Assembly (NCBI RefSeq): GCF_028710345.1
Contig: NZ_JAQTUH010000005.1
Location: 124,001-188,000 of the forward strand
DNA length: 64,000 nt
Source: Sulfuricurvum sp.
GTDB lineage: Bacteria > Campylobacterota > Campylobacteria > Campylobacterales > Sulfurimonadaceae
Direction: 5' to 3'
Within the stretch, counting starts at the first letter, position 1; every line of letters begins with the position of its first letter. The position numbers and the translations under genes are program-made. Shown one piece after another: positions 1 through 64,000 of the stretch. The notes under the pieces are model-generated. The model was not told the DNA's origin. It worked only from the letters and a program-made list of their open reading frames with translations, and did no database searches.

Positions 1-19
1 AGAGACAGTTTAGCCCTCT

Positions 20-481
20 TTATATCACCTTGCTACTGCGAAATTTAGAAGAGTGGGCAAAGATGATAAGTCCGAAGAAGAGTGCGGAGATACCCCCTAA
101 AATGAGTAGAAGCCACGTCTCATTCGGATCGACTTCGAGCAAAATGAGTTTACGGATGATAACAACAAACCCGATTTCGAGCAGGGTCAGAGCATACAAA
201 TAGCCGTTACGGATAAAGAGTGTACGGACGATTGCGAGTACGATCAGTGTAAACAACGCATCGGTTAAAATATTTTTCATATTCGCAAAATCGAGAGTAC
301 CGTGTTGTAGCGTTAATTCGATGAGCTTGGCAGAAAGACCGATAAGACAAGAGAAAAGATAGACGATCATAATAGCGATAAAAAATAGACGGAGAGCCTG
401 AATACCTATTTGCATAAACGCTTCGATTTTATGTTCCCAAACGGGAATTAATTTTGATGGGGATTCAGTCGTATCAGCCAT
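20..481 (-). CDS. PsiE-family small membrane protein
   Basis: Predicted inner-membrane protein of 153 residues with four hydrophobic segments (about residues 28-52, 70-90, 93-113 and 122-143) and a short polar N-terminus. The size and four-helix layout resemble the PsiE (phosphate-starvation-inducible) family, whose biochemical role is unknown. I chose the ATG at 481, preceded by AAAGAG, rather than the upstream ATG at 526, which would add a basic 15-residue leader behind a weaker ribosome site. It is a single gene on the minus strand; what lies beyond its 3' end is outside the window. The membrane location is well supported; the family name is a moderate-confidence recognition. Confidence 0.6.
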   Translation of the reverse strand: MADTTESPSKLIPVWEHKIEAFMQIGIQALRLFFIAIMIVYLFSCLIGLSAKLIELTLQHGTLDFANMKNILTDALFTLIVLAIVRTLFIRNGYLYALTLLEIGFVVIIRKLILLEVDPNETWLLLILGGISALFFGLIIFAHSSKFRSSKVI

Positions 482-569
482 GCGGACTCTTTTATAAATA
501 TTTTTACGATTATAGTCGCATCTCACTTTAAAAACAGTATAGTACGGATTCGTAGTTCATCTATGAGCT

Positions 570-1052
570 TTATAAAGATTTCTCTAATCGTATTAGTTCT
601 AAAAAAGCGACTTGTTTATCCCATAAATCAGACTCAGGAAAAGGACTCATCTCACCCGTTCTCACATACCCTCTCCGCTCATAATACTCAATCAACTCAC
701 TACGGTGGGTGATCACCTCCATGATGGCGGTATTAACGCCCCATTTGCGGATCGCTTCAGATTCGGCGTACGCTAACAGCTCTTTACCGATCCCCCCATC
801 TTGTAGTGAAGGTTCAACGGCAAACAGTCCGAAATGGACGCTCTCATTTTCATAATGCGCATGGATGGTGGCGAAGACCCTATCCTCAGAGTGAGCGATC
901 AGAATTAGAGAATCGAGGTCATTCAGCAGTTGGATCAATTCCGCCTCATCGATACGTTTTCCACTTAGTAAATCAGCCTCGGTTGTCCATCCTTCGCGGG
1001 AACTATCACCGCGAGCGGTGGTGTCGTTGTGGGTTGCGTGTCTAAAAATCAT
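570..1052 (-). CDS. GNAT-family N-acetyltransferase with an internal N-terminal deletion
   Basis: Acyl-CoA-dependent N-acetyltransferase of the GNAT superfamily; substrate unknown. The acetyl-CoA binding motif A is visible around residues 75-97 (FAVEPSLQDGGIGKELLAYA), followed by the ITHRSELIEYYERRGYVRTGE segment typical of motif B. The N-terminus is odd: relatives normally have a helix of about 12-15 residues between the HNDTT-like start and GDSSREGWTTEADLL, and here the two ends are joined directly (HNDTTARGDSSREGW), so helix alpha-1 seems lost by an in-frame deletion. A fragment carrying that helix survives at 1373-1456. The gene may be a decayed or altered enzyme. Family assignment is firm; activity is uncertain. 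Confidence 0.8.
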   Translation of the reverse strand: MIFRHATHNDTTARGDSSREGWTTEADLLSGKRIDEAELIQLLNDLDSLILIAHSEDRVFATIHAHYENESVHFGLFAVEPSLQDGGIGKELLAYAESEAIRKWGVNTAIMEVITHRSELIEYYERRGYVRTGEMSPFPESDLWDKQVAFLELIRLEKSL

Positions 1053-1127
1053 GATAGGATTGTAGCATATCGAGGGTTTTAAGAGCGAAAATAGTAATAT
1101 AAGTTAATAGACATAATAAGGAAATAA

Positions 1128-1337
1128 ATGAGAGAATCATTTAAAAGTAAAATTATTGAAGTTTGCAATAAAAAAATTGAGACAAAAGGTTCAAATGTAG
1201 GATTGTCCTTTTATGCTTTTTTTGCCAATAAAAATGATGATCCAGAGTTATTAATGGAAGTTGCACAGTGGTGGATTTTAACTAATAAATTAGACCATTT
1301 TGAAAAAGCTGTAAAAATTAAAAAGATGCTTGAATAG
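1128..1337 (+). CDS. Small hypothetical protein
   Basis: A 69-residue, lysine-rich, AT-rich reading frame with a good ribosome site (AAGGAAATAA just before the ATG). No signal peptide or membrane segment is seen. The sequence is predicted mostly helical, with a hydrophobic middle (LSFYAFFAN, MEVAQWWILTNK). I do not recognise a family. It sits between the intact GNAT gene and a GNAT remnant whose ends resemble each other, which suggests that this gene arrived in, or survived from, a local duplication and rearrangement. Codon use is more AT-rich than core genes in the window, matching the next plus-strand gene at 1542. Confidence 0.55.
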   Translation: MRESFKSKIIEVCNKKIETKGSNVGLSFYAFFANKNDDPELLMEVAQWWILTNKLDHFEKAVKIKKMLE

Positions 1338-1372
1338 CATCATACATAACACGTATTTCTCTTTCTTTGCTC

Positions 1373-1456
1373 CTACTCTCTATCATCGCGATAGGAATGG
1401 TTGATGAGAGAGACTAGGAAGGTTCTGTCGTTGTGGATGGCGTGTCTAAAAAACAT
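1373..1456 (-). pseudogene. N-terminal remnant of a GNAT acetyltransferase
   Basis: Minus-strand reading from the ATG at 1456 gives 27 residues starting MFFRHAIHND and continuing FLVSLINHSYRDDRE before a TAG. The start is nearly identical in DNA and protein to that of the GNAT gene at 570-1052 (MIFRHATHND). The remainder matches the helix that GNAT family members usually carry and that the neighbouring gene lacks. The homology then stops, so this is a broken copy of the 5' end only. Confidence 0.65.
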
Positions 1457-1541
1457 GAGAAGATTTTAGCATAGGATTAAGGGTAAAAGAGTATTATAAG
1501 ACAACGAAAAATATCAAATTGATTATAATAAAAGGTATTGA

Positions 1542-3257
1542 TTGAGTCATACTATATGTGAAATCGAAGCTTGTCAACTTGTAAAATTTGAAAATGAATG
1601 CAAATGTATTTTGCATTGTGATAAGTCAATTGTAAATGGTTGGATCTTATCTGAAACTAAACCTTTTGAAAAGAATAAGGTTAAGTCCAATGCTGATGAG
1701 GTTATGCTTTGGAATGAAGAAAAGATAAACTTGTTTTGGGAAACTTTATTTAAAGAAATCAAGAAAAAATTTTTTATGTGTATCAGAAAAAGAGGTGGAG
1801 GAACGAATGCTGAAGCAGTTCGTGTAATGGGAAATAGTAAAAAAACTGGGTTTTACTTAAACTTTCTCAAAATTCAATTTCCTCCACATAGAAAAAGTTT
1901 AGAAATATTCATAAAAGAAAATAATAAAATTATTATAAATAATTCATTTCAACTTTGTACATTTTATGACAACTGTATTGTCAATTTTTCAGATTTAGAT
2001 ATTATTAATAATCAATTGCAAATTTTTTTAAAAGATCAAAGTCAAAATAGACCGATTTCTTTTAGACACTGTGATTTCAAATATAATCTTATATTATTTA
2101 GACCAAATTCTATTGATGAAAAAATATCTATAGATGAATGCACTATTAATCAGTCAATTGAATTATGCAGTAATTTCAAAAGAATAATGATAGGCAATTC
2201 TAAAGCTGAAAATTTAATTATTAAAAGTTATGATGAAAAAGAAAAAGAGATTGACTTTTTATCAATTAATGATTTACTAATCACTGAGATAAAGATTTCT
2301 AAAATAACCATTAAAGATTCTATAATTGATAAAATAGTTTCAAATAATATTATTTTAGAACATTCGATTTTTGATAAGTTTGTGTTGAAAAATATTCAGA
2401 CAGATAATTTATTATTATTAAATATAGATATGGTAGATGGTTCAAAAATTTTATTTGAAACAATCTTAACTAAATTATTAAAGATTGAGCAGTTATCTCA
2501 AAAAGCTAAATATATACAATTTCATAATATTGATATTTTAGAGAAATTTGAGTGTGAACGTGTAGACTTTAAAAATGCTTACTTTTATGATTTCAATATT
2601 TCAAAGTCAATAAAAAAGATTACAAAAACGTCATTTCTTGATTCTAATTTAAGTTCTGTTCAATGGGGTGATATTTTTGAAATTGAATCAACAAAAGATA
2701 TGTTTAGACAATTAAAATTTGTAAATGATAAGCAAGGTAATTACATAGAAGCAAATAGTTTTTATTCGAAAGAAATGGAGTCTCATAAAAAGGAGATATT
2801 CAAAAAAAGCAATTGGTATTCTCCCTTATGGCAAGAAAAAATCATTTTTTTACTAAGTGAAAATATATCGAACTTTGGACAGAGCTGGTTTCTTGCTTTG
2901 TCATGGTTAATTCTTATAAATTTGTTTTTTTATACAATTGTATATCTTAATGCATCATTGACGTTAATCTTTTTTACTACAATGATATTTTCATATTATA
3001 TTGGTACTTTATTAGTGAAAGCTATTAAATTTACAACTATAAAACATATCTCGACAATGATAGGGGTATTAATTTTTATTAGCTATCTCAACATTGGCAG
3101 CATACATAGTTTTACAGAGTTTATATCGATTAAAATGCCAAATGAATGTAGTATCGTATACAAAAAATATCTTCATTTTTGGTTTTTAAATAAAGTATTA
3201 TCAAGCTTTATTTTATATTATTTGGTAATTGCGCTAAGAAGACAAACAATGAGATAG
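1542..3257 (+). CDS. Pentapeptide-like membrane protein with C-terminal helices
   Basis: A 571-residue protein of unknown function. The first ~60 residues contain several Cys. The middle (about 140-390) is rich in I/F/N and degenerate beta-type repeats of the form xxxIxxSIIDK / xFDKFVLKN, resembling divergent pentapeptide repeats. Around residues 385-420 is an MFRQLKFVNDKQGNYIEANSF-like segment seen next to the membrane domain in pentapeptide/ion-channel-like proteins. The C-terminus has four or so transmembrane helices (about 445-570). The start is a TTG with AAAAGG upstream; the next ATGs are far inside. The DNA is very AT-rich compared with flanking core genes, which suggests horizontal acquisition. 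Function is not assigned. Confidence 0.6.
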   Translation: MSHTICEIEACQLVKFENECKCILHCDKSIVNGWILSETKPFEKNKVKSNADEVMLWNEEKINLFWETLFKEIKKKFFMCIRKRGGGTNAEAVRVMGNSKKTGFYLNFLKIQFPPHRKSLEIFIKENNKIIINNSFQLCTFYDNCIVNFSDLDIINNQLQIFLKDQSQNRPISFRHCDFKYNLILFRPNSIDEKISIDECTINQSIELCSNFKRIMIGNSKAENLIIKSYDEKEKEIDFLSINDLLITEIKISKITIKDSIIDKIVSNNIILEHSIFDKFVLKNIQTDNLLLLNIDMVDGSKILFETILTKLLKIEQLSQKAKYIQFHNIDILEKFECERVDFKNAYFYDFNISKSIKKITKTSFLDSNLSSVQWGDIFEIESTKDMFRQLKFVNDKQGNYIEANSFYSKEMESHKKEIFKKSNWYSPLWQEKIIFLLSENISNFGQSWFLALSWLILINLFFYTIVYLNASLTLIFFTTMIFSYYIGTLLVKAIKFTTIKHISTMIGVLIFISYLNIGSIHSFTEFISIKMPNECSIVYKKYLHFWFLNKVLSSFILYYLVIALRRQTMR

Positions 3258-3325
3258 TTTTATCTCTTCTACTCTATTGCATTAGAACAGTGTGCTCTCA
3301 CTTGGGAGAGTAAGAACGAGTTGAC

Positions 3326-3856
3326 TTAGTTATTCTCAATCTTGAACGTATTAAAAATAATATCGGTCGCCAACATCCGCGTCGCATGATTTACTGCTTC
3401 GAGAATATCACTATCACTCCATCCCATCTCCCGCAACGTATCGAGATCATTTGCGCTAATAGCGTGGGCGTTGCGTATTGCTTTGATCGCGAGGTTGAGC
3501 ATCGCTATTTCACGTTCAGAGAGATTTGCAGCATTCGGATCGTTTCGCATGGCGGTGACTTGCTCGAAGCTCCATCCTGCTAGATTTATCAACATCCCCG
3601 TATTGTAATCGATACAAAACTGGCACTCTTCGCCACTGGAAACCATGATACGAATAGCGGCGAGAAGCGGCATAGATAGAGTAGGGTGGTTCATGTAAAA
3701 TTTGATGAAATCCATTTGCTGACGCAACAACTCAGGGCTAATACTGAAAAGTTTGGCATTGTTGCCGACACTCCCGCGCATCGTTTCGATGATTTTGTAG
3801 AGTTTCGCTAACTCACCTGTCGCTTCTGATGGTTCTATGGTTTGAATGAGTGGCAT
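3326..3856 (-). CDS. Carboxymuconolactone decarboxylase/AhpD-like protein
   Basis: A 176-residue all-helical protein of the carboxymuconolactone decarboxylase (CMD/AhpD-like) family. Members act as peroxidase-coupled disulfide reductases or in aromatic metabolism. The redox-type motif is present as EECQFCIDYNT (CxxC), but the His that follows it in AhpD is replaced by Tyr/Asn. I chose the ATG at 3856 because AAAGGA lies just upstream; the longer frame to 3979 would run through the promoter and operators. It is divergent from a TetR gene, and the intergenic region carries a strong promoter covered by two TTGAC/GTCAA palindromes, so it is almost certainly the target of that repressor. Family is sure; physiological substrate unknown. 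Confidence 0.85.
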   Translation of the reverse strand: MPLIQTIEPSEATGELAKLYKIIETMRGSVGNNAKLFSISPELLRQQMDFIKFYMNHPTLSMPLLAAIRIMVSSGEECQFCIDYNTGMLINLAGWSFEQVTAMRNDPNAANLSEREIAMLNLAIKAIRNAHAISANDLDTLREMGWSDSDILEAVNHATRMLATDIIFNTFKIENN

Positions 3857-3878
3857 AAGAAATCCTTTTGGATGAATA

Positions 3879-3894
3879 TTGACTGTTTGGTCAA
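3879..3894. promoter_or_regulatory. Operator palindrome 1 (TetR-type)
   Basis: A 16-bp imperfect palindrome TTGACTGTTTGGTCAA lying at the expected transcription start of the CMD-like gene. It is nearly the same as the palindrome at 3913-3928, so the two probably bind the divergent TetR protein. Confidence 0.65.
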
Positions 3895-3899
3895 GTTGT

Positions 3900-3928
3900 A
3901 TTATAAAACTATTTGACCGAATAGTCAA
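3900..3928 (-). promoter_or_regulatory. Sigma70-type promoter of the CMD-like gene
   Basis: Read on the minus strand, TTGACT (3928-3923) and TATAAT (3905-3900) are separated by exactly 17 bases, a near-consensus promoter pointing at the CMD-like gene. Both neighbouring operator palindromes overlap its -35 region or its start region. Confidence 0.75.
3913..3928. promoter_or_regulatory. Operator palindrome 2 (TetR-type)
   Basis: A 16-bp palindrome TTGACCGAATAGTCAA covering the -35 box and spacer of the CMD-like promoter. It shares the TTGAC...GTCAA arms with operator 1, and the centres are 34 bp apart, about three helical turns. Confidence 0.65.
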
Positions 3929-3966
3929 GTAGTGTGTTATAATTTTGATAATAAAAACTGGATTCA

Positions 3967-4040
3967 CCCTAAAGGGCACTTTGCCCGATCAAGTCGGGAA
4001 TGACGGGTTCTGTCATCCTCGGGCTTGACCCGGGGATCCA
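3967..4040. repeat. REP-like pair of GTCATCC/GGGATCC elements
   Basis: Contains a minus-strand GTCATTCCCGACTTGATCGG unit (around 3984-4004) facing a plus-strand GTCATCCTCGGGCTTGACCC unit (around 4013-4042). Each folds into a GC-rich hairpin (CCCGA/TCGGG and CGGG/CCCG), and the pair is head to head. A related hairpin is at 13299-13320. This GC-rich patch lies between the TetR-controlled promoter and the tetR start. Confidence 0.45.
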
Positions 4041-4067
4041 TCTTAAAAAGCTTATAGAAGAAGTCTG

Positions 4068-4649
4068 ATGAAAGAAAATACACGACAGAGATTAATCGAT
4101 GCTACCTATGAAGAGGTTTATTCGCACGGCTATCAAGGTGCGGCACTCGCTGATATACTCGCCAATGCGGGAGTACATAAGGGATCAATGTACCATTTTT
4201 TTCCGAACAAAAAAGAGATGGCACTCTCCGCGATAAAAGAGAAGATTGCACAGCGGTTCGCAACCCGTTATCAAGCGATAAAAGAATCAGACGGGTGTTA
4301 TCTAGAACAGTTGTTTGCGATGCTACGTGATGGGAATATCCGAGATTTTAAACGGGGGTGTCCGCTCGCCAATCTCGTCCAAGAGATGTCCAATATCGAT
4401 GAGGATTTTGATCGTACCCTCAAAGTGATCTATGCCCAGTTTCGCAAAGTGTTTAAATCGATTTACGATGCGGCGGTAAAAGAGGGTGAGATGCGGGAGT
4501 GCGATACACGTCAACTCGCCCTTTTTTCGGTGGCATTGCTGGAAGGGGCGATCCTTTCGGCAAAGGCTTCGGGGGATTCGCAGGATTATTTTGATTCGGT
4601 AGAGATGTTGATCACTTATATTGAGAGTTACAAAAGAGCAAATCAATGA
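4068..4649 (+). CDS. TetR/AcrR-family repressor
   Basis: A 193-residue transcriptional repressor. The N-terminal TetR DNA-binding domain is clear at residues 5-50, with the helix-turn-helix at ALADILANAGVHKGSMYHFF. The C-terminal ligand-binding domain is of the common short TetR type. It is divergent from the CMD-like gene, whose promoter is covered by two 16-bp palindromes. It overlaps the next gene, a DMT-family exporter, by 4 bases (ATGA), so repressor and exporter are co-transcribed. This arrangement suggests control of a small redox/export response to an unknown compound. Confidence 0.9.
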   Translation: MKENTRQRLIDATYEEVYSHGYQGAALADILANAGVHKGSMYHFFPNKKEMALSAIKEKIAQRFATRYQAIKESDGCYLEQLFAMLRDGNIRDFKRGCPLANLVQEMSNIDEDFDRTLKVIYAQFRKVFKSIYDAAVKEGEMRECDTRQLALFSVALLEGAILSAKASGDSQDYFDSVEMLITYIESYKRANQ

Positions 4650-5521
4650 AAAAAGATTCGCCTACTCTCTATTTTATCGGCATGATCGTAGCCATGCTCC
4701 TATGGGGGGTGGCGTGGACGGCTGGTAAGGTAGCAGCGCATCACTCCAGTGCCGAGATAGCTGCTTTTTGGCGTTATGCAATCTCTCTAATGTCGATTAT
4801 TCCGCTGATCTGGTTTATGAAATCACCTTTGCGTTCAGATAAACGTGGTGTGATCTATATGATTACTGCGGGTTTACTCACGTCGGTATTTAACTATTTT
4901 TTCTTTGTCGGATTGTTGCACGGTCAGGCGGGATACGGCGGAACGCTCGTTACGTCACTCTCTCCCATCATCACCTATGCGCTCTCCATCGCATTGCTGG
5001 GTCTGAATGTATCGACTAAAGAGATCATCGCGCTAGCCGTTGGGATGGTTGGGGCTTTAGTCCTCCTCCAAGTTCCGACGCAGGGGTGGGCGTTTTGGAA
5101 ACTCGATAATATCTATTTCGTTGCGGCGGCCTTGGTGTGGGCGTTGGTGACGATCGTATCTCAAAAAGCCTCTAAACACACCACCCCGATGCTCTATACG
5201 ACGGTTGTATTTGCCGTTGCGATGAGTTCCAATCTCATTTTCGCCTTGCCGTATGAACCGTTTGCATTTTCCAAATACGACATGACGTTTTGGTGGACGA
5301 TCATCTTTATCGGGATTTTCCCCGGCACTCTCAGTACAGCTCTCTTTTTTGCTTCTGCGGGCAAGGTTGGGGCGCATCGGACAGGGGCATTTATGTTTAT
5401 CGTCCCTATTGGAGCGATAGCTTCAAGTATGATTGTTTACGGTGAGAGTATAGAAATCTCGACGCTTATCGGGTGTGCATTGGCGTTTGCGGCGGTTGTA
5501 ATATTTAATATGAAGAAATAA
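4646..5521 (+). CDS. EamA/DMT-family inner-membrane transporter
   Basis: A 291-residue membrane protein with about ten hydrophobic helices in two repeated halves, the layout of EamA (RhaT/YdcZ-like) drug/metabolite transporters. The N-terminal MLLWGVAWTAGKVAA stretch and the WALVTIVSQKASK opening of the second half are typical of the family. Members export amino acids, nucleotides or drugs; the substrate here cannot be read from sequence. The start codon overlaps the tetR stop by 4 bases, so it is translationally coupled to the repressor and probably shares its inducer. Confidence 0.85.
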   Translation: MKKDSPTLYFIGMIVAMLLWGVAWTAGKVAAHHSSAEIAAFWRYAISLMSIIPLIWFMKSPLRSDKRGVIYMITAGLLTSVFNYFFFVGLLHGQAGYGGTLVTSLSPIITYALSIALLGLNVSTKEIIALAVGMVGALVLLQVPTQGWAFWKLDNIYFVAAALVWALVTIVSQKASKHTTPMLYTTVVFAVAMSSNLIFALPYEPFAFSKYDMTFWWTIIFIGIFPGTLSTALFFASAGKVGAHRTGAFMFIVPIGAIASSMIVYGESIEISTLIGCALAFAAVVIFNMKK

Positions 5522-5534
5522 TTTTTCTGTTTCT

Positions 5535-6308
5535 TTAAAAATAGTATTTAAATCCAACAGAGAGCGTCTCATTTTTCGTTTCACTATCGGGTTCATAATA
5601 CCCGTTTATAGCATTTGAAGCACTAATGTTCCAAAATTCATAATTATAAATAGCAAAAGCACTCCACGAATGATTAAATTTGTATTCAAACGGAACGGAG
5701 AGTGTGTAACCATATACATTCTGAAGGTGATAGGTGTTTCCGTACCAATTATCATACATTTGGGCATCAAATGCCATTTTATAGCTGGTTTCGAATCCCA
5801 GATCGATATTACTAGATAATCGTGTGTGAAATCCGATCCCTATAGTAGCGTATTGCCATTCGTATAGCTCATCATAACCTGACACTGTTGAAGTGCTTTT
5901 TATTTCTCTAAGCCATGCACGGTACCCGAGGCCAAAATGGTATGGGATATAGGTGTTTTCATCAATAAATTGGGTGAATTTATAACCATAAGAGGTGTCA
6001 AAAATAGAGTTTTGAGTTGTTGTTGTATGGCTACCGTAGGTGGAGTTTGTATGTGTTCCTCCGATATAGTTTGTATTACCGTATGCGTAACTGGTGTTAG
6101 CATAAAATCCATTGTAACGTGGATCGAGTGAAAAACTAAAACCGGTTATCTCTCCGAAATTATTAGTTTCCGTATCAAGTAGAGTATTATTGGTGCTTCT
6201 TTCAGCATAATCAAAACGGGTAGTATCTGTACTCATAGAGAGTGCAGAGTCGAATGAATAAAGGGCGGTTGAGCCTAATAATAAAACAAAAAAAGCAAAT
6301 TTGACCAT
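5535..6308 (-). CDS. Predicted outer-membrane beta-barrel protein
   Basis: A 257-residue protein with an N-terminal signal peptide (about residues 1-20, MVKFAFFVLLLGSTALYSFD). The mature part is rich in alternating Tyr/Phe/Ser/Thr strands (YNGFYANTSYAYGNTNYIG, FEYKFNHSWSAFAIYNYEFW) and ends in a Phe (FKYYF), the usual BamA-recognised C-terminus of outer-membrane barrels. The size suggests an 8-10 stranded barrel of the OmpW/OmpA-transmembrane kind, but I cannot name the family. The gene lies downstream of a two-component pair on the same strand, so it may be one of its targets. Confidence 0.6.
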   Translation of the reverse strand: MVKFAFFVLLLGSTALYSFDSALSMSTDTTRFDYAERSTNNTLLDTETNNFGEITGFSFSLDPRYNGFYANTSYAYGNTNYIGGTHTNSTYGSHTTTTQNSIFDTSYGYKFTQFIDENTYIPYHFGLGYRAWLREIKSTSTVSGYDELYEWQYATIGIGFHTRLSSNIDLGFETSYKMAFDAQMYDNWYGNTYHLQNVYGYTLSVPFEYKFNHSWSAFAIYNYEFWNISASNAINGYYEPDSETKNETLSVGFKYYF

Positions 6309-6344
6309 AATCTCTCCAAATATTGAGTGCTATTGCTAACAACT

Positions 6345-7412
6345 TTAACTATTCAAAATAATTTTAAAACAGTTCAATCCTGAATTATACTGATATTTGA
6401 GTTTAAATCCATGCTTGTTGAGGATAGAATTGGTAATATAAAGTCCCAATCCCAATCCGTTTACAGAACTCTCATATGTACGGTTAAACGGTTTTGAAAA
6501 AAGATGATTGGCATCACTTAGAGGTTCACCGACACTGCATATTTCGATAGAATGGGACAAAATAATAAGTGTTGGTGTCTCATCAGAATATTTAAACGCA
6601 TTATCGATGAGATTTTTTAATGCAATTGCAAAAAGTTCAAAATCAGCATTGATTATTAAAATAGAATCTTCACCTTTGATTGTTATGCTCTTTTTATCAC
6701 ACAGTAAAATATCGCACGCATGGTCGAGAATATCGACAAATCGGTATTCTTGAAGATTTAATTTCCATTCCCCGCTACTAAATTGTTCCATTTTTGAAAA
6801 CTCATCCAAGTGATAATTCATACGTGAAAAAATTTGTATCAGCCTCTCTCGCTCTATCGATTCATTAAGGCAATCAGCAGTGAGAGAGCCTTTCATAATC
6901 GGTGTTTTAAGCTCATGCAATATATTGCGGAGAAAGAGGCTTCGAGCTTCTTTCAGAGCTGCTATTTTTTCCAAAACTTGATTAAATTCTGAGGTGATTT
7001 GGGATATCTCATCCTTACTTTTTATAGGAACATTGAGCTTGGTATCCCCCTCTTGAAAATGTATGATTGCCTCTTTCAGACGATGTAGTGGGGAAAGTTT
7101 TTTTAAAAGAAAACCATAAAAGGCTAATATTAGTAAATCAATAGTGATAAAAACAATCCAAATAGGGAATAATGCGGATGATTTTAAGCTAACTGAGAGT
7201 GGTGGTGGCGGTGGTGGAGCAAATATGGGAAAAGGTTTATGATCGAGTAGCATCCTCTCTTGTGGCTCAAAATGAAACCGGTGGTGTTGTTGGATTTCGT
7301 ACTCTCTCGCAAAATGTTCCAGTGCAATCCAAAAAAGTCCATTAATCAGGAGAAAAATCAGGACAAAAAAGAGGGAAATAAGGGTTAAAATAGAGTGTTT
7401 ATTGATTGACAA
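6345..7412 (-). CDS. Sensor histidine kinase (ArsS-like)
   Basis: A 355-residue membrane sensor kinase. TM1 spans about residues 8-30. A short periplasmic loop (31-78) has a proline run near residues 66-72. TM2 lies around 80-103, then a HAMP-like linker. The phosphoacceptor box FLRNILHELKTPIMKG places the active His at about 166, and the ATPase N-box (NLIDNAFKYS) and G-box (GLGLGLYITNSI) follow. The short loop and its tail resemble the ArsS acid-sensing kinases of Campylobacterota. It overlaps the upstream response regulator by 14 bases, so the two form an operon. The signal is unknown. Confidence 0.85.
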   Translation of the reverse strand: MSINKHSILTLISLFFVLIFLLINGLFWIALEHFAREYEIQQHHRFHFEPQERMLLDHKPFPIFAPPPPPPLSVSLKSSALFPIWIVFITIDLLILAFYGFLLKKLSPLHRLKEAIIHFQEGDTKLNVPIKSKDEISQITSEFNQVLEKIAALKEARSLFLRNILHELKTPIMKGSLTADCLNESIERERLIQIFSRMNYHLDEFSKMEQFSSGEWKLNLQEYRFVDILDHACDILLCDKKSITIKGEDSILIINADFELFAIALKNLIDNAFKYSDETPTLIILSHSIEICSVGEPLSDANHLFSKPFNRTYESSVNGLGLGLYITNSILNKHGFKLKYQYNSGLNCFKIILNS

Positions 7413-8067
7413 ATTTATATCCTACCCCGCGTACTGAGACAATATAACGAGGATTTTTAGTATCATCGCCAATCTTTTGGCGGATTCGTCCCATAATAAC
7501 ATCGATACTTTTGAGACTGCTTTCGTATTTGATAGAACCGATATTCATTAAAAGCTCTTCACGTGAGATGGCAAATCGCTCTTTTTTAATCATGTAGGAA
7601 ACTATGTCGTATTCGGCTTGGGTAAGACGTAAGGGTATACCATGGCGTGTTATCTCATGGTGTTCATCACTCACCTCAAAGGCAACGGCTGATTTTTGCA
7701 TTGCGGGTTGGAGCCTTCTTAAAATCGCATCAATTCTAAAAACAAGCTCTTGAGGATCGTAAGGTTTTGGTAGATAATCGTCTGCTCCGCGTGAAAACCC
7801 CATCATTTTATCCCGTATATCCGAACGGGCTGAAGAGATGATGATGGGAATAGGGCTCTCTTGGCGTATCAGACGGCATATCTCGATACCATCCATTTGG
7901 GGGAGTGAGAGATCGAGTACTAGCAGATCAAATGAATCCGTTTGAAAAAGACTTAATCCATCCAGCGGTGTCGGTGCAATCGTAACGTCGATATTATCTC
8001 GATAGAGACGTGTTTTTAATAATTGTGCGAGTTCAATATCATCTTCAATCATCAGTACATTTATCAT
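7399..8067 (-). CDS. OmpR/ArsR-family response regulator
   Basis: A 222-residue OmpR-type regulator. The receiver domain (about 1-118) shows the acidic pocket MIEDD, the phosphorylated Asp in LDLSLPQMDG and the conserved Lys in LPKPYDPQE. The C-terminal winged helix (about 130-222) ends with YIVSVRGVGYKFV, the typical wing. I start it at the ATG at 8067 (MINVLMIEDD); the longer frame to 8127 adds an unlikely leader. It is co-transcribed with the kinase at 6345-7412. It most resembles the OmpR-type ArsR regulators of Campylobacterota, not the arsenic repressor of the same name. Confidence 0.85.
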   Translation of the reverse strand: MINVLMIEDDIELAQLLKTRLYRDNIDVTIAPTPLDGLSLFQTDSFDLLVLDLSLPQMDGIEICRLIRQESPIPIIISSARSDIRDKMMGFSRGADDYLPKPYDPQELVFRIDAILRRLQPAMQKSAVAFEVSDEHHEITRHGIPLRLTQAEYDIVSYMIKKERFAISREELLMNIGSIKYESSLKSIDVIMGRIRQKIGDDTKNPRYIVSVRGVGYKFVNQ

Positions 8068-8129
8068 AAAGTGATTATATCGATGCAAAAGTAACAAGTA
8101 AGTAACACGCCCAACAAGGGCATGCAATA

Positions 8130-8804
8130 TTACGCACTAACACTGAGTAAAGATGTCGTTGATGCAGAGGTATTGTTACTACCGTAATAGGAAAGAATTT
8201 TTTGTAGCCAATCATTATTGATTTGATTGCTTGTTGTATCGGTTGAAGCAGTTGTTGAACTGTTCGATGTTGAATCTGTGTTTTTAGAATCACTAAAGAG
8301 TGCAGATAACTCATCCATACTGATAGTACCGTCTTGATTCGTGTCCAAAGAGGAGAAAATCTCACTCAAAGATGAACTGCTCGAACTATCAGAGGATGTT
8401 GAGGATGAGTCACTCGGTGGTGGAGGTGGAGGCATTCCTCCTGGTGGCGGCGGTGGCATTGCACCATCTTGACCTTGCGGCGGTTTCATATTTTTAAGTG
8501 CACTCAAAAACTCATCCGTACTTAAACTTCCATCACTGTTAGAATCCAACGTATTGAAGGTATCGGTTGCTGATGTACTATTAGAAGTAGATGAATTGGT
8601 AGAGGAGGTTGAATTGGAGGTCAGTGCTTGCGCAGCGGCACTGAATTCTGTTGCATCAACACTACCGTTTTTATCCGTATCTAAAGAACTCAACAGCTGT
8701 TGAGCCAAATCTTCAAAACTCGGTTTAGAGGCTTTTTGTGACGAAGATACCCCGGAAGAACTGTAAGACGAATATGCACTACTGTAGTTAGAACTAACTG
8801 TCAT
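8130..8804 (-). CDS. EF-hand calcium-binding, Ser/Pro-rich protein
   Basis: A 224-residue low-complexity protein with three EF-hand calcium loops: DTDKNGSVDATEF (about 41-53), DSNSDGSLSTDEF (about 88-100) and DTNQDGTISMDEL (about 153-165). They are separated by Ser/Thr/Asn-rich linkers and a glycine-proline stretch (PPPPPGGMPPPPPP near 117-130). There is no N-terminal signal peptide. Similar proteins occur in bacteria as calcium-modulated or secreted proteins. A type I secretion system is encoded at 38.8-43.2 kb, but no link is shown. It is downstream of nothing on its strand except the regulator gene, with 62 bases between. Confidence 0.8.
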   Translation of the reverse strand: MTVSSNYSSAYSSYSSSGVSSSQKASKPSFEDLAQQLLSSLDTDKNGSVDATEFSAAAQALTSNSTSSTNSSTSNSTSATDTFNTLDSNSDGSLSTDEFLSALKNMKPPQGQDGAMPPPPPGGMPPPPPPSDSSSTSSDSSSSSSLSEIFSSLDTNQDGTISMDELSALFSDSKNTDSTSNSSTTASTDTTSNQINNDWLQKILSYYGSNNTSASTTSLLSVSA

Positions 8805-8893
8805 GGTAGGCTCCTTGTCGGGTGTAGCAAGAAAAATATCTTACTCACCCAAAATAGTAAGCCCTTTAGAGTAACTAATGGGTAACATTATGG

Positions 8894-9406
8894 TTAACGA
8901 ATAACGTCATAATCGGCAGGAATAATTGCTTTAAAACGGGATGACTCGATAGGTTGATTTTGGATTGGATTAATAAATTTGATGCTCACTTGATTTTCAT
9001 AATTATCGCTATAGCTAATGGCACTGAGAAGATCTCCGTTAAAATCAATAAAATAAGTTTGTCCGTTAACTGTAGCGCTATAGCGTGAGGCATTTAATGG
9101 TTTGGCTTTTTTGATGATTTGTAAAAAATCGATCTCATCTCCAAGATTTTTGAGGGTAGCTTGCTCAAGTTTCGGTTCTAGTAATGTTAGACGAGAGCCG
9201 TTAATATAAACACTTTTTTGAATCGGTTTACTGTAAACCCAGAGGGCATTTTGGGGAGTTGCTGCCCATATTTCGCCGTGATAGAGTATTTTCTTTTTAG
9301 TATCATCAATGATTGTTTGAGAAAATGTGGCGTGAAAAGAGGTAATATCTTTGGGTGCTGCAAAAAGAGAGATGGTAGATAAAAAAGCTACGAGTAGAAG
9401 TCGCAT
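8894..9406 (-). CDS. lolA: Outer-membrane lipoprotein carrier LolA
   Basis: Periplasmic chaperone that carries lipoproteins from the inner-membrane Lol complex to the outer membrane. The 170-residue product has a signal peptide (MRLLLVAFLSTISLFA). Its body follows the LolA pattern: FHATFSQTIIDDTKKKILYHGEIW, then NALWVYSKPIQKSVYINGSRLTLLEP. I use the ATG at 9406 with AAGGAA upstream; the longer frame would start in front of the signal peptide. It is divergent from secA, and the LolC/E-type permease lies just beyond secA, so lipoprotein sorting and secretion genes are clustered. Confidence 0.85.
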   Translation of the reverse strand: MRLLLVAFLSTISLFAAPKDITSFHATFSQTIIDDTKKKILYHGEIWAATPQNALWVYSKPIQKSVYINGSRLTLLEPKLEQATLKNLGDEIDFLQIIKKAKPLNASRYSATVNGQTYFIDFNGDLLSAISYSDNYENQVSIKFINPIQNQPIESSRFKAIIPADYDVIR

Positions 9407-9518
9407 ATGGTTCCTTATTTTCAATATAGGTATTGTATCCAATCATCGTTAACCAAAACAATAGCTTTCCTATGGTAAAATCAGCGACTTTTTAAACATA
9501 ACAGTATGAAGGCTATCA

Positions 9519-12086
9519 ATGCTCCAATCGCTCGTCGGAAAAATATTCGGAACTCAAAACGATCGTGAAATTAAAAAATATCTTAAACGTGTAGCACTTA
9601 TCAATGCTCGTGAAGCCCATTTCTCCTCACTGAGTGACGAGGCTCTTCAAGAGGCATTTGAATCACTTAAAGCATCTGTCCGTTCTGGGGCAAAATCTCT
9701 TAACGATGTATTGGTCGATTCGTTTGCCATTACCCGTGAAGCGAGCAAACGTGTTTTAGGGATGCGCCATTTTGATGTACAACTTATCGGTGGTATGGTA
9801 CTGCATGAGGGGCGAATCTCTGAGATGAAAACAGGGGAGGGGAAAACTCTCGTCGCAACGTTAGCGGTTACCCTCAATGCAATGAGTGACAAAGGAGTTC
9901 ATGTCGTTACGGTTAATGATTATCTCGCATCACGTGATGGTGAGCAAATGTCGGCGCTTTATGCCTTTTTAGGATATTCAACCGGTGTTATTTTGGAGGG
10001 GGAATACAATCCAGCCAATAAACGGATTCAGTACGGATGCGATATTACCTACGGGACCAATAACGAATTTGGATTTGACTACCTCCGCGACAATATGAGT
10101 TACTCTAAAGAGAATATGGTACAACGAGGTCATTCGTTTGTTATCGTCGATGAAGTGGACTCGATTTTAATCGATGAAGCACGTACCCCTCTTATCATTT
10201 CAGGACCAACCAACCGTACATTAGAGAACTACACGCGCGCTGATGCTGTTGCCAAAGCGTTGATTAGAGATGAACATTTTACCGTGGATGAAAAAGATCG
10301 TCTCATTTTGATTACCGAGGAGGGGATTATCCGAGCTGAAGAGCTTTTTGGTGTAGGGAATATCTACAGTGTTGAAAACTCTTCGCTCTCACACCATCTC
10401 GATCAAGCGCTCAAAGCAAACTATATCTTTGAAGTGGATGTCGATTATGTACTCCGTGATAATCAAGTGGTCATCGTCGATGAGTTTACCGGACGTCTCT
10501 CCGAGGGGCGTCGCTATTCAGAAGGGTTGCACCAAGCGTTGGAAGCCAAAGAGGGTGTTATCATTAAAGAAGAGACCCAAACTCTTGCCGATATTACCTT
10601 CCAAAACTATTTTCGACTCTACGACAAAATCGCAGGTATGACAGGGACGGCACAAACCGAAGCGACTGAATTTGCCCAAATTTATAACCTCGATGTTGTC
10701 TCTATCCCGACAAATGTTATGGTTATCCGTCAAGATTTGAACGATTTGATTTATAAGACTGAAGCAGAAAAGTTTGCTGCTGTTATCGCCAAAGTAAAAG
10801 AACTTACCGCTAAAGGGCAACCGATTCTCATCGGAACCGCTTCTATCGAAAAATCGGAAAAATTGCATCAACTTATCAAGGCGGAAAGAATTCCCCATAC
10901 CGTTTTGAATGCAAAAAATCATACCCAAGAGTCCGAAATCATTAAAGGTGCAGGAGCCAAAGGTGCAGTTACTATCGCAACCAACATGGCAGGACGTGGG
11001 GTAGATATCAAAGTAAGTGATGAGATTAAAGATCTCGGTGGACTCTATATCATCGGAACGGAACGGCATGAAAACCGTCGTATCGATAATCAGCTTCGCG
11101 GGCGTTCAGGACGTCAAGGTGATCCGGGGATTAGTCAGTTTTATCTCTCTTTAGAAGATAACCTCTTGCGTATTTTTGGTTCGGATAAGATTAAAGCGAT
11201 TATGGAGCGTTTGGGTGTTGAGGATGGTGAATACATCGAATCGGCAATGGTCACCCGCGCTGTTGAAAAAGCGCAGAAAAAAGTGGAAAATATGCATTTC
11301 GAAGGGCGAAAGCATATCGTGGAATACGATGATGTTGCGAACGAACAACGTAAAATCGTTTATAAATTTCGTGGTGAGTTGCTCGACCCTGAATACGATA
11401 TATCCTCTAAAATTGATGCAATTCGTCACGAGTATGCAGCCCATATTATCAGTGAATGTGGTATTTATGAGGGGATGAATCATGAAGAGATGGATGTTGG
11501 ACTCCTTCAAAAACGTATTATAGAAGAGGTTAATATCGAGATTGATTTTGAATTTTCAAATGAGTTCTCTTACGAGCTTCTACTCAACCGTGTTAACGGT
11601 GCATTAAAAGAGAACTATGATGAGAAGATGTCTCCTCTTGATGCCCAAACACGTTCAGCAATTGAGCGTGAAATCTATCTCAAAACTCTTGATACCGCGT
11701 GGCGTGAACATTTATATCAAATGGATAGCATGAAAACCGGAATCCGTCTTCGTGCCTATAACCAAAAAGATCCTTTGGTTGAGTACAAAAAAGAGAGTTA
11801 TAACCTCTTTACCGAGCTTGTAGGTGCAATCAAGTTTGATACTACCAAAATGCTCCATATTATCCAATTTAGAATGGAAGATCCTGCCGAAGAGGCAGAA
11901 GCATTAGCACATCAAATGGAACTTCAAAAACGCCAAGAAGAGCTTCAAATGTCTCTTAGCGGTGCCCCTTCTGAGTTAGAGACTACAAAAGTTTCCCGTA
12001 ATGACGATTGCCCTTGCGGGAGCGGTTTAAAATATAAAAACTGCTGTGGTAAATCGGGACCTAAAAAAGGGGTTTTTGCTTCTTGA
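9519..12086 (+). CDS. secA: Preprotein translocase ATPase SecA
   Basis: Motor ATPase of the Sec translocon, pushing unfolded preproteins through SecYEG. The 855-residue length is normal. The Walker A (TGEGKT) is near residue 108, the [11 protein letters not shown] box near 215, the preprotein cross-linking domain follows, and the NBD2 motifs ([20 protein letters not shown]) are intact. The C-terminus carries the zinc-binding [13 protein letters not shown] motif (C831, C833, C842, C843) that contacts SecB and phospholipid. The lolC/E-like gene starts inside its stop codon (TTGA overlap). Confidence 0.97.
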
Positions 12087-13279
12087 ATATCGTAAGTTAC
12101 CTCGTTAAACGTTTTTTGCGCTTTGACAAAGAACAACCCTTTATTTTCCTCTCTGCACTCCTTGCATTCTCCGGAATCGCACTTGGAGTAATGGTTCTTA
12201 TCATCGCAATGGCGTTAATGAACGGTTTTGACAACGAGTTCAAGAAAAAACTCACCGTCATGAACTATCCCCTCACCATCCAACCCAAATTTTTCGGCTC
12301 TGTCGATAAGACATTAGTTGAATCACTCGAAAAACAATTCCCCAATCTCGCATTTAGCCCCTATATTAATTCCTCTGTATTGAGCCGTCATGAGTCGATG
12401 ATGGAGGGAGGATATATTTTTGGAGTTGATTTTGCTCGGGAAGCGAAAGTAAATTCTATTGTTGCACGTGGGCTTAAAAAGCACGTTCCTCAAGGGTTTG
12501 AAGTGATGGTCGGTAAAATGCTTATCGAAGAGTATGCGCTTGCGCAGGATGAAAAATTGACCTATATTTTTACTCAAATGGAACCGGGTGGACTAGCAGT
12601 TACCCCTAAAATCAAACGGTTTCGTGCGGTTAGTATGTTTGATTCAGGTCTCAGTGCTTATGATAAAGGGTTTACCTATACTTCCCTCGACTCGTTACAA
12701 CGAATACTCAATATCCCGCCAAACCTATATGACGGTATGCATATCTATTCCCCTAATCCCGAAGAGGATATCCACAAAGTTGCCGCCGTTTTACCCGATA
12801 GTGTCTCTATACGGGGATGGTGGGAGGATAACGGAAATTTCTTCGCCGCACTCAAAATGGAGAAAATGTCCCTCTTTATCGTCTTGATGCTTATCATCCT
12901 CATTGCCGCAATCAATATCATCTCATCGCTTTTGATGACCGTTATGAACCGCCGAAGCGAAATCGCCCTCCTTATTTCTTTGGGTGCTTCGAAACAAGAG
13001 GTTAAAAAAATCTTTTTGATTCTCGGAATCGTGATTGGAATTTTAGGGATTGCTACTGGGGCACTTTTAGGCTTTATAGGGATATGGATATTAGGAACTT
13101 TTGATATTATCTCTCTTCCTGCCGATGTCTATCCCACTTCAACACTTCCGCTTGATTTAAAGGTAAGCGATTTTTTCTCTATTATTAGCGGTGCTTTCGT
13201 TATTGTATTGCTCTCTGCATGGTATCCAGCTAAAAAAGCTTCTGAAGTGGACGTTTTAACCGTTTTACGGAATGAGTAG
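12083..13279 (+). CDS. LolC/LolE-type lipoprotein-releasing ABC permease
   Basis: Membrane subunit of the ABC complex that extracts lipoproteins for hand-over to LolA. The 398-residue protein has one N-terminal helix (about 23-48, [21 protein letters not shown]), a large periplasmic domain, and three C-terminal helices forming an FtsX-like domain (about 270-395) ending in [20 protein letters not shown], as in LolC/LolE. The start is a TTG overlapping the secA stop by four bases, so it is translationally coupled to secA. Only one permease gene is present here; I cannot tell whether it serves alone. Confidence 0.85.
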
Positions 13280-13298
13280 AATTGTCACCCTCTCCGTC

Positions 13299-13320
13299 AT
13301 TCCGTGCCACGACACGGAAT
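13299..13320. repeat. REP-like hairpin after lolC/E
   Basis: ATTCCGTG (13299-13306) and CACGGAAT (13313-13320) pair around a 6-base loop, in a GTCATTCC...GGAATC context like the elements near 4 kb. No U-tract follows, so it is more like an interspersed repeat than an intrinsic terminator. Confidence 0.5.
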
Positions 13321-13501
13321 CTATCCCCCCACTTTTATCCCTACTAAAGCCAAAAATAACTATTATAATTTAACAAATAAAAATAGATGGTAATTTTGAA
13401 AAATATCTCCCGTTATTCCCAATATGATTAGGAATCCAGTTATACAAAATAGTAAAAAATCTAAAAGAAAAGTAGCTTAAATGGAGCAAATAACCATAGG
13501 G

Positions 13502-13618
13502 ATGAATACCCGCGAAGCAAGTTTTGATTGTGGGAAAACAACCAGCAAAGTTGTGAAGATTAGTTATAGGAATCACCCCTATATTCTATATCTTGACCCC
13601 TATATCTATATCTCTTAG
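13502..13618 (+). pseudogene. Possible LprI-like N-terminal fragment
   Basis: A 38-residue reading frame beginning MNTREASFDCGKTTSKV. The ASFDC-x-K-x-x-SKV pattern resembles the start of the LprI/DUF1311 domain (usually SFDC-K-x-x-x-xVEKLIC), but the second Cys and the rest of the domain are missing and the frame degenerates. It lies in an otherwise gene-free stretch (13280-13790) that also holds the broken 3' end of a duplicated gene. Low confidence. Confidence 0.25.
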
Positions 13619-13696
13619 GTATGCATTCGCAACAAGGACGTTGGAAACGAGGAAAAAAACAGCAGTAGATCATGTAAATGATTTTTTTGATGGATT

Positions 13697-13775
13697 TATT
13701 GATATTGACAATAAAAAGTTTGTCGAAATCGATACCAAAAATGTCAAATGCGAGCTTAACGAAGACAGCGATTAA
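13697..13775 (+). pseudogene. Truncated paralogue (3' end only) of the next gene
   Basis: The last ~26 codons (IDIDNKKFVEIDTKNVKCEL...) and the following ribosome site and start-codon area are almost identical to the end of the gene at 13790-14350 (IDIDNKKFIEIDTKNVKCEL). DNA repeats cover about 13697-13795 and 14272-14371. The upstream part of this copy has no relation to the intact gene, so it is the surviving 3' end of a tandemly repeated gene family. Confidence 0.65.
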
Positions 13776-13789
13776 AAAAGGAGAAAACA

Positions 13790-14350
13790 ATGGATAAAAC
13801 AGTAATGGCAAGCATATTATTATTTATGTCTCTTGCTGCCTATGGCAACGAGGCAGAAAAATATCATGGGATGGTTTTTTCAGACTGGGAATCACCAACT
13901 GAATATAAATATCTTGGTGGAGGATGTATTGGCAGAGAGATGGGTTTGTCTGAGGCTAATAATTGTGCATTTAGTATATCAGATGCGGAAATAACTACTA
14001 GGGCAACTAAAAAAATTAAGGTATTGTTTCTACAAAGCAATACTGGTGAAAAGAAGACAGTAACTTCCCCTTTTAACGGGAAATTGACCGATTCCCCTAT
14101 TTGGAAAATCGAAGACAGTATTGAGCTGTCTCCAAAAGAAGAGCATCTTGATACCGAACTATGCGTTTCATCCGAATATCCGAATACAAAAATAGTCTGT
14201 TCAGGCAAATGGAACTGGCGTAAAAAGCCATCGGGATGGGGCTATATGAAACCCATCAAAAAAGCATGGCGTATTGATATTGACAATAAAAAGTTTATCG
14301 AAATCGATACTAAAAATGTCAAATGTGAACTTAACGAAGATCGAAATTAA
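13790..14350 (+). CDS. Secreted hypothetical protein of a tandem repeat family
   Basis: A 186-residue protein with a clear signal peptide (about residues 1-19, MDKTVMASILLFMSLAAYG), so probably periplasmic. The mature part has four Cys and mixed beta-type sequence (CIGREMGLSEANNC, DTELCVSSEYPNTKIVC, GKWNWRKKPSGWGYM). I do not recognise the family. Its 3' end and following start region are duplicated both before it (truncated copy at 13697) and after it, where a 16-codon frame starting MNKNC at 14366 is all that remains of the next copy. It has the ribosome site AAAAAAGGAGAAAACA. Confidence 0.6.
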   Translation: MDKTVMASILLFMSLAAYGNEAEKYHGMVFSDWESPTEYKYLGGGCIGREMGLSEANNCAFSISDAEITTRATKKIKVLFLQSNTGEKKTVTSPFNGKLTDSPIWKIEDSIELSPKEEHLDTELCVSSEYPNTKIVCSGKWNWRKKPSGWGYMKPIKKAWRIDIDNKKFIEIDTKNVKCELNEDRN

Positions 14351-14460
14351 AAAGAGGAGAATACAATGAATAAAAACTGTCAAGAAAGTGTCAAGAGACT
14401 CCTCATGACAAATTGACACCTTTCTCCTAATATTTGAACATCAAATATAGGAGGCAGGTT

Positions 14461-14868
14461 ATGAAATACCTCGCATTTGCATTTCTCTTCTCTACGTCGC
14501 TGATGGCGGCATCACCCGAAGTGGTTCAGTATATGAATGAACTTTCCAAAACGGCGAAAGTCGAAAATAGCTCTTTTAACGGATTTGATGCTGCTAGAGG
14601 TAAAGATATTTTTACTTCGACCCATACGGGTAAACAAGGCAAGCCGATGGCATGTACCAGTTGTCATACTACTAATCTTACCAATTCAGGAAAAAATGCC
14701 TTGACTGGCAAGGTGATCGATCCACTCTCTCCGCGTACCAATCCACAGCGTCTTACCAGTACCAAAGATGTTACCAAATGGTTGAAACGTAATTTTATGG
14801 ATGTTTATGCCCGTGAAGGCACTGCACAAGAAAAAGGTGATGTCCTCACCTATATCATGAAAAACTAA
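14461..14868 (+). CDS. SHP-type monohaem cytochrome c (DUF1924)
   Basis: A 135-residue periplasmic c-type cytochrome with a signal peptide (about 1-17) and one haem motif, CTSCH. The downstream sequence DPLSPRTNPQRLTSTKDVTKWLKRNFMDVYAREGTAQEKGDVLTYI matches the DUF1924/SHP (sphaeroides haem protein) family, a high-spin cytochrome that can bind oxygen and other small ligands through a labile Asn ligand. The start at 14461 has a strong AGGAGG. It heads an operon with a dihaem DHC-type cytochrome and a cytochrome b561, the known shp-dhc-cytb arrangement, so electrons probably flow quinol to b561 to DHC to SHP. Confidence 0.85.
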   Translation: MKYLAFAFLFSTSLMAASPEVVQYMNELSKTAKVENSSFNGFDAARGKDIFTSTHTGKQGKPMACTSCHTTNLTNSGKNALTGKVIDPLSPRTNPQRLTSTKDVTKWLKRNFMDVYAREGTAQEKGDVLTYIMKN

Positions 14869-14883
14869 TCTAAAGGAAAAACA

Positions 14884-15423
14884 ATGAAAACGCTATTAAA
14901 CCTCTCACTAGCTGCAATGATTTTAACAGGTGGAGCATTTTTGTATGCTGACGATGAACGTGAAGAGCATGAGCATCATCGCTCTAGTATGGTTGCACAG
15001 CCGGTAACGCCACAGGAAAAATCAACGGTTGCGTTGTACACCAAAGAGTGTGGAGCATGTCACATGGCGTATCAACCACAATTTTTACCGAAACGCTCGT
15101 GGGAAAAAACTATGAAGATGTTGGATAACCATTTCGGCAGTGATGCTACACTTGATCCACAGGATCACAAAACCATCCAAAATTATTTAGTTTCACATGC
15201 CTCAAAAAATGATCAAATGAGCGATATAAAAGGCAATATTGCCCTCCGTATCTCAGAAACTCCCTATTTTATTCGTGAACATCGTGAAGTATCTAAAAAA
15301 ATGGTAACACAACCTGCAGTAAAAAGTTTCGCGAACTGTAATGCATGTCATACCCAAGCGACAAACGGCAGCTATCGTGAACGTGAAGTTCGTATTCCAA
15401 ATTATGCACACTGGGAAGAATAA
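14884..15423 (+). CDS. DHC-type dihaem cytochrome c
   Basis: A 179-residue periplasmic dihaem cytochrome. It has a signal peptide (about 1-21) and two haem sites, CGACH (about residue 58) and CNACH (about residue 155). Between them is the SWEKTMKMLDNHFGSDATLD segment typical of the DHC family. DHC proteins pass electrons between membrane cytochrome b561 and SHP. It follows the SHP gene by 15 bases with AAAGGAAAAACA as ribosome site, and is homologous to the C-terminal half of the b561 fusion encoded next. Confidence 0.85.
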   Translation: MKTLLNLSLAAMILTGGAFLYADDEREEHEHHRSSMVAQPVTPQEKSTVALYTKECGACHMAYQPQFLPKRSWEKTMKMLDNHFGSDATLDPQDHKTIQNYLVSHASKNDQMSDIKGNIALRISETPYFIREHREVSKKMVTQPAVKSFANCNACHTQATNGSYREREVRIPNYAHWEE

Positions 15424-15434
15424 TTCTGTCTTAT

Positions 15435-15497
15435 CTAGTGCCATAGCGGCAAGCATAGCTGAAGGGATTATTTCCTTTGGCGTTCTAAAATCGTAGG
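15435..15497. other. Structured intergenic segment resembling one at 47.25 kb
   Basis: Between the DHC and b561 genes lies an 82-base gap containing CTAGTGCCATAGCGGCAAGC, AAGGGATTATTTCCTT and a CCTTTGGCGTTCTAAA-like end. The order of blocks (CTAGTGCC, TAGC, AAGC, CCTTTG, CTAAA) recurs in the intergenic region near 47256-47300. It may be a short interspersed repeat or an attenuator; not resolved. Confidence 0.3.
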
Positions 15498-15505
15498 AGA
15501 TTATT

Positions 15506-16609
15506 ATGAAACGGGTATATGTCTGGACACTTCCAACACGGTTATTTCACTGGCTGTTTGTATCGCTGATAGTGGGGAGTTGGATTGCTTCAGAGGAAAA
15601 TAGATGGCTCTCGCCACACGTGGCGATGGGGTATGCAGTCGGCGTATTGGTAGTATTTCGTATCGTTTGGGGGATTATGGGTCCTCAGTATTCCCGTTTC
15701 GGTGATTTTAATCTTCGAGTAGGTCCATTAAAAGAGTATCTTTTAAGCATCTTACATCCGACACGACATTACATCGGACACAATCCGGCAGCAAGTTTTG
15801 TGATGGTTGCTATGTTGATAACGGTTGTTCTTGTGGTACTGAGTGGAATGCTCACCTATGGAATTCAAGAAAATCGCGGTCTATTAGCATTTTTACATGA
15901 TGATTATTTTCACAACATGAAAGTATTTAAAGAGGTACACGAATTTTTCGTCAATCTCTTATTAGTTTTAATCGCCTCGCATGTTGGTGGCGTGTTGGTC
16001 GATAGATTTTTGCACAAAGCAGACGGTACGCTCACTTCTATTATCGATGGACATAAAAATATGGAAGGAGAAGATGCCGTTTTGTCATTGTTACAAAAAA
16101 TAATAGCGACATTGGGTATTGGCGGAGCAATAGCACTGCTTATTTATGCCCTGAGTGTACAAAATAACCCAATAACTGTAGGATATAACAAAAAGATAGA
16201 TTACGCCAATGAGAACCCTGTTTTTGTCAAAGAGTGTGGGTCATGCCATACTTTGTATCCCCCGGCGCTTCTTCCTAAAGAGTCTTGGAAAAAACTCATG
16301 GGAGATTTGCCGAACCATTTCGGCGATGATGCGTCATTAGAGCCGAGTGATCATCAAACAATCTTAGCGTATCTTTTGGAACATTCAGCAGAAACATCAA
16401 CTCAGGAGATGTCCGTTAAAATGATGAAGTCACTTGATAAACCTGATATCATAGCTATTACACAAACACCGTTTTGGAAACGGACACACAGAGAGATACC
16501 AGAGGATATTTTCAAGAGCGATAAAGTAAAAAGCCGTGCGAATTGTAAAGCCTGCCATAGTGATGTAGAGCAGGGTACAATCGAAGATAACGCGATAAAA
16601 GCACTCTAA
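15506..16609 (+). CDS. Cytochrome b561 fused to a DHC-like dihaem domain
   Basis: A 367-residue membrane cytochrome. Residues 1-180 are a four-helix cytochrome b561 domain with candidate haem b His in RLFHWLF, SPHVAMGY and the VHEFFVN/ASHV helices. A fifth hydrophobic segment (about 199-217) leads into a periplasmic DHC-like domain (about 230-367) with haem sites C244-H248 and C347-H351. That domain is collinear with the separate dihaem protein encoded just upstream. The protein should oxidise quinol and pass electrons to its own c haems and then to DHC/SHP. The fusion plus the free DHC copy is notable. Confidence 0.85.
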   Translation: MKRVYVWTLPTRLFHWLFVSLIVGSWIASEENRWLSPHVAMGYAVGVLVVFRIVWGIMGPQYSRFGDFNLRVGPLKEYLLSILHPTRHYIGHNPAASFVMVAMLITVVLVVLSGMLTYGIQENRGLLAFLHDDYFHNMKVFKEVHEFFVNLLLVLIASHVGGVLVDRFLHKADGTLTSIIDGHKNMEGEDAVLSLLQKIIATLGIGGAIALLIYALSVQNNPITVGYNKKIDYANENPVFVKECGSCHTLYPPALLPKESWKKLMGDLPNHFGDDASLEPSDHQTILAYLLEHSAETSTQEMSVKMMKSLDKPDIIAITQTPFWKRTHREIPEDIFKSDKVKSRANCKACHSDVEQGTIEDNAIKAL

Positions 16610-16618
16610 AGAGAGGTT

Positions 16619-16993
16619 ATGATGAAATGGATTATTGTTTTAGTGATGGTGATTTCACTCTCTGCCTTTGGCGATGACGACCACCATTTTCCGATGGATT
16701 TACACGATTTAGGATTGACAAAGCAGCAGCACCATACCGTCGAAGAGGCAATGAAAGAGTATCAATACTCAAATCGTCGTTACCATCAACAAAAAGAGAA
16801 AACTCAAGAAGAGCTTAATGCTCTCTTTTTAAGTCCCTCATTTGATGCAGAAGCTTTTCGAACCAAAAATTTAGAGATGGAGAAAGCTTCGATAAATATC
16901 CGTATCCGATTGTTTGAACGGCTTCACGCTATTTTTACACCTGAGCAAAAACGGCGTTTTACTAATCATTTAGAGGAGTGGGACAGTGAGTAA
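16619..16993 (+). CDS. Spy/CpxP/ZraP-like periplasmic protein
   Basis: A 124-residue protein with a signal peptide (about 1-18) followed by a His/Asp-rich stretch (GDDDHHFPMDLHDLG) and a long helical region (SNRRYHQQKEKTQEELNALF, RIRLFERLHAIFTPEQKRRF). The LTKQQHH and LTPEQ-like helices are the hallmark of the Spy/CpxP/ZraP group, periplasmic chaperone or metal-stress accessory proteins that often tune an adjacent two-component system. It overlaps the following response-regulator gene by 8 bases, and a ZIP transporter ends the operon, so metal or redox stress sensing is a reasonable inference. Confidence 0.7.
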   Translation: MMKWIIVLVMVISLSAFGDDDHHFPMDLHDLGLTKQQHHTVEEAMKEYQYSNRRYHQQKEKTQEELNALFLSPSFDAEAFRTKNLEMEKASINIRIRLFERLHAIFTPEQKRRFTNHLEEWDSE

Positions 16994-17657
16994 AAAAGTA
17001 CTTTTGATCGAAGATGATCTTCCTCTTCAAGAGTTGATTAGCTCATTTTTAAAATCGTATGGTTTTGAAACACACGGATATGATGATCCAAAAAAAGCAC
17101 TTGAGTGCTTATTGGAAAAAAAAGAATCATTTGACATCGTTGTTTTAGATCTTATGCTCCCCGGAATGGATGGATTTGATGTTGCCAAGTTGATTAAAAA
17201 CCACCTCGACATCCCAATCATCATCTCCTCCGCACGAACCGATATCGGTAATAAAATCTACGGCTACGATTTGGGTGCCGATGATTATCTTGATAAGCCG
17301 TATGAACCACGTGAACTTGTTCTTCGGATAGAGGCTGTATTGCGTCGTTATGGACGCAAAGATGGGCTGGTTGTATCCGATTTTACGATAGATGAATCGG
17401 CTAAATCGGTCATGATAGAGGGATACCCGATTGAATTAACACGAGTAGAGTTCGATATATTTTTACTTTTGGTAAAAAATCGAGGTAAAAATCTTTCACG
17501 CGATCAGATTATAGGCTCATTGGGACTCTCCGATGAGACCAAACACCGTACCATCGATACCCATATCAGCAACATACGCCTCAAAATCGGTGATGATGCC
17601 AAAGAATCCCGCTACATCAAATCGGTGTGGGGAATCGGTTATAAGTTTACGGGATAA
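16986..17657 (+). CDS. OmpR-family response regulator
   Basis: A 223-residue two-component regulator. Receiver domain residues: the LIEDD acidic pair, the Asp in LDLMLPGMDG, and the Lys in LDKPYEPRE. The C-terminal winged-helix domain ends YIKSVWGIGYKF. The start is a GTG inside the end of the Spy-like gene, with GAGGAG upstream, which indicates translational coupling. The partner kinase follows immediately. It is similar in design to the regulator at 7399-8067, so the two systems are likely paralogues of the ArsRS type. Confidence 0.88.
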   Translation: MSKKVLLIEDDLPLQELISSFLKSYGFETHGYDDPKKALECLLEKKESFDIVVLDLMLPGMDGFDVAKLIKNHLDIPIIISSARTDIGNKIYGYDLGADDYLDKPYEPRELVLRIEAVLRRYGRKDGLVVSDFTIDESAKSVMIEGYPIELTRVEFDIFLLLVKNRGKNLSRDQIIGSLGLSDETKHRTIDTHISNIRLKIGDDAKESRYIKSVWGIGYKFTG

Positions 17658-18863
17658 ATGATGTCAATTTTTACCAAAATCACTGTTTTGTTTCTCATCA
17701 GTTTGACACTTATGGTTGGTATCGGATATAAAATCGATACCATCAATACTGAAAAATACGAATCAATTGTTCAGCAAAAATATCTCCTTGACGGACGTAA
17801 AATATTTGGATGGATGAGTACATCGAGCGCAGATGAGCTCAAAGATAAATTTAGGACACTAAATCTTGTCACAATAGCACCTATGCCATCAAGTCAGATT
17901 ATTATGAGCCAATCTCATACTTTTGGTGTGTTTGAGATTTTAAAAGATAAAGAGATAGGGTATATCCTCCATATTCGCTATTTTGATGACAATATTTATC
18001 TATTGGATACAACACTCAAAGAGGGATTGAGAGAGGGGTGGATACTCAATGCTTTGGTGGCAGCCGATATTGTTGTTTTAGCCATCATTTTTATGGTTAT
18101 ATTGCGGATGTTAGCCCCTTTGCGCTCATTGACTGGGAGTATGCGTCGATTTGCACACGGTGAGTATCATAGCCGTAGTAACCTAAACTCGCATGATGAA
18201 ATAGGGGAAGTGGCACGGAGTTACAATGAGATGGCTCAAACCATCGAAAACATGATTCGATCTCGCGAAGAGCTGCTGCGTGATGTCGGACATGAGTTGC
18301 GTACACCCATTGCACGAGGAATGTTTGCATTAGAAGAGCTCAACGATTCGAGTGCACGAGAGACGTTGAAACATTCGTTTAAAGAGTTGGATCAATTAAC
18401 GCAGGAACTTTTAGAGATAGAAAAACTCCAAGCGACCGATACAATCAAATCAGAAAGTTTTAGTGCTGAAACACTGGTAGTAGAAGCGCTTTCAAAACTC
18501 TTTCTATCGGATGAATCCAATATATTAGTTAATATTAAAGATAATTTTACCCTTAATGGGGATTTGCAGTATCTTTCGTTGGCACTAAAAAATCTCCTTG
18601 ATAATGCACTGAAGTATAGCGATCAACTTCCGATTCGATTAGAGGTTGTCACGAATAGGATTAGCGTTTTTAATCATGGAAAAGCGCTGGAAAAAGAGTT
18701 TAGCCATTTATTAACCCCTTTTACCCGTGAGGAGGGGTCACGCACAACCCAAGGATTTGGTTTAGGACTCAATATCGTTAGTAAAATCATTGCGAAACAC
18801 CATTTTGCGCTGACATACGATTATAATAGTGGAGAACATTGTCTCTCTATTATTGTAAAATAA
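17658..18863 (+). CDS. Sensor histidine kinase
   Basis: A 401-residue membrane kinase. TM1 is at about 8-24, a periplasmic sensor region of about 100 residues follows, and TM2 is near 130-150. A HAMP domain (about 150-205) leads to the H-box RDVGHELRTPIARG with the phosphoacceptor His at about 212. The N-box (ALKNLLDNALKYS) and G-box (GFGLGLNIVSKII) complete the ATPase. It is the partner of the response regulator just upstream (the genes abut), in an operon with cytochromes, a Spy-like protein and a ZIP transporter. The stimulus is not known. Confidence 0.88.
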   Translation: MMSIFTKITVLFLISLTLMVGIGYKIDTINTEKYESIVQQKYLLDGRKIFGWMSTSSADELKDKFRTLNLVTIAPMPSSQIIMSQSHTFGVFEILKDKEIGYILHIRYFDDNIYLLDTTLKEGLREGWILNALVAADIVVLAIIFMVILRMLAPLRSLTGSMRRFAHGEYHSRSNLNSHDEIGEVARSYNEMAQTIENMIRSREELLRDVGHELRTPIARGMFALEELNDSSARETLKHSFKELDQLTQELLEIEKLQATDTIKSESFSAETLVVEALSKLFLSDESNILVNIKDNFTLNGDLQYLSLALKNLLDNALKYSDQLPIRLEVVTNRISVFNHGKALEKEFSHLLTPFTREEGSRTTQGFGLGLNIVSKIIAKHHFALTYDYNSGEHCLSIIVK

Positions 18864-18886
18864 AAAATTAAATTGAAAAGAGTACT

Positions 18887-19600
18887 ATGACACCACTTAT
18901 GGCTATGTTTATCCCCGCCCTTGTTGCCTCATTAGGAGGTTTGTTAGCCGTCTATTGGAGCCCGTCACACCAAACGCGTAGTTTGATTCAACATTTTGCG
19001 GCGGGAGTTGTTTTAGCAGCGTTAGCTGTGGAAGTTTTACCTGAAATCGGTCGTGAACACGCTCCTGCATGGATCCTTATAGCCTCATTCACTTTTGGTG
19101 GATTAATGATGTATATCATGAAACTGTGGAGTATGCGTTTAGAAGAGAAGACGGAGCATTTGGGAGATAATGCTTTTAACTATGGATTGATTGCGGCTAC
19201 GTTTATCGATGTAGCGGTGGATGGTTTTATCATCGGTGCAGGATTCGCCGCCGGAGGAAATACAGGTCTAATTTTAGCACTTGGGTTATCGGTGGAATTA
19301 CTCTTTTTAGGGCTCTCTCTTGTCTCTAATACTATCAAAGGGTGGCGTGTTGTTTTTATGAGCGTTGCATTAGCAGGAGTAGTTTTAACCTGTACTCTCT
19401 TAGGAAATTATCTACTATCAGGGGCATCATCAAGCCTCATTAGTGGTATCTTAGCTTTTGGTGTAGCGGCATTGCTTTATCTCGTGACCGATGAGCTGTT
19501 GGTAGAAGCGCATACGATAGAGGAAAAACCCTCATCGACACTTTGGCTCTTCTCAGGATTTTTAGTATTTTGGAGTATTCAGCTTTTTAGCGGGGTATAA
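18887..19600 (+). CDS. ZIP-family metal transporter
   Basis: A 237-residue inner-membrane protein with about seven or eight helices. The metal-site helices are recognisable as HFAAGVVLAALAVEVLPE (about 31-48) and FIDVAVDGFIIGAGFAAGG (about 105-124), which match the paired HxxxG/E motifs of ZIP transporters, though the second one has D instead of the usual H at one position. ZIP proteins import zinc, iron or other divalent cations. The gene ends the plus-strand operon, 23 bases after the kinase, and meets the AsmA-like gene tail to tail with a 9-base gap. Confidence 0.8.
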   Translation: MTPLMAMFIPALVASLGGLLAVYWSPSHQTRSLIQHFAAGVVLAALAVEVLPEIGREHAPAWILIASFTFGGLMMYIMKLWSMRLEEKTEHLGDNAFNYGLIAATFIDVAVDGFIIGAGFAAGGNTGLILALGLSVELLFLGLSLVSNTIKGWRVVFMSVALAGVVLTCTLLGNYLLSGASSSLISGILAFGVAALLYLVTDELLVEAHTIEEKPSSTLWLFSGFLVFWSIQLFSGV

Positions 19601-19609
19601 GTGAGTAGT

Positions 19610-22600
19610 TTATTTCTTCTTCTCATCGGGTATCATCCATAAAAACGGATAGGTAATGGTCCGTTTTAGGATATTAAACGGTGCACTTACAATTTCTTTG
19701 GCGATACCTGTTTCAACGATTGGGTCACTGAGTTTCCCTTTTAAGTTGAGAGTGGTGCTGATAGAACCGTCATCTCCGAGCAAAATATACCCAACCACTG
19801 GGACTTTACCTAATGCTGAACCCAAATCAGATTTCAGGGTTAGTGTGCCATTTAACGTATCATCTTTTATGTTGGCTTCTCCTGATCCATCTATTTTGAG
19901 TTCAGGGGAGTTGAGAACATAGTTATCAATATTAAAAATATGATTTTGATAGGTAAAATGGGCATAAGTATCTTTGACACGTAGCCCTTTAGTGCTGTAG
20001 TTTGGTAGTGAAAAGGTGGTTAATGAGGGGATTGTATTAATAAAAGATAGGACATTGTTGAGCACTTTATACTCTTTTAGGATAACATCATCTATCCGCA
20101 TTATTCCCTCAAATTTATCTGTTTTTCCGGAGAGTTTAAAAGATAAATTTCCCCCGTCAAAATCACTAAAGGCAAAAATATTTTCCATAAAATGGTCACC
20201 GAAATTAGCCCCTTCAGCATAAAAGAGTGAATCTTTCATGGTGATATCGGCTCCACCGATGCCATGCGTTATACGAGCATCAAGTTCATTATTGCTATTG
20301 AGTGTTGCATCGATAGTATCGATTAAAATTTTTCGATTTTCCATCAGATAGAGGTAAAGATTATTACCGTTAAGATGAATGGCTTTAGAGCTCGTACCTG
20401 AGATTTTATTACTTCCGCTTTTACGATCTGAAAGCCATCGTAAAAGTTCACGTCCATTGATTCCCATGTTGTTCGCACGGATATGAAGCGTATCATCATT
20501 CATAATAGTAACTCTGTCGTTGAGACGGATAGTGGTTTTGTCGTTAAAAAAAGATCCTCCGAAACGGTAAGTAGAGAGCGACTTACCATTAACCATCATA
20601 AGAGAATAGGGGTACTCTACCACACCGTCAAATGTAAGCCGTTTGGTTGTGGGGGAATATACCAATATGATTTTGCCATTATTGATATCATAGTAAGAGA
20701 GGAGAGGGGAGTTTTTACTTAAAAACGAGATATCGGCAATCTCTATATTCCAGCCAAGATTATTATTACTAACATCGATTCCTAATGTTTTCGAGTGGAA
20801 TTTTAACTCCTCTTTTGAAGCATCGATAAGTAAATTTTGGGGGTGAGAAGTATCGATATAACGGCTAATATTGGGATTTATAGCCTCTATATTGGAAAGC
20901 TGTAATGTTCCTTGTTCTGTTTTTGTTGAATATTCTCCTTGCAATATCCCTTTAAATTGGTCTTTGAGAAGAATATTTATATTATTAAATATAAAAGATG
21001 AGTCTTTATAAAGTACACTAGATGGGGAGAATGAAATAGCCTGTCCGCCAATCTCCCAAAGTGAAGATGAGGGTGTGCTCAGCACTATATCGTTTGATTG
21101 AGGATTGATATGGATTACACTCTCTTTTGAGAGTAAAGAGAGGTTATTGATGTTTAACGTATCAAGATGCAGTGCGAGAGAATAGCTATCGGTAGATATT
21201 GTTCCCGAAAGATATCCAGAACATTTATCCGGAATAGTCAAAGGGAGTTTGGAGATTAGCATCTCTCCTTTTTTATAATCGATCGGTATCAGTAGCGAAT
21301 CAGAATGGAGTTTTTCACCATAAAGGCTCCACTCAGCAGATGATATCTCTACTGTATCTTGTATAGGACGGATTAAATAGGTAATTTTGGGAGGGTTAGA
21401 TGATGTTAGGAGGGATAGGTGGCTTGAATTTCCGCTTGGAGCACAAAAGTAGGGGAGAACAATAACCTCTCCATCCCCTTTTGATCCATCAAAATTCCCA
21501 TTCACTTTTGCATTGGCGATATTTTTATAATGAACGTCAAATCCATGAAATTCAACTTTTGAATTATCGAGAAAAACACTTCCCCCTGTTGTTTTAAAAA
21601 GAAATCCTTCCATCTCTATTTCCGATGGTGATGGGGTAAATCGACCTTTTGCCGTAATGGAAATATCGTGAAGATTGATAGAAAGGTTGAGATCAACGTC
21701 AGCGACTCCGCTATTTTGACGTAGAGGGATTTTAATATCATAATGATTTAATAAAAAGAGGATATCGTTATTCAATTGACCTTGAGTAGAGCGTATAAAG
21801 GCGTTAAGCATTGTGTGAGGAGTAGTAAAGTCAATGTACAAATGACTCTTTTGCGCAGGGAGGGTATAAAACGTACCGTTATTGGGAACAATGTGCAGTT
21901 TCCCTTTTTGAAAATAGATATCAGCACTCGGTGCTTTAATCGGGGAAATTTTGGGATCAAATGTATACTGTACATCCAATGCCGTTGCATGAATATTTAA
22001 GCTTGTCACTATGGCTTCGGGTTTATCATAGATAAATTCCCCTTCACATGTACGTAAAAATGCAGTTTTAAACTGAGTATTATCAACAATCCAAGGTCGA
22101 ATGTCCGGATCAACACCGATAAAATCGGTCAGGGTTGCAATCTGGGTAAAAGCCCCATTGGATTCTAATTTTATAGTCAGTTTAGTAGTGTTTCCGGCAA
22201 TGTATCCATGAAGCATTGGGGTGTTCGGAAGAGATAAGTTGGATTCAAATGAAAAAGTTTGTTCCGCTATGTTTACTCTAAAATAACCATCCATTTTATG
22301 ATGTGCAGAAGAGGGGGATAGAAAGGTCAAATTAAGTGATTCAGGGCTCAAACGAAAATGACCGTCTAATCTATTATTTCCATTGTTAAAACTGATTTGC
22401 CCCTCTTGATTTCGAAAATAATGGAGGGAGAGAGATGTTCCGTGGTAAACAATGTTTTGAATATCGACAGAGGCAATCCATTGTTCTGCGTATTTTATTG
22501 CCTTGGGGAGATACTTGAGAGGTTGTAAATCGAGAGGCTCATTAGTAGACTGTAAATCATTTAAATTGATAAGTGATGCTTGAATATGAAGTCTGTTATC

Positions 22601-22774
22601 CCATTTTAGGTATACTCTTTCTAATTTTATATCCCCTAATTTGAGATGAGAAATGGTAAAACCTTCAACTAAAGCAACAAAACCGAAAAATAGTGTTAAA
22701 AAAAGTAAACCGAAAAAAAGAAGCACTCTAAAGTGGATTTTAGCAATCATTTTTGTGATAAGTTTATCGTTCAT
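19610..22774 (-). CDS. Large AsmA-like/YhdP-type protein
   Basis: A 1054-residue protein with one N-terminal membrane anchor (about 14-36) and a long beta-rich periplasmic region. The C-terminal ~250 residues (LNGNNLYLYLMENRKILIDTIDATLNSN..., GEANIKDDTLNGTLTLKSDLGSALGKVPVVGYILLG) match the AsmA C-terminal/DUF3971 pattern of YhdP and TamB-like proteins, bridge-like lipid-transfer proteins linking inner and outer membranes. Its 5' end overlaps the divergent mltG gene by 122 bases, and both overlapping parts encode the membrane anchors. The ATG at 22774 has a TAGG-type ribosome site; the next ATG (22750) does not. Confidence 0.75.
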   Translation of the reverse strand: MNDKLITKMIAKIHFRVLLFFGLLFLTLFFGFVALVEGFTISHLKLGDIKLERVYLKWDNRLHIQASLINLNDLQSTNEPLDLQPLKYLPKAIKYAEQWIASVDIQNIVYHGTSLSLHYFRNQEGQISFNNGNNRLDGHFRLSPESLNLTFLSPSSAHHKMDGYFRVNIAEQTFSFESNLSLPNTPMLHGYIAGNTTKLTIKLESNGAFTQIATLTDFIGVDPDIRPWIVDNTQFKTAFLRTCEGEFIYDKPEAIVTSLNIHATALDVQYTFDPKISPIKAPSADIYFQKGKLHIVPNNGTFYTLPAQKSHLYIDFTTPHTMLNAFIRSTQGQLNNDILFLLNHYDIKIPLRQNSGVADVDLNLSINLHDISITAKGRFTPSPSEIEMEGFLFKTTGGSVFLDNSKVEFHGFDVHYKNIANAKVNGNFDGSKGDGEVIVLPYFCAPSGNSSHLSLLTSSNPPKITYLIRPIQDTVEISSAEWSLYGEKLHSDSLLIPIDYKKGEMLISKLPLTIPDKCSGYLSGTISTDSYSLALHLDTLNINNLSLLSKESVIHINPQSNDIVLSTPSSSLWEIGGQAISFSPSSVLYKDSSFIFNNINILLKDQFKGILQGEYSTKTEQGTLQLSNIEAINPNISRYIDTSHPQNLLIDASKEELKFHSKTLGIDVSNNNLGWNIEIADISFLSKNSPLLSYYDINNGKIILVYSPTTKRLTFDGVVEYPYSLMMVNGKSLSTYRFGGSFFNDKTTIRLNDRVTIMNDDTLHIRANNMGINGRELLRWLSDRKSGSNKISGTSSKAIHLNGNNLYLYLMENRKILIDTIDATLNSNNELDARITHGIGGADITMKDSLFYAEGANFGDHFMENIFAFSDFDGGNLSFKLSGKTDKFEGIMRIDDVILKEYKVLNNVLSFINTIPSLTTFSLPNYSTKGLRVKDTYAHFTYQNHIFNIDNYVLNSPELKIDGSGEANIKDDTLNGTLTLKSDLGSALGKVPVVGYILLGDDGSISTTLNLKGKLSDPIVETGIAKEIVSAPFNILKRTITYPFLWMIPDEKKK

Positions 22775-23648
22775 TGCCTACCTATTGTCACCTATCACAT
22801 CACCGAAAATCGTTTATATTCCACAAGGATCAGTCTTTAAAAGTATAGCACATCTCCGTGAGGAAGGGGTTAACCTTTATAAATTTGATGCTCTAATATT
22901 ACGTCTTATCGGACAACCACAACAAGGTTGGATCAATTTAGAAAAAGAGAATCTTTCACGCATAGAGTATCTCTACCGTCTCACAACAGCTAAAGCCGCC
23001 ACCCGATCAGTTACCCTTATTCCGGGTGAAACAACAACAGTATTTTTAGATCAGCTTGCCAATGAACTCGGATTGGATGTCGATAAATTACAAGATGCCT
23101 ATGGTCGTGCTACTACGATCAAAGAGGGGATGTTTGTCCCAGAAACCTATAATATCCCTCAAGATATTAATGAAGAGGATGTAGTCCATTTCCTTCTTCA
23201 GCAATCATTAGAGAGTTCCAAAGCACTCTCTATCAACTATATGGGGAGTTACAACGAGGCTAAATGGTTACATATTGTAACACTTGCGTCGGTAATTCAA
23301 AAAGAAGCAGCATCTATAGAGGATATGCCGATGGTAAGCTCGGTTATCCAAAATCGCCTTGCTAAAAAGATGAAATTGCAGATGGATGGGACATTAAATT
23401 ACGGTGAATACTCTCATCAAAAGGTAACAGCACGTCGAATTCGAACCGATGAAAGTAGCTACAATACCTATAAAAACGGTGGTTTGCCTGAATTTCCGGT
23501 CTGTAATGTAAGCAAAGAAGCATTGAAGGCAGCACTCCACCCTAAACACACCGATTATCTCTATTTTGTACGTGGGAAGAATGGGGAGCATGTTTACAGT
23601 AGTTACTTTTCTACACACCACCAAAACATAGTAAATGCTACAAAATGA
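22653..23648 (+). CDS. mltG: Endolytic murein transglycosylase MltG
   Basis: Inner-membrane enzyme that cleaves nascent glycan strands and sets their length. The 331-residue protein has a basic cytoplasmic tail (about 1-26), one helix (about 27-46), a LysM-like part (IPQGSVFKSIAHLREEGV) and the YceG catalytic domain with LASVIQKEA (catalytic Glu about 218), VIQNRL and LQMDGTLNYG motifs. Starting at 22653 gives the anchor; any later start would lose it. That forces a 122-base head-to-head overlap with the AsmA-like gene on the other strand. Enzyme identity is firm. Confidence 0.9.
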   Translation: MVKPSTKATKPKNSVKKSKPKKRSTLKWILAIIFVISLSFIAYLLSPITSPKIVYIPQGSVFKSIAHLREEGVNLYKFDALILRLIGQPQQGWINLEKENLSRIEYLYRLTTAKAATRSVTLIPGETTTVFLDQLANELGLDVDKLQDAYGRATTIKEGMFVPETYNIPQDINEEDVVHFLLQQSLESSKALSINYMGSYNEAKWLHIVTLASVIQKEAASIEDMPMVSSVIQNRLAKKMKLQMDGTLNYGEYSHQKVTARRIRTDESSYNTYKNGGLPEFPVCNVSKEALKAALHPKHTDYLYFVRGKNGEHVYSSYFSTHHQNIVNATK

Positions 23649-23750
23649 AACACTATAAAGAGTTTTTTATCTTTTCGGTAGGCTAATCAATCAATATCGT
23701 GACCTAGGATGTTATGATGCTTACTATAAAAAAAATGACAGGAGAACCTG

Positions 23751-25946
23751 ATGGCAAAAATCATTTGGTCAGTAATTGATGAAGCACCGGCACTAGCGAC
23801 TTATTCGCTACTTCCAATCGTAAATGCATTCACACAAGCCGCAGGCGTAGAAGTTGTTACAAGTGATATTTCACTTGCAGGTCGCGTTATCGCTACATTT
23901 CCGGAGCGTATGAGTGATGCTCAACGTATCCCTGATAATCTTGCACAATTGGGTGTTGTTGCAACAGAGCCAGATGGTAACATCATTAAGCTCCCAAATA
24001 TCTCTGCTTCTATTCCACAATTGAAAGCGTGTATTGAAGAGCTTCAATCTCAAGGGTATGATTTGCCTTCGTATCCGGAAGAGCCACAAACTGATGAAGA
24101 AAAAGAGATTTTTGCACGTTACGCAACCTGTCTTGGTTCAGCGGTTAATCCGGTTCTTCGTGAGGGTAACTCTGATCGTCGTGCGGCGGTTGCGGTTAAA
24201 AACTTCGCTAAGAAAAACCCACACAAACTACGTGCTTGGGATCCTGATTCAAAAACTCGTGTTGCTCACATGGATAGCAATGACTTTTACGGTAATGAAC
24301 AATCTATTACTAAAAAAGGTGATGGCAAGGTAGTTATCGCACTAAACGGTAAAACACTTAAAGAGATTAATGCTGTCGATAGCGAAGTTCTTGATGGTAC
24401 TTTTTTAAGCGCAAAAGCGTTACGTTCATTTTACGCGGAATCGATTGCGGAAGCAAAAGAGAAAAACATCCTTTGGTCTATTCACCTCAAAGCAACCATG
24501 ATGAAAGTATCGGATCCGATCATGTTCGGTCATGCGGTATCGGTGTTCTTTAAAGATGTATTTGAAAAATACGGTTCTGAACTCAAAGAGATCGGTGTTA
24601 ACCCAAATCTTGGACTTGGTGATTTGTACAAAAAATTAGCAAAATTACCAGCCGATAAAAAAGCGGAGATTGAAGCGGCTATTATGGCAGTTTATCCAAC
24701 TCAACCAGCTATGGCGATGGTGGATTCAGATAAAGGGATTACCAACCTTCACGCATCTAACGACGTGATTATCGATGCATCACTTCCTGTCGTGGTACGT
24801 GATGGCGGTAAAATGTGGAATCCAGCGGGTAAAGTAGAACAATGTGTAGTAACGATTCCAGACCGTTGTTACGCAACTATGTACTCTGAAATTATCGAAG
24901 ACTGTAAAGCAAATGGTCAATTTGACGTTACTACAATGGGTTCGGTATCAAATGTCGGTTTGATGGCTCAAAAAGCTGAAGAGTATGGCTCACATCCAAC
25001 AACGTTTGAATTAGCAGAAGATGGTGTTGTAACAGTTGCTGATGATAGCGGTGTATTGATGACATTTAACGTAGAGAAAGGTGATATCTGGCGTATGTCG
25101 AGAGCTAAAGATGTTCCGATTAAAGACTGGGTACGTCTTGCGGTTGAGCGTGCAGAGATCGAAAATGTTCCGGTTGTTTTTTGGTTGGATGAAAACCGTG
25201 CACACGATGCAGAGATTATCAAAAAAGTGAATGCATACCTTCCTGAATTCAACAAATCAGGGATTGAGTATCACATTTTAGCACCAGAAAAAGCGATGTC
25301 GTTTTCACTCAAACGTGTACGTGCGGGTCAAAACACTATTTCGGCAACGGGTAACGTTTTACGTGACTATTTGACTGACTTGTTCCCAATCCTTGAGCTT
25401 GGAACATCGGCTAAAATGCTCTCAATCGTTCCGTTGCTTGCTGGTGGTGGATTGTTTGAGACAGGTGCGGGCGGTTCTGCACCGAAACACGTTGAGCAAT
25501 TCGTTAACGAGGGTCACCTTCGTTGGGATTCATTGGGTGAGTTCTTGGCGCTTGCTGAGTCACTACGCCATATCAATAAAACAAAAAATGATGTTAAATT
25601 GAGCGCATTGACAGCCGCTTTGGACGAAGCGAATGCAGCCTATTTGGATAATTCAAAAGAGCCATCACGTAAAGCAGGAGAACCTGATAACAAAGCGAGT
25701 CATTTCTTCTTGGCACAATATTGGGCAAAAGCGTTAGCGGAGCAAACAGTAGATTCTGAACTTGCTGAAAAATTTGCCAATGTTGCTAAGACTTTGGTTG
25801 AAAATGAAGCTAAAATCATGGAAGAACTTCTTTCAGTTGAAGGTAAAGCCCAAGATATCGGTGGTTACTACCATCCAGATCTTGCGAAAGTAACAGCGGC
25901 AATGCGTCCAAGTGCGACATTGAACGCTATCATTGCTGGAATTTAA
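23751..25946 (+). CDS. icd: Monomeric NADP-dependent isocitrate dehydrogenase
   Basis: Converts isocitrate to 2-oxoglutarate and CO2 (or the reverse in reductive TCA operation). The 731-residue length and start ([24 protein letters not shown]) are typical of the monomeric IDH-II family, unrelated in size to the ~400-residue dimeric enzyme. Family blocks such as [21 protein letters not shown] and [16 protein letters not shown] are present. It leads the TCA gene block. A strong ribosome site (ACAGGAGAA) precedes the ATG. A terminator-like hairpin lies directly after the stop, so the rest of the cluster probably has its own promoter too. Confidence 0.96.
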
Positions 25947-25953
25947 TTTTAAA

Positions 25954-25985
25954 CACCAAAGGATTCTATCCTTTTGGTGATTTTT
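25954..25985 (+). terminator. Rho-independent terminator after icd
   Basis: CACCAAA-GGAT and ATCC-TTTTGGTG form a stem with one bulge, followed by a run of T (GATTTTT). It lies 8 bases after the icd stop codon. Confidence 0.75.
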
Positions 25986-26046
25986 GCCTCTTGTGAGGCA
26001 GAGTTCTATAATTCGTTTTTTATCTGTAGAGAGGTACTCTATAGAT

Positions 26047-26069
26047 AAAAGACGATTTAATCGTCTTTT
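26047..26069. promoter_or_regulatory. Palindrome in the mdh leader
   Basis: AAAAGACGATT and AATCGTCTTTT form an 11-bp perfect inverted repeat with a 1-base centre, 17 bases before the mdh start codon. It could be an operator, a second terminator, or a leader hairpin. Confidence 0.5.
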
Positions 26070-26085
26070 GACACTAGGAGTTGAA

Positions 26086-27042
26086 ATGGGAAAAGGTAAA
26101 CGTGTCGGAATTGTAGGTGCTGGTAATGTTGGTTCTACGATTGCATATTCTCTGGCAATGTTAGGTACCTGTCATGAGATTATCTTACGTGACAATAAAA
26201 TGGAAATTGCCAAGGGAAAAGCGCTCGATATGTCTCAAGCGGCTGCGGCTGTCCGTTCTCACTCGGTTGTGAGTGTTGCCGAAAAAATGTCCGATTTAAC
26301 CGATTGTGATGTCGTGGTTATTACTGCGGGAAGTCCACGACTACCGGGGATGAGTCGAGACGATTTGCTCATGATTAATGCCAATATCACCCGTGAAGTG
26401 GTTGAGGGGATTGCACAATACTCTCCCAACGCTATCATCATTATGGTTTCCAATCCGTTGGATGCGATGACCTATGTTGCATTACGTGAGAGCGGTTTTG
26501 ATCGCAATCGCGTTATCGGTATGGCAGGGATTTTGGACAGTGCGCGTATGGCGGCATTTATCCAAGAGAAACTGGGCTATGGCGGTGGACAAATCCGTGC
26601 TTCCGTTATGGGTGGTCATGGTGATGATATGGTTCCACTACCACGTTATTCGACAGTAGCGGGTGTGCCACTCTCTGATTTGTTAAACCAAACAGAGATT
26701 GATGAAATCGTTCAACGTACTCGAAAAGGGGGTGCTGAAATTGTTGCCCTCTTGCAAACCGGTTCAGCTTATTACGCTCCTGCGAAATCGACAGCGATTA
26801 TGATTGAAGCGATTTTAAAAGATACCAAACAAATTCACCCGTGTGCTGTCTATTTGGATGGCGAATACGGCTATAGCGATGTTGTGAGCGGTGTTCCGGT
26901 TATGCTGGGAGCAAACGGAGTCGAAAAAATCATCGAAATTACCCTCGATGAAACTGAGAAAAAAATGTTTGCCGATTCATGTGCATCGGTTCAATCGTTG
27001 ATTGATACTCTTAATACCAATAATTTCTTTCAAGGAGCATAA
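26086..27042 (+). CDS. mdh: Malate dehydrogenase
   Basis: Interconverts malate and oxaloacetate with NAD(H). The 318-residue protein shows the Rossmann GAGNVG motif at the N-terminus, the substrate loop [17 protein letters not shown] and the catalytic His in [10 protein letters not shown], typical of the LDH-like malate dehydrogenases. I start at the ATG at 26086, which has AGGAG upstream; a longer frame back to 25984 would read through the hairpins. It is followed by fumC after 2 bases, so the two are co-transcribed. Confidence 0.93.
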
Positions 27043-27044
27043 AT

Positions 27045-28436
27045 ATGAGTTTTCGCGTAGAAAAAGACACAATGGGGGAGATTCGGGTTCCGAATGATAC
27101 CTACTGGGGAGCGCAAACACAGCGTTCATTGGAAAATTTCCAAATCGGTGAAGAGAAAATGCCGTATGAAATCACCCGTGCATTTTCCCTTTTGAAAAAA
27201 GCGGTTGCGTTGGTTAACTGTGATTTGGGAATGCTATCTCGTGAGAAAGCAGATGCAATTGCTCAAGCGGCGGATGAGATGTTGGCAGGGAAACTCGATG
27301 CACATTATCCACTTGTGGTTTGGCAAACAGGTTCAGGTACCCAATCAAACATGAACAACAACGAAGTGTTAGCATCACGTGCTACTGAGATTTTGGGCGG
27401 TGATTTCCGTACACAAAAATTGGTTCACCCGAACGATGATGTAAACAAATCTCAAAGCTCAAACGACACTTATCCAACAGCATTGCACGTTGCATCGGTT
27501 ATTGCGGTTGAAACACGTCTTCTCCCTGCTATTGCTGCGTTACGTGCAACATTGGATGCAAAAGCCGTTGAGTTTAACAGCATTGTTAAAATCGGGCGCA
27601 CACATTTACAAGATGCTACTCCGCTTACCCTTGGTCAAGAGATTAGCGGTTGGGTTGAAATGCTTAACAAATGTGAAAAAATGGCGAAAGACTCTCTTGA
27701 ATCGGTACGTGAATTAGCCCTCGGCGGTACAGCTGTTGGAACTGGATTGAATGCTCATCCAGAATTAGGAGCACGCGTTGCAGCAAAATTGACTGAACTT
27801 ACAGGTCATCAATTCGTAACTGCACCAAATAAATTTCATGCATTGACAAGCCATGATGCACTCGTGTTTGCACATGGTGCACTAAAAGCACTTGCAGCGG
27901 ATATGATGAAAATTGCAAACGATGTTCGTTGGCTTGCATCTGGTCCACGTTGCGGTATCGGCGAAATCACTATTCCTGAAAACGAACCAGGCTCATCTAT
28001 TATGCCGGGTAAAGTTAATCCGACACAATCAGAAGCAGTAACGATGGTAACCTGTCAAGTTATGGGTAACGATGCGTGTATCGGTTTTGCGGCAAGCCAA
28101 GGTAATTTTGAACTTAACGTATTTAAACCGGTTATCGCGTATAACTTCTTACAATCTGTTCGTTTGTTGGCGGATTCTATGAATTCATTTAATGACAATT
28201 GTGCAGTAGGAATTGAACCTGTACGTGATCAAATTGATCATTACCTCAATAACTCATTAATGCTGGTTACGGCTCTTAACCCGTACATCGGATATGAAAA
28301 TGCGGCAAAAATTGCCAAAACAGCACACAAAGAGAACTCAACATTGAAAGAGACCGCTATTAAGCTTGGTCTCCTCACTGCCGAAGAGTTCGATAAATAC
28401 GTCATCCCTGAAGAGATGACAAGACCTATAGCGTAA
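27045..28436 (+). CDS. fumC: Class II fumarate hydratase
   Basis: Hydrates fumarate to malate, or the reverse in the reductive direction, without an iron-sulfur cluster. The 463-residue protein has the N-terminal [17 protein letters not shown] block, the [19 protein letters not shown] region and the fumarase/aspartase signature [10 protein letters not shown] around residue 315. Length is standard. It is tightly coupled to mdh (2-base gap) and followed 21 bases later by sucC, with a GGAGGA ribosome site. Confidence 0.95.
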
Positions 28437-28457
28437 ATTTACAACAGGAGGAATGGA

Positions 28458-29627
28458 ATGAATATACATGAATATCAAGCAAAAGAGTTATTCAAAAAAT
28501 ACAATGTACCAACTTTACGTGGTCATATTGTGTTTACACCCGATGAGGCGGTAAAAGCAGCACAAGAGCTCGGTGGAAATATTTGGGTTGTAAAAGCTCA
28601 AATTCATGCCGGTGGACGAGGATTGGGTGGTGGGGTTAAACTTGCCAAATCAACCAGTGAAGTACGTGAAATGGCAGCTCAAATTTTGGGTATGCAACTT
28701 GTAACACACCAAACCGGACCAGAAGGTAAATTGGTACAAAAAGTATACATTGAAGAGGGTGCTGACATCAAAAAAGAGTACTATCTTGGTCTCTTGCTTG
28801 ATCGTGCGTTAGAGATGCCGATCATGATGGCTTCAACAGAGGGTGGTATGGCAATTGAAGAGGTTGCTCATAATACTCCTGAGAAAATTATCAAAGTTTC
28901 AATCGATCCATTGACAGGATTTCAATCTTTCCACGGTCGTAAATTAGCATTCGGCTTGGGTCTTCCAACTGAAGAGATTAATACATTTATTAAATTTGCT
29001 TCTGCACTCTATAAAGTGTATATGGATCATGATGCTGAGATGATCGAGATCAATCCATTGGTTAAAACAGGTGATGGAAAATTCTTGGCACTTGATGCAA
29101 AAATGGGTTTTGATAACAATGCTCTCTATCGTCAAGATCAAGTTCGTGAAATGCGCGATTTAAGTGAAGAAGAACCGACTGAGATTGAAGCAGATAAATA
29201 CGGTTTAAGTTACATCAAGCTTGATGGAAATGTCGGTTGTATGGTTAACGGTGCCGGTCTTGCTATGGGAACCATGGATACCATCAACTACGAAGGTGGC
29301 CGTCCGGCTAACTTCTTGGATGTCGGTGGTTCTGCGAGTGCGGAAACAGTAGCTAAAGGGTTTGATATCATCCTTAAAGATCCAAATGTTAAAGCGATTT
29401 TCGTAAACATTTTCGGTGGAATTGTACGTTGTGACCGTGTTGCTAACGGGATTATCGAAGCGACAAAAATCACCAATGTTAACGTTCCGGTTATCGTACG
29501 ACTTGACGGAACAAACGCTATCGAAGCGGCAGAAATTTTAAACAATGCAGGTATTGCTAATATTGTAGCAGCGACTGATCTTGCAGACGGTGCACGCAAA
29601 GCCGTTGCAGCAGCGAAAGGAGAATAA
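28458..29627 (+). CDS. sucC: Succinyl-CoA synthetase beta subunit
   Basis: ADP-forming succinyl-CoA ligase, beta subunit, with an N-terminal ATP-grasp domain ([34 protein letters not shown]) and a C-terminal flavodoxin-like domain with [19 protein letters not shown]. Length of 389 residues is normal. It partners with sucD, encoded 3 bases downstream. Together they link succinate and succinyl-CoA in the cycle, beside the 2-oxoglutarate:ferredoxin oxidoreductase genes that make or use the succinyl-CoA. Confidence 0.96.
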
Positions 29628-29630
29628 TCT

Positions 29631-30506
29631 ATGTCAATTTTGGTTAACAAAGACACAAAAGTTATCGTTCAAGGTTTTACAGGAAAAGAGGGTACATTCC
29701 ACGCTGAGCAATGTTTAGCATACGGAACCAAAATCGTTGGTGGTGTAACACCGGGTAAAGGTGGCCAAGAACACCTTGGTCAACCCGTGTTTAATACCGT
29801 AGCTGAAGCAGTAGCTTCTACGGGTGCAACCGTATCAATGATTTTCGTTCCACCCGCTTTCGTTTCCGATGCGGTCATGGAAGCAGCCGATGCAGGGATT
29901 AGTCTCGCGGTTATCATTACCGAAGGTGCTCCTGTCAAAGATATGATGTTTGCAAAAGCGTATGCAGTTAAAAAAGATATGATGACTATCGGGCCAAACT
30001 GTCCGGGTATTATTACCGCTGATGAGTGTAAAATTGGAATTATGCCGGGCTTCATTTTCAAAAAAGGGAACATCGGTCTTATCTCTAAATCAGGGACATT
30101 GACCTATGAATCCGCGAACCAAGTCGTTAAAGAGGGATTCGGTATCACGACAGCAGTCGGTATCGGCGGTGACCCGATTATCGGTTTGAGCTACAAACAA
30201 TTGTTACCGATGTTCGAAGCAGACCCTGAAACCAAAGCAATCGTTATGATCGGTGAGATCGGTGGAGATTTGGAGATTCAAGCAGCGGCATACATCAAAG
30301 AACACATCACGAAACCGGTTGTAGCATTCATTGCAGGTCAAACTGCTCCAGCTGGAAAACGTATGGGTCACGCAGGTGCTATTATCTCCGGTGGTGCAGG
30401 TACGGCGGCTGAGAAAATGGCAGCGTTGGAAGCAGCAGGGGTAAAAGTCGTTGTCTCTCCGGCGGATATCGGTAAAGCGATTTCTGAGGTTATGGCAAAG
30501 TTATGA
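29631..30506 (+). CDS. sucD: Succinyl-CoA synthetase alpha subunit
   Basis: Alpha subunit of succinyl-CoA ligase, 291 residues. The CoA-binding Rossmann start ([15 protein letters not shown]) is clear, and the phosphorylated His is in [12 protein letters not shown] at about residue 247. It forms the enzyme with SucC. The stop codon overlaps the ATG of the next small metal-binding-domain gene (ATGA), indicating translational coupling to a gene that is not a standard part of this operon. Confidence 0.96.
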
Positions 30507-30790
30507 TTCAGACCTTTGAAGTAGCCAATGTACGTTGTGGTGGGTGTGCAAACACTATCACAAAAGCACTTCAAGAAGCTGGTTTTACAGGGGTCAATGT
30601 TGACCTCACGTGCGAGCCACGCAAAGTAACAGTAGAAGCTGTTGACGAGGCGCAATTAGCACATTTTAAAGAAATATTAAGAAAGCTCGGTTATCCTCTT
30701 TCTACTGAGGAAAACGGTGCGGGTTTAAAAGTCAAGAGCTTCGTCTCTTGTGCTGTAGGTAAATTTACTACGTTAAATGATGCCGAATAA
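30503..30790 (+). CDS. Heavy-metal-associated (HMA) domain protein
   Basis: A 95-residue protein. Residues 1-66 form an HMA ferredoxin-like fold with the metal-binding loop [10 protein letters not shown] (CGGC) and the [16 protein letters not shown] strand, as in copper chaperones such as CopZ. A further Cys occurs near residue 81 (FVSCAVG). It is coupled to sucD and precedes oorD by 23 bases, so it is expressed with central carbon enzymes. A role in metal supply to the Fe-S enzyme encoded next is possible but only inferred. Confidence 0.85.
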
Positions 30791-30813
30791 TTTTAATTTT
30801 GTGAGGAGTACAG

Positions 30814-31143
30814 ATGTTTAAAACAATCAATCCTGGTAATGTTCCTGTGTGGGTCAATACTGATAACTGTAAAGCGTGTGATATTTGTGTATCCGTATGT
30901 CCATCGGGCGTTTTGGGTATGCGTTATGATAAAACATCCACATTGGGTGCGATGATTTCTATCAATCACCCTGAAAGCTGTATCGGCTGTAATGAGTGTG
31001 AGTTATCATGCCCTGATTTTGCAATCTATGTTGCAGACAAAGCGGATTTTAAATTTGCAAAGCTAACCGATGATGCAAAAGCACGTCAAGCAGCTGTTAT
31101 TGCAAATAATTATATGTCTTTAGACGTTGTAGGAGCTAAATAA
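30814..31143 (+). CDS. oorD: 2-oxoglutarate:ferredoxin oxidoreductase, delta (ferredoxin) subunit
   Basis: A 109-residue ferredoxin subunit with two 4Fe-4S motifs, CKACDICVSVCPSG (about 17-30) and CIGCNECELSCPDF (about 55-68). It carries electrons to or from the oxidoreductase formed with OorA, OorB and OorC, which converts 2-oxoglutarate and CoA to succinyl-CoA and CO2 and is reversible in the reductive TCA cycle. It overlaps oorA at the ends (shared base). Gene order DABC is the usual one in Campylobacterota. Confidence 0.93.
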   Translation: MFKTINPGNVPVWVNTDNCKACDICVSVCPSGVLGMRYDKTSTLGAMISINHPESCIGCNECELSCPDFAIYVADKADFKFAKLTDDAKARQAAVIANNYMSLDVVGAK

Positions 31144-32294
31144 TGGCAAGAGAAGTAATCTCTACGGGGAATGAATTAGCAGCGCATGCGGCATTTGATG
31201 CCGGATGTATGTTTTTTGGAGGATATCCGATTACTCCATCTTCGGAAGTAATGCACGAGATGTCTGATCTTCTACCGACTGTCGGTGGAAAATTTATCCA
31301 AATGGAAGACGAAATTGCAGGAATATCAGTAGCACTTGGTGCATCAATGGCGGGAACAAAATCGATGACAGCAACCTCTGGACCGGGGATCTCTTTGAAA
31401 TCAGAGCAAATCGGTTTGGCGTTTATCGCTGAAGTTCCTCTCGTTATCGTTAACGTTATGCGTGGAGGCCCATCAACTGGTCTTCCGACACGTGTATCTC
31501 AAGCGGATATCGGTCAAGCACAATACCCGACTCACGGTGACTATGCTTCGATTACGTTGTGTGCAGGATCACTCGAAGAGTGTTATACCCAAACCGTTCG
31601 CGGATTCAACTTGGCTGAAAAATACATGACTCCGGTATTTGTCCTTTTGGATGAGACGGTTGGCCACATGCACGGAAAAGCGGTTCTCCCTGATCTCGAA
31701 GAGGTAAAATCCAAAATCGTTAATCGCAAACGTTTCGATGGTAAACCGGAAGATTATCGCCCATACGATGTTCCTATGAACGAAGCGGCAGTCCTCAACC
31801 CAATGTTCGAAGGATACCGCTTCCACTTTACTGGTCTACATCATGGACCAACAGGTTTCCCGACAGAAGATGCAGCACAATGTCAATTTAACATTGAGCG
31901 CCTTGTTGGTAAAATTAATACTGTAGCACTTGAAAATGACGGTTTGGATGATGAAGCCGATTACGAAGAGTTTATGCTTGATGATGCTGAAGTGTGTTTG
32001 ATTGCGTATGGTAGTATCTCTCGCGGTGCGAAAGAAGCGGTAGCAAAACTACGTGCAGACGGTATCAAAGCAGGTCTTTTCCGTCCAATCACTTTGTGGC
32101 CGAGTCCGGTGAAAAAACTTCAAGAAATTGGACAAAAATTTGACAAAATTTTTGTAACTGAGCTTAATATGGGTCAATATCTTAGAGAAGTTGAGCGTGT
32201 TACGCACCGTAATGATTTTACGACGTTGCTAAAAGCAAACGGTCGCCCAATTGCACCACTTGAAATGGTTGCAAAAGTTAAGGAGATGTTCTAA
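31143..32294 (+). CDS. oorA: 2-oxoglutarate:ferredoxin oxidoreductase alpha subunit
   Basis: A 383-residue alpha subunit of the thiamine-dependent 2-oxoacid:ferredoxin oxidoreductase. The opening block EVISTGNELAAHAAFDAGCMFFGGYPITPSSE and the SMTATSGPGISLKSEQIGLA segment are the pyrimidine-binding parts of the KorA/OorA type. It follows oorD directly and abuts oorB (shared base). Together the four subunits form a cytoplasmic Fe-S enzyme that is oxygen-sensitive in most organisms. Confidence 0.94.
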   Translation: MAREVISTGNELAAHAAFDAGCMFFGGYPITPSSEVMHEMSDLLPTVGGKFIQMEDEIAGISVALGASMAGTKSMTATSGPGISLKSEQIGLAFIAEVPLVIVNVMRGGPSTGLPTRVSQADIGQAQYPTHGDYASITLCAGSLEECYTQTVRGFNLAEKYMTPVFVLLDETVGHMHGKAVLPDLEEVKSKIVNRKRFDGKPEDYRPYDVPMNEAAVLNPMFEGYRFHFTGLHHGPTGFPTEDAAQCQFNIERLVGKINTVALENDGLDDEADYEEFMLDDAEVCLIAYGSISRGAKEAVAKLRADGIKAGLFRPITLWPSPVKKLQEIGQKFDKIFVTELNMGQYLREVERVTHRNDFTTLLKANGRPIAPLEMVAKVKEMF

Positions 32295-33148
32295 TGGCTT
32301 TTAATTATGATCAATATTTACGTGTAGACAAAATGCCGACACTTTGGTGTTGGGGCTGTGGTGATGGTGTAATCCTTAAATCGGTTATCCGTGCTATCGA
32401 TAAAATGGGTTGGGATATGGACAAAGTGTGTGTTGTATCAGGTATCGGATGTTCTGGACGTTTTAGTTCATACATCAACTGTAACACGGTTCACACTACA
32501 CATGGGCGTACTATTCCCTACGCTACGGGTATTAAATTAACTCGTCCTGATGCACATGTTATCGTTGTTGCCGGAGATGGTGATGGTTTGGCAATCGGTG
32601 GGAATCATATGATTCACGGATGCCGTCGTAATATCGATTTGAACTTTATCCTTATCAATAACTTCATTTACGGTTTGACTAACTCTCAAATCTCTCCGAC
32701 AACTCCACAAGGTATGTGGTGTGTATCGGCACAAAACGGTAACATTGATCCAACATTCGATGCGTGTAAACTCGCTATCGGTGCAGGTGCTTCATTCGTA
32801 GCGCGTGAGACGATGCTTGATCCGAAAAAACTTGAAAAAGTATTGGTAAAAGGGTTCTCTCATAAAGGGTTCTCATTCTTCGACATTATGTCTAACTGCC
32901 ATATCAACCTTGGTCGTAAAAACAAAATGGCAAATGCAATGGAAAACCTTGCATGGATCGACAGTATCACCGTTTCTTTGAAAAAATGGGAAACACTTCC
33001 ACCGGAAGAGCAAATGAACAAATTCCCTACGGGTGTATTGCGTGAAGTGGAACAAGCAGAGTACTGTGATATGTACGAGATGGTTATTGCTTCCGCTCAA
33101 GGTAAACGCGGCAAAATTACGCAAGACGACTTTGCGAAAAAAATCTAA
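32294..33148 (+). CDS. oorB: 2-oxoglutarate:ferredoxin oxidoreductase beta subunit
   Basis: A 284-residue beta subunit carrying the thiamine-diphosphate site. The GDGDGLAIGGNHMIHGCRRN motif (about 95-115) with the downstream ILINN is the standard Mg-TPP-binding signature, and the N-terminal LWCWGCGDG cysteine motif is family-typical. It catalyses the CO2-releasing or CO2-fixing half-reaction. It lies between oorA (1-base overlap) and oorC (9-base gap). Confidence 0.95.
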   Translation: MAFNYDQYLRVDKMPTLWCWGCGDGVILKSVIRAIDKMGWDMDKVCVVSGIGCSGRFSSYINCNTVHTTHGRTIPYATGIKLTRPDAHVIVVAGDGDGLAIGGNHMIHGCRRNIDLNFILINNFIYGLTNSQISPTTPQGMWCVSAQNGNIDPTFDACKLAIGAGASFVARETMLDPKKLEKVLVKGFSHKGFSFFDIMSNCHINLGRKNKMANAMENLAWIDSITVSLKKWETLPPEEQMNKFPTGVLREVEQAEYCDMYEMVIASAQGKRGKITQDDFAKKI

Positions 33149-33157
33149 GGAGAAACC

Positions 33158-33721
33158 ATGAGACATACGATACGATTTACAGGCGTCGGTGGACAAGGGG
33201 TTCTCCTCGCCGGTGAGATTATGGCTGCGGCTAAAATCAAACTTGGCGGTCACGGGCTAAAAACAGCTACTTATACCTCACAAGTTCGCGGTGGAGCAAC
33301 GGTTGTTGATATCACTTTGGATGATAATGAAATTTTCTATCCGTATGCCAATGAGGGTGAAATTGATTTCATGCTCTCTGTTGCCAACGTGAGTTACCAA
33401 CAATTCAAAAACGGTGTAAAACCGGGCGGAATCATCGTTGTTGAGCCAAACTTGGTTCACCCAACCGAAGAAGACCGTCAAAAATGGATTATCGTTGAGA
33501 TCCCTATCATTACGATTGCGAAAGAGGAAGTTGGAAACGTTATTACTCAATCCGTCGTTGCTTTGGGTATCACTAACGAATTCACAGGCGTTCTTGATCC
33601 TGAAACACTTCGCGAAGTAATGCTTTCAAAAGTTCCGAAAAAAGTACACGAAGTAAACAACAAAGCTTGGGCATTGGGTATCCAATACGCAAAAGAAGCA
33701 AAAGCAAAACTCGGAATGTAA
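33158..33721 (+). CDS. oorC: 2-oxoglutarate:ferredoxin oxidoreductase gamma subunit
   Basis: A 187-residue gamma subunit with the family-typical start IRFTGVGGQGVLLAGEIMAAA and the TYTSQVRGGATVVDI block. It completes the OorDABC enzyme. It is the last gene of the TCA cluster; a hairpin follows 10 bases after its stop, and then the RNase P RNA gene on the same strand. Confidence 0.94.
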   Translation: MRHTIRFTGVGGQGVLLAGEIMAAAKIKLGGHGLKTATYTSQVRGGATVVDITLDDNEIFYPYANEGEIDFMLSVANVSYQQFKNGVKPGGIIVVEPNLVHPTEEDRQKWIIVEIPIITIAKEEVGNVITQSVVALGITNEFTGVLDPETLREVMLSKVPKKVHEVNNKAWALGIQYAKEAKAKLGM

Positions 33722-33730
33722 TTCCACCCT

Positions 33731-33749
33731 TTCTCCCATTTCGGGAGAA
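33731..33749 (+). terminator. Hairpin after oorC
   Basis: TTCTCCC (33731-33737) pairs with GGGAGAA (33743-33749) around a 5-base loop just after the oorC stop codon. The trailing sequence is pyrimidine-rich but not a true T-run, so termination is likely but not certain. Confidence 0.45.
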
Positions 33750-33805
33750 TCTCCTCATTACTCTTATCAAGCCCTTTCTAATCCATTTTCTTTTATAATT
33801 TCGTC

Positions 33806-34137
33806 AGGTACAACAGGTGATAGCTTGGAACTAGTAATCCCAAGAGGTAAAGTCCGGGCTGCTGTAGGACACGGTTCCATCTAACGGATGGCCATGGTAA
33901 CATGAGGGACAGTGCAACAGAGAGTAGACCGCCAAAATGAAAGTTTTGGTGAGGGTGAAACGGCGGGGTAAGAGCCCACCAGTCTCTTGGGTAACCAAGA
34001 GAGCTATGTAAACCCAACCGTGCAGCAAGAAACAGATGGTTAGCGTCCTACATTGCTATTGTTTCGCTAGAGGTCTAGAGTAATCTAGGCAGTAGATTAA
34101 TTATCACTTCATCCAGAACCCGGCTTACGTTGTACCT
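33806..34137 (+). ncRNA. rnpB: RNase P RNA (bacterial type A)
   Basis: Catalytic RNA of RNase P, which matures tRNA 5' ends. Conserved blocks are visible: AGAGGTAAAGTCCGGGCT near 33842 (CR I), ACAGAGAGTAGACCGCC near 33915, GGTAAGAGCCCACCAG near 33967 and CAGAACCCGGCTTAC near 34115 (CR V). The ends pair: AGGTACAAC (33806-33814) with GTTGTACCT (34129-34137) forms a 9-bp P1 helix that fixes both boundaries. A TATAAT at 33794-33799 is a suitable -10 box. Confidence 0.95.
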
Positions 34138-34249
34138 ACATTCTTTTTCTGCTTTTAGCGCTTGCTACCCCAAAAATTATATCGTTCATCATAATTAAAA
34201 CTTGAGTATTGAATAATTTTCATGAAGTACTTTTATGTATGATTACTAA

Positions 34250-35410
34250 TTAGTGAGATAACGCATAAAATGCATAAGCAGTACTCATAAAAATAGGAAT
34301 AACTATCTTAATTAGTAGAAATATTTTTTCCATCCTGCTATAAATTTGCAAACGTTCATCTGTACTATTTGGATATTTACGAAATAACCAACTTAGTCCC
34401 TGCTTGCGAATATATTTGAGAATGATATATGCTGAGAAGATCACTATAAAAGCGCCCGGCATTGCATATTCTAAAAAATATGAAAGATTAATCAAGCTAT
34501 CAGGATACCAACGTATTGCAATAGCAGAAAAAGTTATTGTATAAATGATAGTATGTGAAATCAACGATGAACGTTCTTCTTTTTTTGAAGACTCTTTTCC
34601 CAGTTTTATCATTATATCTTGATATTTTTCAGGGTCTTCATCTTTGATTTTGGAAAGCTTATAATAATTACTACGATCAATCTCGGGCATAGGAAGTTGA
34701 ATTATGCTGACGATCCATGAAAACAATATTGATGTGATAGAGAATATTATTACAAAAAGATTTATATAATGTGACGAAGAAGGCTTTGTGGCAACATCAT
34801 ATATAACGTTAATTTGAATCAAAAATGAACCAGCTAATAGTGTCAAAAATAAAAATATCAGCACTAATACAAATGAAACCATCATAAACACACTAAACCC
34901 ATGCAAAGAGTTTGATGGAATAGGGTCTATGTTAATTAGTCCGTCAGAATATTCGTCGATGTATATATGTGTATAAAATTTCCGAATATTGTCATCAGGA
35001 ATAAGTTTTTTAATACACTCTTTTATTAGTGCATTTATATATTTTTGATATGCAACTAAAATGGCTGAAATAGGAGATATCACTGCGGCTAAAAATAATA
35101 AAAACTCTTTGTAATTTCCTAAGTTTTTAAAACCAAAACCAAAGACTTCGAATTCAGAGTTACTAATATTTTGTGAAGCAAATAAAGATAGCATCAATAC
35201 TGTATATATTAACCCAAGTTTTATGATGTTTCGTAATAGCTCTTTTGATTTTTGTGTCAATTTATCAACATATTGTTCACCAAAATATTTATTGAAGACT
35301 TTTTCATCATTAATTATCTCAGAAAATTTTTCTATATTCCTAGATAAGTTTGTTTTCCATTTGAGTTGTCGTAATGTAAATATTTCATCATCTACGTTTG
35401 CGTTACTCAT
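34250..35410 (-). CDS. Hypothetical polytopic membrane protein
   Basis: A 386-residue protein, AT-rich, of unknown family. Hydrophobic segments appear at about residues 63-82, 103-122, 174-198, 215-238, 285-300, 316-335 and 365-385, so seven or fewer membrane helices. Polar, Lys/Glu-rich stretches lie between them, including a long soluble loop around 240-285 with KDEDPEKYQDIMIKLGKESSKKEE. It sits alone between rnpB and a Phd-like antitoxin gene, a typical spot for accessory genes. I see no catalytic motif and do not assign a function. Confidence 0.6.
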   Translation of the reverse strand: MSNANVDDEIFTLRQLKWKTNLSRNIEKFSEIINDEKVFNKYFGEQYVDKLTQKSKELLRNIIKLGLIYTVLMLSLFASQNISNSEFEVFGFGFKNLGNYKEFLLFLAAVISPISAILVAYQKYINALIKECIKKLIPDDNIRKFYTHIYIDEYSDGLINIDPIPSNSLHGFSVFMMVSFVLVLIFLFLTLLAGSFLIQINVIYDVATKPSSSHYINLFVIIFSITSILFSWIVSIIQLPMPEIDRSNYYKLSKIKDEDPEKYQDIMIKLGKESSKKEERSSLISHTIIYTITFSAIAIRWYPDSLINLSYFLEYAMPGAFIVIFSAYIILKYIRKQGLSWLFRKYPNSTDERLQIYSRMEKIFLLIKIVIPIFMSTAYAFYALSH

Positions 35411-35581
35411 GAGACATCCTTTTTGACTTTATGTTTTATTAGAAGAATACGAGCTAATCAATCTTCACTTTTATGTTTGCTTATTTTGAGTCCTACATCC
35501 TCATATTACTTGAATTTAGTGTCATCCTAAAACGTGTATCCCTGCTGTATACACTCCCAAATAATCAGTCGAATGACAATC

Positions 35582-35827
35582 TCATATGGCTAAAAGTTCC
35601 TCTTCGCACATACAAAAATCATTATTGAAACGGAAGCTACCTTTGTTTTTGTACAAACCAAATTTACGCTCTTCTTGATTCTCAATATAGGGGTTGCAAG
35701 GGATTATCATTGCTACTTTTTTATGGTTTTTTCCATGTGAAATGATAAAGCTTTTTCCCTCTTTTTGAACCAAATGCAAAATATTGAAAAAATTATTTTT
35801 AAATTTCTCTGCTTCTATCGTTTGCAT
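35582..35827 (-). CDS. Phd/YefM-family antitoxin
   Basis: An 81-residue protein with the Phd/YefM antitoxin N-terminus: MQTIEAEKFKNNFFNILHLV, followed by EGKSFIISHGKNHKKVAMII, the strand-turn that positions the DNA-binding dimer. These proteins neutralise a Doc, RelE or PIN toxin and repress their own operon. I start at 35827, with GAAAGG upstream, instead of the longer frame to 35857. No toxin frame follows in the 170 bases downstream; only stop-interrupted sequence is seen, so it looks orphaned. Confidence 0.75.
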   Translation of the reverse strand: MQTIEAEKFKNNFFNILHLVQKEGKSFIISHGKNHKKVAMIIPCNPYIENQEERKFGLYKNKGSFRFNNDFCMCEEELLAI

Positions 35828-35971
35828 AGTATTGACCTTTCTATTTAGAATCATCATAACACTAATTTAAAAAGACGTCAAGTTGTATATCAGAATTAGA
35901 ACAAAATAATAGTGAGTTTTTTAGTTGATATTTGGATATAGTAATAGGATACTTTTTTAGGAGATTTTCCT

Positions 35972-37240
35972 ATGGATACCGTTACTCTCACCGACAATCG
36001 TACTGGCAAAAGTTATGAGTTTTCAATCTTACCTTCAACTTTAGGTGCTGATGTTATTGATGTCCGTACACTTTACAAAGATACGGGATTTTTTACCTAT
36101 GATCCCGGTTTTACATCAACTGCGAGTTGCAGTTCAGCGATTACCTATATCGATGGTGAAAAGGGTGAATTACGGTATCGAGGCTATGATATCAGTGATC
36201 TTGCTACGAAAAAGAGTTATTTGGATGTTGCGTATTTGTTATTAACAGGAAAACTTCCGAATGAAAAAGAGCGGGCAGAGTTTGATATTGAGTTGCGTAA
36301 ACGATCGTTTATCCATGAGGGGTTAAAGCGTCTTTTTGATGCTTTTCCGGATAAAGCCCATCCAATGGCAATGATGTCTTCGGCGGTTTCGGCTCTCTCT
36401 ACCTTTTATTTCGAGCATTTAAGTGTTGATAACGATGAAGAGGCTCAGATTATGGCGCGTCGTATTATCGCCAAGATTCCGACGTTGGCGGCTTTTACTC
36501 ATCGTCGAATGTTTGGAATCCCTTATGTTTACCCCGATATTGAAAGACCGTTTACAGAAAATTTTCTCTACATGTTACGCGCTTATCCGGGTGAAAATTT
36601 GGAGATACGGGATGTGGAGATTAAAGCTCTCGATACTATTTTAACGCTCCATGCGGATCATGAGCAAAATGCCTCTACCTCGACGGTGCGTGCCGTAGCA
36701 TCGACGGGAGCACACCCTTATGCGGCACTTTCAGCAGGTATAAATGCACTGTGGGGGAGGGCGCATGGGGGTGCCAATGAATCAGTAATAGCCCAACTCG
36801 AATTTATCGGGCATATCGATAATGTGGATGCTTTTATCGAGCGTGCGAAAGATCCAAATGATGAGTTTAAACTGATGGGATTCGGGCATCGAGTTTATAA
36901 GAATTTCGATCCGCGCGCTAAAATTCTTAAAGCGCTCCTTGATCAGCTCAAAGATGAATTGGGTGTCAATAACGAACTTCTCAAAATCGCCGAAAAGATT
37001 GAACAAATTGCCTTAAATGATGAGTATTTTATCAAAAGAAAACTCTACCCAAATATCGATTTTTACTCAGGATTGATTTTGACTGCTTTAAAAATTCCCA
37101 AAACGATGTTTACGATTATCTTTGTCATCGGACGTTCTGTGGGATGGATTACCCAATGGATAGAGCTAAAAAAAGACCCTGAGATGAAGATAGCACGTCC
37201 ACGACAACGCTACATCGGTGAAGTAAAAAAAGGGATATAG
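35972..37240 (+). CDS. gltA: Citrate synthase
   Basis: Condenses oxaloacetate and acetyl-CoA to citrate. The 422-residue protein contains the type II citrate synthase blocks: SCSSAITYIDGEKGELRYRG near the N-terminus, HADHEQNASTSTVR, GRAHGGANESV and GFGHRVYKNFDPRA with catalytic His residues, and the C-terminal DFYSGLIL with the catalytic Asp. It has a strong ribosome site (TAGGAGATTTTCC). It stands apart from the main TCA block by about 2 kb. Whether it runs forward or is bypassed by ATP-citrate lyase in autotrophy cannot be told here. Confidence 0.96.
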   Translation: MDTVTLTDNRTGKSYEFSILPSTLGADVIDVRTLYKDTGFFTYDPGFTSTASCSSAITYIDGEKGELRYRGYDISDLATKKSYLDVAYLLLTGKLPNEKERAEFDIELRKRSFIHEGLKRLFDAFPDKAHPMAMMSSAVSALSTFYFEHLSVDNDEEAQIMARRIIAKIPTLAAFTHRRMFGIPYVYPDIERPFTENFLYMLRAYPGENLEIRDVEIKALDTILTLHADHEQNASTSTVRAVASTGAHPYAALSAGINALWGRAHGGANESVIAQLEFIGHIDNVDAFIERAKDPNDEFKLMGFGHRVYKNFDPRAKILKALLDQLKDELGVNNELLKIAEKIEQIALNDEYFIKRKLYPNIDFYSGLILTALKIPKTMFTIIFVIGRSVGWITQWIELKKDPEMKIARPRQRYIGEVKKGI

Positions 37241-37285
37241 GAGTGTTATTTTAGTGTGTAAGGGGAGCTAAACATATTTACTAAC

Positions 37286-37300
37286 GCCCTTTAAAAGGGC
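37286..37300. terminator. Bidirectional terminator between gltA and the SOR gene
   Basis: GCCCTTTAAAAGGGC is a perfect palindromic hairpin between two convergent genes, 46 bases past the gltA stop and 11 bases before the end of the opposite gene, so it can serve both. Confidence 0.6.
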
Positions 37301-37310
37301 ATTATTGAAT

Positions 37311-37703
37311 TTATTCTGCTACGTCAACTTCGACAGGTGTTGATTCCCAAACACCATGTTTTGTACAGTAGCTTTGGGCTACAAGTTTCATTTTTTTACC
37401 GCTAGCAACGATATTGAATGTTACGGTAGCATGACCTTTCATCCCTTGACCGCCGAGCATACCTGCGATGAAATCAGCACGAGCGATGAGCGTTTCACCG
37501 TTGTACAATGACATATTTGCGATGTAGTGATCGAAATCATCCGGATGAGAATATTCGTTACCCATTTTTACAGTTACAGCTAAAACTTCACCTGCTTTTG
37601 CAGTAGTATCACAGTGGATAAACGGTGAGTGTCGGTCGATGTAATCTTTTCGTGATTCGCGTTCTACTGTGTCGATATCGACATAACGATTGATTGTTGG
37701 CAT
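37311..37703 (-). CDS. Superoxide reductase (class II desulfoferrodoxin/neelaredoxin-like)
   Basis: Reduces superoxide to hydrogen peroxide at a mononuclear Fe(His)4Cys centre. The 130-residue protein carries the expected ligands: H25 (DRHSPFI), H53 (YSHPDD), H59 (DHYI), C113 and H116 (YCTKHGVWE). There is no N-terminal desulforedoxin domain, so it is the one-iron, neelaredoxin class. The conserved EKH of the active site is varied (DRH). It is a single gene, convergent with gltA, and fits a microaerophile with oxygen-sensitive Fe-S enzymes such as OorDABC. Confidence 0.85.
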   Translation of the reverse strand: MPTINRYVDIDTVERESRKDYIDRHSPFIHCDTTAKAGEVLAVTVKMGNEYSHPDDFDHYIANMSLYNGETLIARADFIAGMLGGQGMKGHATVTFNIVASGKKMKLVAQSYCTKHGVWESTPVEVDVAE

Positions 37704-37826
37704 GGTTATTCCTTCTTAATTTTGATTATGAATGGAGATATTGTACTCTCCAAAACTTTTAACAAAACCTAAATAGGATACTTTATCTCTTAATTAATTT
37801 TTTCCAAAGAATGGTATCATTACGTC

Positions 37827-38279
37827 ATGAAAATACTGGTCGATGCTGATGCCTTTCCAAATGTTCTTAAAGAGATTCTCCTTCGTGCCGTTCTCAAACG
37901 TCAAATAACTACCATTTTTATTGCCAACAAGCGGATTAGTATCCCTGATGCGCACTATGTTTCGATGAAAATAGTTGCCCAAGGACCCGATGAGGCAGAT
38001 CACCGTATCGCAGAAGTATGTGAAGCAGGTGATTTGGTAATAACGGCTGATATTCCTCTGGCTGATCGTATCGTGACCAAAGGTGGTGTAGGGTTAGATC
38101 CTCGTGGGACGATTTACGATGAGAACAACATCAAACATCTTCTTGCGATGCGTAATCTGATGGAAGAACTCCGCAACAGCGGAGAAATTACCGGAGGACC
38201 TTCGGCGATAGGGGCTAAGAGTGTGAGAGAATTCGCCGATGGGCTGAATAAAATACTCTCAAAACAAATCAAAAATTAG
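37827..38279 (+). CDS. YaiI/YqxD-family (UPF0178) protein
   Basis: A 150-residue protein of the UPF0178 family, which has a PIN-like/NYN-type fold. The start MKILVDADAFPNVLKEILLRA and the later block GDLVITADIPLADRIVTKGGVGLDPRGTIYDENNI are characteristic. Conserved Asp residues (DADAFP, TADIPLAD) suggest a metal-dependent nuclease-like site, but the role is unknown. The gene is followed closely (12 bases) by an uncharacterised gene on the same strand. Confidence 0.85.
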   Translation: MKILVDADAFPNVLKEILLRAVLKRQITTIFIANKRISIPDAHYVSMKIVAQGPDEADHRIAEVCEAGDLVITADIPLADRIVTKGGVGLDPRGTIYDENNIKHLLAMRNLMEELRNSGEITGGPSAIGAKSVREFADGLNKILSKQIKN

Positions 38280-38291
38280 AAAGTTTTAACC

Positions 38292-38741
38292 ATGAATACT
38301 ATTCTCGCAAAAACATTTACACCATTTTACTCAGAATCTGAAGATCGTATTCGATTGGTTGTCAATTATGCCGATTATGAAAATCGATTCGATTTATGGC
38401 TAACACGCGCTTTTTTACTCAAACTCCTTCCAACTATCGAAGAGTGTCTTGACCAATATGGTACTGGTGCAGAGTTAGTGCAACTGCAACAAAGCAATGC
38501 AAATGTGGAAACAAAAACAGATTCCTCTACCCTCAGTATTACTGAAAAAAAAGGGCATTTAGTATATAGCGTCGATTTAACGTTTAAGCCGACCAATAAT
38601 ACATTTGAAATTGTTTTTAAAACAGATGAAGCTCATGTCATTTCTACATTAAATGAATTACTTCTCAAAACAGTTTTAAAATCTATTTTTAATTCAATGC
38701 CACTCATCTCTTGGGGGATCTCTTCGCAGTTAATTCGTTAA
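38292..38741 (+). CDS. Hypothetical protein
   Basis: A 149-residue protein with no signal peptide or membrane helix. It is mixed alpha/beta with a regular length of strand-forming sequence (GHLVYSVDLTFKPTNNTFEIVFKTD). I do not recognise the family. It lies 12 bases after the YaiI-family gene and 67 bases before the type I secretion operon, so it could belong to either unit; the gap in front of the secretion genes has an AT-rich promoter-like stretch. Confidence 0.65.
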   Translation: MNTILAKTFTPFYSESEDRIRLVVNYADYENRFDLWLTRAFLLKLLPTIEECLDQYGTGAELVQLQQSNANVETKTDSSTLSITEKKGHLVYSVDLTFKPTNNTFEIVFKTDEAHVISTLNELLLKTVLKSIFNSMPLISWGISSQLIR

Positions 38742-38807
38742 CTTTTTATGGTAGAATCTATTTTTATATAAACTATTTTAATTATACAACCAAGGTATTA
38801 ATAGCGT

Positions 38808-40523
38808 ATGACTAAACTCAAAAATCCCCAATCCTCTGAACTTTTAGAGGTTATTAAAACTTCCAAACACGCTTTTTATTTTGCAGGTTTAGTGAGTCTA
38901 TTCATCAACCTCCTCATGTTGGTTCCATCTCTTTATATGCTTCAACTCTATGATCGTGTTTTGGCGAGCCGTTCACAAGAGACATTATTGATGTTAACAC
39001 TCATCGTTGTTGTCATGTTTGGGGTTATGGGGACATTGGAATTTGTCCGCTCACGCATTCTCATCCGTGTGGGTAATACAATCGATTCTAAAATGTCTAC
39101 GCGTCTTTTTAACACGATGTTTGCATTGGCCAATAAAACCCCCGGTAAATCAACCTCTCAGCCACTCAGTGATTTGACACAAATACGTCAATTTCTAACC
39201 GGAACACCACTGTTTGCTTTTTTTGATGCCCCATGGATACCTATCTACATCGCTATTATGTTTATGTTCCATTATTGGCTCGGATGGTTTGCAATTTTTG
39301 CGGCTATTATTGCATTTGCTTTGACAATTATCAATGAAAAACGGACTAAAAAGAGTCTTGAAGAATCAAATCGCTATTTTCAACAATCGCAAAGCTTTAT
39401 ACAAACCAGTTTACGCAACTCAGAAATTATTGAGGCAATGGGGATGCATGCAAACGTCCGTAACCGTTGGTATAAGCGCTATATTGCATTTTTGAATGAA
39501 CAATCGCGCGCAAGTGATGAAGCAGGGTTATGGTCCAATCTTTCAAAAACAACCCGTATGCTAATGCAATCATTGGTCTTGGGGCTCGGTGGCTATTTGG
39601 CGATTGTTGGTGAAATGTCTCCGGGGATGATGATTGCCGGCTCGATTTTGATGGGACGTGCTTTGGCGCCGATTGATTTGATGACAAGTACATGGAAACA
39701 ATTTAGCGGAGCACGCAGTGCGTATGCACGGCTCAATAAACTCTTGGATGAATTTCCAGAAGCTGCTAAACCTACACCCTTGCCGGATCCAAAAGGATTT
39801 ATCGATCTCGAATCGATTGTCGTTCTCCCCCCTGAGTCAAAAGTCCCTTCACTCAAAGGGATATCCCTCTCCATTAAAGCAGGAGAGATAGTAGGAATTA
39901 TCGGACCGAGTGCTGCGGGCAAATCCTCTCTTGCACGAGCAGTTTTAGGCGTATGGCCTCTATATTCGGGCAAAGTTCGGATCGATGGAGCCGAAATCGG
40001 TCATTATGATAGAGGAATACTCGGTTCATTTATCGGCTATCTACCTCAGGATATCGAACTTTTTGATGGTACGATTACCGAAAATATTGCCCGTTATGAA
40101 GATCCAAAACCTGAAATGGTGGTTGAAGCGGCCATGGTTGCAGGGGTACATGAGATGATTTTACAACTCCCAAAAGGATACGATACCCCAATAGGACCAG
40201 GTGGTGTAGCACTCTCAGGTGGGCAACGTCAACGTATCGGATTAGCACGAGCCCTCTATGGTTATCCTAAAATCGTAGTCTTGGATGAACCGAATTCCAA
40301 TCTCGATGATGCTGGAGAACGAGCCTTGGTTCAAGCGGTGAGTGAAATGAAAAAACGTAACATTACCGTTCTGCTCATCACCCATAGACCATCTATTTTA
40401 GGGATAGCCGATAAAATAGCACTGCTTCGAGAAGGACAACTTCAACTTTTTGGTACACGTGATGAAGTGATGGCAGCATTAGCACCGAAACCAGCGGTAA
40501 GTACACAAGGAAACGAAGCATGA
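38808..40523 (+). CDS. Type I secretion system permease/ATPase (PrtD/HlyB-like)
   Basis: Inner-membrane ABC exporter of a type I secretion system, 571 residues. The membrane domain occupies about residues 20-310 with five to six helices. The ATPase has Walker A GPSAAGKSS (about 366), signature LSGGQRQRIGLARAL (about 469) and Walker B VVLDEPNSNLD (about 489). There is no N-terminal C39 peptidase or C39-like domain, so it belongs to the PrtD/AprD group that exports proteins with uncleaved C-terminal signals. It overlaps the HlyD-type gene by 4 bases. Confidence 0.93.
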   Translation: MTKLKNPQSSELLEVIKTSKHAFYFAGLVSLFINLLMLVPSLYMLQLYDRVLASRSQETLLMLTLIVVVMFGVMGTLEFVRSRILIRVGNTIDSKMSTRLFNTMFALANKTPGKSTSQPLSDLTQIRQFLTGTPLFAFFDAPWIPIYIAIMFMFHYWLGWFAIFAAIIAFALTIINEKRTKKSLEESNRYFQQSQSFIQTSLRNSEIIEAMGMHANVRNRWYKRYIAFLNEQSRASDEAGLWSNLSKTTRMLMQSLVLGLGGYLAIVGEMSPGMMIAGSILMGRALAPIDLMTSTWKQFSGARSAYARLNKLLDEFPEAAKPTPLPDPKGFIDLESIVVLPPESKVPSLKGISLSIKAGEIVGIIGPSAAGKSSLARAVLGVWPLYSGKVRIDGAEIGHYDRGILGSFIGYLPQDIELFDGTITENIARYEDPKPEMVVEAAMVAGVHEMILQLPKGYDTPIGPGGVALSGGQRQRIGLARALYGYPKIVVLDEPNSNLDDAGERALVQAVSEMKKRNITVLLITHRPSILGIADKIALLREGQLQLFGTRDEVMAALAPKPAVSTQGNEA

Positions 40524-41863
40524 ATACACCACAAACACAACTCGTAACTCCGGAGCAACTACCGTCACCACAAACCGATGATCGTACTTACCGACGATTA
40601 GGATGGATTGTATTAGGTTTTTTTGTCGGTATTTTCGGCATTTGGGCATCATTCGCACCCCTTAGTAGTTCGATTCCTGCACCGGGTAAAGTCATTGTTG
40701 CATCCAAAAATCAAGAGATACAACATCTTGAAGGTGGAATTATTAAAAATATTTTGGTGAGTGATGGAGACAGTGTAAAGGCGAATCAACCTCTTATAGA
40801 ACTCGATACTACCCAATCGCGTGCACAGCTCGATATCTCTTTATCCCAATACTATGAAGAAGTAGCTCTTGAAGCTCGTCTTATTGCTGAGAGGGATAAT
40901 GGTTCTACTATCGTATTTCCAAGTGATTTGTTATCGATGGAAAACCAAGCAACCAAAACAATGATCGCTGAAGGACAAAAAAGAGAATTTACAGCACGGA
41001 AAAATCAACTCACTGAAGAGAAAAATATCTTTTTGCAACGTATTGAACAGCTGAAAAATCAAATAACCGGCTTAGAAGCAGTTATTGCCAGCAAAAGTGA
41101 TCTTTCTCGTTCGTATAACGATGAGATTGCTGAATGGGAAGTCCTTTATAAACAACAACTCATTGATAAAATGAAGCTTCGCGATATTCAACGTCAAAAA
41201 TTGAGTATCGATGGAGATATTTCCAATGCCAAATCTGATATTGCTCGTTTTCGTGCTCAGATTGCCGAAAACAATGCCCAAATACTCAATCAGCATCAAA
41301 CATTTTATAAAGATGTCGTAGCAGAGTTACGTGATACACAAACCAAATTAGGGGATTTACGGGCACGAATATCTGCATTAAAAGATACCTTAGCACGTAC
41401 CACATTGCGTGCGCCACTTGATGGGATTGTTACCAATTTAGCAGTACATACCATAGGGGGAGTTATACCGCAAGGACGCCCAGTTATGGAAATTGTCCCT
41501 AATAATGAACCGCTTATTATTGAAGGTAAAATAGTAGCGAGTGATGCAATCAATGTATATGATCATTTAAAAGCGGAGATTCGATTCCCGAGCTTTGCCC
41601 ATATTAAATCACTCGATATTGTAGAAGGAGAAGTTGTTTTTGTAGCCCCTGATGCAGTTCAAGATGAAAAGAGTCAAATGCTTTTTTATCCGGTTAAAGT
41701 AAAAGTTACGGAAAATGGTAAAAAAGAGCTTCAAAAAAATCATCTTCTAATACAAGCAGGGATGCCTGCTGATGTAATGATTATTGTCAAAAGCCGTACA
41801 TTTGCCGATTATTTGATCGAACCGATTACAAATATTGCACGAAGAGCATTTAATGAACAATAA
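40520..41863 (+). CDS. Type I secretion periplasmic adaptor (HlyD/PrtE family)
   Basis: A 447-residue membrane-fusion protein bridging the ABC exporter and outer-membrane channel. It has a short cytoplasmic tail, one helix (about 29-50), the lipoyl halves (GKVIVASKNQEIQHLEGGIIKNILVSDGDSVKANQ and RTTLRAPLDGIVTNLAVHT) and a long coiled coil (about 95-290) between them. The C-terminal beta-barrel part ends in the family pattern. ATGA overlap with the ABC gene and 11-base overlap with the TolC-like gene show one operon. Confidence 0.93.
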   Translation: MNTPQTQLVTPEQLPSPQTDDRTYRRLGWIVLGFFVGIFGIWASFAPLSSSIPAPGKVIVASKNQEIQHLEGGIIKNILVSDGDSVKANQPLIELDTTQSRAQLDISLSQYYEEVALEARLIAERDNGSTIVFPSDLLSMENQATKTMIAEGQKREFTARKNQLTEEKNIFLQRIEQLKNQITGLEAVIASKSDLSRSYNDEIAEWEVLYKQQLIDKMKLRDIQRQKLSIDGDISNAKSDIARFRAQIAENNAQILNQHQTFYKDVVAELRDTQTKLGDLRARISALKDTLARTTLRAPLDGIVTNLAVHTIGGVIPQGRPVMEIVPNNEPLIIEGKIVASDAINVYDHLKAEIRFPSFAHIKSLDIVEGEVVFVAPDAVQDEKSQMLFYPVKVKVTENGKKELQKNHLLIQAGMPADVMIIVKSRTFADYLIEPITNIARRAFNEQ

Positions 41864-43157
41864 ATCTCTCCCATTCTTATGTAGTTTATTGTTAACACAA
41901 ACAATTCTTTCTGCATCAGAACCATTAAGTTTGAGTCACGCTTATGAACTTGCACTCAAAAATGAACCAAAACTTCAATCGTACAATTATAAAGTTTTGG
42001 CAAATGCTCAATCAGTTGATCAAATAAAAGCCCGTTATTATCCGCAAGTACAAGGAACTCTTTCTTGGGGGAGATACGAATACAATGCTGAATATTTGGC
42101 AAAAGGTGCTGTAAAAGAGAATTACACCGATTATTCTCTGTCAGCTTCTCAAGCTATCTATCACCCTGAAGTTTGGCGCGGTATCGATCAAGCAAAAACA
42201 AGACAAAAATCGATGGAACAACAATACAATGCAGAGGCTCAAAAACTTGGGCTTGATTTAACAAAAGCCTATTTTTTACTGTTACGTGAGAATAAAACAG
42301 TCGAGCTCACATTGTCACAAAAAGAGTATTACGAACAAAAATACAAACAGCAAGTCGAAATGTTAAATTTTGGCTTGACCAACCGAATTGATCTATTGGA
42401 TACGAAAATTGAAAAAGATAAATCAACATCAGCATGGTTGATTGAACAAAAACGTGCCCATGTAGCCAAACTTCGTTTGGAAAATTTAATCGGTGAAAAA
42501 GTTGAAGAGTTAAAACCATTTGATTTTGCAAAAATAAATACGGCAAAACTTGAATTGGATCGAACAGGATGGGAACTGAAAATTCAGCACTCTCCATCAC
42601 TACAAGCAGCACACTATAATGTTCAAGTTGCAGAAGATGAAGTAGCTATTCGTGAATATGACCACTATCCAAAAGTCGATTTTAGTTTGACCCGCAAAGA
42701 GACCAATACTAACGACACGATTGCCCACACTTACGATAATCAAGCAGTATTACGATTAAATCTCCCTATTTACACAGGTGGCTATACCCAATCAAAAGTC
42801 AAAGAGGGGATGTTGCAACTCGACTCTGCAAAAAAAGAACGAGATTATTATCTAAAAGATACTCAAGCTCGTTTTGAAGAGACATGGGAAGAGCGCCAAT
42901 ATACACTTGAAAATTTCAAAACAATCAAAGAATCAGAAATATCAGCAGCACTTTTTTTGGAATCAAATGAAAAAGCCTATTCAGCTGGTTTAAAAAGTAT
43001 CGTCGATGTTCTTGAAGCACGAGCAAAACTCTATACAATCAAACGCGACCTGATCGATGCCGGATATGAACTTATTAATAACCATTTGACATTATTAGAC
43101 ATTACCGGTGAACTGAATGTAGAGACTATCGGAGAGTATGAAAATCTTATAAACTAA
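41853..43157 (+). CDS. TolC-family outer-membrane channel
   Basis: A 434-residue outer-membrane efflux protein. It has a signal peptide (about 1-22) and two repeated halves rich in long helices (LSLSHAYELALKNEPKLQSYNYKVLANAQSVDQIKA-type opening), matching the TolC fold. The start at 41853, with GAAGAG upstream, is more likely than the in-frame ATG 18 bases earlier. It completes the three-component type I secretion system. No obvious RTX-type substrate gene lies in this window. Confidence 0.9.
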   Translation: MNNKSLPFLCSLLLTQTILSASEPLSLSHAYELALKNEPKLQSYNYKVLANAQSVDQIKARYYPQVQGTLSWGRYEYNAEYLAKGAVKENYTDYSLSASQAIYHPEVWRGIDQAKTRQKSMEQQYNAEAQKLGLDLTKAYFLLLRENKTVELTLSQKEYYEQKYKQQVEMLNFGLTNRIDLLDTKIEKDKSTSAWLIEQKRAHVAKLRLENLIGEKVEELKPFDFAKINTAKLELDRTGWELKIQHSPSLQAAHYNVQVAEDEVAIREYDHYPKVDFSLTRKETNTNDTIAHTYDNQAVLRLNLPIYTGGYTQSKVKEGMLQLDSAKKERDYYLKDTQARFEETWEERQYTLENFKTIKESEISAALFLESNEKAYSAGLKSIVDVLEARAKLYTIKRDLIDAGYELINNHLTLLDITGELNVETIGEYENLIN

Positions 43158-43245
43158 GATTTCATCTTTCACAATTCATTCCTAAAAGCTCCTCTTTACC
43201 CTCTGTAGATTATAATCTTTTTACATTTTTTCAAGGCATTTTTTT

Positions 43246-46200
43246 ATGAGCACAATCCCCCCATTTACCCATTTACACCTTCATACTGAATACTCTCTTC
43301 TCGATGGGGCAAATAAGATTTCAGCATTAGCCGCACGGGTCAAAGAGCTGGGGATGACTTCGGTAGCGATGAGCGATCATGGCAATATGTTCGGAGCGAT
43401 AGATTTTTATCAGCAAATGCGCAAAGAGGGGATTAAGCCGATCATCGGAATGGAAGCCTATATCCATAACGGTGAGGATTTGGGTGACAAAACGATTCGT
43501 CAACGTTTTCACGTCTGTTTGTTTGCCAAAAATGAAGCAGGTTATAAAAACCTCATGTATCTCTCGTCTCAAGCCTATATTAACGGCTTTTATTATTACC
43601 CCCGTATCAACAAACAACTATTACGTGAAAACTGTGAGGGGATTATTTGTACCTCGGCGTGTTTACAAGGGGAGGTGAATTGGCATCTCAACACCATCAA
43701 TGAACGTAATATAAAAAATGGGGCAGGGGGGTATGATGAAGCTGTGAGGGTAGCTTTGGAGTACAAAGAGATCTTCGGAGATGATTTTTACATGGAGATC
43801 ATGCGCCACGGCATAAGTGATCAACTCTTTATCGATGAACAAGTGATTAAAATCTCCCAAGAGACAGATATTAAACTCATTGCCACCAACGACACCCACT
43901 ACACCTATGCGGGTGATGCTCAGTATCACGAAGCGTTTATGTGTATCGGGATGAATAAACTCTACGATGATCCCAAACGGATGCGTCACTCTGTCCATGA
44001 GTTTTACATCAAATCACCTGAGCAGATGGCACAGCTGTTTGCCGATATCCCCGAAGCACTCTACAACACTCAAGAGATTGTGGATAAATGCCAGTTAGAG
44101 CTCAAACTCGGAAACCCGACACCACCGAATTTTAAATTTACCACCGAATATGCTCTCGAAGAGGGGCTAGAAATAGCGGAGGATTCGGAGTATTTTATCC
44201 ACCGTTGCCGAATCGGTTTGGAAATGCGACTCGAACACGTCCCAGAAGAGCGTCATACTGAGTATCGTGAACGGCTTGAGTTTGAGATGCAAGTGATTAA
44301 TCAGATGAAATTCCCAGGCTACATGCTCATCGTTTGGGATTTCGTAAGAGAAGCTAAAAAAATGGGAATTGCCGTAGGACCGGGACGGGGATCGGCGGCG
44401 GGAAGTCTCGTCGCTTTTTCTTTGGAGATTACCGACATTGATCCGATGAAATACGATTTGCTATTTGAGCGTTTTCTCAATCCTGAGCGGGTATCGATGC
44501 CCGATATCGATATGGACTTTATGCAAGCACGTCGTGGTGAGATTATCGATTACGTCGTTCGTAAATACGGGCGGGAGCAGGTTGCTCAAATCATTACTTT
44601 TGGTTCGCTCCTCGCAAAAGGGGTTATCCGTGACGTAGCCCGTGTTTTGGAGATGCCTCTATCACAAGCCGATATGATGGCAAAACTGATTCCCGATGAG
44701 TTAGGAATCACGCTGAATGGAAAAACCAAAGGGGGTAAAACCGAAGATGGTGCATTCCAAAAAGAACCGAAGATCAAAGAGTTGGTGGAGAGTGATGCAA
44801 ATGCAGCGCGCGTGTGGGAATTTGCCAAAAAACTCGAAGGGCTCAAACGCAATGCGGGGATGCACGCGGCGGGAGTCGTTATCTCCAACGAACCGCTTTG
44901 GAAGAAAACTCCGATCTACAAACCCTCAGGCGAGGAGACTTTTGTCACCCAATACTCCCTCAACTACCTCGAAGATATCGACCTGATTAAATTCGACTTC
45001 TTGGGACTTAAAACCCTTGACGTTATCGACAACGCAATCAAACTGATTAAAAAACGGTACGACGTTGTGGTCAACTGGCACACCATCGATGAGAATGATC
45101 CAAAAGTGTACGAGATTATCCAAAGCGGTGACACGATTGGTATGTTCCAAATCGAGAGTTCGGGGATGCAGGATTTGAACAAACGGCTGAAACCTTCCTC
45201 TTTTGAAGACTTGATTGCGGTACTCGCCCTCTATCGACCGGGACCGATGGAATCGGGGATGTTGGATGACTTTATTGAACGTAAACACGGACGTAAAAAG
45301 ATATTTTATCCGTTTGAAGAGGTGAGCTTTGATGCGCTCAAAGATACCTTGGAACCAACGTATGGGATGATTGTTTATCAAGAGCAGGTTATGCAGATTG
45401 TTCAAACTATCGGGGGGATGAGTCTCGGCGGTGCGGACATCGTTCGTCGTGCGATGGGTAAGAAAAAGCTCGAAGAGATGCAGAAATATAATCGTGAGTT
45501 TAGTGAAGGGGCACAAAAACAAGGGCTAGACTACCAAAAAGCCTCCGAACTCTTCGATCTGATTGAAAAATTCGCCGGATACGGGTTCAACAAATCCCAC
45601 TCGGCGGCGTACGCGATGGTCACATTCCAAACCGCATGGCTCAAAACCTACTACCCGCAAGAGTTCATGGCGGCACTTTTGACGTCAGAAAAAGACAACA
45701 CCGACAAAGTAGTCAAATACATCGATGAAGCCAAACGGATGAAAATCTTCCTCGGTGCTCCCGACATCAACCACTCACAGCTCGAATTTTCCGCAATCAA
45801 TAAAGATGACCAAGATCAAATCCTCTTTGGTCTAGGGGCGATTAAAGGGGTCGGTGAAGCGGCGGTCGAGTCTATTCTCGAAGCCAGAGCAGAGGGTGAG
45901 TTCAAAGATATTCAAGACTTTATCAACCGAATAGAACCCCAAAAAGTGAACAAAAAAGTGATCGAGTGTATCATCAAAGCAGGGGGGCTGGATCATTTTG
46001 GCTATTCCCGTCGTGCATTGTTAGAACAAGTCGAAACCCTCGTAGAAACAGCAAAAAAAGGTTCATCTCTTAAAAAAGATGCCCAATTTAGCCTTTTTGG
46101 GGATGATGAAGAGGTGACGGCTGTTGAGTTAAATCTCAAAAATATGGAGGAGTTCGATCTTAAAACTCTCCTCGATTTTGAAAAAGACACCCTTGGTTTC

Positions 46201-46800
46201 TACGTCTCCGGTCATCCGCTCGATAACTTCCGCGAGCAGATCGACGCGATCAACTATACCCTATCATCCGAAGTGGAAAACATCGAGGACGGTTCCACTG
46301 CCATCTTCATCGGTAAAGTCGAAACGATTACTGAAAAAATGTCGAAAAAAGGGTCAGCTTTTGGTCTTGTGAGTCTAATGGATTTCCACGGCAATATTGA
46401 GATGATGCTCTTTAGTGATAAATTAGAGCAATTAAAAGAAATGGATCGAGATGAGCCGATAGCGTTCAAAGTAAAAGTTACTCACACCGAGATGTTCACC
46501 CGCATCAGCGTCACCAAAATCATGACCCTCGCCGAAGCGAAAAAAGAGGCAAAAAAAGTAGAAACCAAAATCGTCGAAAATCTCCCACCTCAAGAGCCGT
46601 TACAACTACGACTCCGCCTCAGCGATAAGCTTGAGATGTTAGAGAAACTCTACACCTTAGTGCGCCGTCATCCTGGACGCCGTGAGATTAAACTCACCAT
46701 CGTCTCGAAACTCGCCGACGTCATCATCGATTCGGCGATACGGGTGGATAACAAGGTGATTGAAGAGTTAAGTGTTTTAGAAGATGTGGATGTGATTTGA
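43246..46800 (+). CDS. dnaE: DNA polymerase III alpha subunit
   Basis: Replicative polymerase catalytic subunit, 1184 residues. The PHP domain opens with THLHLHTEYSLLDGANKI. The polymerase core has the GPGRGSAAGSLVAF block and the catalytic Asp pair in MPDIDMDF (about residue 420). The fingers region includes AGMHAAGVVIS and RPGPMESGM. The C-terminus has a tandem HhH and OB-fold domain (around 990-1070, ending in the TEMFTRISVTKIMTLAEA part). Length is normal for the group. It is followed after 3 bases by a small possible nuclease gene. Confidence 0.97.
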   Translation: MSTIPPFTHLHLHTEYSLLDGANKISALAARVKELGMTSVAMSDHGNMFGAIDFYQQMRKEGIKPIIGMEAYIHNGEDLGDKTIRQRFHVCLFAKNEAGYKNLMYLSSQAYINGFYYYPRINKQLLRENCEGIICTSACLQGEVNWHLNTINERNIKNGAGGYDEAVRVALEYKEIFGDDFYMEIMRHGISDQLFIDEQVIKISQETDIKLIATNDTHYTYAGDAQYHEAFMCIGMNKLYDDPKRMRHSVHEFYIKSPEQMAQLFADIPEALYNTQEIVDKCQLELKLGNPTPPNFKFTTEYALEEGLEIAEDSEYFIHRCRIGLEMRLEHVPEERHTEYRERLEFEMQVINQMKFPGYMLIVWDFVREAKKMGIAVGPGRGSAAGSLVAFSLEITDIDPMKYDLLFERFLNPERVSMPDIDMDFMQARRGEIIDYVVRKYGREQVAQIITFGSLLAKGVIRDVARVLEMPLSQADMMAKLIPDELGITLNGKTKGGKTEDGAFQKEPKIKELVESDANAARVWEFAKKLEGLKRNAGMHAAGVVISNEPLWKKTPIYKPSGEETFVTQYSLNYLEDIDLIKFDFLGLKTLDVIDNAIKLIKKRYDVVVNWHTIDENDPKVYEIIQSGDTIGMFQIESSGMQDLNKRLKPSSFEDLIAVLALYRPGPMESGMLDDFIERKHGRKKIFYPFEEVSFDALKDTLEPTYGMIVYQEQVMQIVQTIGGMSLGGADIVRRAMGKKKLEEMQKYNREFSEGAQKQGLDYQKASELFDLIEKFAGYGFNKSHSAAYAMVTFQTAWLKTYYPQEFMAALLTSEKDNTDKVVKYIDEAKRMKIFLGAPDINHSQLEFSAINKDDQDQILFGLGAIKGVGEAAVESILEARAEGEFKDIQDFINRIEPQKVNKKVIECIIKAGGLDHFGYSRRALLEQVETLVETAKKGSSLKKDAQFSLFGDDEEVTAVELNLKNMEEFDLKTLLDFEKDTLGFYVSGHPLDNFREQIDAINYTLSSEVENIEDGSTAIFIGKVETITEKMSKKGSAFGLVSLMDFHGNIEMMLFSDKLEQLKEMDRDEPIAFKVKVTHTEMFTRISVTKIMTLAEAKKEAKKVETKIVENLPPQEPLQLRLRLSDKLEMLEKLYTLVRRHPGRREIKLTIVSKLADVIIDSAIRVDNKVIEELSVLEDVDVI

Positions 46801-46803
46801 TCC

Positions 46804-47217
46804 ATGAGAGAGCTTGAGAAACTTGAAGCCGAGATTTGCAATCTCGTAGAATTATCACTTTCCGATAAAACGTATTGCGATCAAGTTTCTTTTTTATTAT
46901 CCGAAAAAACCATAGATAAAGCATGGAAACATTTTTTCATCGATATTCGAGATTATACATGCGTTATACACAGTGATGAAATCCGACATATCAAAAATGA
47001 GCACCATGATGATGTCTATCTCATCTGTAAAATTCCCTATTATCTTGAAAAGTTCGTAAAATTGGAACGGAATATTGTATCCGATAAAAAAACGGGCAAA
47101 CCTGTAATATCTTTGATTTTTATCAAACGAAATGAGAATAATAGTGTCAAAATGGTAAAAACAAATCTGAGCAGAGAGAAGATTTTAAGATTAAAAACGC
47201 TTTTTGAAGTGGTGTAG
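46804..47217 (+). CDS. Possible barnase/EndoU-like (PBECR-type) nuclease
   Basis: A 137-residue protein that I assign only tentatively. The block EIRHIKNEHHDDVYLICKIPYYLEKFVKLE, then GKPVISLIFIKRNE and KMVKTN, resembles the phage-associated barnase/EndoU/colicin/RelE-like (PBECR) nucleases, in which a His-rich helix precedes a beta-sheet. AT-rich DNA and position right after dnaE (4 bases) suggest an accessory insertion. A candidate antisense RNA with a strong promoter runs into its 3' end, and its stop codon is inside a hairpin. Toxin function is an inference only. Confidence 0.4.
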   Translation: MRELEKLEAEICNLVELSLSDKTYCDQVSFLLSEKTIDKAWKHFFIDIRDYTCVIHSDEIRHIKNEHHDDVYLICKIPYYLEKFVKLERNIVSDKKTGKPVISLIFIKRNENNSVKMVKTNLSREKILRLKTLFEVV

Positions 47218-47239
47218 CAGACCAAAAACTGCTACGATT
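47214..47239 (+). terminator. Terminator overlapping the stop codon of the 46804 gene
   Basis: GTAGCAG (47214-47220) pairs with CTGCTAC (47229-47235), followed by GATTTTA. The stem begins inside the TAG stop codon of the upstream gene. Confidence 0.5.
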
Positions 47240-47336
47240 TTACGGTTGTTAGCTAGTGCCTAGCCGAAGCTATCCTTTGCCTTACGTCCTAAACGAACTC
47301 CGATGGTCTTTAACGTTGACAGAGGCTATCTGTTGA
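47214..47336 (-). ncRNA. Candidate small RNA, antisense end
   Basis: A perfect sigma70 promoter points leftward (see 47342-47370) into a gene-free region with no minus-strand coding frame. The expected transcript has a UAGC-UUCG-GCUA stem with a cUUCGg tetraloop near 47262-47273, an AGTCAACAGATAGCC...GTCAACG repeat near its 5' end and ends in the GTAGCAG/CTGCTAC hairpin. It runs tail to tail into the possible nuclease gene, so it could act in antisense. No known family recognised. The exact 3' end is uncertain. Confidence 0.45.
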
Positions 47337-47341
47337 CTAAA

Positions 47342-47370
47342 ATTATACGCCTTATTAACGATGATGTCAA
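47342..47370 (-). promoter_or_regulatory. Sigma70 promoter for the candidate small RNA
   Basis: On the minus strand, TTGACA (47370-47365) and TATAAT (47347-47342) are separated by exactly 17 bases, a full consensus match. No minus-strand gene lies downstream within about 500 bases. Confidence 0.65.
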
Positions 47371-47515
47371 TAGTGGTTAATGAGAGTTGAAGAGGTGTAT
47401 GTTATACGTCAAGCATTTCTAAGAAGGTAGGAAAATAGAATTTTCATGAAATTGGGTGAAAAAATACTATTTTAAGCAATACAGCATAAAATAGTCAAAA
47501 TATTAGGATAGTAGA

Positions 47516-49897
47516 ATGAGTAATGTTAAAGTCGATATAAAATTAAGACCCATAAGATTTGTTTTTCTTGTAAAGCCTAATGACAAAAAAAATATTCTTA
47601 AAATCTTTCAAATTAACACTTTTTTATGGGGTGGGAAATTCAATCCTATTATTCCATTTTTTAAACAAGTCCCAAAATGGTGGTCTAAACATGATCATCT
47701 AAAATATAATGCACAACAGATTATAAATGATTATTTGGATTTTTTTGAGCCAGATTTTATTGTCGAGGCAGAAAAAGGACTTGCAGACAATATTGATTTT
47801 GATAAAGATAGAATATTATCATTAGATAATATGTTGCATAAAGATGAATATAGAAGTCTTGATGAATATGGCTTAAATGTAAATGATTTGTATATTCATT
47901 TATATGAAAAAAAATATCAATTTGAAAGAAGACATAAAGTAGACATAGTAAATGTTATATCAAAAGAAAAATCTTTAAAGAATTTTATTTCTTGTACTTT
48001 TGGTTCTTTTCCAGAAGATGAAGACTTTTCTTATCTTGAAAAGAATTACATAGATATTTTTGAACCTGCTAGCATAGAGTTAGATGCTAAATCGCTCTTG
48101 GAACTTTACTCGTCCCAATATTTTGCACCTATAGATATTGGACATACACGAATAGATATAAATTTTTTCGAAAAAATGCCTGAACCTAGACTTTTTATTT
48201 TTGATCTCGAAGAAACTAAAGATTTGATAGATTTTTGGAATCTAAGAATTATTTATCGAGAAGTTATAGCAATACCAAAACAATGGATAAAGGAACTTTC
48301 TCCTTTTTGTAAAGAGTTTATTTTAAAACATCATCGTCCCTCTCCTTGGCAACCAGACTACATGTTGAATTCTACTACTATGTTTTCTCGTTCTATATCA
48401 GATGATGAAGCGAAAAATATCTATAGTCAATATATTCAAATTGATACATTAGGAGCAAACCATATACAACTTTGGTATCCAAATATCAAGCTAGAGCGAT
48501 CTAATCAGATTCATGGATTGCGTCGGCCTATTTTAACTTATCAACAAGACAGTAAAGAAGTTAATTTATTGAATGAAGAAGATAGTCGAATATCTTTTGA
48601 TATATTAGCACCTGACTTCTCAGAAAAATATGGCAATAAAGTTCGTTGGGCAAACGTTATAAATATTGAAGATTGGAGTTCTGAAAATAAAATAACAACC
48701 GTTTTCCCGACTAACTACAGAAATCCAATATTTCCAAAATTTGGAATTTTTAATAAACATTTATTGTCTACTACTGAAGGTTTGATTATCTTCCCTGAAT
48801 ATAAAGACAATAATGAGCATTGGAGATTAGAAAATGGCACAGTTGCTATAAACCAATGGCTAAAAGAATATGATATATCAGCTATAGTCTCGGATGCCGG
48901 AAAAGCTACTCAGCAAATAATAGAAACTATAGGTGGTGTAACTCAGGTTTGGAGCATCGTCAATAAAAATATTATCAAGACACTAGACGAAATGGCTAGA
49001 ACGCCTCTTACAAGAAGTTTTCAAGTAAATAAATTTGAAAACATGATAAACAAAGATATTAAGAAACAAAAATGGATTCTTCCTCGTTCAGAATATTTAG
49101 CCAGTCAAAAAATAGTAGAACTTGGATTAGAAGTAAAATGTTCCAAATGTGATAGTTGGAGCTGGTATACACTCAAAGAACTAGATTATTCTCTTACATG
49201 TAGTCGATGTTTAAAAAAATTTGATTTTCCTATTACAAAACCATCTAAGTCTGAATATTCACGATGGTCATATCGAGTTATAGGACCATTCGCCATACCT
49301 GATTATGCTAGAGGAGGATATGCCACAGCTTTGACAATACATTTTTTTGAAAGAAGTCTTGATAACGCACGTAAACTAAAAATGACTTGGTCGGCAGGAC
49401 AAGAATTAACACTGAAATCAGGTGAAAAAGCCGAAGCTGATTTTATCCTTTGGACTCAAAAACAAGAAATTCTAGAGTTAAATAAAACCACAAATATTGT
49501 ATTTGGCGAAGCCAAAAGTTTTGCACAAGATGCTTTTAAAGATTCAGATATTGAAAAAATGAAATTACTTGCTGAAACATTCCCCAATTCTATACTTGTA
49601 TTTGCTACGATGAAAGATCATGAAGAGTTTTCAAAAGATGAGATTAATCGTCTTAGAAAATTTGCAGAATGGGGTAGAAGATATAACACTAAGAATTATG
49701 AAAGAAGAGCACATATCATGATTTTAACAGGATTAGAACTTTTTATAGAAGATTATGCAGGATTTTCAAGTGTGTGGAAAAATAAAGGTGGTAAGCATCA
49801 GGAGTTAATTTCAGCATATACGGTTAACAATTTAAATAACTTGGAGATCTTAGCGGAGTTAACACAACAAGTTTATTTAGATATGCCATCTTACTAG
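47516..49897 (+). CDS. PD-(D/E)XK-motif protein with zinc ribbon; candidate defence nuclease
   Basis: A 793-residue AT-rich protein of unknown family. A zinc ribbon is visible as CSKCDSW...LTCSRCLKKFD (Cys at about 542, 545, 562, 565). A PD-(D/E)XK-type nuclease core follows: Asp642 in AEADFILW and Glu665-x-Lys667 in IVFGEAKSFA, with a helix and strand after (KMKLLAETFPNSILVFATMK). The N-terminal ~500 residues are not recognised. The design of a large uncharacterised N-terminus plus a nuclease resembles single-gene anti-phage or modification-dependent systems. No methylase is nearby. Function is inferred, not shown. Confidence 0.6.
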   Translation: MSNVKVDIKLRPIRFVFLVKPNDKKNILKIFQINTFLWGGKFNPIIPFFKQVPKWWSKHDHLKYNAQQIINDYLDFFEPDFIVEAEKGLADNIDFDKDRILSLDNMLHKDEYRSLDEYGLNVNDLYIHLYEKKYQFERRHKVDIVNVISKEKSLKNFISCTFGSFPEDEDFSYLEKNYIDIFEPASIELDAKSLLELYSSQYFAPIDIGHTRIDINFFEKMPEPRLFIFDLEETKDLIDFWNLRIIYREVIAIPKQWIKELSPFCKEFILKHHRPSPWQPDYMLNSTTMFSRSISDDEAKNIYSQYIQIDTLGANHIQLWYPNIKLERSNQIHGLRRPILTYQQDSKEVNLLNEEDSRISFDILAPDFSEKYGNKVRWANVINIEDWSSENKITTVFPTNYRNPIFPKFGIFNKHLLSTTEGLIIFPEYKDNNEHWRLENGTVAINQWLKEYDISAIVSDAGKATQQIIETIGGVTQVWSIVNKNIIKTLDEMARTPLTRSFQVNKFENMINKDIKKQKWILPRSEYLASQKIVELGLEVKCSKCDSWSWYTLKELDYSLTCSRCLKKFDFPITKPSKSEYSRWSYRVIGPFAIPDYARGGYATALTIHFFERSLDNARKLKMTWSAGQELTLKSGEKAEADFILWTQKQEILELNKTTNIVFGEAKSFAQDAFKDSDIEKMKLLAETFPNSILVFATMKDHEEFSKDEINRLRKFAEWGRRYNTKNYERRAHIMILTGLELFIEDYAGFSSVWKNKGGKHQELISAYTVNNLNNLEILAELTQQVYLDMPSY

Positions 49898-49926
49898 TAA
49901 ATAATTAAAAAATAGGGGAGTTAAAG

Positions 49927-50001
49927 TGGTGACCCCAAGGGGATTTGAACCCCTATGACCAGAATGAAAATCTGAGATCCTAACCATTAGATGATGGGGC
50001 C
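49927..50001 (-). tRNA. tRNA-Glu (anticodon TTC)
   Basis: On the minus strand the acceptor arms GGCCCCA and TGGGGTC pair (one G-U), discriminator A and an encoded CCA follow. The anticodon arm is CAGA-TTTTCAT-TCTG with anticodon TTC. The T arm AGGGG-TTCAAAT-CCCCT is perfect. Confidence 0.97.
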
Positions 50002-50115
50002 ACTTTAAAAAAGAAAGAAGGAACTATTAATTCCTGAGCCGAAATTATAGTGTCTGTTTGCTGAAAAAAACCTAAATCACGATGAAATTGTCATCGTGAA
50101 AGTAGGGCTGTTTAA

Positions 50116-50664
50116 TTAGTCGTTATAAAATGAGCGTAGTGCGCGAATAATAACGGCGTTTTTAGAGATACTTTCTGCTTTAGCATTGTCATCTACCAAT
50201 TCATAAACATCAAGTGGCAAAGAGATTGAGAAAGTTTTAGTCTCAATTTTTTTACGTTTAGAGATCAATGAAGTGATGTTTTGAAGCATCTCAAGAATTT
50301 TTTTGGTATCAATCGGTTTTTGGATAAAGCTATTTACACCGACTTCGATAGATTCAGAGATTTTTTGAATATCGTTACTTGCAGAGATAACGATAATGAT
50401 TTGTGACGGGTTGATTGAACGGATACGACGAGCAAGTTCAATACCATCAATCTCAGGCATAATAATGTCAACGAAAACGATATCCGGATTCATTTTTTCA
50501 TACATACGAAGTGCTTCTGAACCATTGTATGCTGAAGTTACATCGGCGAAAAAGTTTTTAAATGTAGAGCTCAAAAGATCATTAGCAACCACTTCATCTT
50601 CAACTACCATTGCGGTAAGTTTTTTTGTTTGTTCTGTAAGCTGGATTAAATCAATATTCGACAT
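50116..50664 (-). CDS. Response regulator with a ribbon-helix-helix C-terminus
   Basis: A 182-residue protein. The N-terminal receiver domain (about 15-130) has the acidic pocket VVEDE, phosphoacceptor Asp66 (FVDIIMPEIDG) and Lys116 (IQKPID). The C-terminal 40 residues (TFSISLPLDVYELVDDNAKAES...ALRSFYND, about 144-182) look like a ribbon-helix-helix DNA-binding unit, an unusual output domain for a response regulator. No kinase gene is adjacent. It lies just outside the left dif site of the prophage. Confidence 0.8.
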   Translation of the reverse strand: MSNIDLIQLTEQTKKLTAMVVEDEVVANDLLSSTFKNFFADVTSAYNGSEALRMYEKMNPDIVFVDIIMPEIDGIELARRIRSINPSQIIIVISASNDIQKISESIEVGVNSFIQKPIDTKKILEMLQNITSLISKRKKIETKTFSISLPLDVYELVDDNAKAESISKNAVIIRALRSFYND

Positions 50665-50769
50665 AGGAAACTCCTTAGGTTATTTTGTATGACATGTTAA
50701 AAACTGTCATGGTGTTGGAATCGTGGTATTATATGTAAAAACAGTTATTAACAACTTTAAAAAAAGAGG

Positions 50770-50976
50770 TTAAATTTGTTTAAATTGTTGAAGCCATTCA
50801 ATATTGTCATCATTCACCGTTTCTTGCTGTTTTAAAAGCGATTCAATGATGTGTATTAATGTCTCTTTATCCATAAATTCTAAAAGCGAAGGGTTAATCA
50901 TTGTCGGTTTAACACCATCATATCGATTAAGCATATTTTGTATATCAAGAATTAATTGTTCTTTTGTTGATTCCAT
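50770..50976 (-). CDS. Small hypothetical protein
   Basis: A 68-residue, predicted all-helical acidic protein with no signal peptide (KEQLILDIQNMLNRYDGVKP, KETLIHIIESLLKQQE). The gene has a good AGAAAT/GGAG-type leader on the minus strand. I do not recognise it. It ends about 25 bases before the left dif-like site, so it is probably the last host gene on that side; it could also be a transcribed small regulator gene. Confidence 0.5.
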   Translation of the reverse strand: MESTKEQLILDIQNMLNRYDGVKPTMINPSLLEFMDKETLIHIIESLLKQQETVNDDNIEWLQQFKQI

Positions 50977-51000
50977 TCTATTTCTCCAAAAGTATCATTT

Positions 51001-51028
51001 GGTTAACATAATATAAATTATATTGAAA
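51001..51028 (+). other. attL: XerCD dif-like site
   Basis: Left arm GGTTAACATAA, 6-base spacer TATAAA, right arm TTATATTGAAA: the 11-6-11 architecture of dif, with the ATAA/TTAT inner ends found in E. coli dif. It lies between a host gene and the first prophage gene. Confidence 0.75.
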
Positions 51029-51062
51029 CATTTGATAATATCTTTTCAAAAAAGGATTCGAA

Positions 51063-51389
51063 TTGCTTTCTAAAAAAACTCTTAAGCCTCTCCCCGTTGG
51101 TGGTTTTAACTTCGATGTGCCAATTCCTCGTTACGGTAATAATTCTAAACCCCATCTAAAACCTGCCTATTTGAAGATTAATTTTTATGAACACGAAAAA
51201 ATTCTTATCGATAAAATCCAAAAAAAAGTTATTGCAATTTTTAATGCAAATGATGTTTCTTTCAATGAACAAGAATTCTATCGCATTTTTACATTAAATA
51301 TGGATAACCGCGAATTGTTACAAATCATGTTCAAACTCTACAAAGAGCAAGTTTCTTACTTGTATGGCGGTTTACAAAATGCTTCATAA
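51063..51389 (+). CDS. Prophage protein, first gene after attL
   Basis: A 108-residue soluble, basic protein with a proline-rich start (LPVGGFNFDVPIPRYGNNSKP) and a helical remainder (EHEKILIDKIQKKVIAIFN). The start is a TTG with AAAAAAGGA upstream. No family recognised. It begins about 34 bases after attL, so it is the first gene read when the element is excised and circular, and probably an early gene. It overlaps the HTH gene that follows. Confidence 0.6.
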   Translation: MLSKKTLKPLPVGGFNFDVPIPRYGNNSKPHLKPAYLKINFYEHEKILIDKIQKKVIAIFNANDVSFNEQEFYRIFTLNMDNRELLQIMFKLYKEQVSYLYGGLQNAS

Positions 51390-51564
51390 TCAAAACAAAC
51401 ACACGGAGGGTACAAATGAAACGACGTTAGATACACGAATTTTAAAAACGGTCGCAATGCTTATTATAGACAATGTTCCAAACATTACGGGCTATAAAAT
51501 TGCTAAAGAACTCGGTTTAAATAGCTCCACTATTTATAGAAAATTAAATCAACTAACACAATAA
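51364..51564 (+). CDS. Small helix-turn-helix protein
   Basis: A 66-residue protein whose C-terminal half is a clear helix-turn-helix (NITGYKIAKELGLNSSTIYRKLNQL). It is likely the element's repressor, activator or an excision-directing factor. The start is uncertain: ATG at 51364 or 51379, both overlapping the previous gene; a strong GGAGGG lies further downstream but has no in-frame start next to it. It is a candidate reader of the GTCGCTA palindromes found later in the element. Confidence 0.65.
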   Translation: MAVYKMLHNQNKHTEGTNETTLDTRILKTVAMLIIDNVPNITGYKIAKELGLNSSTIYRKLNQLTQ

Positions 51565-51577
51565 AAAAGGTTAACAA

Positions 51578-51949
51578 ATGTCAAAAGATACCCTACACCT
51601 AGATTCAATCAAAGATGAAGCACGTGAATATTCAAAACTAACTCGTACACATCTTTATAAACTTGCTTTTACTGTCATCAAACGTGACGAAGTTCTGGGA
51701 GGAATTAAAAAAGACCGAGAAACAAAACTGCCGATGGTCGATGAGCATGGTGAAGATGTTCGCTATCCATCAAAATACAAAATTGTTGGTGCATACAACG
51801 GTGGTCAAATGTCATTTTACGTCACAAAAGACCAATATGATCAAATTAAATTTAATGAACTTTATCTTGGCACAGGTTTTATCACTACGGTTATTGAATT
51901 TGGCGTTCCTACACTTATGCCTGAATTCTCTACAATCGAAGAGATTTAA
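51578..51949 (+). CDS. Prophage protein upstream of rep; candidate ssDNA-binding protein
   Basis: A 123-residue soluble protein with a charged helical start and a beta-rich second half (SKYKIVGAYNGGQMSFYVTKDQYDQIKF, LYLGTGFITTVIEFG). Small phages with rolling-circle Rep commonly encode a single-stranded DNA-binding protein of about this size near rep, so I suggest that role from position only; no family match is claimed. It has an AAAAAAGG ribosome site. Confidence 0.6.
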   Translation: MSKDTLHLDSIKDEAREYSKLTRTHLYKLAFTVIKRDEVLGGIKKDRETKLPMVDEHGEDVRYPSKYKIVGAYNGGQMSFYVTKDQYDQIKFNELYLGTGFITTVIEFGVPTLMPEFSTIEEI

Positions 51950-51951
51950 CA

Positions 51952-52209
51952 ATGTCTATTCTCTCTTCCTTAGGTTCTCTCTTCGGGGGAGAGAATACAC
52001 ACGACACTCCCGATAGTTCTTTGATTATGGATAATTTTACATATAACGACACAAATTTTATTCGTACACCAACCCAATACTTTACAAAACCAGTTTATAA
52101 AACTCGTTGGAAGCAAATTAATTCATCCGAGTATAACTTTCAGCGTTCTGCTTGGATAAATTCAAATTCACTTAAAAAAGCAAAAACACAACTTTTACTG
52201 GAGATTTGA
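51952..52209 (+). CDS. Prophage hypothetical protein
   Basis: An 85-residue protein starting MSILSSLGSLFGGENTHD, then polar and Tyr/Asn/Thr-rich. No signal peptide or membrane helix. Two bases separate it from the previous stop, and the next gene starts right after its stop codon, so it is translated as part of the early operon. Not recognised. Confidence 0.55.
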   Translation: MSILSSLGSLFGGENTHDTPDSSLIMDNFTYNDTNFIRTPTQYFTKPVYKTRWKQINSSEYNFQRSAWINSNSLKKAKTQLLLEI

Positions 52210-52401
52210 ATGTCAAAAGATTCAATAACAACAAAAGACGGCTTTATCCTTAGTCTTTATGATGACGTTTTACATCCAAACTTCGGTATTGGTTACGTTA
52301 CACAAATTATATTCAATAGTGCTTTTGTAGCTTTTGATGAACATCTTAACAGAGGTTCTATTCGTGTTCATATCTCAGATTTAGAGATTCACAATGGCTA
52401 A
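52210..52401 (+). CDS. Small SH3/KOW-like beta-barrel protein
   Basis: A 63-residue protein with the pattern DDVLHPNFGIGYVTQIIFNSAFVAFDE, which looks like the HPxFGxGxV...VxFD motif of small Tudor/KOW/DUF3553-type barrels that bind nucleic acid or RNA polymerase. The gene abuts its neighbours (starts directly after the previous stop; the next gene begins 8 bases before its end). A regulatory or replication-accessory role is possible but unproven. Confidence 0.55.
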   Translation: MSKDSITTKDGFILSLYDDVLHPNFGIGYVTQIIFNSAFVAFDEHLNRGSIRVHISDLEIHNG

Positions 52402-52765
52402 AAAAAATAACTATGACAACTTTTTAGCTTACCCTCCTCGTGATAATCGTTTTGAAAATGAAATTCCAGTAAGTGATAGAAAAATTCCTTATGGTGATTA
52501 TTTTCTTTCTTCATGTACTTTTCAAAATTATCAATATTTTAAAACTAATCTTGGTTATTTTAAAAGGCTAAATCAATCAAAAAATATTGAAACAATTGAA
52601 AAAAAAGAGTTTGATGAGGCATATTCAAAGCGTGAATTTTTTGTTTTTTGTCCTCGTTTAGGTTCTCCCCAAGCTGGATTAACAAGGGGGTTTAAACGGT
52701 CTTTTTCACAAAATGAAAAAATCCTTTCCGACCTCCAAAACAAATACAAGGACGGCATTAAATGA
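52394..52765 (+). CDS. Prophage hypothetical protein
   Basis: A 123-residue basic protein, soluble, with aromatic and Lys/Arg-rich stretches (YPPRDNRFENE, REFFVFCPRLGSPQAGLTRGFKRSFSQNE). No recognised domain. The stop codon overlaps the ATG of a 27-codon frame in the ATGA style, and that frame abuts rep, so this gene is translationally linked to the replication initiator. It is a candidate replication or DNA-binding accessory. Confidence 0.55.
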   Translation: MAKKNNYDNFLAYPPRDNRFENEIPVSDRKIPYGDYFLSSCTFQNYQYFKTNLGYFKRLNQSKNIETIEKKEFDEAYSKREFFVFCPRLGSPQAGLTRGFKRSFSQNEKILSDLQNKYKDGIK

Positions 52766-52845
52766 CTAAATACAAACTATTACTAAAATATTTTCTCCTC
52801 CGCTCTGAGATTAAATTCGGCAAATTTTCTAAAAAGGTTTTTTAA
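52762..52845 (+). CDS. Tiny 27-residue leader protein in front of rep
   Basis: ATG at 52762 overlaps the previous stop (ATGA) and the frame ends TAA at 52845, directly followed by the rep ATG. The product is 27 residues, strongly basic and hydrophobic (MTKYKLLLKYFLLRSEIKFG). The perfect two-sided abutment suggests it is translated and couples rep expression to the upstream gene, whether or not the peptide matters. Confidence 0.5.
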   Translation: MTKYKLLLKYFLLRSEIKFGKFSKKVF

Positions 52846-54192
52846 ATGCTTTGCTTATCTCACCACGTCGATACATTCAAAGAAGCTTTTTACCTAAACG
52901 GTGACTGCATTAAATACAATGATTTTATCGAAGACTTGATTACTATTAAAAATCAAGCTCAAGAAATTAAAGATATCAACAACGAAAACCGTTTCATCCC
53001 TTTTACAATCGATGGTATTATGTGGCACGTTATGAGTACTTCCGTTACTGGTTACAGTGTTGTAATAAAAAACAATGATGTATCCATAGCTTTTAGAAAA
53101 AAGGGCAATACTTTATCCGACCGAAACCCTTCTGTTAAAATAGAATACCGTGCTCAATTTCTCGTATTATATGGACTCCAAGAAGCTCACAAAAAAATAA
53201 ACGATTACTTTCAAAAAAACATACACAACGATTACCTCTCAAAAACTCAAGAAATTCATCTAGCATCGGACATCCAAGGTCACACGTTCACTATGTTCGA
53301 TACTTTTTCTATTAAAACCCGTGCTCAAAAGAAATGGGGATATTTAGGTGAAGATGGTGATTTAGGTAAAGAATTCGTCTACACTTCCGACCGTCTCGAA
53401 ACTCTCTATTTTGGCACTAGCTCAAACAAACTAAGAATTTACGATAAAACAGTTGAATTTAAAAAGAATCCCGATAGCCAACATATTGAAAAACTTTGGA
53501 AACTTAACAATGGTGACAATTATAAAGAACATAAAGACGTTTGGCGAATAGAATTTCAAATTCGTAGAGAAAAACTCAAACAACTTTTTACAGAAAACAA
53601 AGAACCCTACGACTATACAAAAGTCTTGCTCGAAAATCTTGACGGTCTTTGGAATTTCTTTATTACATATTTTTCATACAAAGACATTTCGGAAGAGGAT
53701 TCAATAAATTTTATTCGTGGTTACCGCATAAAAAAAGACGGTACACCGAAACTTCTCACAAAAGAAGCTAAACGACAAATTCGCAAAAAAGCACCTATTC
53801 ACCCTCTTTGGGAAAAAATTAAACATTTTTCAAGCAATAAACCGCCCTATTGGTTCCGATTTAATCAAGTTAAAGAATCTCAACCTGTCTATGCAATGAA
53901 CGCTGTTTGTGGTCTAGTTTCAACTATTACGAAGCAATATGGAACGTTTACTCCCGAAATATTGCAAGAAGTTATTCAAAAAGCGGAAGATAGAAGTTAC
54001 AAAAATAATGATATCGGATTAATAGATAAATCTTTCAAAAAACTACAAGATTATTTTGCAAAAGTTGAACAACAATCACGGCTAGGGCTTGATATTATCG
54101 AAACTCCTCAGGATTTTACCGATAATTTTAGCTTCTTCGTTTGGGATGCCTTAAGTCCTCTAAAAAATGGCTCTGTAGCCCAAAAAATATAA
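52846..54192 (+). CDS. Rolling-circle-type replication initiator (Rep_trans-like)
   Basis: A 448-residue replication initiator. The motif LETLYFGTSSNKLRIYDK (about 184-201) and VWRIEFQIRREKLKQ (about 232-246) match the conserved core of the Rep_trans/phage-plasmid initiation-factor family, which nicks an origin and primes rolling-circle replication through a Tyr. The C-terminal 180 residues are helical and not recognised. Catalytic residues were not verified. It implies a circular DNA stage with single-stranded intermediates. It is followed after 13 bases by a small membrane protein with an AAAGGAGG site. Confidence 0.85.
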   Translation: MLCLSHHVDTFKEAFYLNGDCIKYNDFIEDLITIKNQAQEIKDINNENRFIPFTIDGIMWHVMSTSVTGYSVVIKNNDVSIAFRKKGNTLSDRNPSVKIEYRAQFLVLYGLQEAHKKINDYFQKNIHNDYLSKTQEIHLASDIQGHTFTMFDTFSIKTRAQKKWGYLGEDGDLGKEFVYTSDRLETLYFGTSSNKLRIYDKTVEFKKNPDSQHIEKLWKLNNGDNYKEHKDVWRIEFQIRREKLKQLFTENKEPYDYTKVLLENLDGLWNFFITYFSYKDISEEDSINFIRGYRIKKDGTPKLLTKEAKRQIRKKAPIHPLWEKIKHFSSNKPPYWFRFNQVKESQPVYAMNAVCGLVSTITKQYGTFTPEILQEVIQKAEDRSYKNNDIGLIDKSFKKLQDYFAKVEQQSRLGLDIIETPQDFTDNFSFFVWDALSPLKNGSVAQKI

Positions 54193-54205
54193 AAGGAGGT
54201 TTGTA

Positions 54206-54412
54206 ATGCCTGTTATCATTACTCAAATTGTGCTCCCGTTGGCTTTGTACTTTGTACGTTCTTATCTCAACAATTCTGACTCATCAAAAGATGGTGAAGT
54301 TTTAGGTATTGTTAAAAAATCAATCGGTTATCTTGCTCAAAAAGATAATAATAACGTTTCCGATGAGTATTTTTCTACTATTAAAAAAACATGGGTTGAG
54401 GAGGAGTTTTAA
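54206..54412 (+). CDS. Small prophage membrane protein
   Basis: A 68-residue protein with an N-terminal hydrophobic helix (about 2-18, PVIITQIVLPLALYFVRS) and a polar C-terminus, so anchored by its N-terminus. The ribosome site AAAGGAGG is very strong, suggesting high expression. Virion or membrane-associated role possible. Not recognised. Confidence 0.6.
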   Translation: MPVIITQIVLPLALYFVRSYLNNSDSSKDGEVLGIVKKSIGYLAQKDNNNVSDEYFSTIKKTWVEEEF

Positions 54413-54414
54413 TT

Positions 54415-55008
54415 ATGCTTTTTTTTGAATTTCAATCTTTTGATTCTACTAATCATTCTTTGACATTTTCACGTTATGACACTGTTGTTAATAATTTTAT
54501 TGTCGAGACTTTTGATTTTATTGTTTGTTCTTCTTCTACTCTTGACCTTTCCACCGGTTATTTTTTCTTAGTCGATGATTCAATTTTTACTGCAAATCTT
54601 GATTTGCTTCTTCAAGATTATCCCGAATTTTCTGTGATCACCTTTGGTCTTCCTTTTCCTTACGAATTGCAATTTAATTCACCCCTTGGTACTTTTGGCT
54701 CTAATTTTACTTATGGTTTCGGTGCTTTCAAAGATTCTAATTCAATAATTTCTTATTTTGGCATTCAATCACCTGCGCCTACCCCTCTTCTATCTTTGGA
54801 TGGTGAGAACTATTCTTATAAAGATAATGAATCTGTTTGGGTTTACCCTGAAAATCGCAAATATACTGTAAAGCGTTCTTATCTTATGCTTAGCGGTAAT
54901 CGCGTTTTCTCTCCCGTCTACGAGTTACAAGACGTTAACGGTGATGTTCTTATCACTCCAATGGATTTCGTTACAAATATTGACCCCACAACAACTTCAA
55001 CTCCATAA
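54415..55008 (+). CDS. Prophage beta-rich hypothetical protein
   Basis: A 197-residue protein rich in Phe, Ser, Thr and Tyr and predicted mostly beta (FEFQSFDSTNHSLTFSRYDTVV, FPYELQFNSPLGTFGSNFTYGFGAF). No signal peptide, no membrane helix. The composition suits a virion structural protein. The start has GAGGAGGAG upstream and the gene is 2 bases from the previous stop, so translation is strong and coupled. Family unknown. Confidence 0.55.
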   Translation: MLFFEFQSFDSTNHSLTFSRYDTVVNNFIVETFDFIVCSSSTLDLSTGYFFLVDDSIFTANLDLLLQDYPEFSVITFGLPFPYELQFNSPLGTFGSNFTYGFGAFKDSNSIISYFGIQSPAPTPLLSLDGENYSYKDNESVWVYPENRKYTVKRSYLMLSGNRVFSPVYELQDVNGDVLITPMDFVTNIDPTTTSTP

Positions 55009-55010
55009 AA

Positions 55011-55116
55011 AATATGTTAAAATATTGCATCCCTCAAAAAAGGTTGCAATATGTCGATTCATGATCGTGATTACGTTAGAGATAAAGAATTTGATTATAA
55101 GAAAATGGAATATGTT
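55011..55116 (+). repeat. Duplicated leader plus N-terminal module, copy 1
   Basis: Copy 1 of a 106-bp repeat (copy 2 at 55306-55411) covering an upstream leader and the first 21 codons of a gene. The two copies differ at only four positions, three of them synonymous. Confidence 0.9.
55022..55052 (+). promoter_or_regulatory. RBS-sequestering hairpin, copy 1
   Basis: ATATTGCA (55022-55029) pairs with TGCAATAT (55045-55052). The 15-base loop holds the AAAAAAGG ribosome site, and the start ATG (55051) begins within the 3' arm. The fold could regulate translation or serve as a protein-binding signal. Confidence 0.65.
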
Positions 55117-55284
55117 AATCCATCTTTGTATAACAAATCAAAAGGCTTCAATGATTATTCTTTATTGCGTGATAAAAAAGACTTAAATGATAATGTAAGA
55201 TTGCATAATAATTCTTCTAAATTTATTAGAATTTCTTTTTTTGTTTTGCTTTTTTTTGCTATCATTATTTTATTTAGCCGTTAA
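55051..55284 (+). CDS. Tail-anchored prophage membrane protein A
   Basis: A 77-residue protein with N-terminus MSIHDRDYVRDKEFDYKKME (about 1-20), a polar Asn/Lys middle and a C-terminal hydrophobic helix (about 55-75, FIRISFFVLLFFAIIILF). The first 21 residues are nearly identical to those of the next gene, and the leader is duplicated too. The topology suggests a small tail-anchored membrane protein, perhaps from the virion membrane. Not recognised. Confidence 0.65.
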   Translation: MSIHDRDYVRDKEFDYKKMEYVNPSLYNKSKGFNDYSLLRDKKDLNDNVRLHNNSSKFIRISFFVLLFFAIIILFSR

Positions 55285-55291
55285 TAGCAAC
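55275..55291 (+). promoter_or_regulatory. Degenerate copy of the GTCGCTA palindrome
   Basis: TAGCCGTTAATAGCAAC differs from the TAGTCGCTAATAGCGAC palindrome (55853, 59846) at 3 of 17 positions, and lies just before copy 2 of the leader module, around the stop codon of gene A. Confidence 0.4.
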
Positions 55292-55305
55292 AACAGGTTC
55301 ACAAT

Positions 55306-55411
55306 AATATGTTAAAATATTGCATCCCTCAAAAAAGGTTGCAATATGTCGATTCATGATCGTGATTACGTTAGAGCTAAAGAATTCGATTATAAAAAAA
55401 TGGAATACGTT
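55306..55411 (+). repeat. Duplicated leader plus N-terminal module, copy 2
   Basis: Copy 2 of the 106-bp repeat; offset 295 bp from copy 1. Includes the leader, the hairpin, the ATG and the first 21 codons. Confidence 0.9.
55317..55347 (+). promoter_or_regulatory. RBS-sequestering hairpin, copy 2
   Basis: ATATTGCA (55317-55324) and TGCAATAT (55340-55347) flank a loop with AAAAAAGG, identical to copy 1, with the ATG at 55346 in the 3' arm. Confidence 0.65.
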
Positions 55412-55855
55412 TTGCAAGTTGGAAAACGTTTAAAGAATTCCACTTTTGAATATACTAAATCAGGTGATTTATCATTGGAAATAACTAATAACAAATCTTC
55501 TGATTTTGAGCAAGATTTATCTCAATCAGAAATATTATTTTTAGAGGCACAAAGACATCGTTCTAACACAAAAAATGTTTTTATTCCTGATGATTGTCTT
55601 AGAAAATCTAGTTCAGTTTATACAGATAGGTCTCTTGAAATGCATTCTTTTCTTGAGGATAATAATCAGTTTAAAAATAAGCGTTTTTCTTATTCTAACG
55701 ATAAAGCTTATCCTACCTTTTTATCTTCTAATAATTCTTCTTCTAATTTAGATGAGTCTATTTTTTTTTCATTTTCTACATTTAAATTTTTTGCTACAAT
55801 TTTTTTAATGATATATTTTATTTATAAAATTACTTATTTTATATCTACTCACTAG
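55346..55855 (+). CDS. Tail-anchored prophage membrane protein B
   Basis: A 169-residue protein. Residues 1-21 duplicate the N-terminus of protein A (MSIHDRDYVRAKEFDYKKME). A long polar, Ser/Asn/Glu-rich region follows, then a C-terminal membrane helix (about 145-165, FKFFATIFLMIYFIYKITYF). Same design as protein A but with a longer middle. The shared N-terminus could be a sorting, assembly or partner-binding tag. Not recognised. Confidence 0.65.
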   Translation: MSIHDRDYVRAKEFDYKKMEYVLQVGKRLKNSTFEYTKSGDLSLEITNNKSSDFEQDLSQSEILFLEAQRHRSNTKNVFIPDDCLRKSSSVYTDRSLEMHSFLEDNNQFKNKRFSYSNDKAYPTFLSSNNSSSNLDESIFFSFSTFKFFATIFLMIYFIYKITYFISTH

Positions 55856-55871
55856 TCGCTAATAGCGACTA
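55853..55871. promoter_or_regulatory. GTCGCTA palindrome upstream of the 469-residue gene
   Basis: TAGTCGCTAATAGCGACTA is a palindrome of 9-base arms with a 1-base centre. A GTCGCTATTCCTTTAT half-site follows 64 bases after its GTCGCTA. The same arrangement recurs at 59848. Confidence 0.7.
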
Positions 55872-55980
55872 TCTAGCCCTTTTCTTCCCCTTATACGTTC
55901 CTTTATTGTCTTTTTAATGTCGCTATTCCTTTATTTTTAAAAAAATAACAAACTTCCAATAATAATTCATTGGAGTTTTT

Positions 55981-57390
55981 ATGGCTTTTAATTCAAGTGT
56001 TACTTCTCCTTGGATGGAGAGAATGCTCAAGCAAATGCAGAAAGATTATAATACCTTTACTCCTCCTAGGAGTATGTTGGATTATATTTCAGAACCAAAA
56101 TACGGTTGGGAAAATTTACGTTTAAAAAATTCTCCTTATTCTTCGATTGACTCGTTAACAAAGCCAACTGTTTTAAAAACAGCAGAACAGTTAAAAGCTG
56201 AGGCGGATTATTCTAAAATAATTAATGAAAAATGGTTAAAAGGTTCTGACGGTTCTATTGTTGATACTTCTTTAGATTTTATAGGTGGCAAAACAGGTGC
56301 AATTTTAACAGGTGCTCTTGTCGGTGGTACTTATTTAACAAATAAAGCTACTCAGATACAAAATCAATTAGACTCTACCCATAAATCTGTTTCTACAACT
56401 GTAGACAATTTAACTAAGAATTTGTTGTCACCTACAACTCCATTTGAGCCTCATTTCAATTATCCAGCTTCTACAGCACCTCAGTATCAGCCTCAAGCAT
56501 TTATTTACAATCCTGACAATAGCCCTCCTTTAGTTTCGGGGATTATGAATAGCTCAGTAATGATTGCAAAAGCTATTGACGGCTTATCTACAACATTAAA
56601 AGAATCTTTTGATTTACAAAACGGTTTAGCATTACAAAATATGACAAATAGTTATGAGCAAAATGAGCGTTCTATTGCCTCTATTCTTGCTATTGCTAAT
56701 TTTGTTAATGATATTGCAAACAATTTAAACGAGTACACTACTCTTGATGGTTTGCAGAAGGTTGCTGATTCAATTGCACAGTCTCAACCGATTGTTAACA
56801 ATCAACAAAATGTTAACTTAGATGTCACTCCTGTTGGTTATGCTATTGATAATCAAACTAAATCTTTAGAATCACAAACTAAAACTTTTGAGCAAAAATG
56901 GAACGAGATTATCGCTGTTCAAAAACAAGTAAATGACACTATAGGCAATACTTTAAATTATGCTCCATTGACTGAAGCTATTAATACACAAACTGCTTTT
57001 CATGCTGATGTCGCTACTGCAATTAGAGAACAAACAACTTCACATGGTACACATTTAGAAAATCTCTCTAACTGGGCTTCAACAGCACACGAAAATGAGC
57101 TCTTTAAACAAGCTCCACAAACTCATTTAGATTCAGAAGGTTTTGCACTTGCTCCTGAAATGTCACCACAACAACTTCAAGCATACAACAATGCTCAAAA
57201 TGTCAAACTTACTGACGATAAAAACACAATAAAAATTGAGGATGATGACTTTCGCCCTCTTCCTGACCCTTCTTCATTTTTCCCATTTATCCCTTTTGTT
57301 GGACGGGATTACGTTTTTAATCCTGATACAGAAATCGATGGTATTGACCATAATGTATTTATGCCTTTAAATATGGGGGCTAATCAATGA
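55981..57390 (+). CDS. Prophage 469-residue protein, candidate structural/adsorption
   Basis: The largest protein of the element after Rep's neighbours, 469 residues. It has an acidic-polar composition, a possible Gly-rich amphipathic or membrane segment (about 96-115, TGAILTGALVGGTYLTNKAT) and long predicted helices with Gln/Asn (about 190-380). The C-terminus is Asp/Pro-rich. It has no signal peptide or Walker motif. It begins a transcription unit behind a palindromic control module (55853) and overlaps the next gene by 4 bases. Function unknown. Confidence 0.6.
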   Translation: MAFNSSVTSPWMERMLKQMQKDYNTFTPPRSMLDYISEPKYGWENLRLKNSPYSSIDSLTKPTVLKTAEQLKAEADYSKIINEKWLKGSDGSIVDTSLDFIGGKTGAILTGALVGGTYLTNKATQIQNQLDSTHKSVSTTVDNLTKNLLSPTTPFEPHFNYPASTAPQYQPQAFIYNPDNSPPLVSGIMNSSVMIAKAIDGLSTTLKESFDLQNGLALQNMTNSYEQNERSIASILAIANFVNDIANNLNEYTTLDGLQKVADSIAQSQPIVNNQQNVNLDVTPVGYAIDNQTKSLESQTKTFEQKWNEIIAVQKQVNDTIGNTLNYAPLTEAINTQTAFHADVATAIREQTTSHGTHLENLSNWASTAHENELFKQAPQTHLDSEGFALAPEMSPQQLQAYNNAQNVKLTDDKNTIKIEDDDFRPLPDPSSFFPFIPFVGRDYVFNPDTEIDGIDHNVFMPLNMGANQ

Positions 57391-58172
57391 CTCAGGGTGT
57401 AGGTTTTAATACTGTTCAAAACATGGCTGAGGATGTCACTATGATGGTGGGATATTCTCTTTTTAATGAGTTTATACATGATAAGCTTTCTAAGTATCTT
57501 CCTGCTGAATATGATGCAAACGGTAAAGAAAAAATGAATATACCTTTGGAAGTTTTGAGCGGTGGTGGATCTTATCTTTTTACGTCTGCAACTATGAAAC
57601 TTATTCAAAAAGAAGAAAAATTTCTTGAGTATCTTTTCGCAGCGGGTGAGGCTGTAATTATTGTTCTTTATGCTCGTAATAAAAACTGGATTGAATCAGC
57701 AAAAGCAAAAATTGGCGCATTGCGTGGCTACAAAGCAGTAACTAAAAAACAATCTCATGATTCTCAAACCGATGTAACTAATAGTTTTGTTGGTCAAGTT
57801 TATCAAGCAATGCAAACGATCATACATGGCAGAGATTCTTCTAGTGTCACGGATACAATCCAAGCCGGAACTGCTGAGCAAGAACATGCACTTAATCGTG
57901 AAAACACTAACTTAAATTTTGCAAAAGCTAACAATGACGCTTTTTCTAAATCTCTTCTTTTAAAAATTGCCACGGGCGGTTTCACTCAAACTGATGAAGC
58001 AATTTTAAAAAAAGTTATTGGACGTTCTGATTTTGCAACAACTCCTATAGATCATAACGAATTAAACAAAATAAAAGAATTTATGATAATTACGGACTCA
58101 AACGGTAAATTTGTCGGACTTACTAAAGTCTTTACAGAGCTTTTAAATGGGCTTGCATTTATAAATAAATAA
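57387..58172 (+). CDS. Prophage membrane-associated hypothetical protein
   Basis: A 261-residue protein overlapping the previous gene (ATGA). One or two hydrophobic segments at about 50-65 and 80-97 (FLEYLFAAGEAVIIVLYAR) suggest membrane association, followed by a polar helical remainder (TDVTNSFVGQVYQAMQTII...). The helical-transmembrane pattern is consistent with a virion membrane or assembly protein. No ATP-binding motif is seen. Not recognised. Confidence 0.55.
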   Translation: MTQGVGFNTVQNMAEDVTMMVGYSLFNEFIHDKLSKYLPAEYDANGKEKMNIPLEVLSGGGSYLFTSATMKLIQKEEKFLEYLFAAGEAVIIVLYARNKNWIESAKAKIGALRGYKAVTKKQSHDSQTDVTNSFVGQVYQAMQTIIHGRDSSSVTDTIQAGTAEQEHALNRENTNLNFAKANNDAFSKSLLLKIATGGFTQTDEAILKKVIGRSDFATTPIDHNELNKIKEFMIITDSNGKFVGLTKVFTELLNGLAFINK

Positions 58173-58182
58173 GGAAAAACAA

Positions 58183-58362
58183 ATGGCTGACACTACAACT
58201 CCCGATACTCGTGATATTTTTACAAAAGAGCTCGATTACTTACACGATCATCAAATGTTATTAGAATTTATAGCTTTCACTCTTGCAGGTGGTAATGCTG
58301 TCAACTCATTGGGTTTGAAATTTCATACTATCAATTTTCAAACGGCTACACCGCAACAATGA
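58183..58362 (+). CDS. Small prophage protein with a hydrophobic core
   Basis: A 59-residue protein with RBS AAGGAAAAAC and start ATG at 58183. The N-terminus is polar (MADTTTPDTRDIFTKEL), and residues 25-40 are hydrophobic (MLLEFIAFTLAGGNAV). It overlaps the next gene by 4 bases (ATGA). Size and position fit a minor virion component. Not recognised. Confidence 0.6.
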   Translation: MADTTTPDTRDIFTKELDYLHDHQMLLEFIAFTLAGGNAVNSLGLKFHTINFQTATPQQ

Positions 58363-59183
58363 TAATATCACATTCATACATCGATCACAAGCTTTTGCTT
58401 TTTGATTTTTTTGGAACTGGTTACGCCAATGGTTTTCATACTGTGGGATTTATTAATAAATTGATAACTAACAATTCGGGATTTTATCTCTCTTATCAAA
58501 ACAATTATTTTTATCTCAATTCTAATACGGTTATGTATCATTACACTGGTGTACAACAGTATGCAGGTTTTAATAATATGATCTTAAATGTTTTAGAAAA
58601 CTTAGGCGATACTACCCTTTTAAGTTCAAAGTTCCTTAGCGAATTTTCTCATGCTGACCAAATTTTATTTTGTCAATCTTTGCAAGATGAGCAATTAAAA
58701 CTTTATTATGAGCCATTAAATACAGAATTTCCTATAATTTTTAATCTTGTTGGCGGTGGTTCTTCTTGTCCTAAAATTGTTTGCTATGCACTTATTGATT
58801 ATAAATCACTTTTGACACTTTCGTTATATCCCTATTTTAACCTTATCGATGATAGAAATTTAGACTACTCAAGTGGACGCTCTTATAACATTCACTTTGA
58901 TTACTTATTTAATTATCGTTATGATAATTATGATATTTTGAATTCGGGTAATCGTCGTACTTATGAGTTTTTCAGTGATTTTTCAATTTTTAAGCCAAAC
59001 AATCTTCTTTCCTCTGTTTATACACTTATGCATCTAAATGGTCACGATCAGTCATTATTTAATAATGCAGTAAATTTCAATTCTTGTTCAATGATTCATA
59101 ATGTTGACCATTTTAATTTTTATAATAAGTATGTTAATGAGTTAAATAATCGATTTAATAATTTATTACAAGGAGTTATCTAA
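58359..59183 (+). CDS. Prophage 274-residue protein, candidate capsid protein
   Basis: A 274-residue protein very rich in Tyr, Phe, Asn and Leu and predicted mostly beta (FDFFGTGYANGFHTVGF, NYFYLNSNTVMYHYTGVQQYAG). There is no signal peptide or motif. Size is close to the jelly-roll major capsid proteins of small tailless phages, which have about 270-330 residues; this is the only basis for the suggestion. It overlaps its upstream gene by 4 bases and abuts the next. Confidence 0.5.
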   Translation: MIISHSYIDHKLLLFDFFGTGYANGFHTVGFINKLITNNSGFYLSYQNNYFYLNSNTVMYHYTGVQQYAGFNNMILNVLENLGDTTLLSSKFLSEFSHADQILFCQSLQDEQLKLYYEPLNTEFPIIFNLVGGGSSCPKIVCYALIDYKSLLTLSLYPYFNLIDDRNLDYSSGRSYNIHFDYLFNYRYDNYDILNSGNRRTYEFFSDFSIFKPNNLLSSVYTLMHLNGHDQSLFNNAVNFNSCSMIHNVDHFNFYNKYVNELNNRFNNLLQGVI

Positions 59184-59549
59184 ATGCCTAAATATCGCGT
59201 ACAACTCAAACAGGGTTCACGTACCATAGTAAATAATATTGAAGCCAAAAGCGTTCAGGCTGTTATCCAATTTTTTGAAACTCTTACCACAATGAAAGTA
59301 ACAGAGGTTTTAAAGATTGAATATGAAAATAATACCCTTCAACCCATCGACGATATGCAATATTATCCTCTTGGCAAGTTTATAGCAAGAAATGAATCAT
59401 CATCTAAATCTCACCAGTTTATATTACAAAATATTAAACTAACAAAGAATAGTGATGATGTGGATAATTTAGCTCGTCTTTGTCTTGAGATCGATGGTTT
59501 AAACGTTACTTCAACTTTTGCAGGACTTCTTAAAAACAAATTGGTTTAA
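59184..59549 (+). CDS. Prophage hypothetical protein
   Basis: A 121-residue soluble protein (MPKYRVQLKQGSRTIVNNIEAKSVQAVIQFFETLTTMKV...), alpha/beta, starting directly after the previous stop with AAGGAG upstream. It ends the central operon; a 475-base non-coding region follows. Not recognised. Confidence 0.55.
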   Translation: MPKYRVQLKQGSRTIVNNIEAKSVQAVIQFFETLTTMKVTEVLKIEYENNTLQPIDDMQYYPLGKFIARNESSSKSHQFILQNIKLTKNSDDVDNLARLCLEIDGLNVTSTFAGLLKNKLV

Positions 59550-59570
59550 TTATCATTCTCTTTCCCCTCT

Positions 59571-59590
59571 CCCCTTTTGGGCGAAAGGGG
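59571..59590 (+). terminator. GC-rich hairpin at the start of the 475-base non-coding region
   Basis: CCCCTTT (59571-59577) pairs with AAAGGGG (59584-59590) around TGGGCG, 22 bases after the previous stop codon. It is a terminator or part of an origin. Confidence 0.5.
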
Positions 59591-59847
59591 ACTATGTCCC
59601 TCTGAAGCCCAAAATCTTCTTCTTTTTTTCTCTTGGGGTTTTTAGGGGTTTACCCCTAATCAAGCGGAGCGCAACTGCTCTTAACACACTTATTTAAACA
59701 CGATGAGCTTTTCTGAGGGGATAGTAGCTTTCCACCTTTGGCACTTTCACCCCTCATTTTCCCTGATAAATCAAACACTTTTTGCTTCTTTACAGTATCC
59801 GACGCGTACGGTTCGAGCCAATAAATTTAAACTTACTTTTCTTTTTA

Positions 59848-59862
59848 GTCGCTAATAGCGAC
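59848..59862. promoter_or_regulatory. GTCGCTA palindrome upstream of the 114-residue gene
   Basis: GTCGCTAATAGCGAC, identical to the palindrome at 55855-55869. A GTCGCCATTCCTTTAT half-site follows at 59912, again 64 bases downstream. Confidence 0.7.
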
Positions 59863-60024
59863 ATATTACCCTTTATAGCTTCCAATTACACGGCTTTAAA
59901 ATCCCTCTCATGTCGCCATTCCTTTATATTAAAAAATATCAAATAATTTCGATGTTTTAAAAAAACAATCTTTGCAAAGATTCAACGATTGCGATTTTAA
60001 GCTAAAAAATAAAAGGGGACAAAA

Positions 60025-60369
60025 ATGTCTTACATTTCACAAAGCGTTAAAGGTGTTCACCGCACTAATAACAAGATGATGTCTAAAAATGATGAAAATG
60101 TGCTTTTTTCTTTAATGGAGGGGAAAGTAGAGTTTTTTAAATCTATCGGAACGGGGGGAACTTCTTTGCCTTCTGCTCCTACAAAATTGAAAGCTTTGAA
60201 GTTTGGAATCAGTGACCCTGATCTTAAATTAAGTGCTACTGCAACACTTAAACACATCAAAGCGTCAAAACACGCAGGTGATGTTTTTGCGTTGGTCGGT
60301 CTTTTCGATGCTGATTATGTTGCAACAACTTCCGCTAAAAAAATCAAATTGATTCATCAAGGAGCGTAA
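60025..60369 (+). CDS. Prophage 114-residue protein, candidate coat component
   Basis: A 114-residue protein led by a very strong site (AAAAGGGGACAAAA), so probably made in large amounts. It has an internally repetitive alpha/beta composition (KLKALKFGISDPDLKLSATATLKHIKASKHAGDVFALVG). It forms a pair with the next gene (115 residues, 1-base gap). High expression plus a dedicated control module suggests a virion structural protein. Not recognised. Confidence 0.55.
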   Translation: MSYISQSVKGVHRTNNKMMSKNDENVLFSLMEGKVEFFKSIGTGGTSLPSAPTKLKALKFGISDPDLKLSATATLKHIKASKHAGDVFALVGLFDADYVATTSAKKIKLIHQGA

Positions 60370-60370
60370 T

Positions 60371-60718
60371 ATGAAATCTATGATTAAAAACAAACTTGGT
60401 GACACTACTTTAACAAGTTATTTGCCAATGACGGGCGCAAACGCTGTAACTCTTATGGAAGCTGTTTCTGAAGGTACTTACGAAGTATTTGAAAGCGATG
60501 GCGGTCAAGTTGGTACAGATGCGGGTGTAACTTTATGTTACGATGTTAAAGTACAACTTCGCGATAGTGCAACAGGTAAAAAAGATTACCTTAACATTCT
60601 TGCAAAAAGTTCTGTTAGTCCTGAAGAGATTCAAACCGCACTTACTGGTATCACAATCAACATGATTAAAGTTGACGAAGTCGTCGTACTTCTCTATTCT
60701 CCTATCACCTTCTCTTAA
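60371..60718 (+). CDS. Prophage 115-residue protein, paired with the previous gene
   Basis: A 115-residue beta-rich protein (TLTSYLPMTGANAVTLMEAVSEGTYEVFE, GVTLCYDVKVQLRDSATGK) with a GGAGCG ribosome site inside the preceding gene end. It has no signal peptide. The size match and adjacency to the 114-residue gene suggest they act together, for example as virion proteins. Not recognised. Confidence 0.55.
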   Translation: MKSMIKNKLGDTTLTSYLPMTGANAVTLMEAVSEGTYEVFESDGGQVGTDAGVTLCYDVKVQLRDSATGKKDYLNILAKSSVSPEEIQTALTGITINMIKVDEVVVLLYSPITFS

Positions 60719-60736
60719 TGAGAGGGGGATACCTAC

Positions 60737-61507
60737 ATGGAATTTACACAAATTTCTTCCGCTGTTGATATAATCAAAGCGATTATTAATAACGATTTAA
60801 GTCCCGCTCTCTCTGATTTGGCACAAAATACTTCTACAATTGATGAAATTATTTCTTCTGAAAAGGCACTTTTAAACGAATTAATAATTATTTCTTCTGT
60901 TTTAGATGGTTCTACTATGAAGGGTGATAAGGGTGATAATGGTTCAGACGGTTTAACAGCTTATCAAATAGCATTAAATAATGGCTTTATAGGTACTGAG
61001 CAAGAATGGTTAACTAGTCTCATTCCTCCTATTCCTCCATGCATTTACGATCCTATCCTTTGCGAAGCTACGGCTGATTTTGTTGTAACTTCTGTAACCC
61101 CCTCCCCCATCGAAGGTTTATCTTATGCCGTCAAAGCAGGTGAAGTTTACGAGATTATGGGAGCGATTGAATTTCTATCAACCGTTGCAACAACGGGCGT
61201 TTCTGTACAGTTAAATAGCCCCTCCGCCAGTGTCAATTTTGTTGATATAGATATCCCTACATCACATCTTGATGGAATTCAAACTATCGTAAATCAGTTT
61301 CCAAACTTTATTTACAATTCAAATGTTTCCAAAGTCGTTGGAACTGGTGTAACGGCAATTAATCAATATCTTACTGCAATAGTTCGTGGTTTTATTGTTG
61401 TAGCAAATAACGGAAATATCACTTTGTCAATCGGTACAGAGGTAGCAAACTCTACTGTCCGCTTCCTATGGGGCAATTCAAAAATGATTTTACGAAGGGT
61501 TAAATAA
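60737..61507 (+). CDS. Collagen-like, tail-fibre-type spike protein
   Basis: A 256-residue protein. A coiled helical start (about 1-55) is followed by a short collagen-like stretch (GDKGDNGSDG, about 63-72) and the LTAYQIALNNGFIGTEQEWL segment (about 73-92), a recurrent element of tail fibres and spikes that connects to a receptor-binding end. The remaining ~160 residues are beta-rich, plausibly a trimeric head. This is a host-recognition candidate. It ends with a 1-base overlap with the holin-like gene. Confidence 0.75.
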   Translation: MEFTQISSAVDIIKAIINNDLSPALSDLAQNTSTIDEIISSEKALLNELIIISSVLDGSTMKGDKGDNGSDGLTAYQIALNNGFIGTEQEWLTSLIPPIPPCIYDPILCEATADFVVTSVTPSPIEGLSYAVKAGEVYEIMGAIEFLSTVATTGVSVQLNSPSASVNFVDIDIPTSHLDGIQTIVNQFPNFIYNSNVSKVVGTGVTAINQYLTAIVRGFIVVANNGNITLSIGTEVANSTVRFLWGNSKMILRRVK

Positions 61508-61698
61508 TGCATATCGATATATCAGTTTTACTAACAATTCTTTTTGGTGCTATAGCCTTTATTGGCTATCTCGGTAACGTACTCGTTAAAGGCGTTTCAT
61601 GTTTAACGACTCTTAAAAAAGATATTGAATATATCAAGCTCAATCAAGCAGACATTATCAAAGACATCGAAATAATCCAAAAAAAGGTTTATAAATGA
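61507..61698 (+). CDS. Holin-like small membrane protein
   Basis: A 63-residue protein with an N-terminal membrane helix (about 5-27, ISVLLTILFGAIAFIGYLGNVLV) and a charged, coiled C-terminus (TLKKDIEYIKLNQADIIKDIEIIQKK). Single-helix holins look like this, and it is immediately in front of the peptidase gene (4-base overlap), which fits a lysis cassette. Confidence 0.6.
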   Translation: MHIDISVLLTILFGAIAFIGYLGNVLVKGVSCLTTLKKDIEYIKLNQADIIKDIEIIQKKVYK

Positions 61699-62054
61699 TT
61701 CAACTAAAATTCTTCAAACTCTCAGAGTTTACGTGTAAATGCGGATGCGGTCTTAATAATATGCAAGATGCTCAACTTCTCAAACTTGATAAAGCCCGTG
61801 AACTTGCTAACATCCCTTTTTCTGTTAATTGCGGTACACGTTGCCCAAAACATAATAAAGATGAAGGCGGAGAGGATAATAGCTCACATTTGAGAGGTCT
61901 AGCTACTGATATATCAGCAAAAACAAGTCAAGAAAAATTCTTAATCATTTCCGCTCTTTTAAAAGTCGGATTTAAGCGTATTGGTGTCTATTCAACTTTT
62001 ATACATTGTGATAGTGATACAACTCTTCCACAAAATGTAATTTGGCATAAGTAG
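61695..62054 (+). CDS. M15-family peptidase (endolysin/spike peptidase)
   Basis: A 119-residue zinc peptidase of the M15_3 (D-Ala-D-Ala carboxypeptidase-like) type. It has the FTCKCGCGL cysteine cluster near the N-terminus, CGTRCPKHN, the zinc ligands in SSHLRGLATDIS (H65, D72) and IGVYSTFIHCD (H104). Such enzymes cleave peptidoglycan peptides and serve as phage endolysins. The overlap with the holin-like gene supports lysis. It is the last gene before attR (74 bases). Confidence 0.85.
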   Translation: MIQLKFFKLSEFTCKCGCGLNNMQDAQLLKLDKARELANIPFSVNCGTRCPKHNKDEGGEDNSSHLRGLATDISAKTSQEKFLIISALLKVGFKRIGVYSTFIHCDSDTTLPQNVIWHK

Positions 62055-62127
62055 TTTTTAAGCTTTTTAGAACTAACATTCTTAATCTCAAATTCAATAT
62101 ATGTTTATATTTGGTAGTCCAAAAAGT

Positions 62128-62156
62128 GGTTAACAATAATATAAATTATATTGAAA
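62128..62156 (+). other. attR: XerCD dif-like site
   Basis: Same spacer TATAAA and right arm TTATATTGAAA as attL; left arm GTTAACAATAA, which differs from attL by one inserted base. It ends 5 bases before the host methyltransferase stop codon. Confidence 0.75.
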
Positions 62157-62161
62157 AATAC

Positions 62162-62767
62162 TCATACGACTTTGTGGGCGGTAACAAGAAATATCGGATA
62201 ATTTTGCACCTCTTTTTCAACTGTATACGCATGATGAAATCGAACATTGCTAAATCCAGCATTTTCAATGATAGCACGAAGCGTTTCACGTTCAAAACCA
62301 AAATGGTAAACGCCATCATTTCCATGTGAATGAAAGCTTCCATCTTCAGCTTCAAGATCAGCGATAGCAACAAAACCATCTTTTTTTAGATGGGTATAAA
62401 ACGTATCAAAAAGTTTTTGGGTATCTTCGACATGATGCATTGCCATAGAGCTTACGATTCCATGAAAACGCTCTTCTAGCGGATTTGCTAATATATCTTG
62501 ACATATCGGTTTTACCTCTACACCATCACTGTTCTTTAATTCAATCTGTTCGAGCATATTAATCGATACATCAACTCCGGATACGGAACGTACATGAGGG
62601 CGAACCTTAAAACTTAAAAGACCTGTTCCAGCCCCAAAATCAAGTATATCCATCGTATTTTTTAAAGCTATACGATTACTCAGTGTTTGAAAAACAGAAG
62701 AAGCTATGGATGTACGCATATCTCCTTTATCCCATGTAGATGCAGCATTGTTAAAACGTTCCGTCAT
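62162..62767 (-). CDS. Class I SAM-dependent methyltransferase
   Basis: A 201-residue methyltransferase. The SAM-binding motif I is ILDFGAGTGLLSFK (about 41-54), followed by the acidic D in VDVSINMLEQ and motif II-III regions (VSSMAMHHVED). It resembles UbiE/COQ5-like enzymes but is short, and the substrate is unknown. Its stop codon lies 5 bases from attR, so it is the first host gene to the right of the prophage. It is followed on the same strand by the DUF420 gene upstream of it. Confidence 0.85.
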   Translation of the reverse strand: MTERFNNAASTWDKGDMRTSIASSVFQTLSNRIALKNTMDILDFGAGTGLLSFKVRPHVRSVSGVDVSINMLEQIELKNSDGVEVKPICQDILANPLEERFHGIVSSMAMHHVEDTQKLFDTFYTHLKKDGFVAIADLEAEDGSFHSHGNDGVYHFGFERETLRAIIENAGFSNVRFHHAYTVEKEVQNYPIFLVTAHKVV

Positions 62768-62776
62768 ATATTTCCC

Positions 62777-63244
62777 TTAAAATACAAATAAAAATAGATA
62801 GATACTGCATCCCATAACAGAAGTTAAGGTTAGGGCAGCAAAAATCCATCTTCCAATCCGTTTATGATTCGTTTCCCCTAAGTGCCCTACTCTTTTAAAT
62901 GTTTGATATGATGAAATCATTAAATAAATCCATCCCCCAACCGCCATTAATGCAATAAATACATGCACTAATAAAAAGAGCAATAAAAAATCATACGAGA
63001 GTCCGGACATCTTAACGTATTCCACAAATCCACCGCTGATACGGACACCAAGTTCAAAAATTAATACCATGACTATTGTCATTGCTAAAATAACTATTTG
63101 AGAGCGGTAATGGAGTGTAATATTCCCTTTTATTGCCTGATAAATTGAGGTTGCTAACAAGAAAGGTAGCAGTGCGAAATAGAGGGTAACCAAATCCATA
63201 TAGAATGGGGCCTTAGTTCCTAAAAATCCGGGTTCAAAAAACAT
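62777..63244 (-). CDS. DUF420-family membrane protein
   Basis: A 155-residue protein with four membrane helices (about 17-35, 49-68, 85-105 and 130-153) and His residues in the HYRSQ, LLVHVFIALMAV and NHKRIGRW segments, typical of the DUF420/YozB family linked to cytochrome oxidase and membrane redox proteins. Function is unknown. It lies 9 bases upstream of the methyltransferase gene on the same strand, so they probably share an operon. Confidence 0.75.
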   Translation of the reverse strand: MFFEPGFLGTKAPFYMDLVTLYFALLPFLLATSIYQAIKGNITLHYRSQIVILAMTIVMVLIFELGVRISGGFVEYVKMSGLSYDFLLLFLLVHVFIALMAVGGWIYLMISSYQTFKRVGHLGETNHKRIGRWIFAALTLTSVMGCSIYLFLFVF

Positions 63245-63391
63245 AATAATCCATCCATGCTAATTTTTAGTATTATAGGATAAGAAAGATTTAGTAACGA
63301 TAATTTTTATTTACTGCTTTAGAATTCTAAATTATAAAAACTCTTTGTGTGTGTTATGCTATAATTTCAAAAAAATTTTAAAGGCTGCACA

Positions 63392-64000
63392 ATGTTAACC
63401 GATCGCGTAAATACTCTATCAGAATCGATTACCATCGCTATTTCAACTTTAGCTCAAGAGCTCAAAGCATCCGGAAAAGATGTTATCAGCTTTTCAGCAG
63501 GTGAACCTGATTTTGACACTCCACAAGTGATCAAAGATGCTGCCATAAAAGCTATCAATGATGGTTTTACTAAATATACCGCTGTTGATGGTATACCTGA
63601 ATTAAAAGCAGCAATCGCTTTAAAACTCAAACGTGATAATGGATTAGAGTACAAAGCTAATCAAATCATTGCAAATAATGGGGCAAAACACTCTTTGTAT
63701 AACCTTTTTGCGTGTACTATTCAAGCTGGAGATGAAGTAATCATCCCTGCTCCGTATTGGGTTACTTATCCTGAACTTGTTATGTATTGTGGTGGTACTG
63801 TCGTAGAGGTTATGACAGATGATGCAAGTGGTTTTAAAATGACCCCTGAACAACTCAAGGCTGCTTTAACACCTAAAACCAAAATGATTATTTTGACCTC
63901 TCCATCAAACCCTACAGGTGCCGTCTATACACGTGATGAGCTTGCTGCTCTTGGAAAAGTATTAGAGGGGACAAACGTTATCGTAGCTAGTGATGAGATG
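63392..64000 (+). CDS. aspC: Aspartate/aromatic aminotransferase, partial (3' end beyond window)
   Basis: Start of a class I PLP-dependent aminotransferase; 203 codons are visible and the gene runs off the window. The opening MLTDRVNTLSESITIAISTL and the blocks FSAGEPDFDTPQVIKDAA, KYTAVDGIPELKAAIA, NNGAKHSLYNLF and TSPSNPTGAVY are those of aspartate aminotransferases of the I-gamma type. The PLP Lys is not reached. A promoter region with AAAGG before the ATG is plausible. Name given by similarity, not proven specificity. Confidence 0.88.
   Translation, partial: MLTDRVNTLSESITIAISTLAQELKASGKDVISFSAGEPDFDTPQVIKDAAIKAINDGFTKYTAVDGIPELKAAIALKLKRDNGLEYKANQIIANNGAKHSLYNLFACTIQAGDEVIIPAPYWVTYPELVMYCGGTVVEVMTDDASGFKMTPEQLKAALTPKTKMIILTSPSNPTGAVYTRDELAALGKVLEGTNVIVASDEM

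Follow-up and report, generated by a model that had tools for sequence, protein, structure and literature searches.

The gene at 47516–49897 and its surroundings

The window analysed here is a 64,000-nucleotide stretch of a Sulfuricurvum sp. genome. An open reading frame of 793 codons with an ATG start occupies positions 47516–49897 on the + strand, as the first-pass annotation had placed it, and its product was read from the alignment and the AlphaFold2 model described below as a bilobed sensor-like N-terminus followed by a zinc ribbon and a PD-(D/E)XK nuclease. The gene has a GC content of 30.3% (GC3 19.4%) compared to 45.4% for the upstream gene, named as dnaE by eye, which bears out its description as AT-rich.

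The other possible nuclease noted next door corresponds to an open reading frame of 137 residues at 46804–47217, which gave a sub-threshold match to the phage-associated nuclease PBECR3 (27.3 bits against a cut-off of 30, E = 3.6e-6). Matches to this frame were found in 4 of 60 genomes, its own included, with 89% identity in G029 and internal stops in one match. The non-coding gap at 47218–47515 carries a sigma-70-like site matching at 12/12 positions on the − strand (47370–47342) and one matching at 11/12 on the + strand, and gave no match to Rfam. A 33-nt part of the gap recurs in G016 directly behind a PBECR3 relative, hinting that the toxin-like gene and the non-coding element travel together.

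No methylase gene was recognised beside the gene in the window, where a single weak match to TaqI_C (51063–51389, E = 0.0023) lay below the cut-off. An 11-kb phage-like segment bounded by 24-nt direct repeats (96%) at 51008–51031 and 62136–62159 starts approximately 1.1 kb downstream of the gene, in agreement with the reported proximity of a prophage. A peak of the cumulative GC skew falls near 51 kb, and the repeat may therefore be a dif site used by an integrated phage.

The sequence past dnaE was unlike that of all 14 relatives checked, and similarity to the relatives ended at about 49908–49927 in the loci compared. The downstream unit of a tRNA-Glu and a response regulator was kept in 9 of 9 relatives examined, elsewhere in the genome, lying approximately 414 kb from dnaE in G016. 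The gene is therefore part of a variable block flanked on both sides by conserved pieces. Integration at the 3' end of the tRNA-Glu is not claimed, since no tRNA-derived direct repeat was found within 46700–51100. The response regulator, at 50116–50664 on the − strand, is fused to a ribbon-helix-helix-like C-terminus; of 22 relatives searched within the genus, 17 had a copy with 93–98% identity and a further one a copy with 76%, and it adjoins the tRNA-Glu in the nine examined.

Sequence family and predicted structure

Searches with the window protein revealed no significant Pfam family, the best match being a sub-threshold Zn_ribbon_4 (E = 0.092), no NCBIfam or PADLOC (2.0.0) model, no sequence match in the PDB and a best PHROGs match of E = 0.038. 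A tblastn search identified a single relative on a plasmid, Photobacterium damselae pWMD-P3-2, with 40% identity over the full length. The first homologue scans with the single window sequence gave no matches; a two-sequence alignment of the window protein and the plasmid relative later succeeded, giving 34 loci in species genomes and one viral contig. The resulting alignment, A2, contained 31 rows: the window protein, L002, L038 and 28 of the 34 species-genome loci. Left out were L015, a near-copy of L013, four loci cut at contig ends (L020, L022, L035 and L036), and L025, where the match ends at residue 324. The end of the L025 match lies inside its contig, so that L025:10001–11302 is apparently a broken copy.

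The 31 members gave isolated weak matches only in Pfam and two isolated weak matches in PADLOC, in one member each, and the 31-row profile matched the PDB only in the zinc-ribbon region, to eS27 at E 0.5. No paper recognisably describing the family was found in the open-licence literature, which was covered mostly at abstract level. Annotation with Pfam, NCBIfam and PADLOC in their present form misses the family.

The AlphaFold2 model of the window protein had a mean pLDDT of 85.8 and a pTM of 0.85, and ran from two Rossmann-like lobes through a beta-rich part and a helical connector to a zinc ribbon and a PD-(D/E)XK fold. Residues 1–440 modelled alone (pLDDT 85.5, pTM 0.90) also formed two Rossmann-like lobes and the beta-rich part. 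Lobe A comprises residues 1–216 (47516–48163), its limits being a reading of the secondary structure of both models, and contains L37-WGG-40, N43-P44 and P47, while lobe B comprises residues 217–330 (48164–48505) and contains D236, W241-N242 and R244; all of these residues were identical in 31/31 rows. The beta-rich region of residues 331–440 (48506–48835) had a lower pLDDT and is followed by the helical connector, possibly winged-helix-like, of residues 441–522 (48836–49081). The zinc ribbon, C542-x2-C545 ... C562-x2-C565, is encoded at 49139–49210, the nuclease core, residues 582–748, at 49259–49759 and the active-site signature E640-x-D642 ... E665-x-K667 at 49433–49516, all on the + strand.

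Of the 29 invariant columns of alignment A2, the N-terminal lobes account for 14, the nuclease region for 9 and the ribbon for 4, with 2 elsewhere. The ribbon and nuclease signature first picked out from a single sequence were identical in 31/31 rows (C542, C545, C562, C565, E640, D642, E665 and K667), so the signature is not a chance occurrence and the doubt whether the nuclease residues are conserved falls away. The conserved N-terminal residues (L37-WGG, N43-P44, D236, W241-N242, R244) suggest a functional site in that part of the protein also. Values of dN/dS were 0.05–0.20 in six of seven homologue pairs and 0.39 in the seventh, nearly identical pair; the gene is under purifying selection among its relatives. 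A tree built by a quick method grouped the window protein with a Psychrobacter homologue of 58% identity (support 100).

The closest structural match of the C-terminal part of the model was Cdn1 (Z 10.7, rmsd 4.6, 220 aligned), with Card1 (Z 9.2, rmsd 5.5, 194 aligned), VC1899 (Z 9.0, rmsd 4.8, 210 aligned) and Can2 (Z 8.9, rmsd 5.3, 193 aligned) close behind. The model residues aligned to these CARF nucleases were about 443–780, or 404–779 for Can2, a stretch that includes the helical connector; one further Can2 alignment runs from 221 to 782, but with an rmsd of 14.2. Restriction enzymes came next, with N.BspD6I at Z 7.0 and AspBHI at Z 5.8, the latter over 131 residues in the nuclease part. 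Foldseek gave no match at E ≤ 0.001 with either the full model or the N-terminal one, MspJI being ranked third for the full model (E 6.6e-3).

No structure reached Z ≥ 8 against residues 1–440, the best scores being 7.6 (86 residues) and 7.5 (220 residues). Lobe B was Rossmann-like, the highest Z among its generic matches being 7.6 (86 residues), yet many Rossmann proteins gave similar values. Argonaute MID, periplasmic-binding and other Rossmann folds scored alike and no fold is therefore named for this region. A profile comparison of lobe A with lobe B gave no duplication signal. The N-terminal 500 or so residues had been called unrecognised; this holds for Pfam, NCBIfam and PADLOC models, and the fold search of residues 1–440 gave nothing clear beyond a generic Rossmann lobe.

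Distribution, mobility and linkage to defence genes

The titles of the homologues named Gamma-, Beta- and Alphaproteobacteria, Poribacteria, Nitrospirales and Acidobacteria, among others, together with Dadabacteria, Chloroflexi, Dojkabacteria and Patescibacteria, although many are MAGs and their phylum labels may mislead. The gene was present in 1 of 60 relatives and in 1 of 397 genomes of the phylum, in each case the window's own genome, and, within the family of the Citrobacter homologue, in 2 of 198 genomes with the query genome counted. Its absence from 59 of the 60 relatives and 396 of the 397 phylum genomes led to a core or repair function being rejected. The mobile-element records with a homologue were only the one plasmid and the one viral contig; none was found in 50,697 phage records, and the Photobacterium gene had no match at the DNA level in E. 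coli genomes.

Comparison of related loci defined the extent of the common DNA. L002, a conjugative-type plasmid with Tra/Trb genes, and L038, a Mu-like prophage in which transposition, terminase and tail genes were recognised and the homologue lies between the transposition and late genes, have only 2647 bp in common (89%). L008 and L016, set in type I restriction-modification (R-M) and McrBC contexts respectively, have mainly 2591 bp in common at 83%, with two other short matches elsewhere. L011 and L012 belong to different alphaproteobacterial families and have 3486 bp in common (93%). The common DNA is thus confined to the gene and short flanks, and the gene moves as a unit of approximately 2.6 kb between unrelated backgrounds. 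Both alphaproteobacterial loci also contain, upstream of the homologue, an open reading frame of 324–326 residues (L011:4845–5816 and L012:9011–9988), which may be a local partner.

HsdS (PF01420) was found within approximately 10 kb of the gene in 5 of 26 loci from 24 genomes (L008, L010, L018, L028 and L031), and coordinate arithmetic placed N6-methylase matches in the same five loci. Gene counts and genome sizes predicted 0.30 such loci, giving a Poisson P of 1.6e-5, or 0.004 with three related Poribacteria loci taken as one, under a null of uniform position that ignores island clustering and with gene counts merged by hand. The gene order was HsdR-HsdS-gene-HsdM in L028, with 4-base overlaps, HsdM-...-gene-HsdS-HsdR in L018, HsdM-...-gene-HsdS-...-HsdR in L010 and HsdM-...-gene-HsdS in L031. 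In these four loci, which represent two locus types, the gene lies inside a type I R-M operon, separated from its R-M neighbour by 4–12 bp or overlapping it by 4 bases.

Other neighbours included a type III methyltransferase with ResIII (L007), McrBC (L016), HmaB/HmaC (L027), a PDC-S15 candidate (L030) and PDC-S02 with an integrase (L034); this list was picked by eye and is thus a lower bound. Of the 37 loci considered (the window, L002 and L004–L038), at least 10 had a defence-type neighbour. Most loci had no recognised R-M neighbour, and 21 of 26 had no HsdS in the flanks examined. The PADLOC models Specificity_I and MTase_I matched up to 5 of 124 proteins of the near set, among the 25 of 324 families listed; in the far set of 96 proteins there was no Specificity_I among the 25 of 112 families listed, and mad2 (5), MTase_I (2) and other R-M models were present. 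Because the far set also contained R-M models and the family lists were partial, the HsdS statistic was relied on instead.

These loci qualify two descriptions in the first-pass annotation. The gene stands alone, with no methylase recognised beside it, in the window, and it also stands alone in most loci; some homologues, however, lie inside type I R-M operons. The defence context that had been proposed as a check was found, in the form of type I R-M, type III methyltransferase, McrBC and Hma neighbours, and the homologues are not confined to core contexts, since they also occur on a plasmid and in a Mu-like prophage.

Comparison with known systems and proposed function

The best structural matches, Card1, Can2 and Cdn1, are CARF nucleases of type III CRISPR in which, as predicted for the window protein, a Rossmann-like sensor-type domain precedes a PD-(D/E)XK domain with E-x-D...E-x-K; model and alignment place the same fold and signature in the window family. 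The window protein is about twice as long, with an extra lobe, the beta-rich part and the zinc ribbon, and unlike these nucleases its family is not obviously tied to Cas10. A Cas10-palm model had no match in 14 of 25 genomes and only one strong and near-full match (G445, model positions 1–127 of 133), the rest being mostly partial; it also matched the E. coli control, probably through GGDEF domains in our reading. Dependence of the family on Cas10 looks unlikely.

Homology to Card1 at the sequence level was rejected. The Card1 endonuclease family PF09002 was absent from the Pfam matches (E ≤ 0.1) of all 31 members, and hhalign against an 8-sequence Card1 profile gave a probability below 1% for the full length and for slices, which is weak evidence because both profiles are shallow (31 and 8 rows). 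With no profile kinship to Card1-type proteins, the window protein is likened to a sensor-nuclease in its working and is not called a CARF nuclease. Shedu (SduA) is described as one protein with a variable sensor region and a PD-(D/E)XK nuclease (PMC12839542), an arrangement like that of the window protein, where the sensing would be the putative part; the PADLOC SduA model and the Pfam DUF4263/Shedu domain had no match in 31/31 members at E ≤ 0.1.

It is reasonably probable that the window gene belongs to a so far undescribed family of mobile defence nucleases, each encoded by one gene and gated by its N-terminal lobes. The invariant nuclease residues, the gene-sized mobility, the HsdS enrichment and the insertions into R-M operons give good support, by inference, to a defence nuclease. 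Sensor-plus-nuclease defence proteins are a known kind of system, of which this would be a new form. The two Rossmann-like lobes would take up a small molecule or some component of the phage, and binding would rearrange the beta-rich region and the helical connector. The zinc ribbon would hold the nucleic acid, and the C-terminal metal-dependent nuclease would cut invading DNA, or the nucleic acid of the cell in an abortive response. Published titles present Can2 as a dual-specificity nuclease (PMC7969007) and Cdn1 as a ribonuclease (PMC12825302), which makes RNA a conceivable target. The possible anti-phage effector of the first-pass annotation is in keeping with the defence neighbours, the carriage by plasmid and prophage and the invariant nuclease residues, but sits less easily with the many loci in which no R-M neighbour was recognised.

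A type IV modification-dependent restriction enzyme, in line with the other suggestion of the first-pass annotation, whose N-terminal lobes would read modified bases while the PD-(D/E)XK domain cuts nearby with no second messenger, is an unlikely alternative that shares several traits with the family: a single R-M-linked gene with no methylase of its own, one homologue beside McrBC, and a C-terminal PD-(D/E)XK domain as in MspJI and AspBHI, both of which appeared in the structural searches, and in other modification-dependent endonucleases. However, none of the 31 members contains a known modified-base-reading Pfam domain, the N-terminal folds are Rossmann-like lobes and not a known base-flipping module, and some copies lie within type I R-M operons, which goes beyond mere adjacency.

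The operon insertions, with their short gaps or overlaps, and the HmaB/HmaC neighbour would also suit a guard or backup effector, silent with an intact R-M complex and active once a phage inhibits R-M. Embedded precedents are described in PrrC, an anticodon nuclease accessory to type I R-M (PMC12707154), and in the auxiliary or backup nucleases of BREX-related systems (PMC12839542). The window family is, unlike PrrC, of the PD-(D/E)XK type and usually has no nearby R-M genes, the window copy included, and such a role is very doubtful. A combined form, in which a bilobed Rossmann sensor of nucleotides or phage small molecules gates the zinc-ribbon PD-(D/E)XK nuclease without Cas10 or an encoded synthase, and in which this self-contained protein is repeatedly recruited to type I R-M operons as a guard, is decidedly unlikely. 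Most improbable is a role outside defence, as an enzyme that processes DNA or as selfish plasmid and prophage cargo, which fits the carriage by L002 and L038 but not the HsdS enrichment, the R-M operon insertions, the swaps between defence contexts or the neighbourhoods of the homologues, where no conserved replication or transfer partner was seen.

The gated defence nuclease, if correct, would carry a new sensor module in a family that crosses many phyla and is missed by present annotation. Being a gene-sized mobile unit, it should be easy to clone and test, and because it has entered type I R-M operons repeatedly, how cells back up inhibited restriction becomes a directly testable question. 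The stretch downstream of dnaE varies across the genus; in relatives of the window genome (L071, L078 and L080) it contains, as judged by eye, AAA-like genes along with others that may act in defence or as toxins, and it is a candidate defence hotspot.
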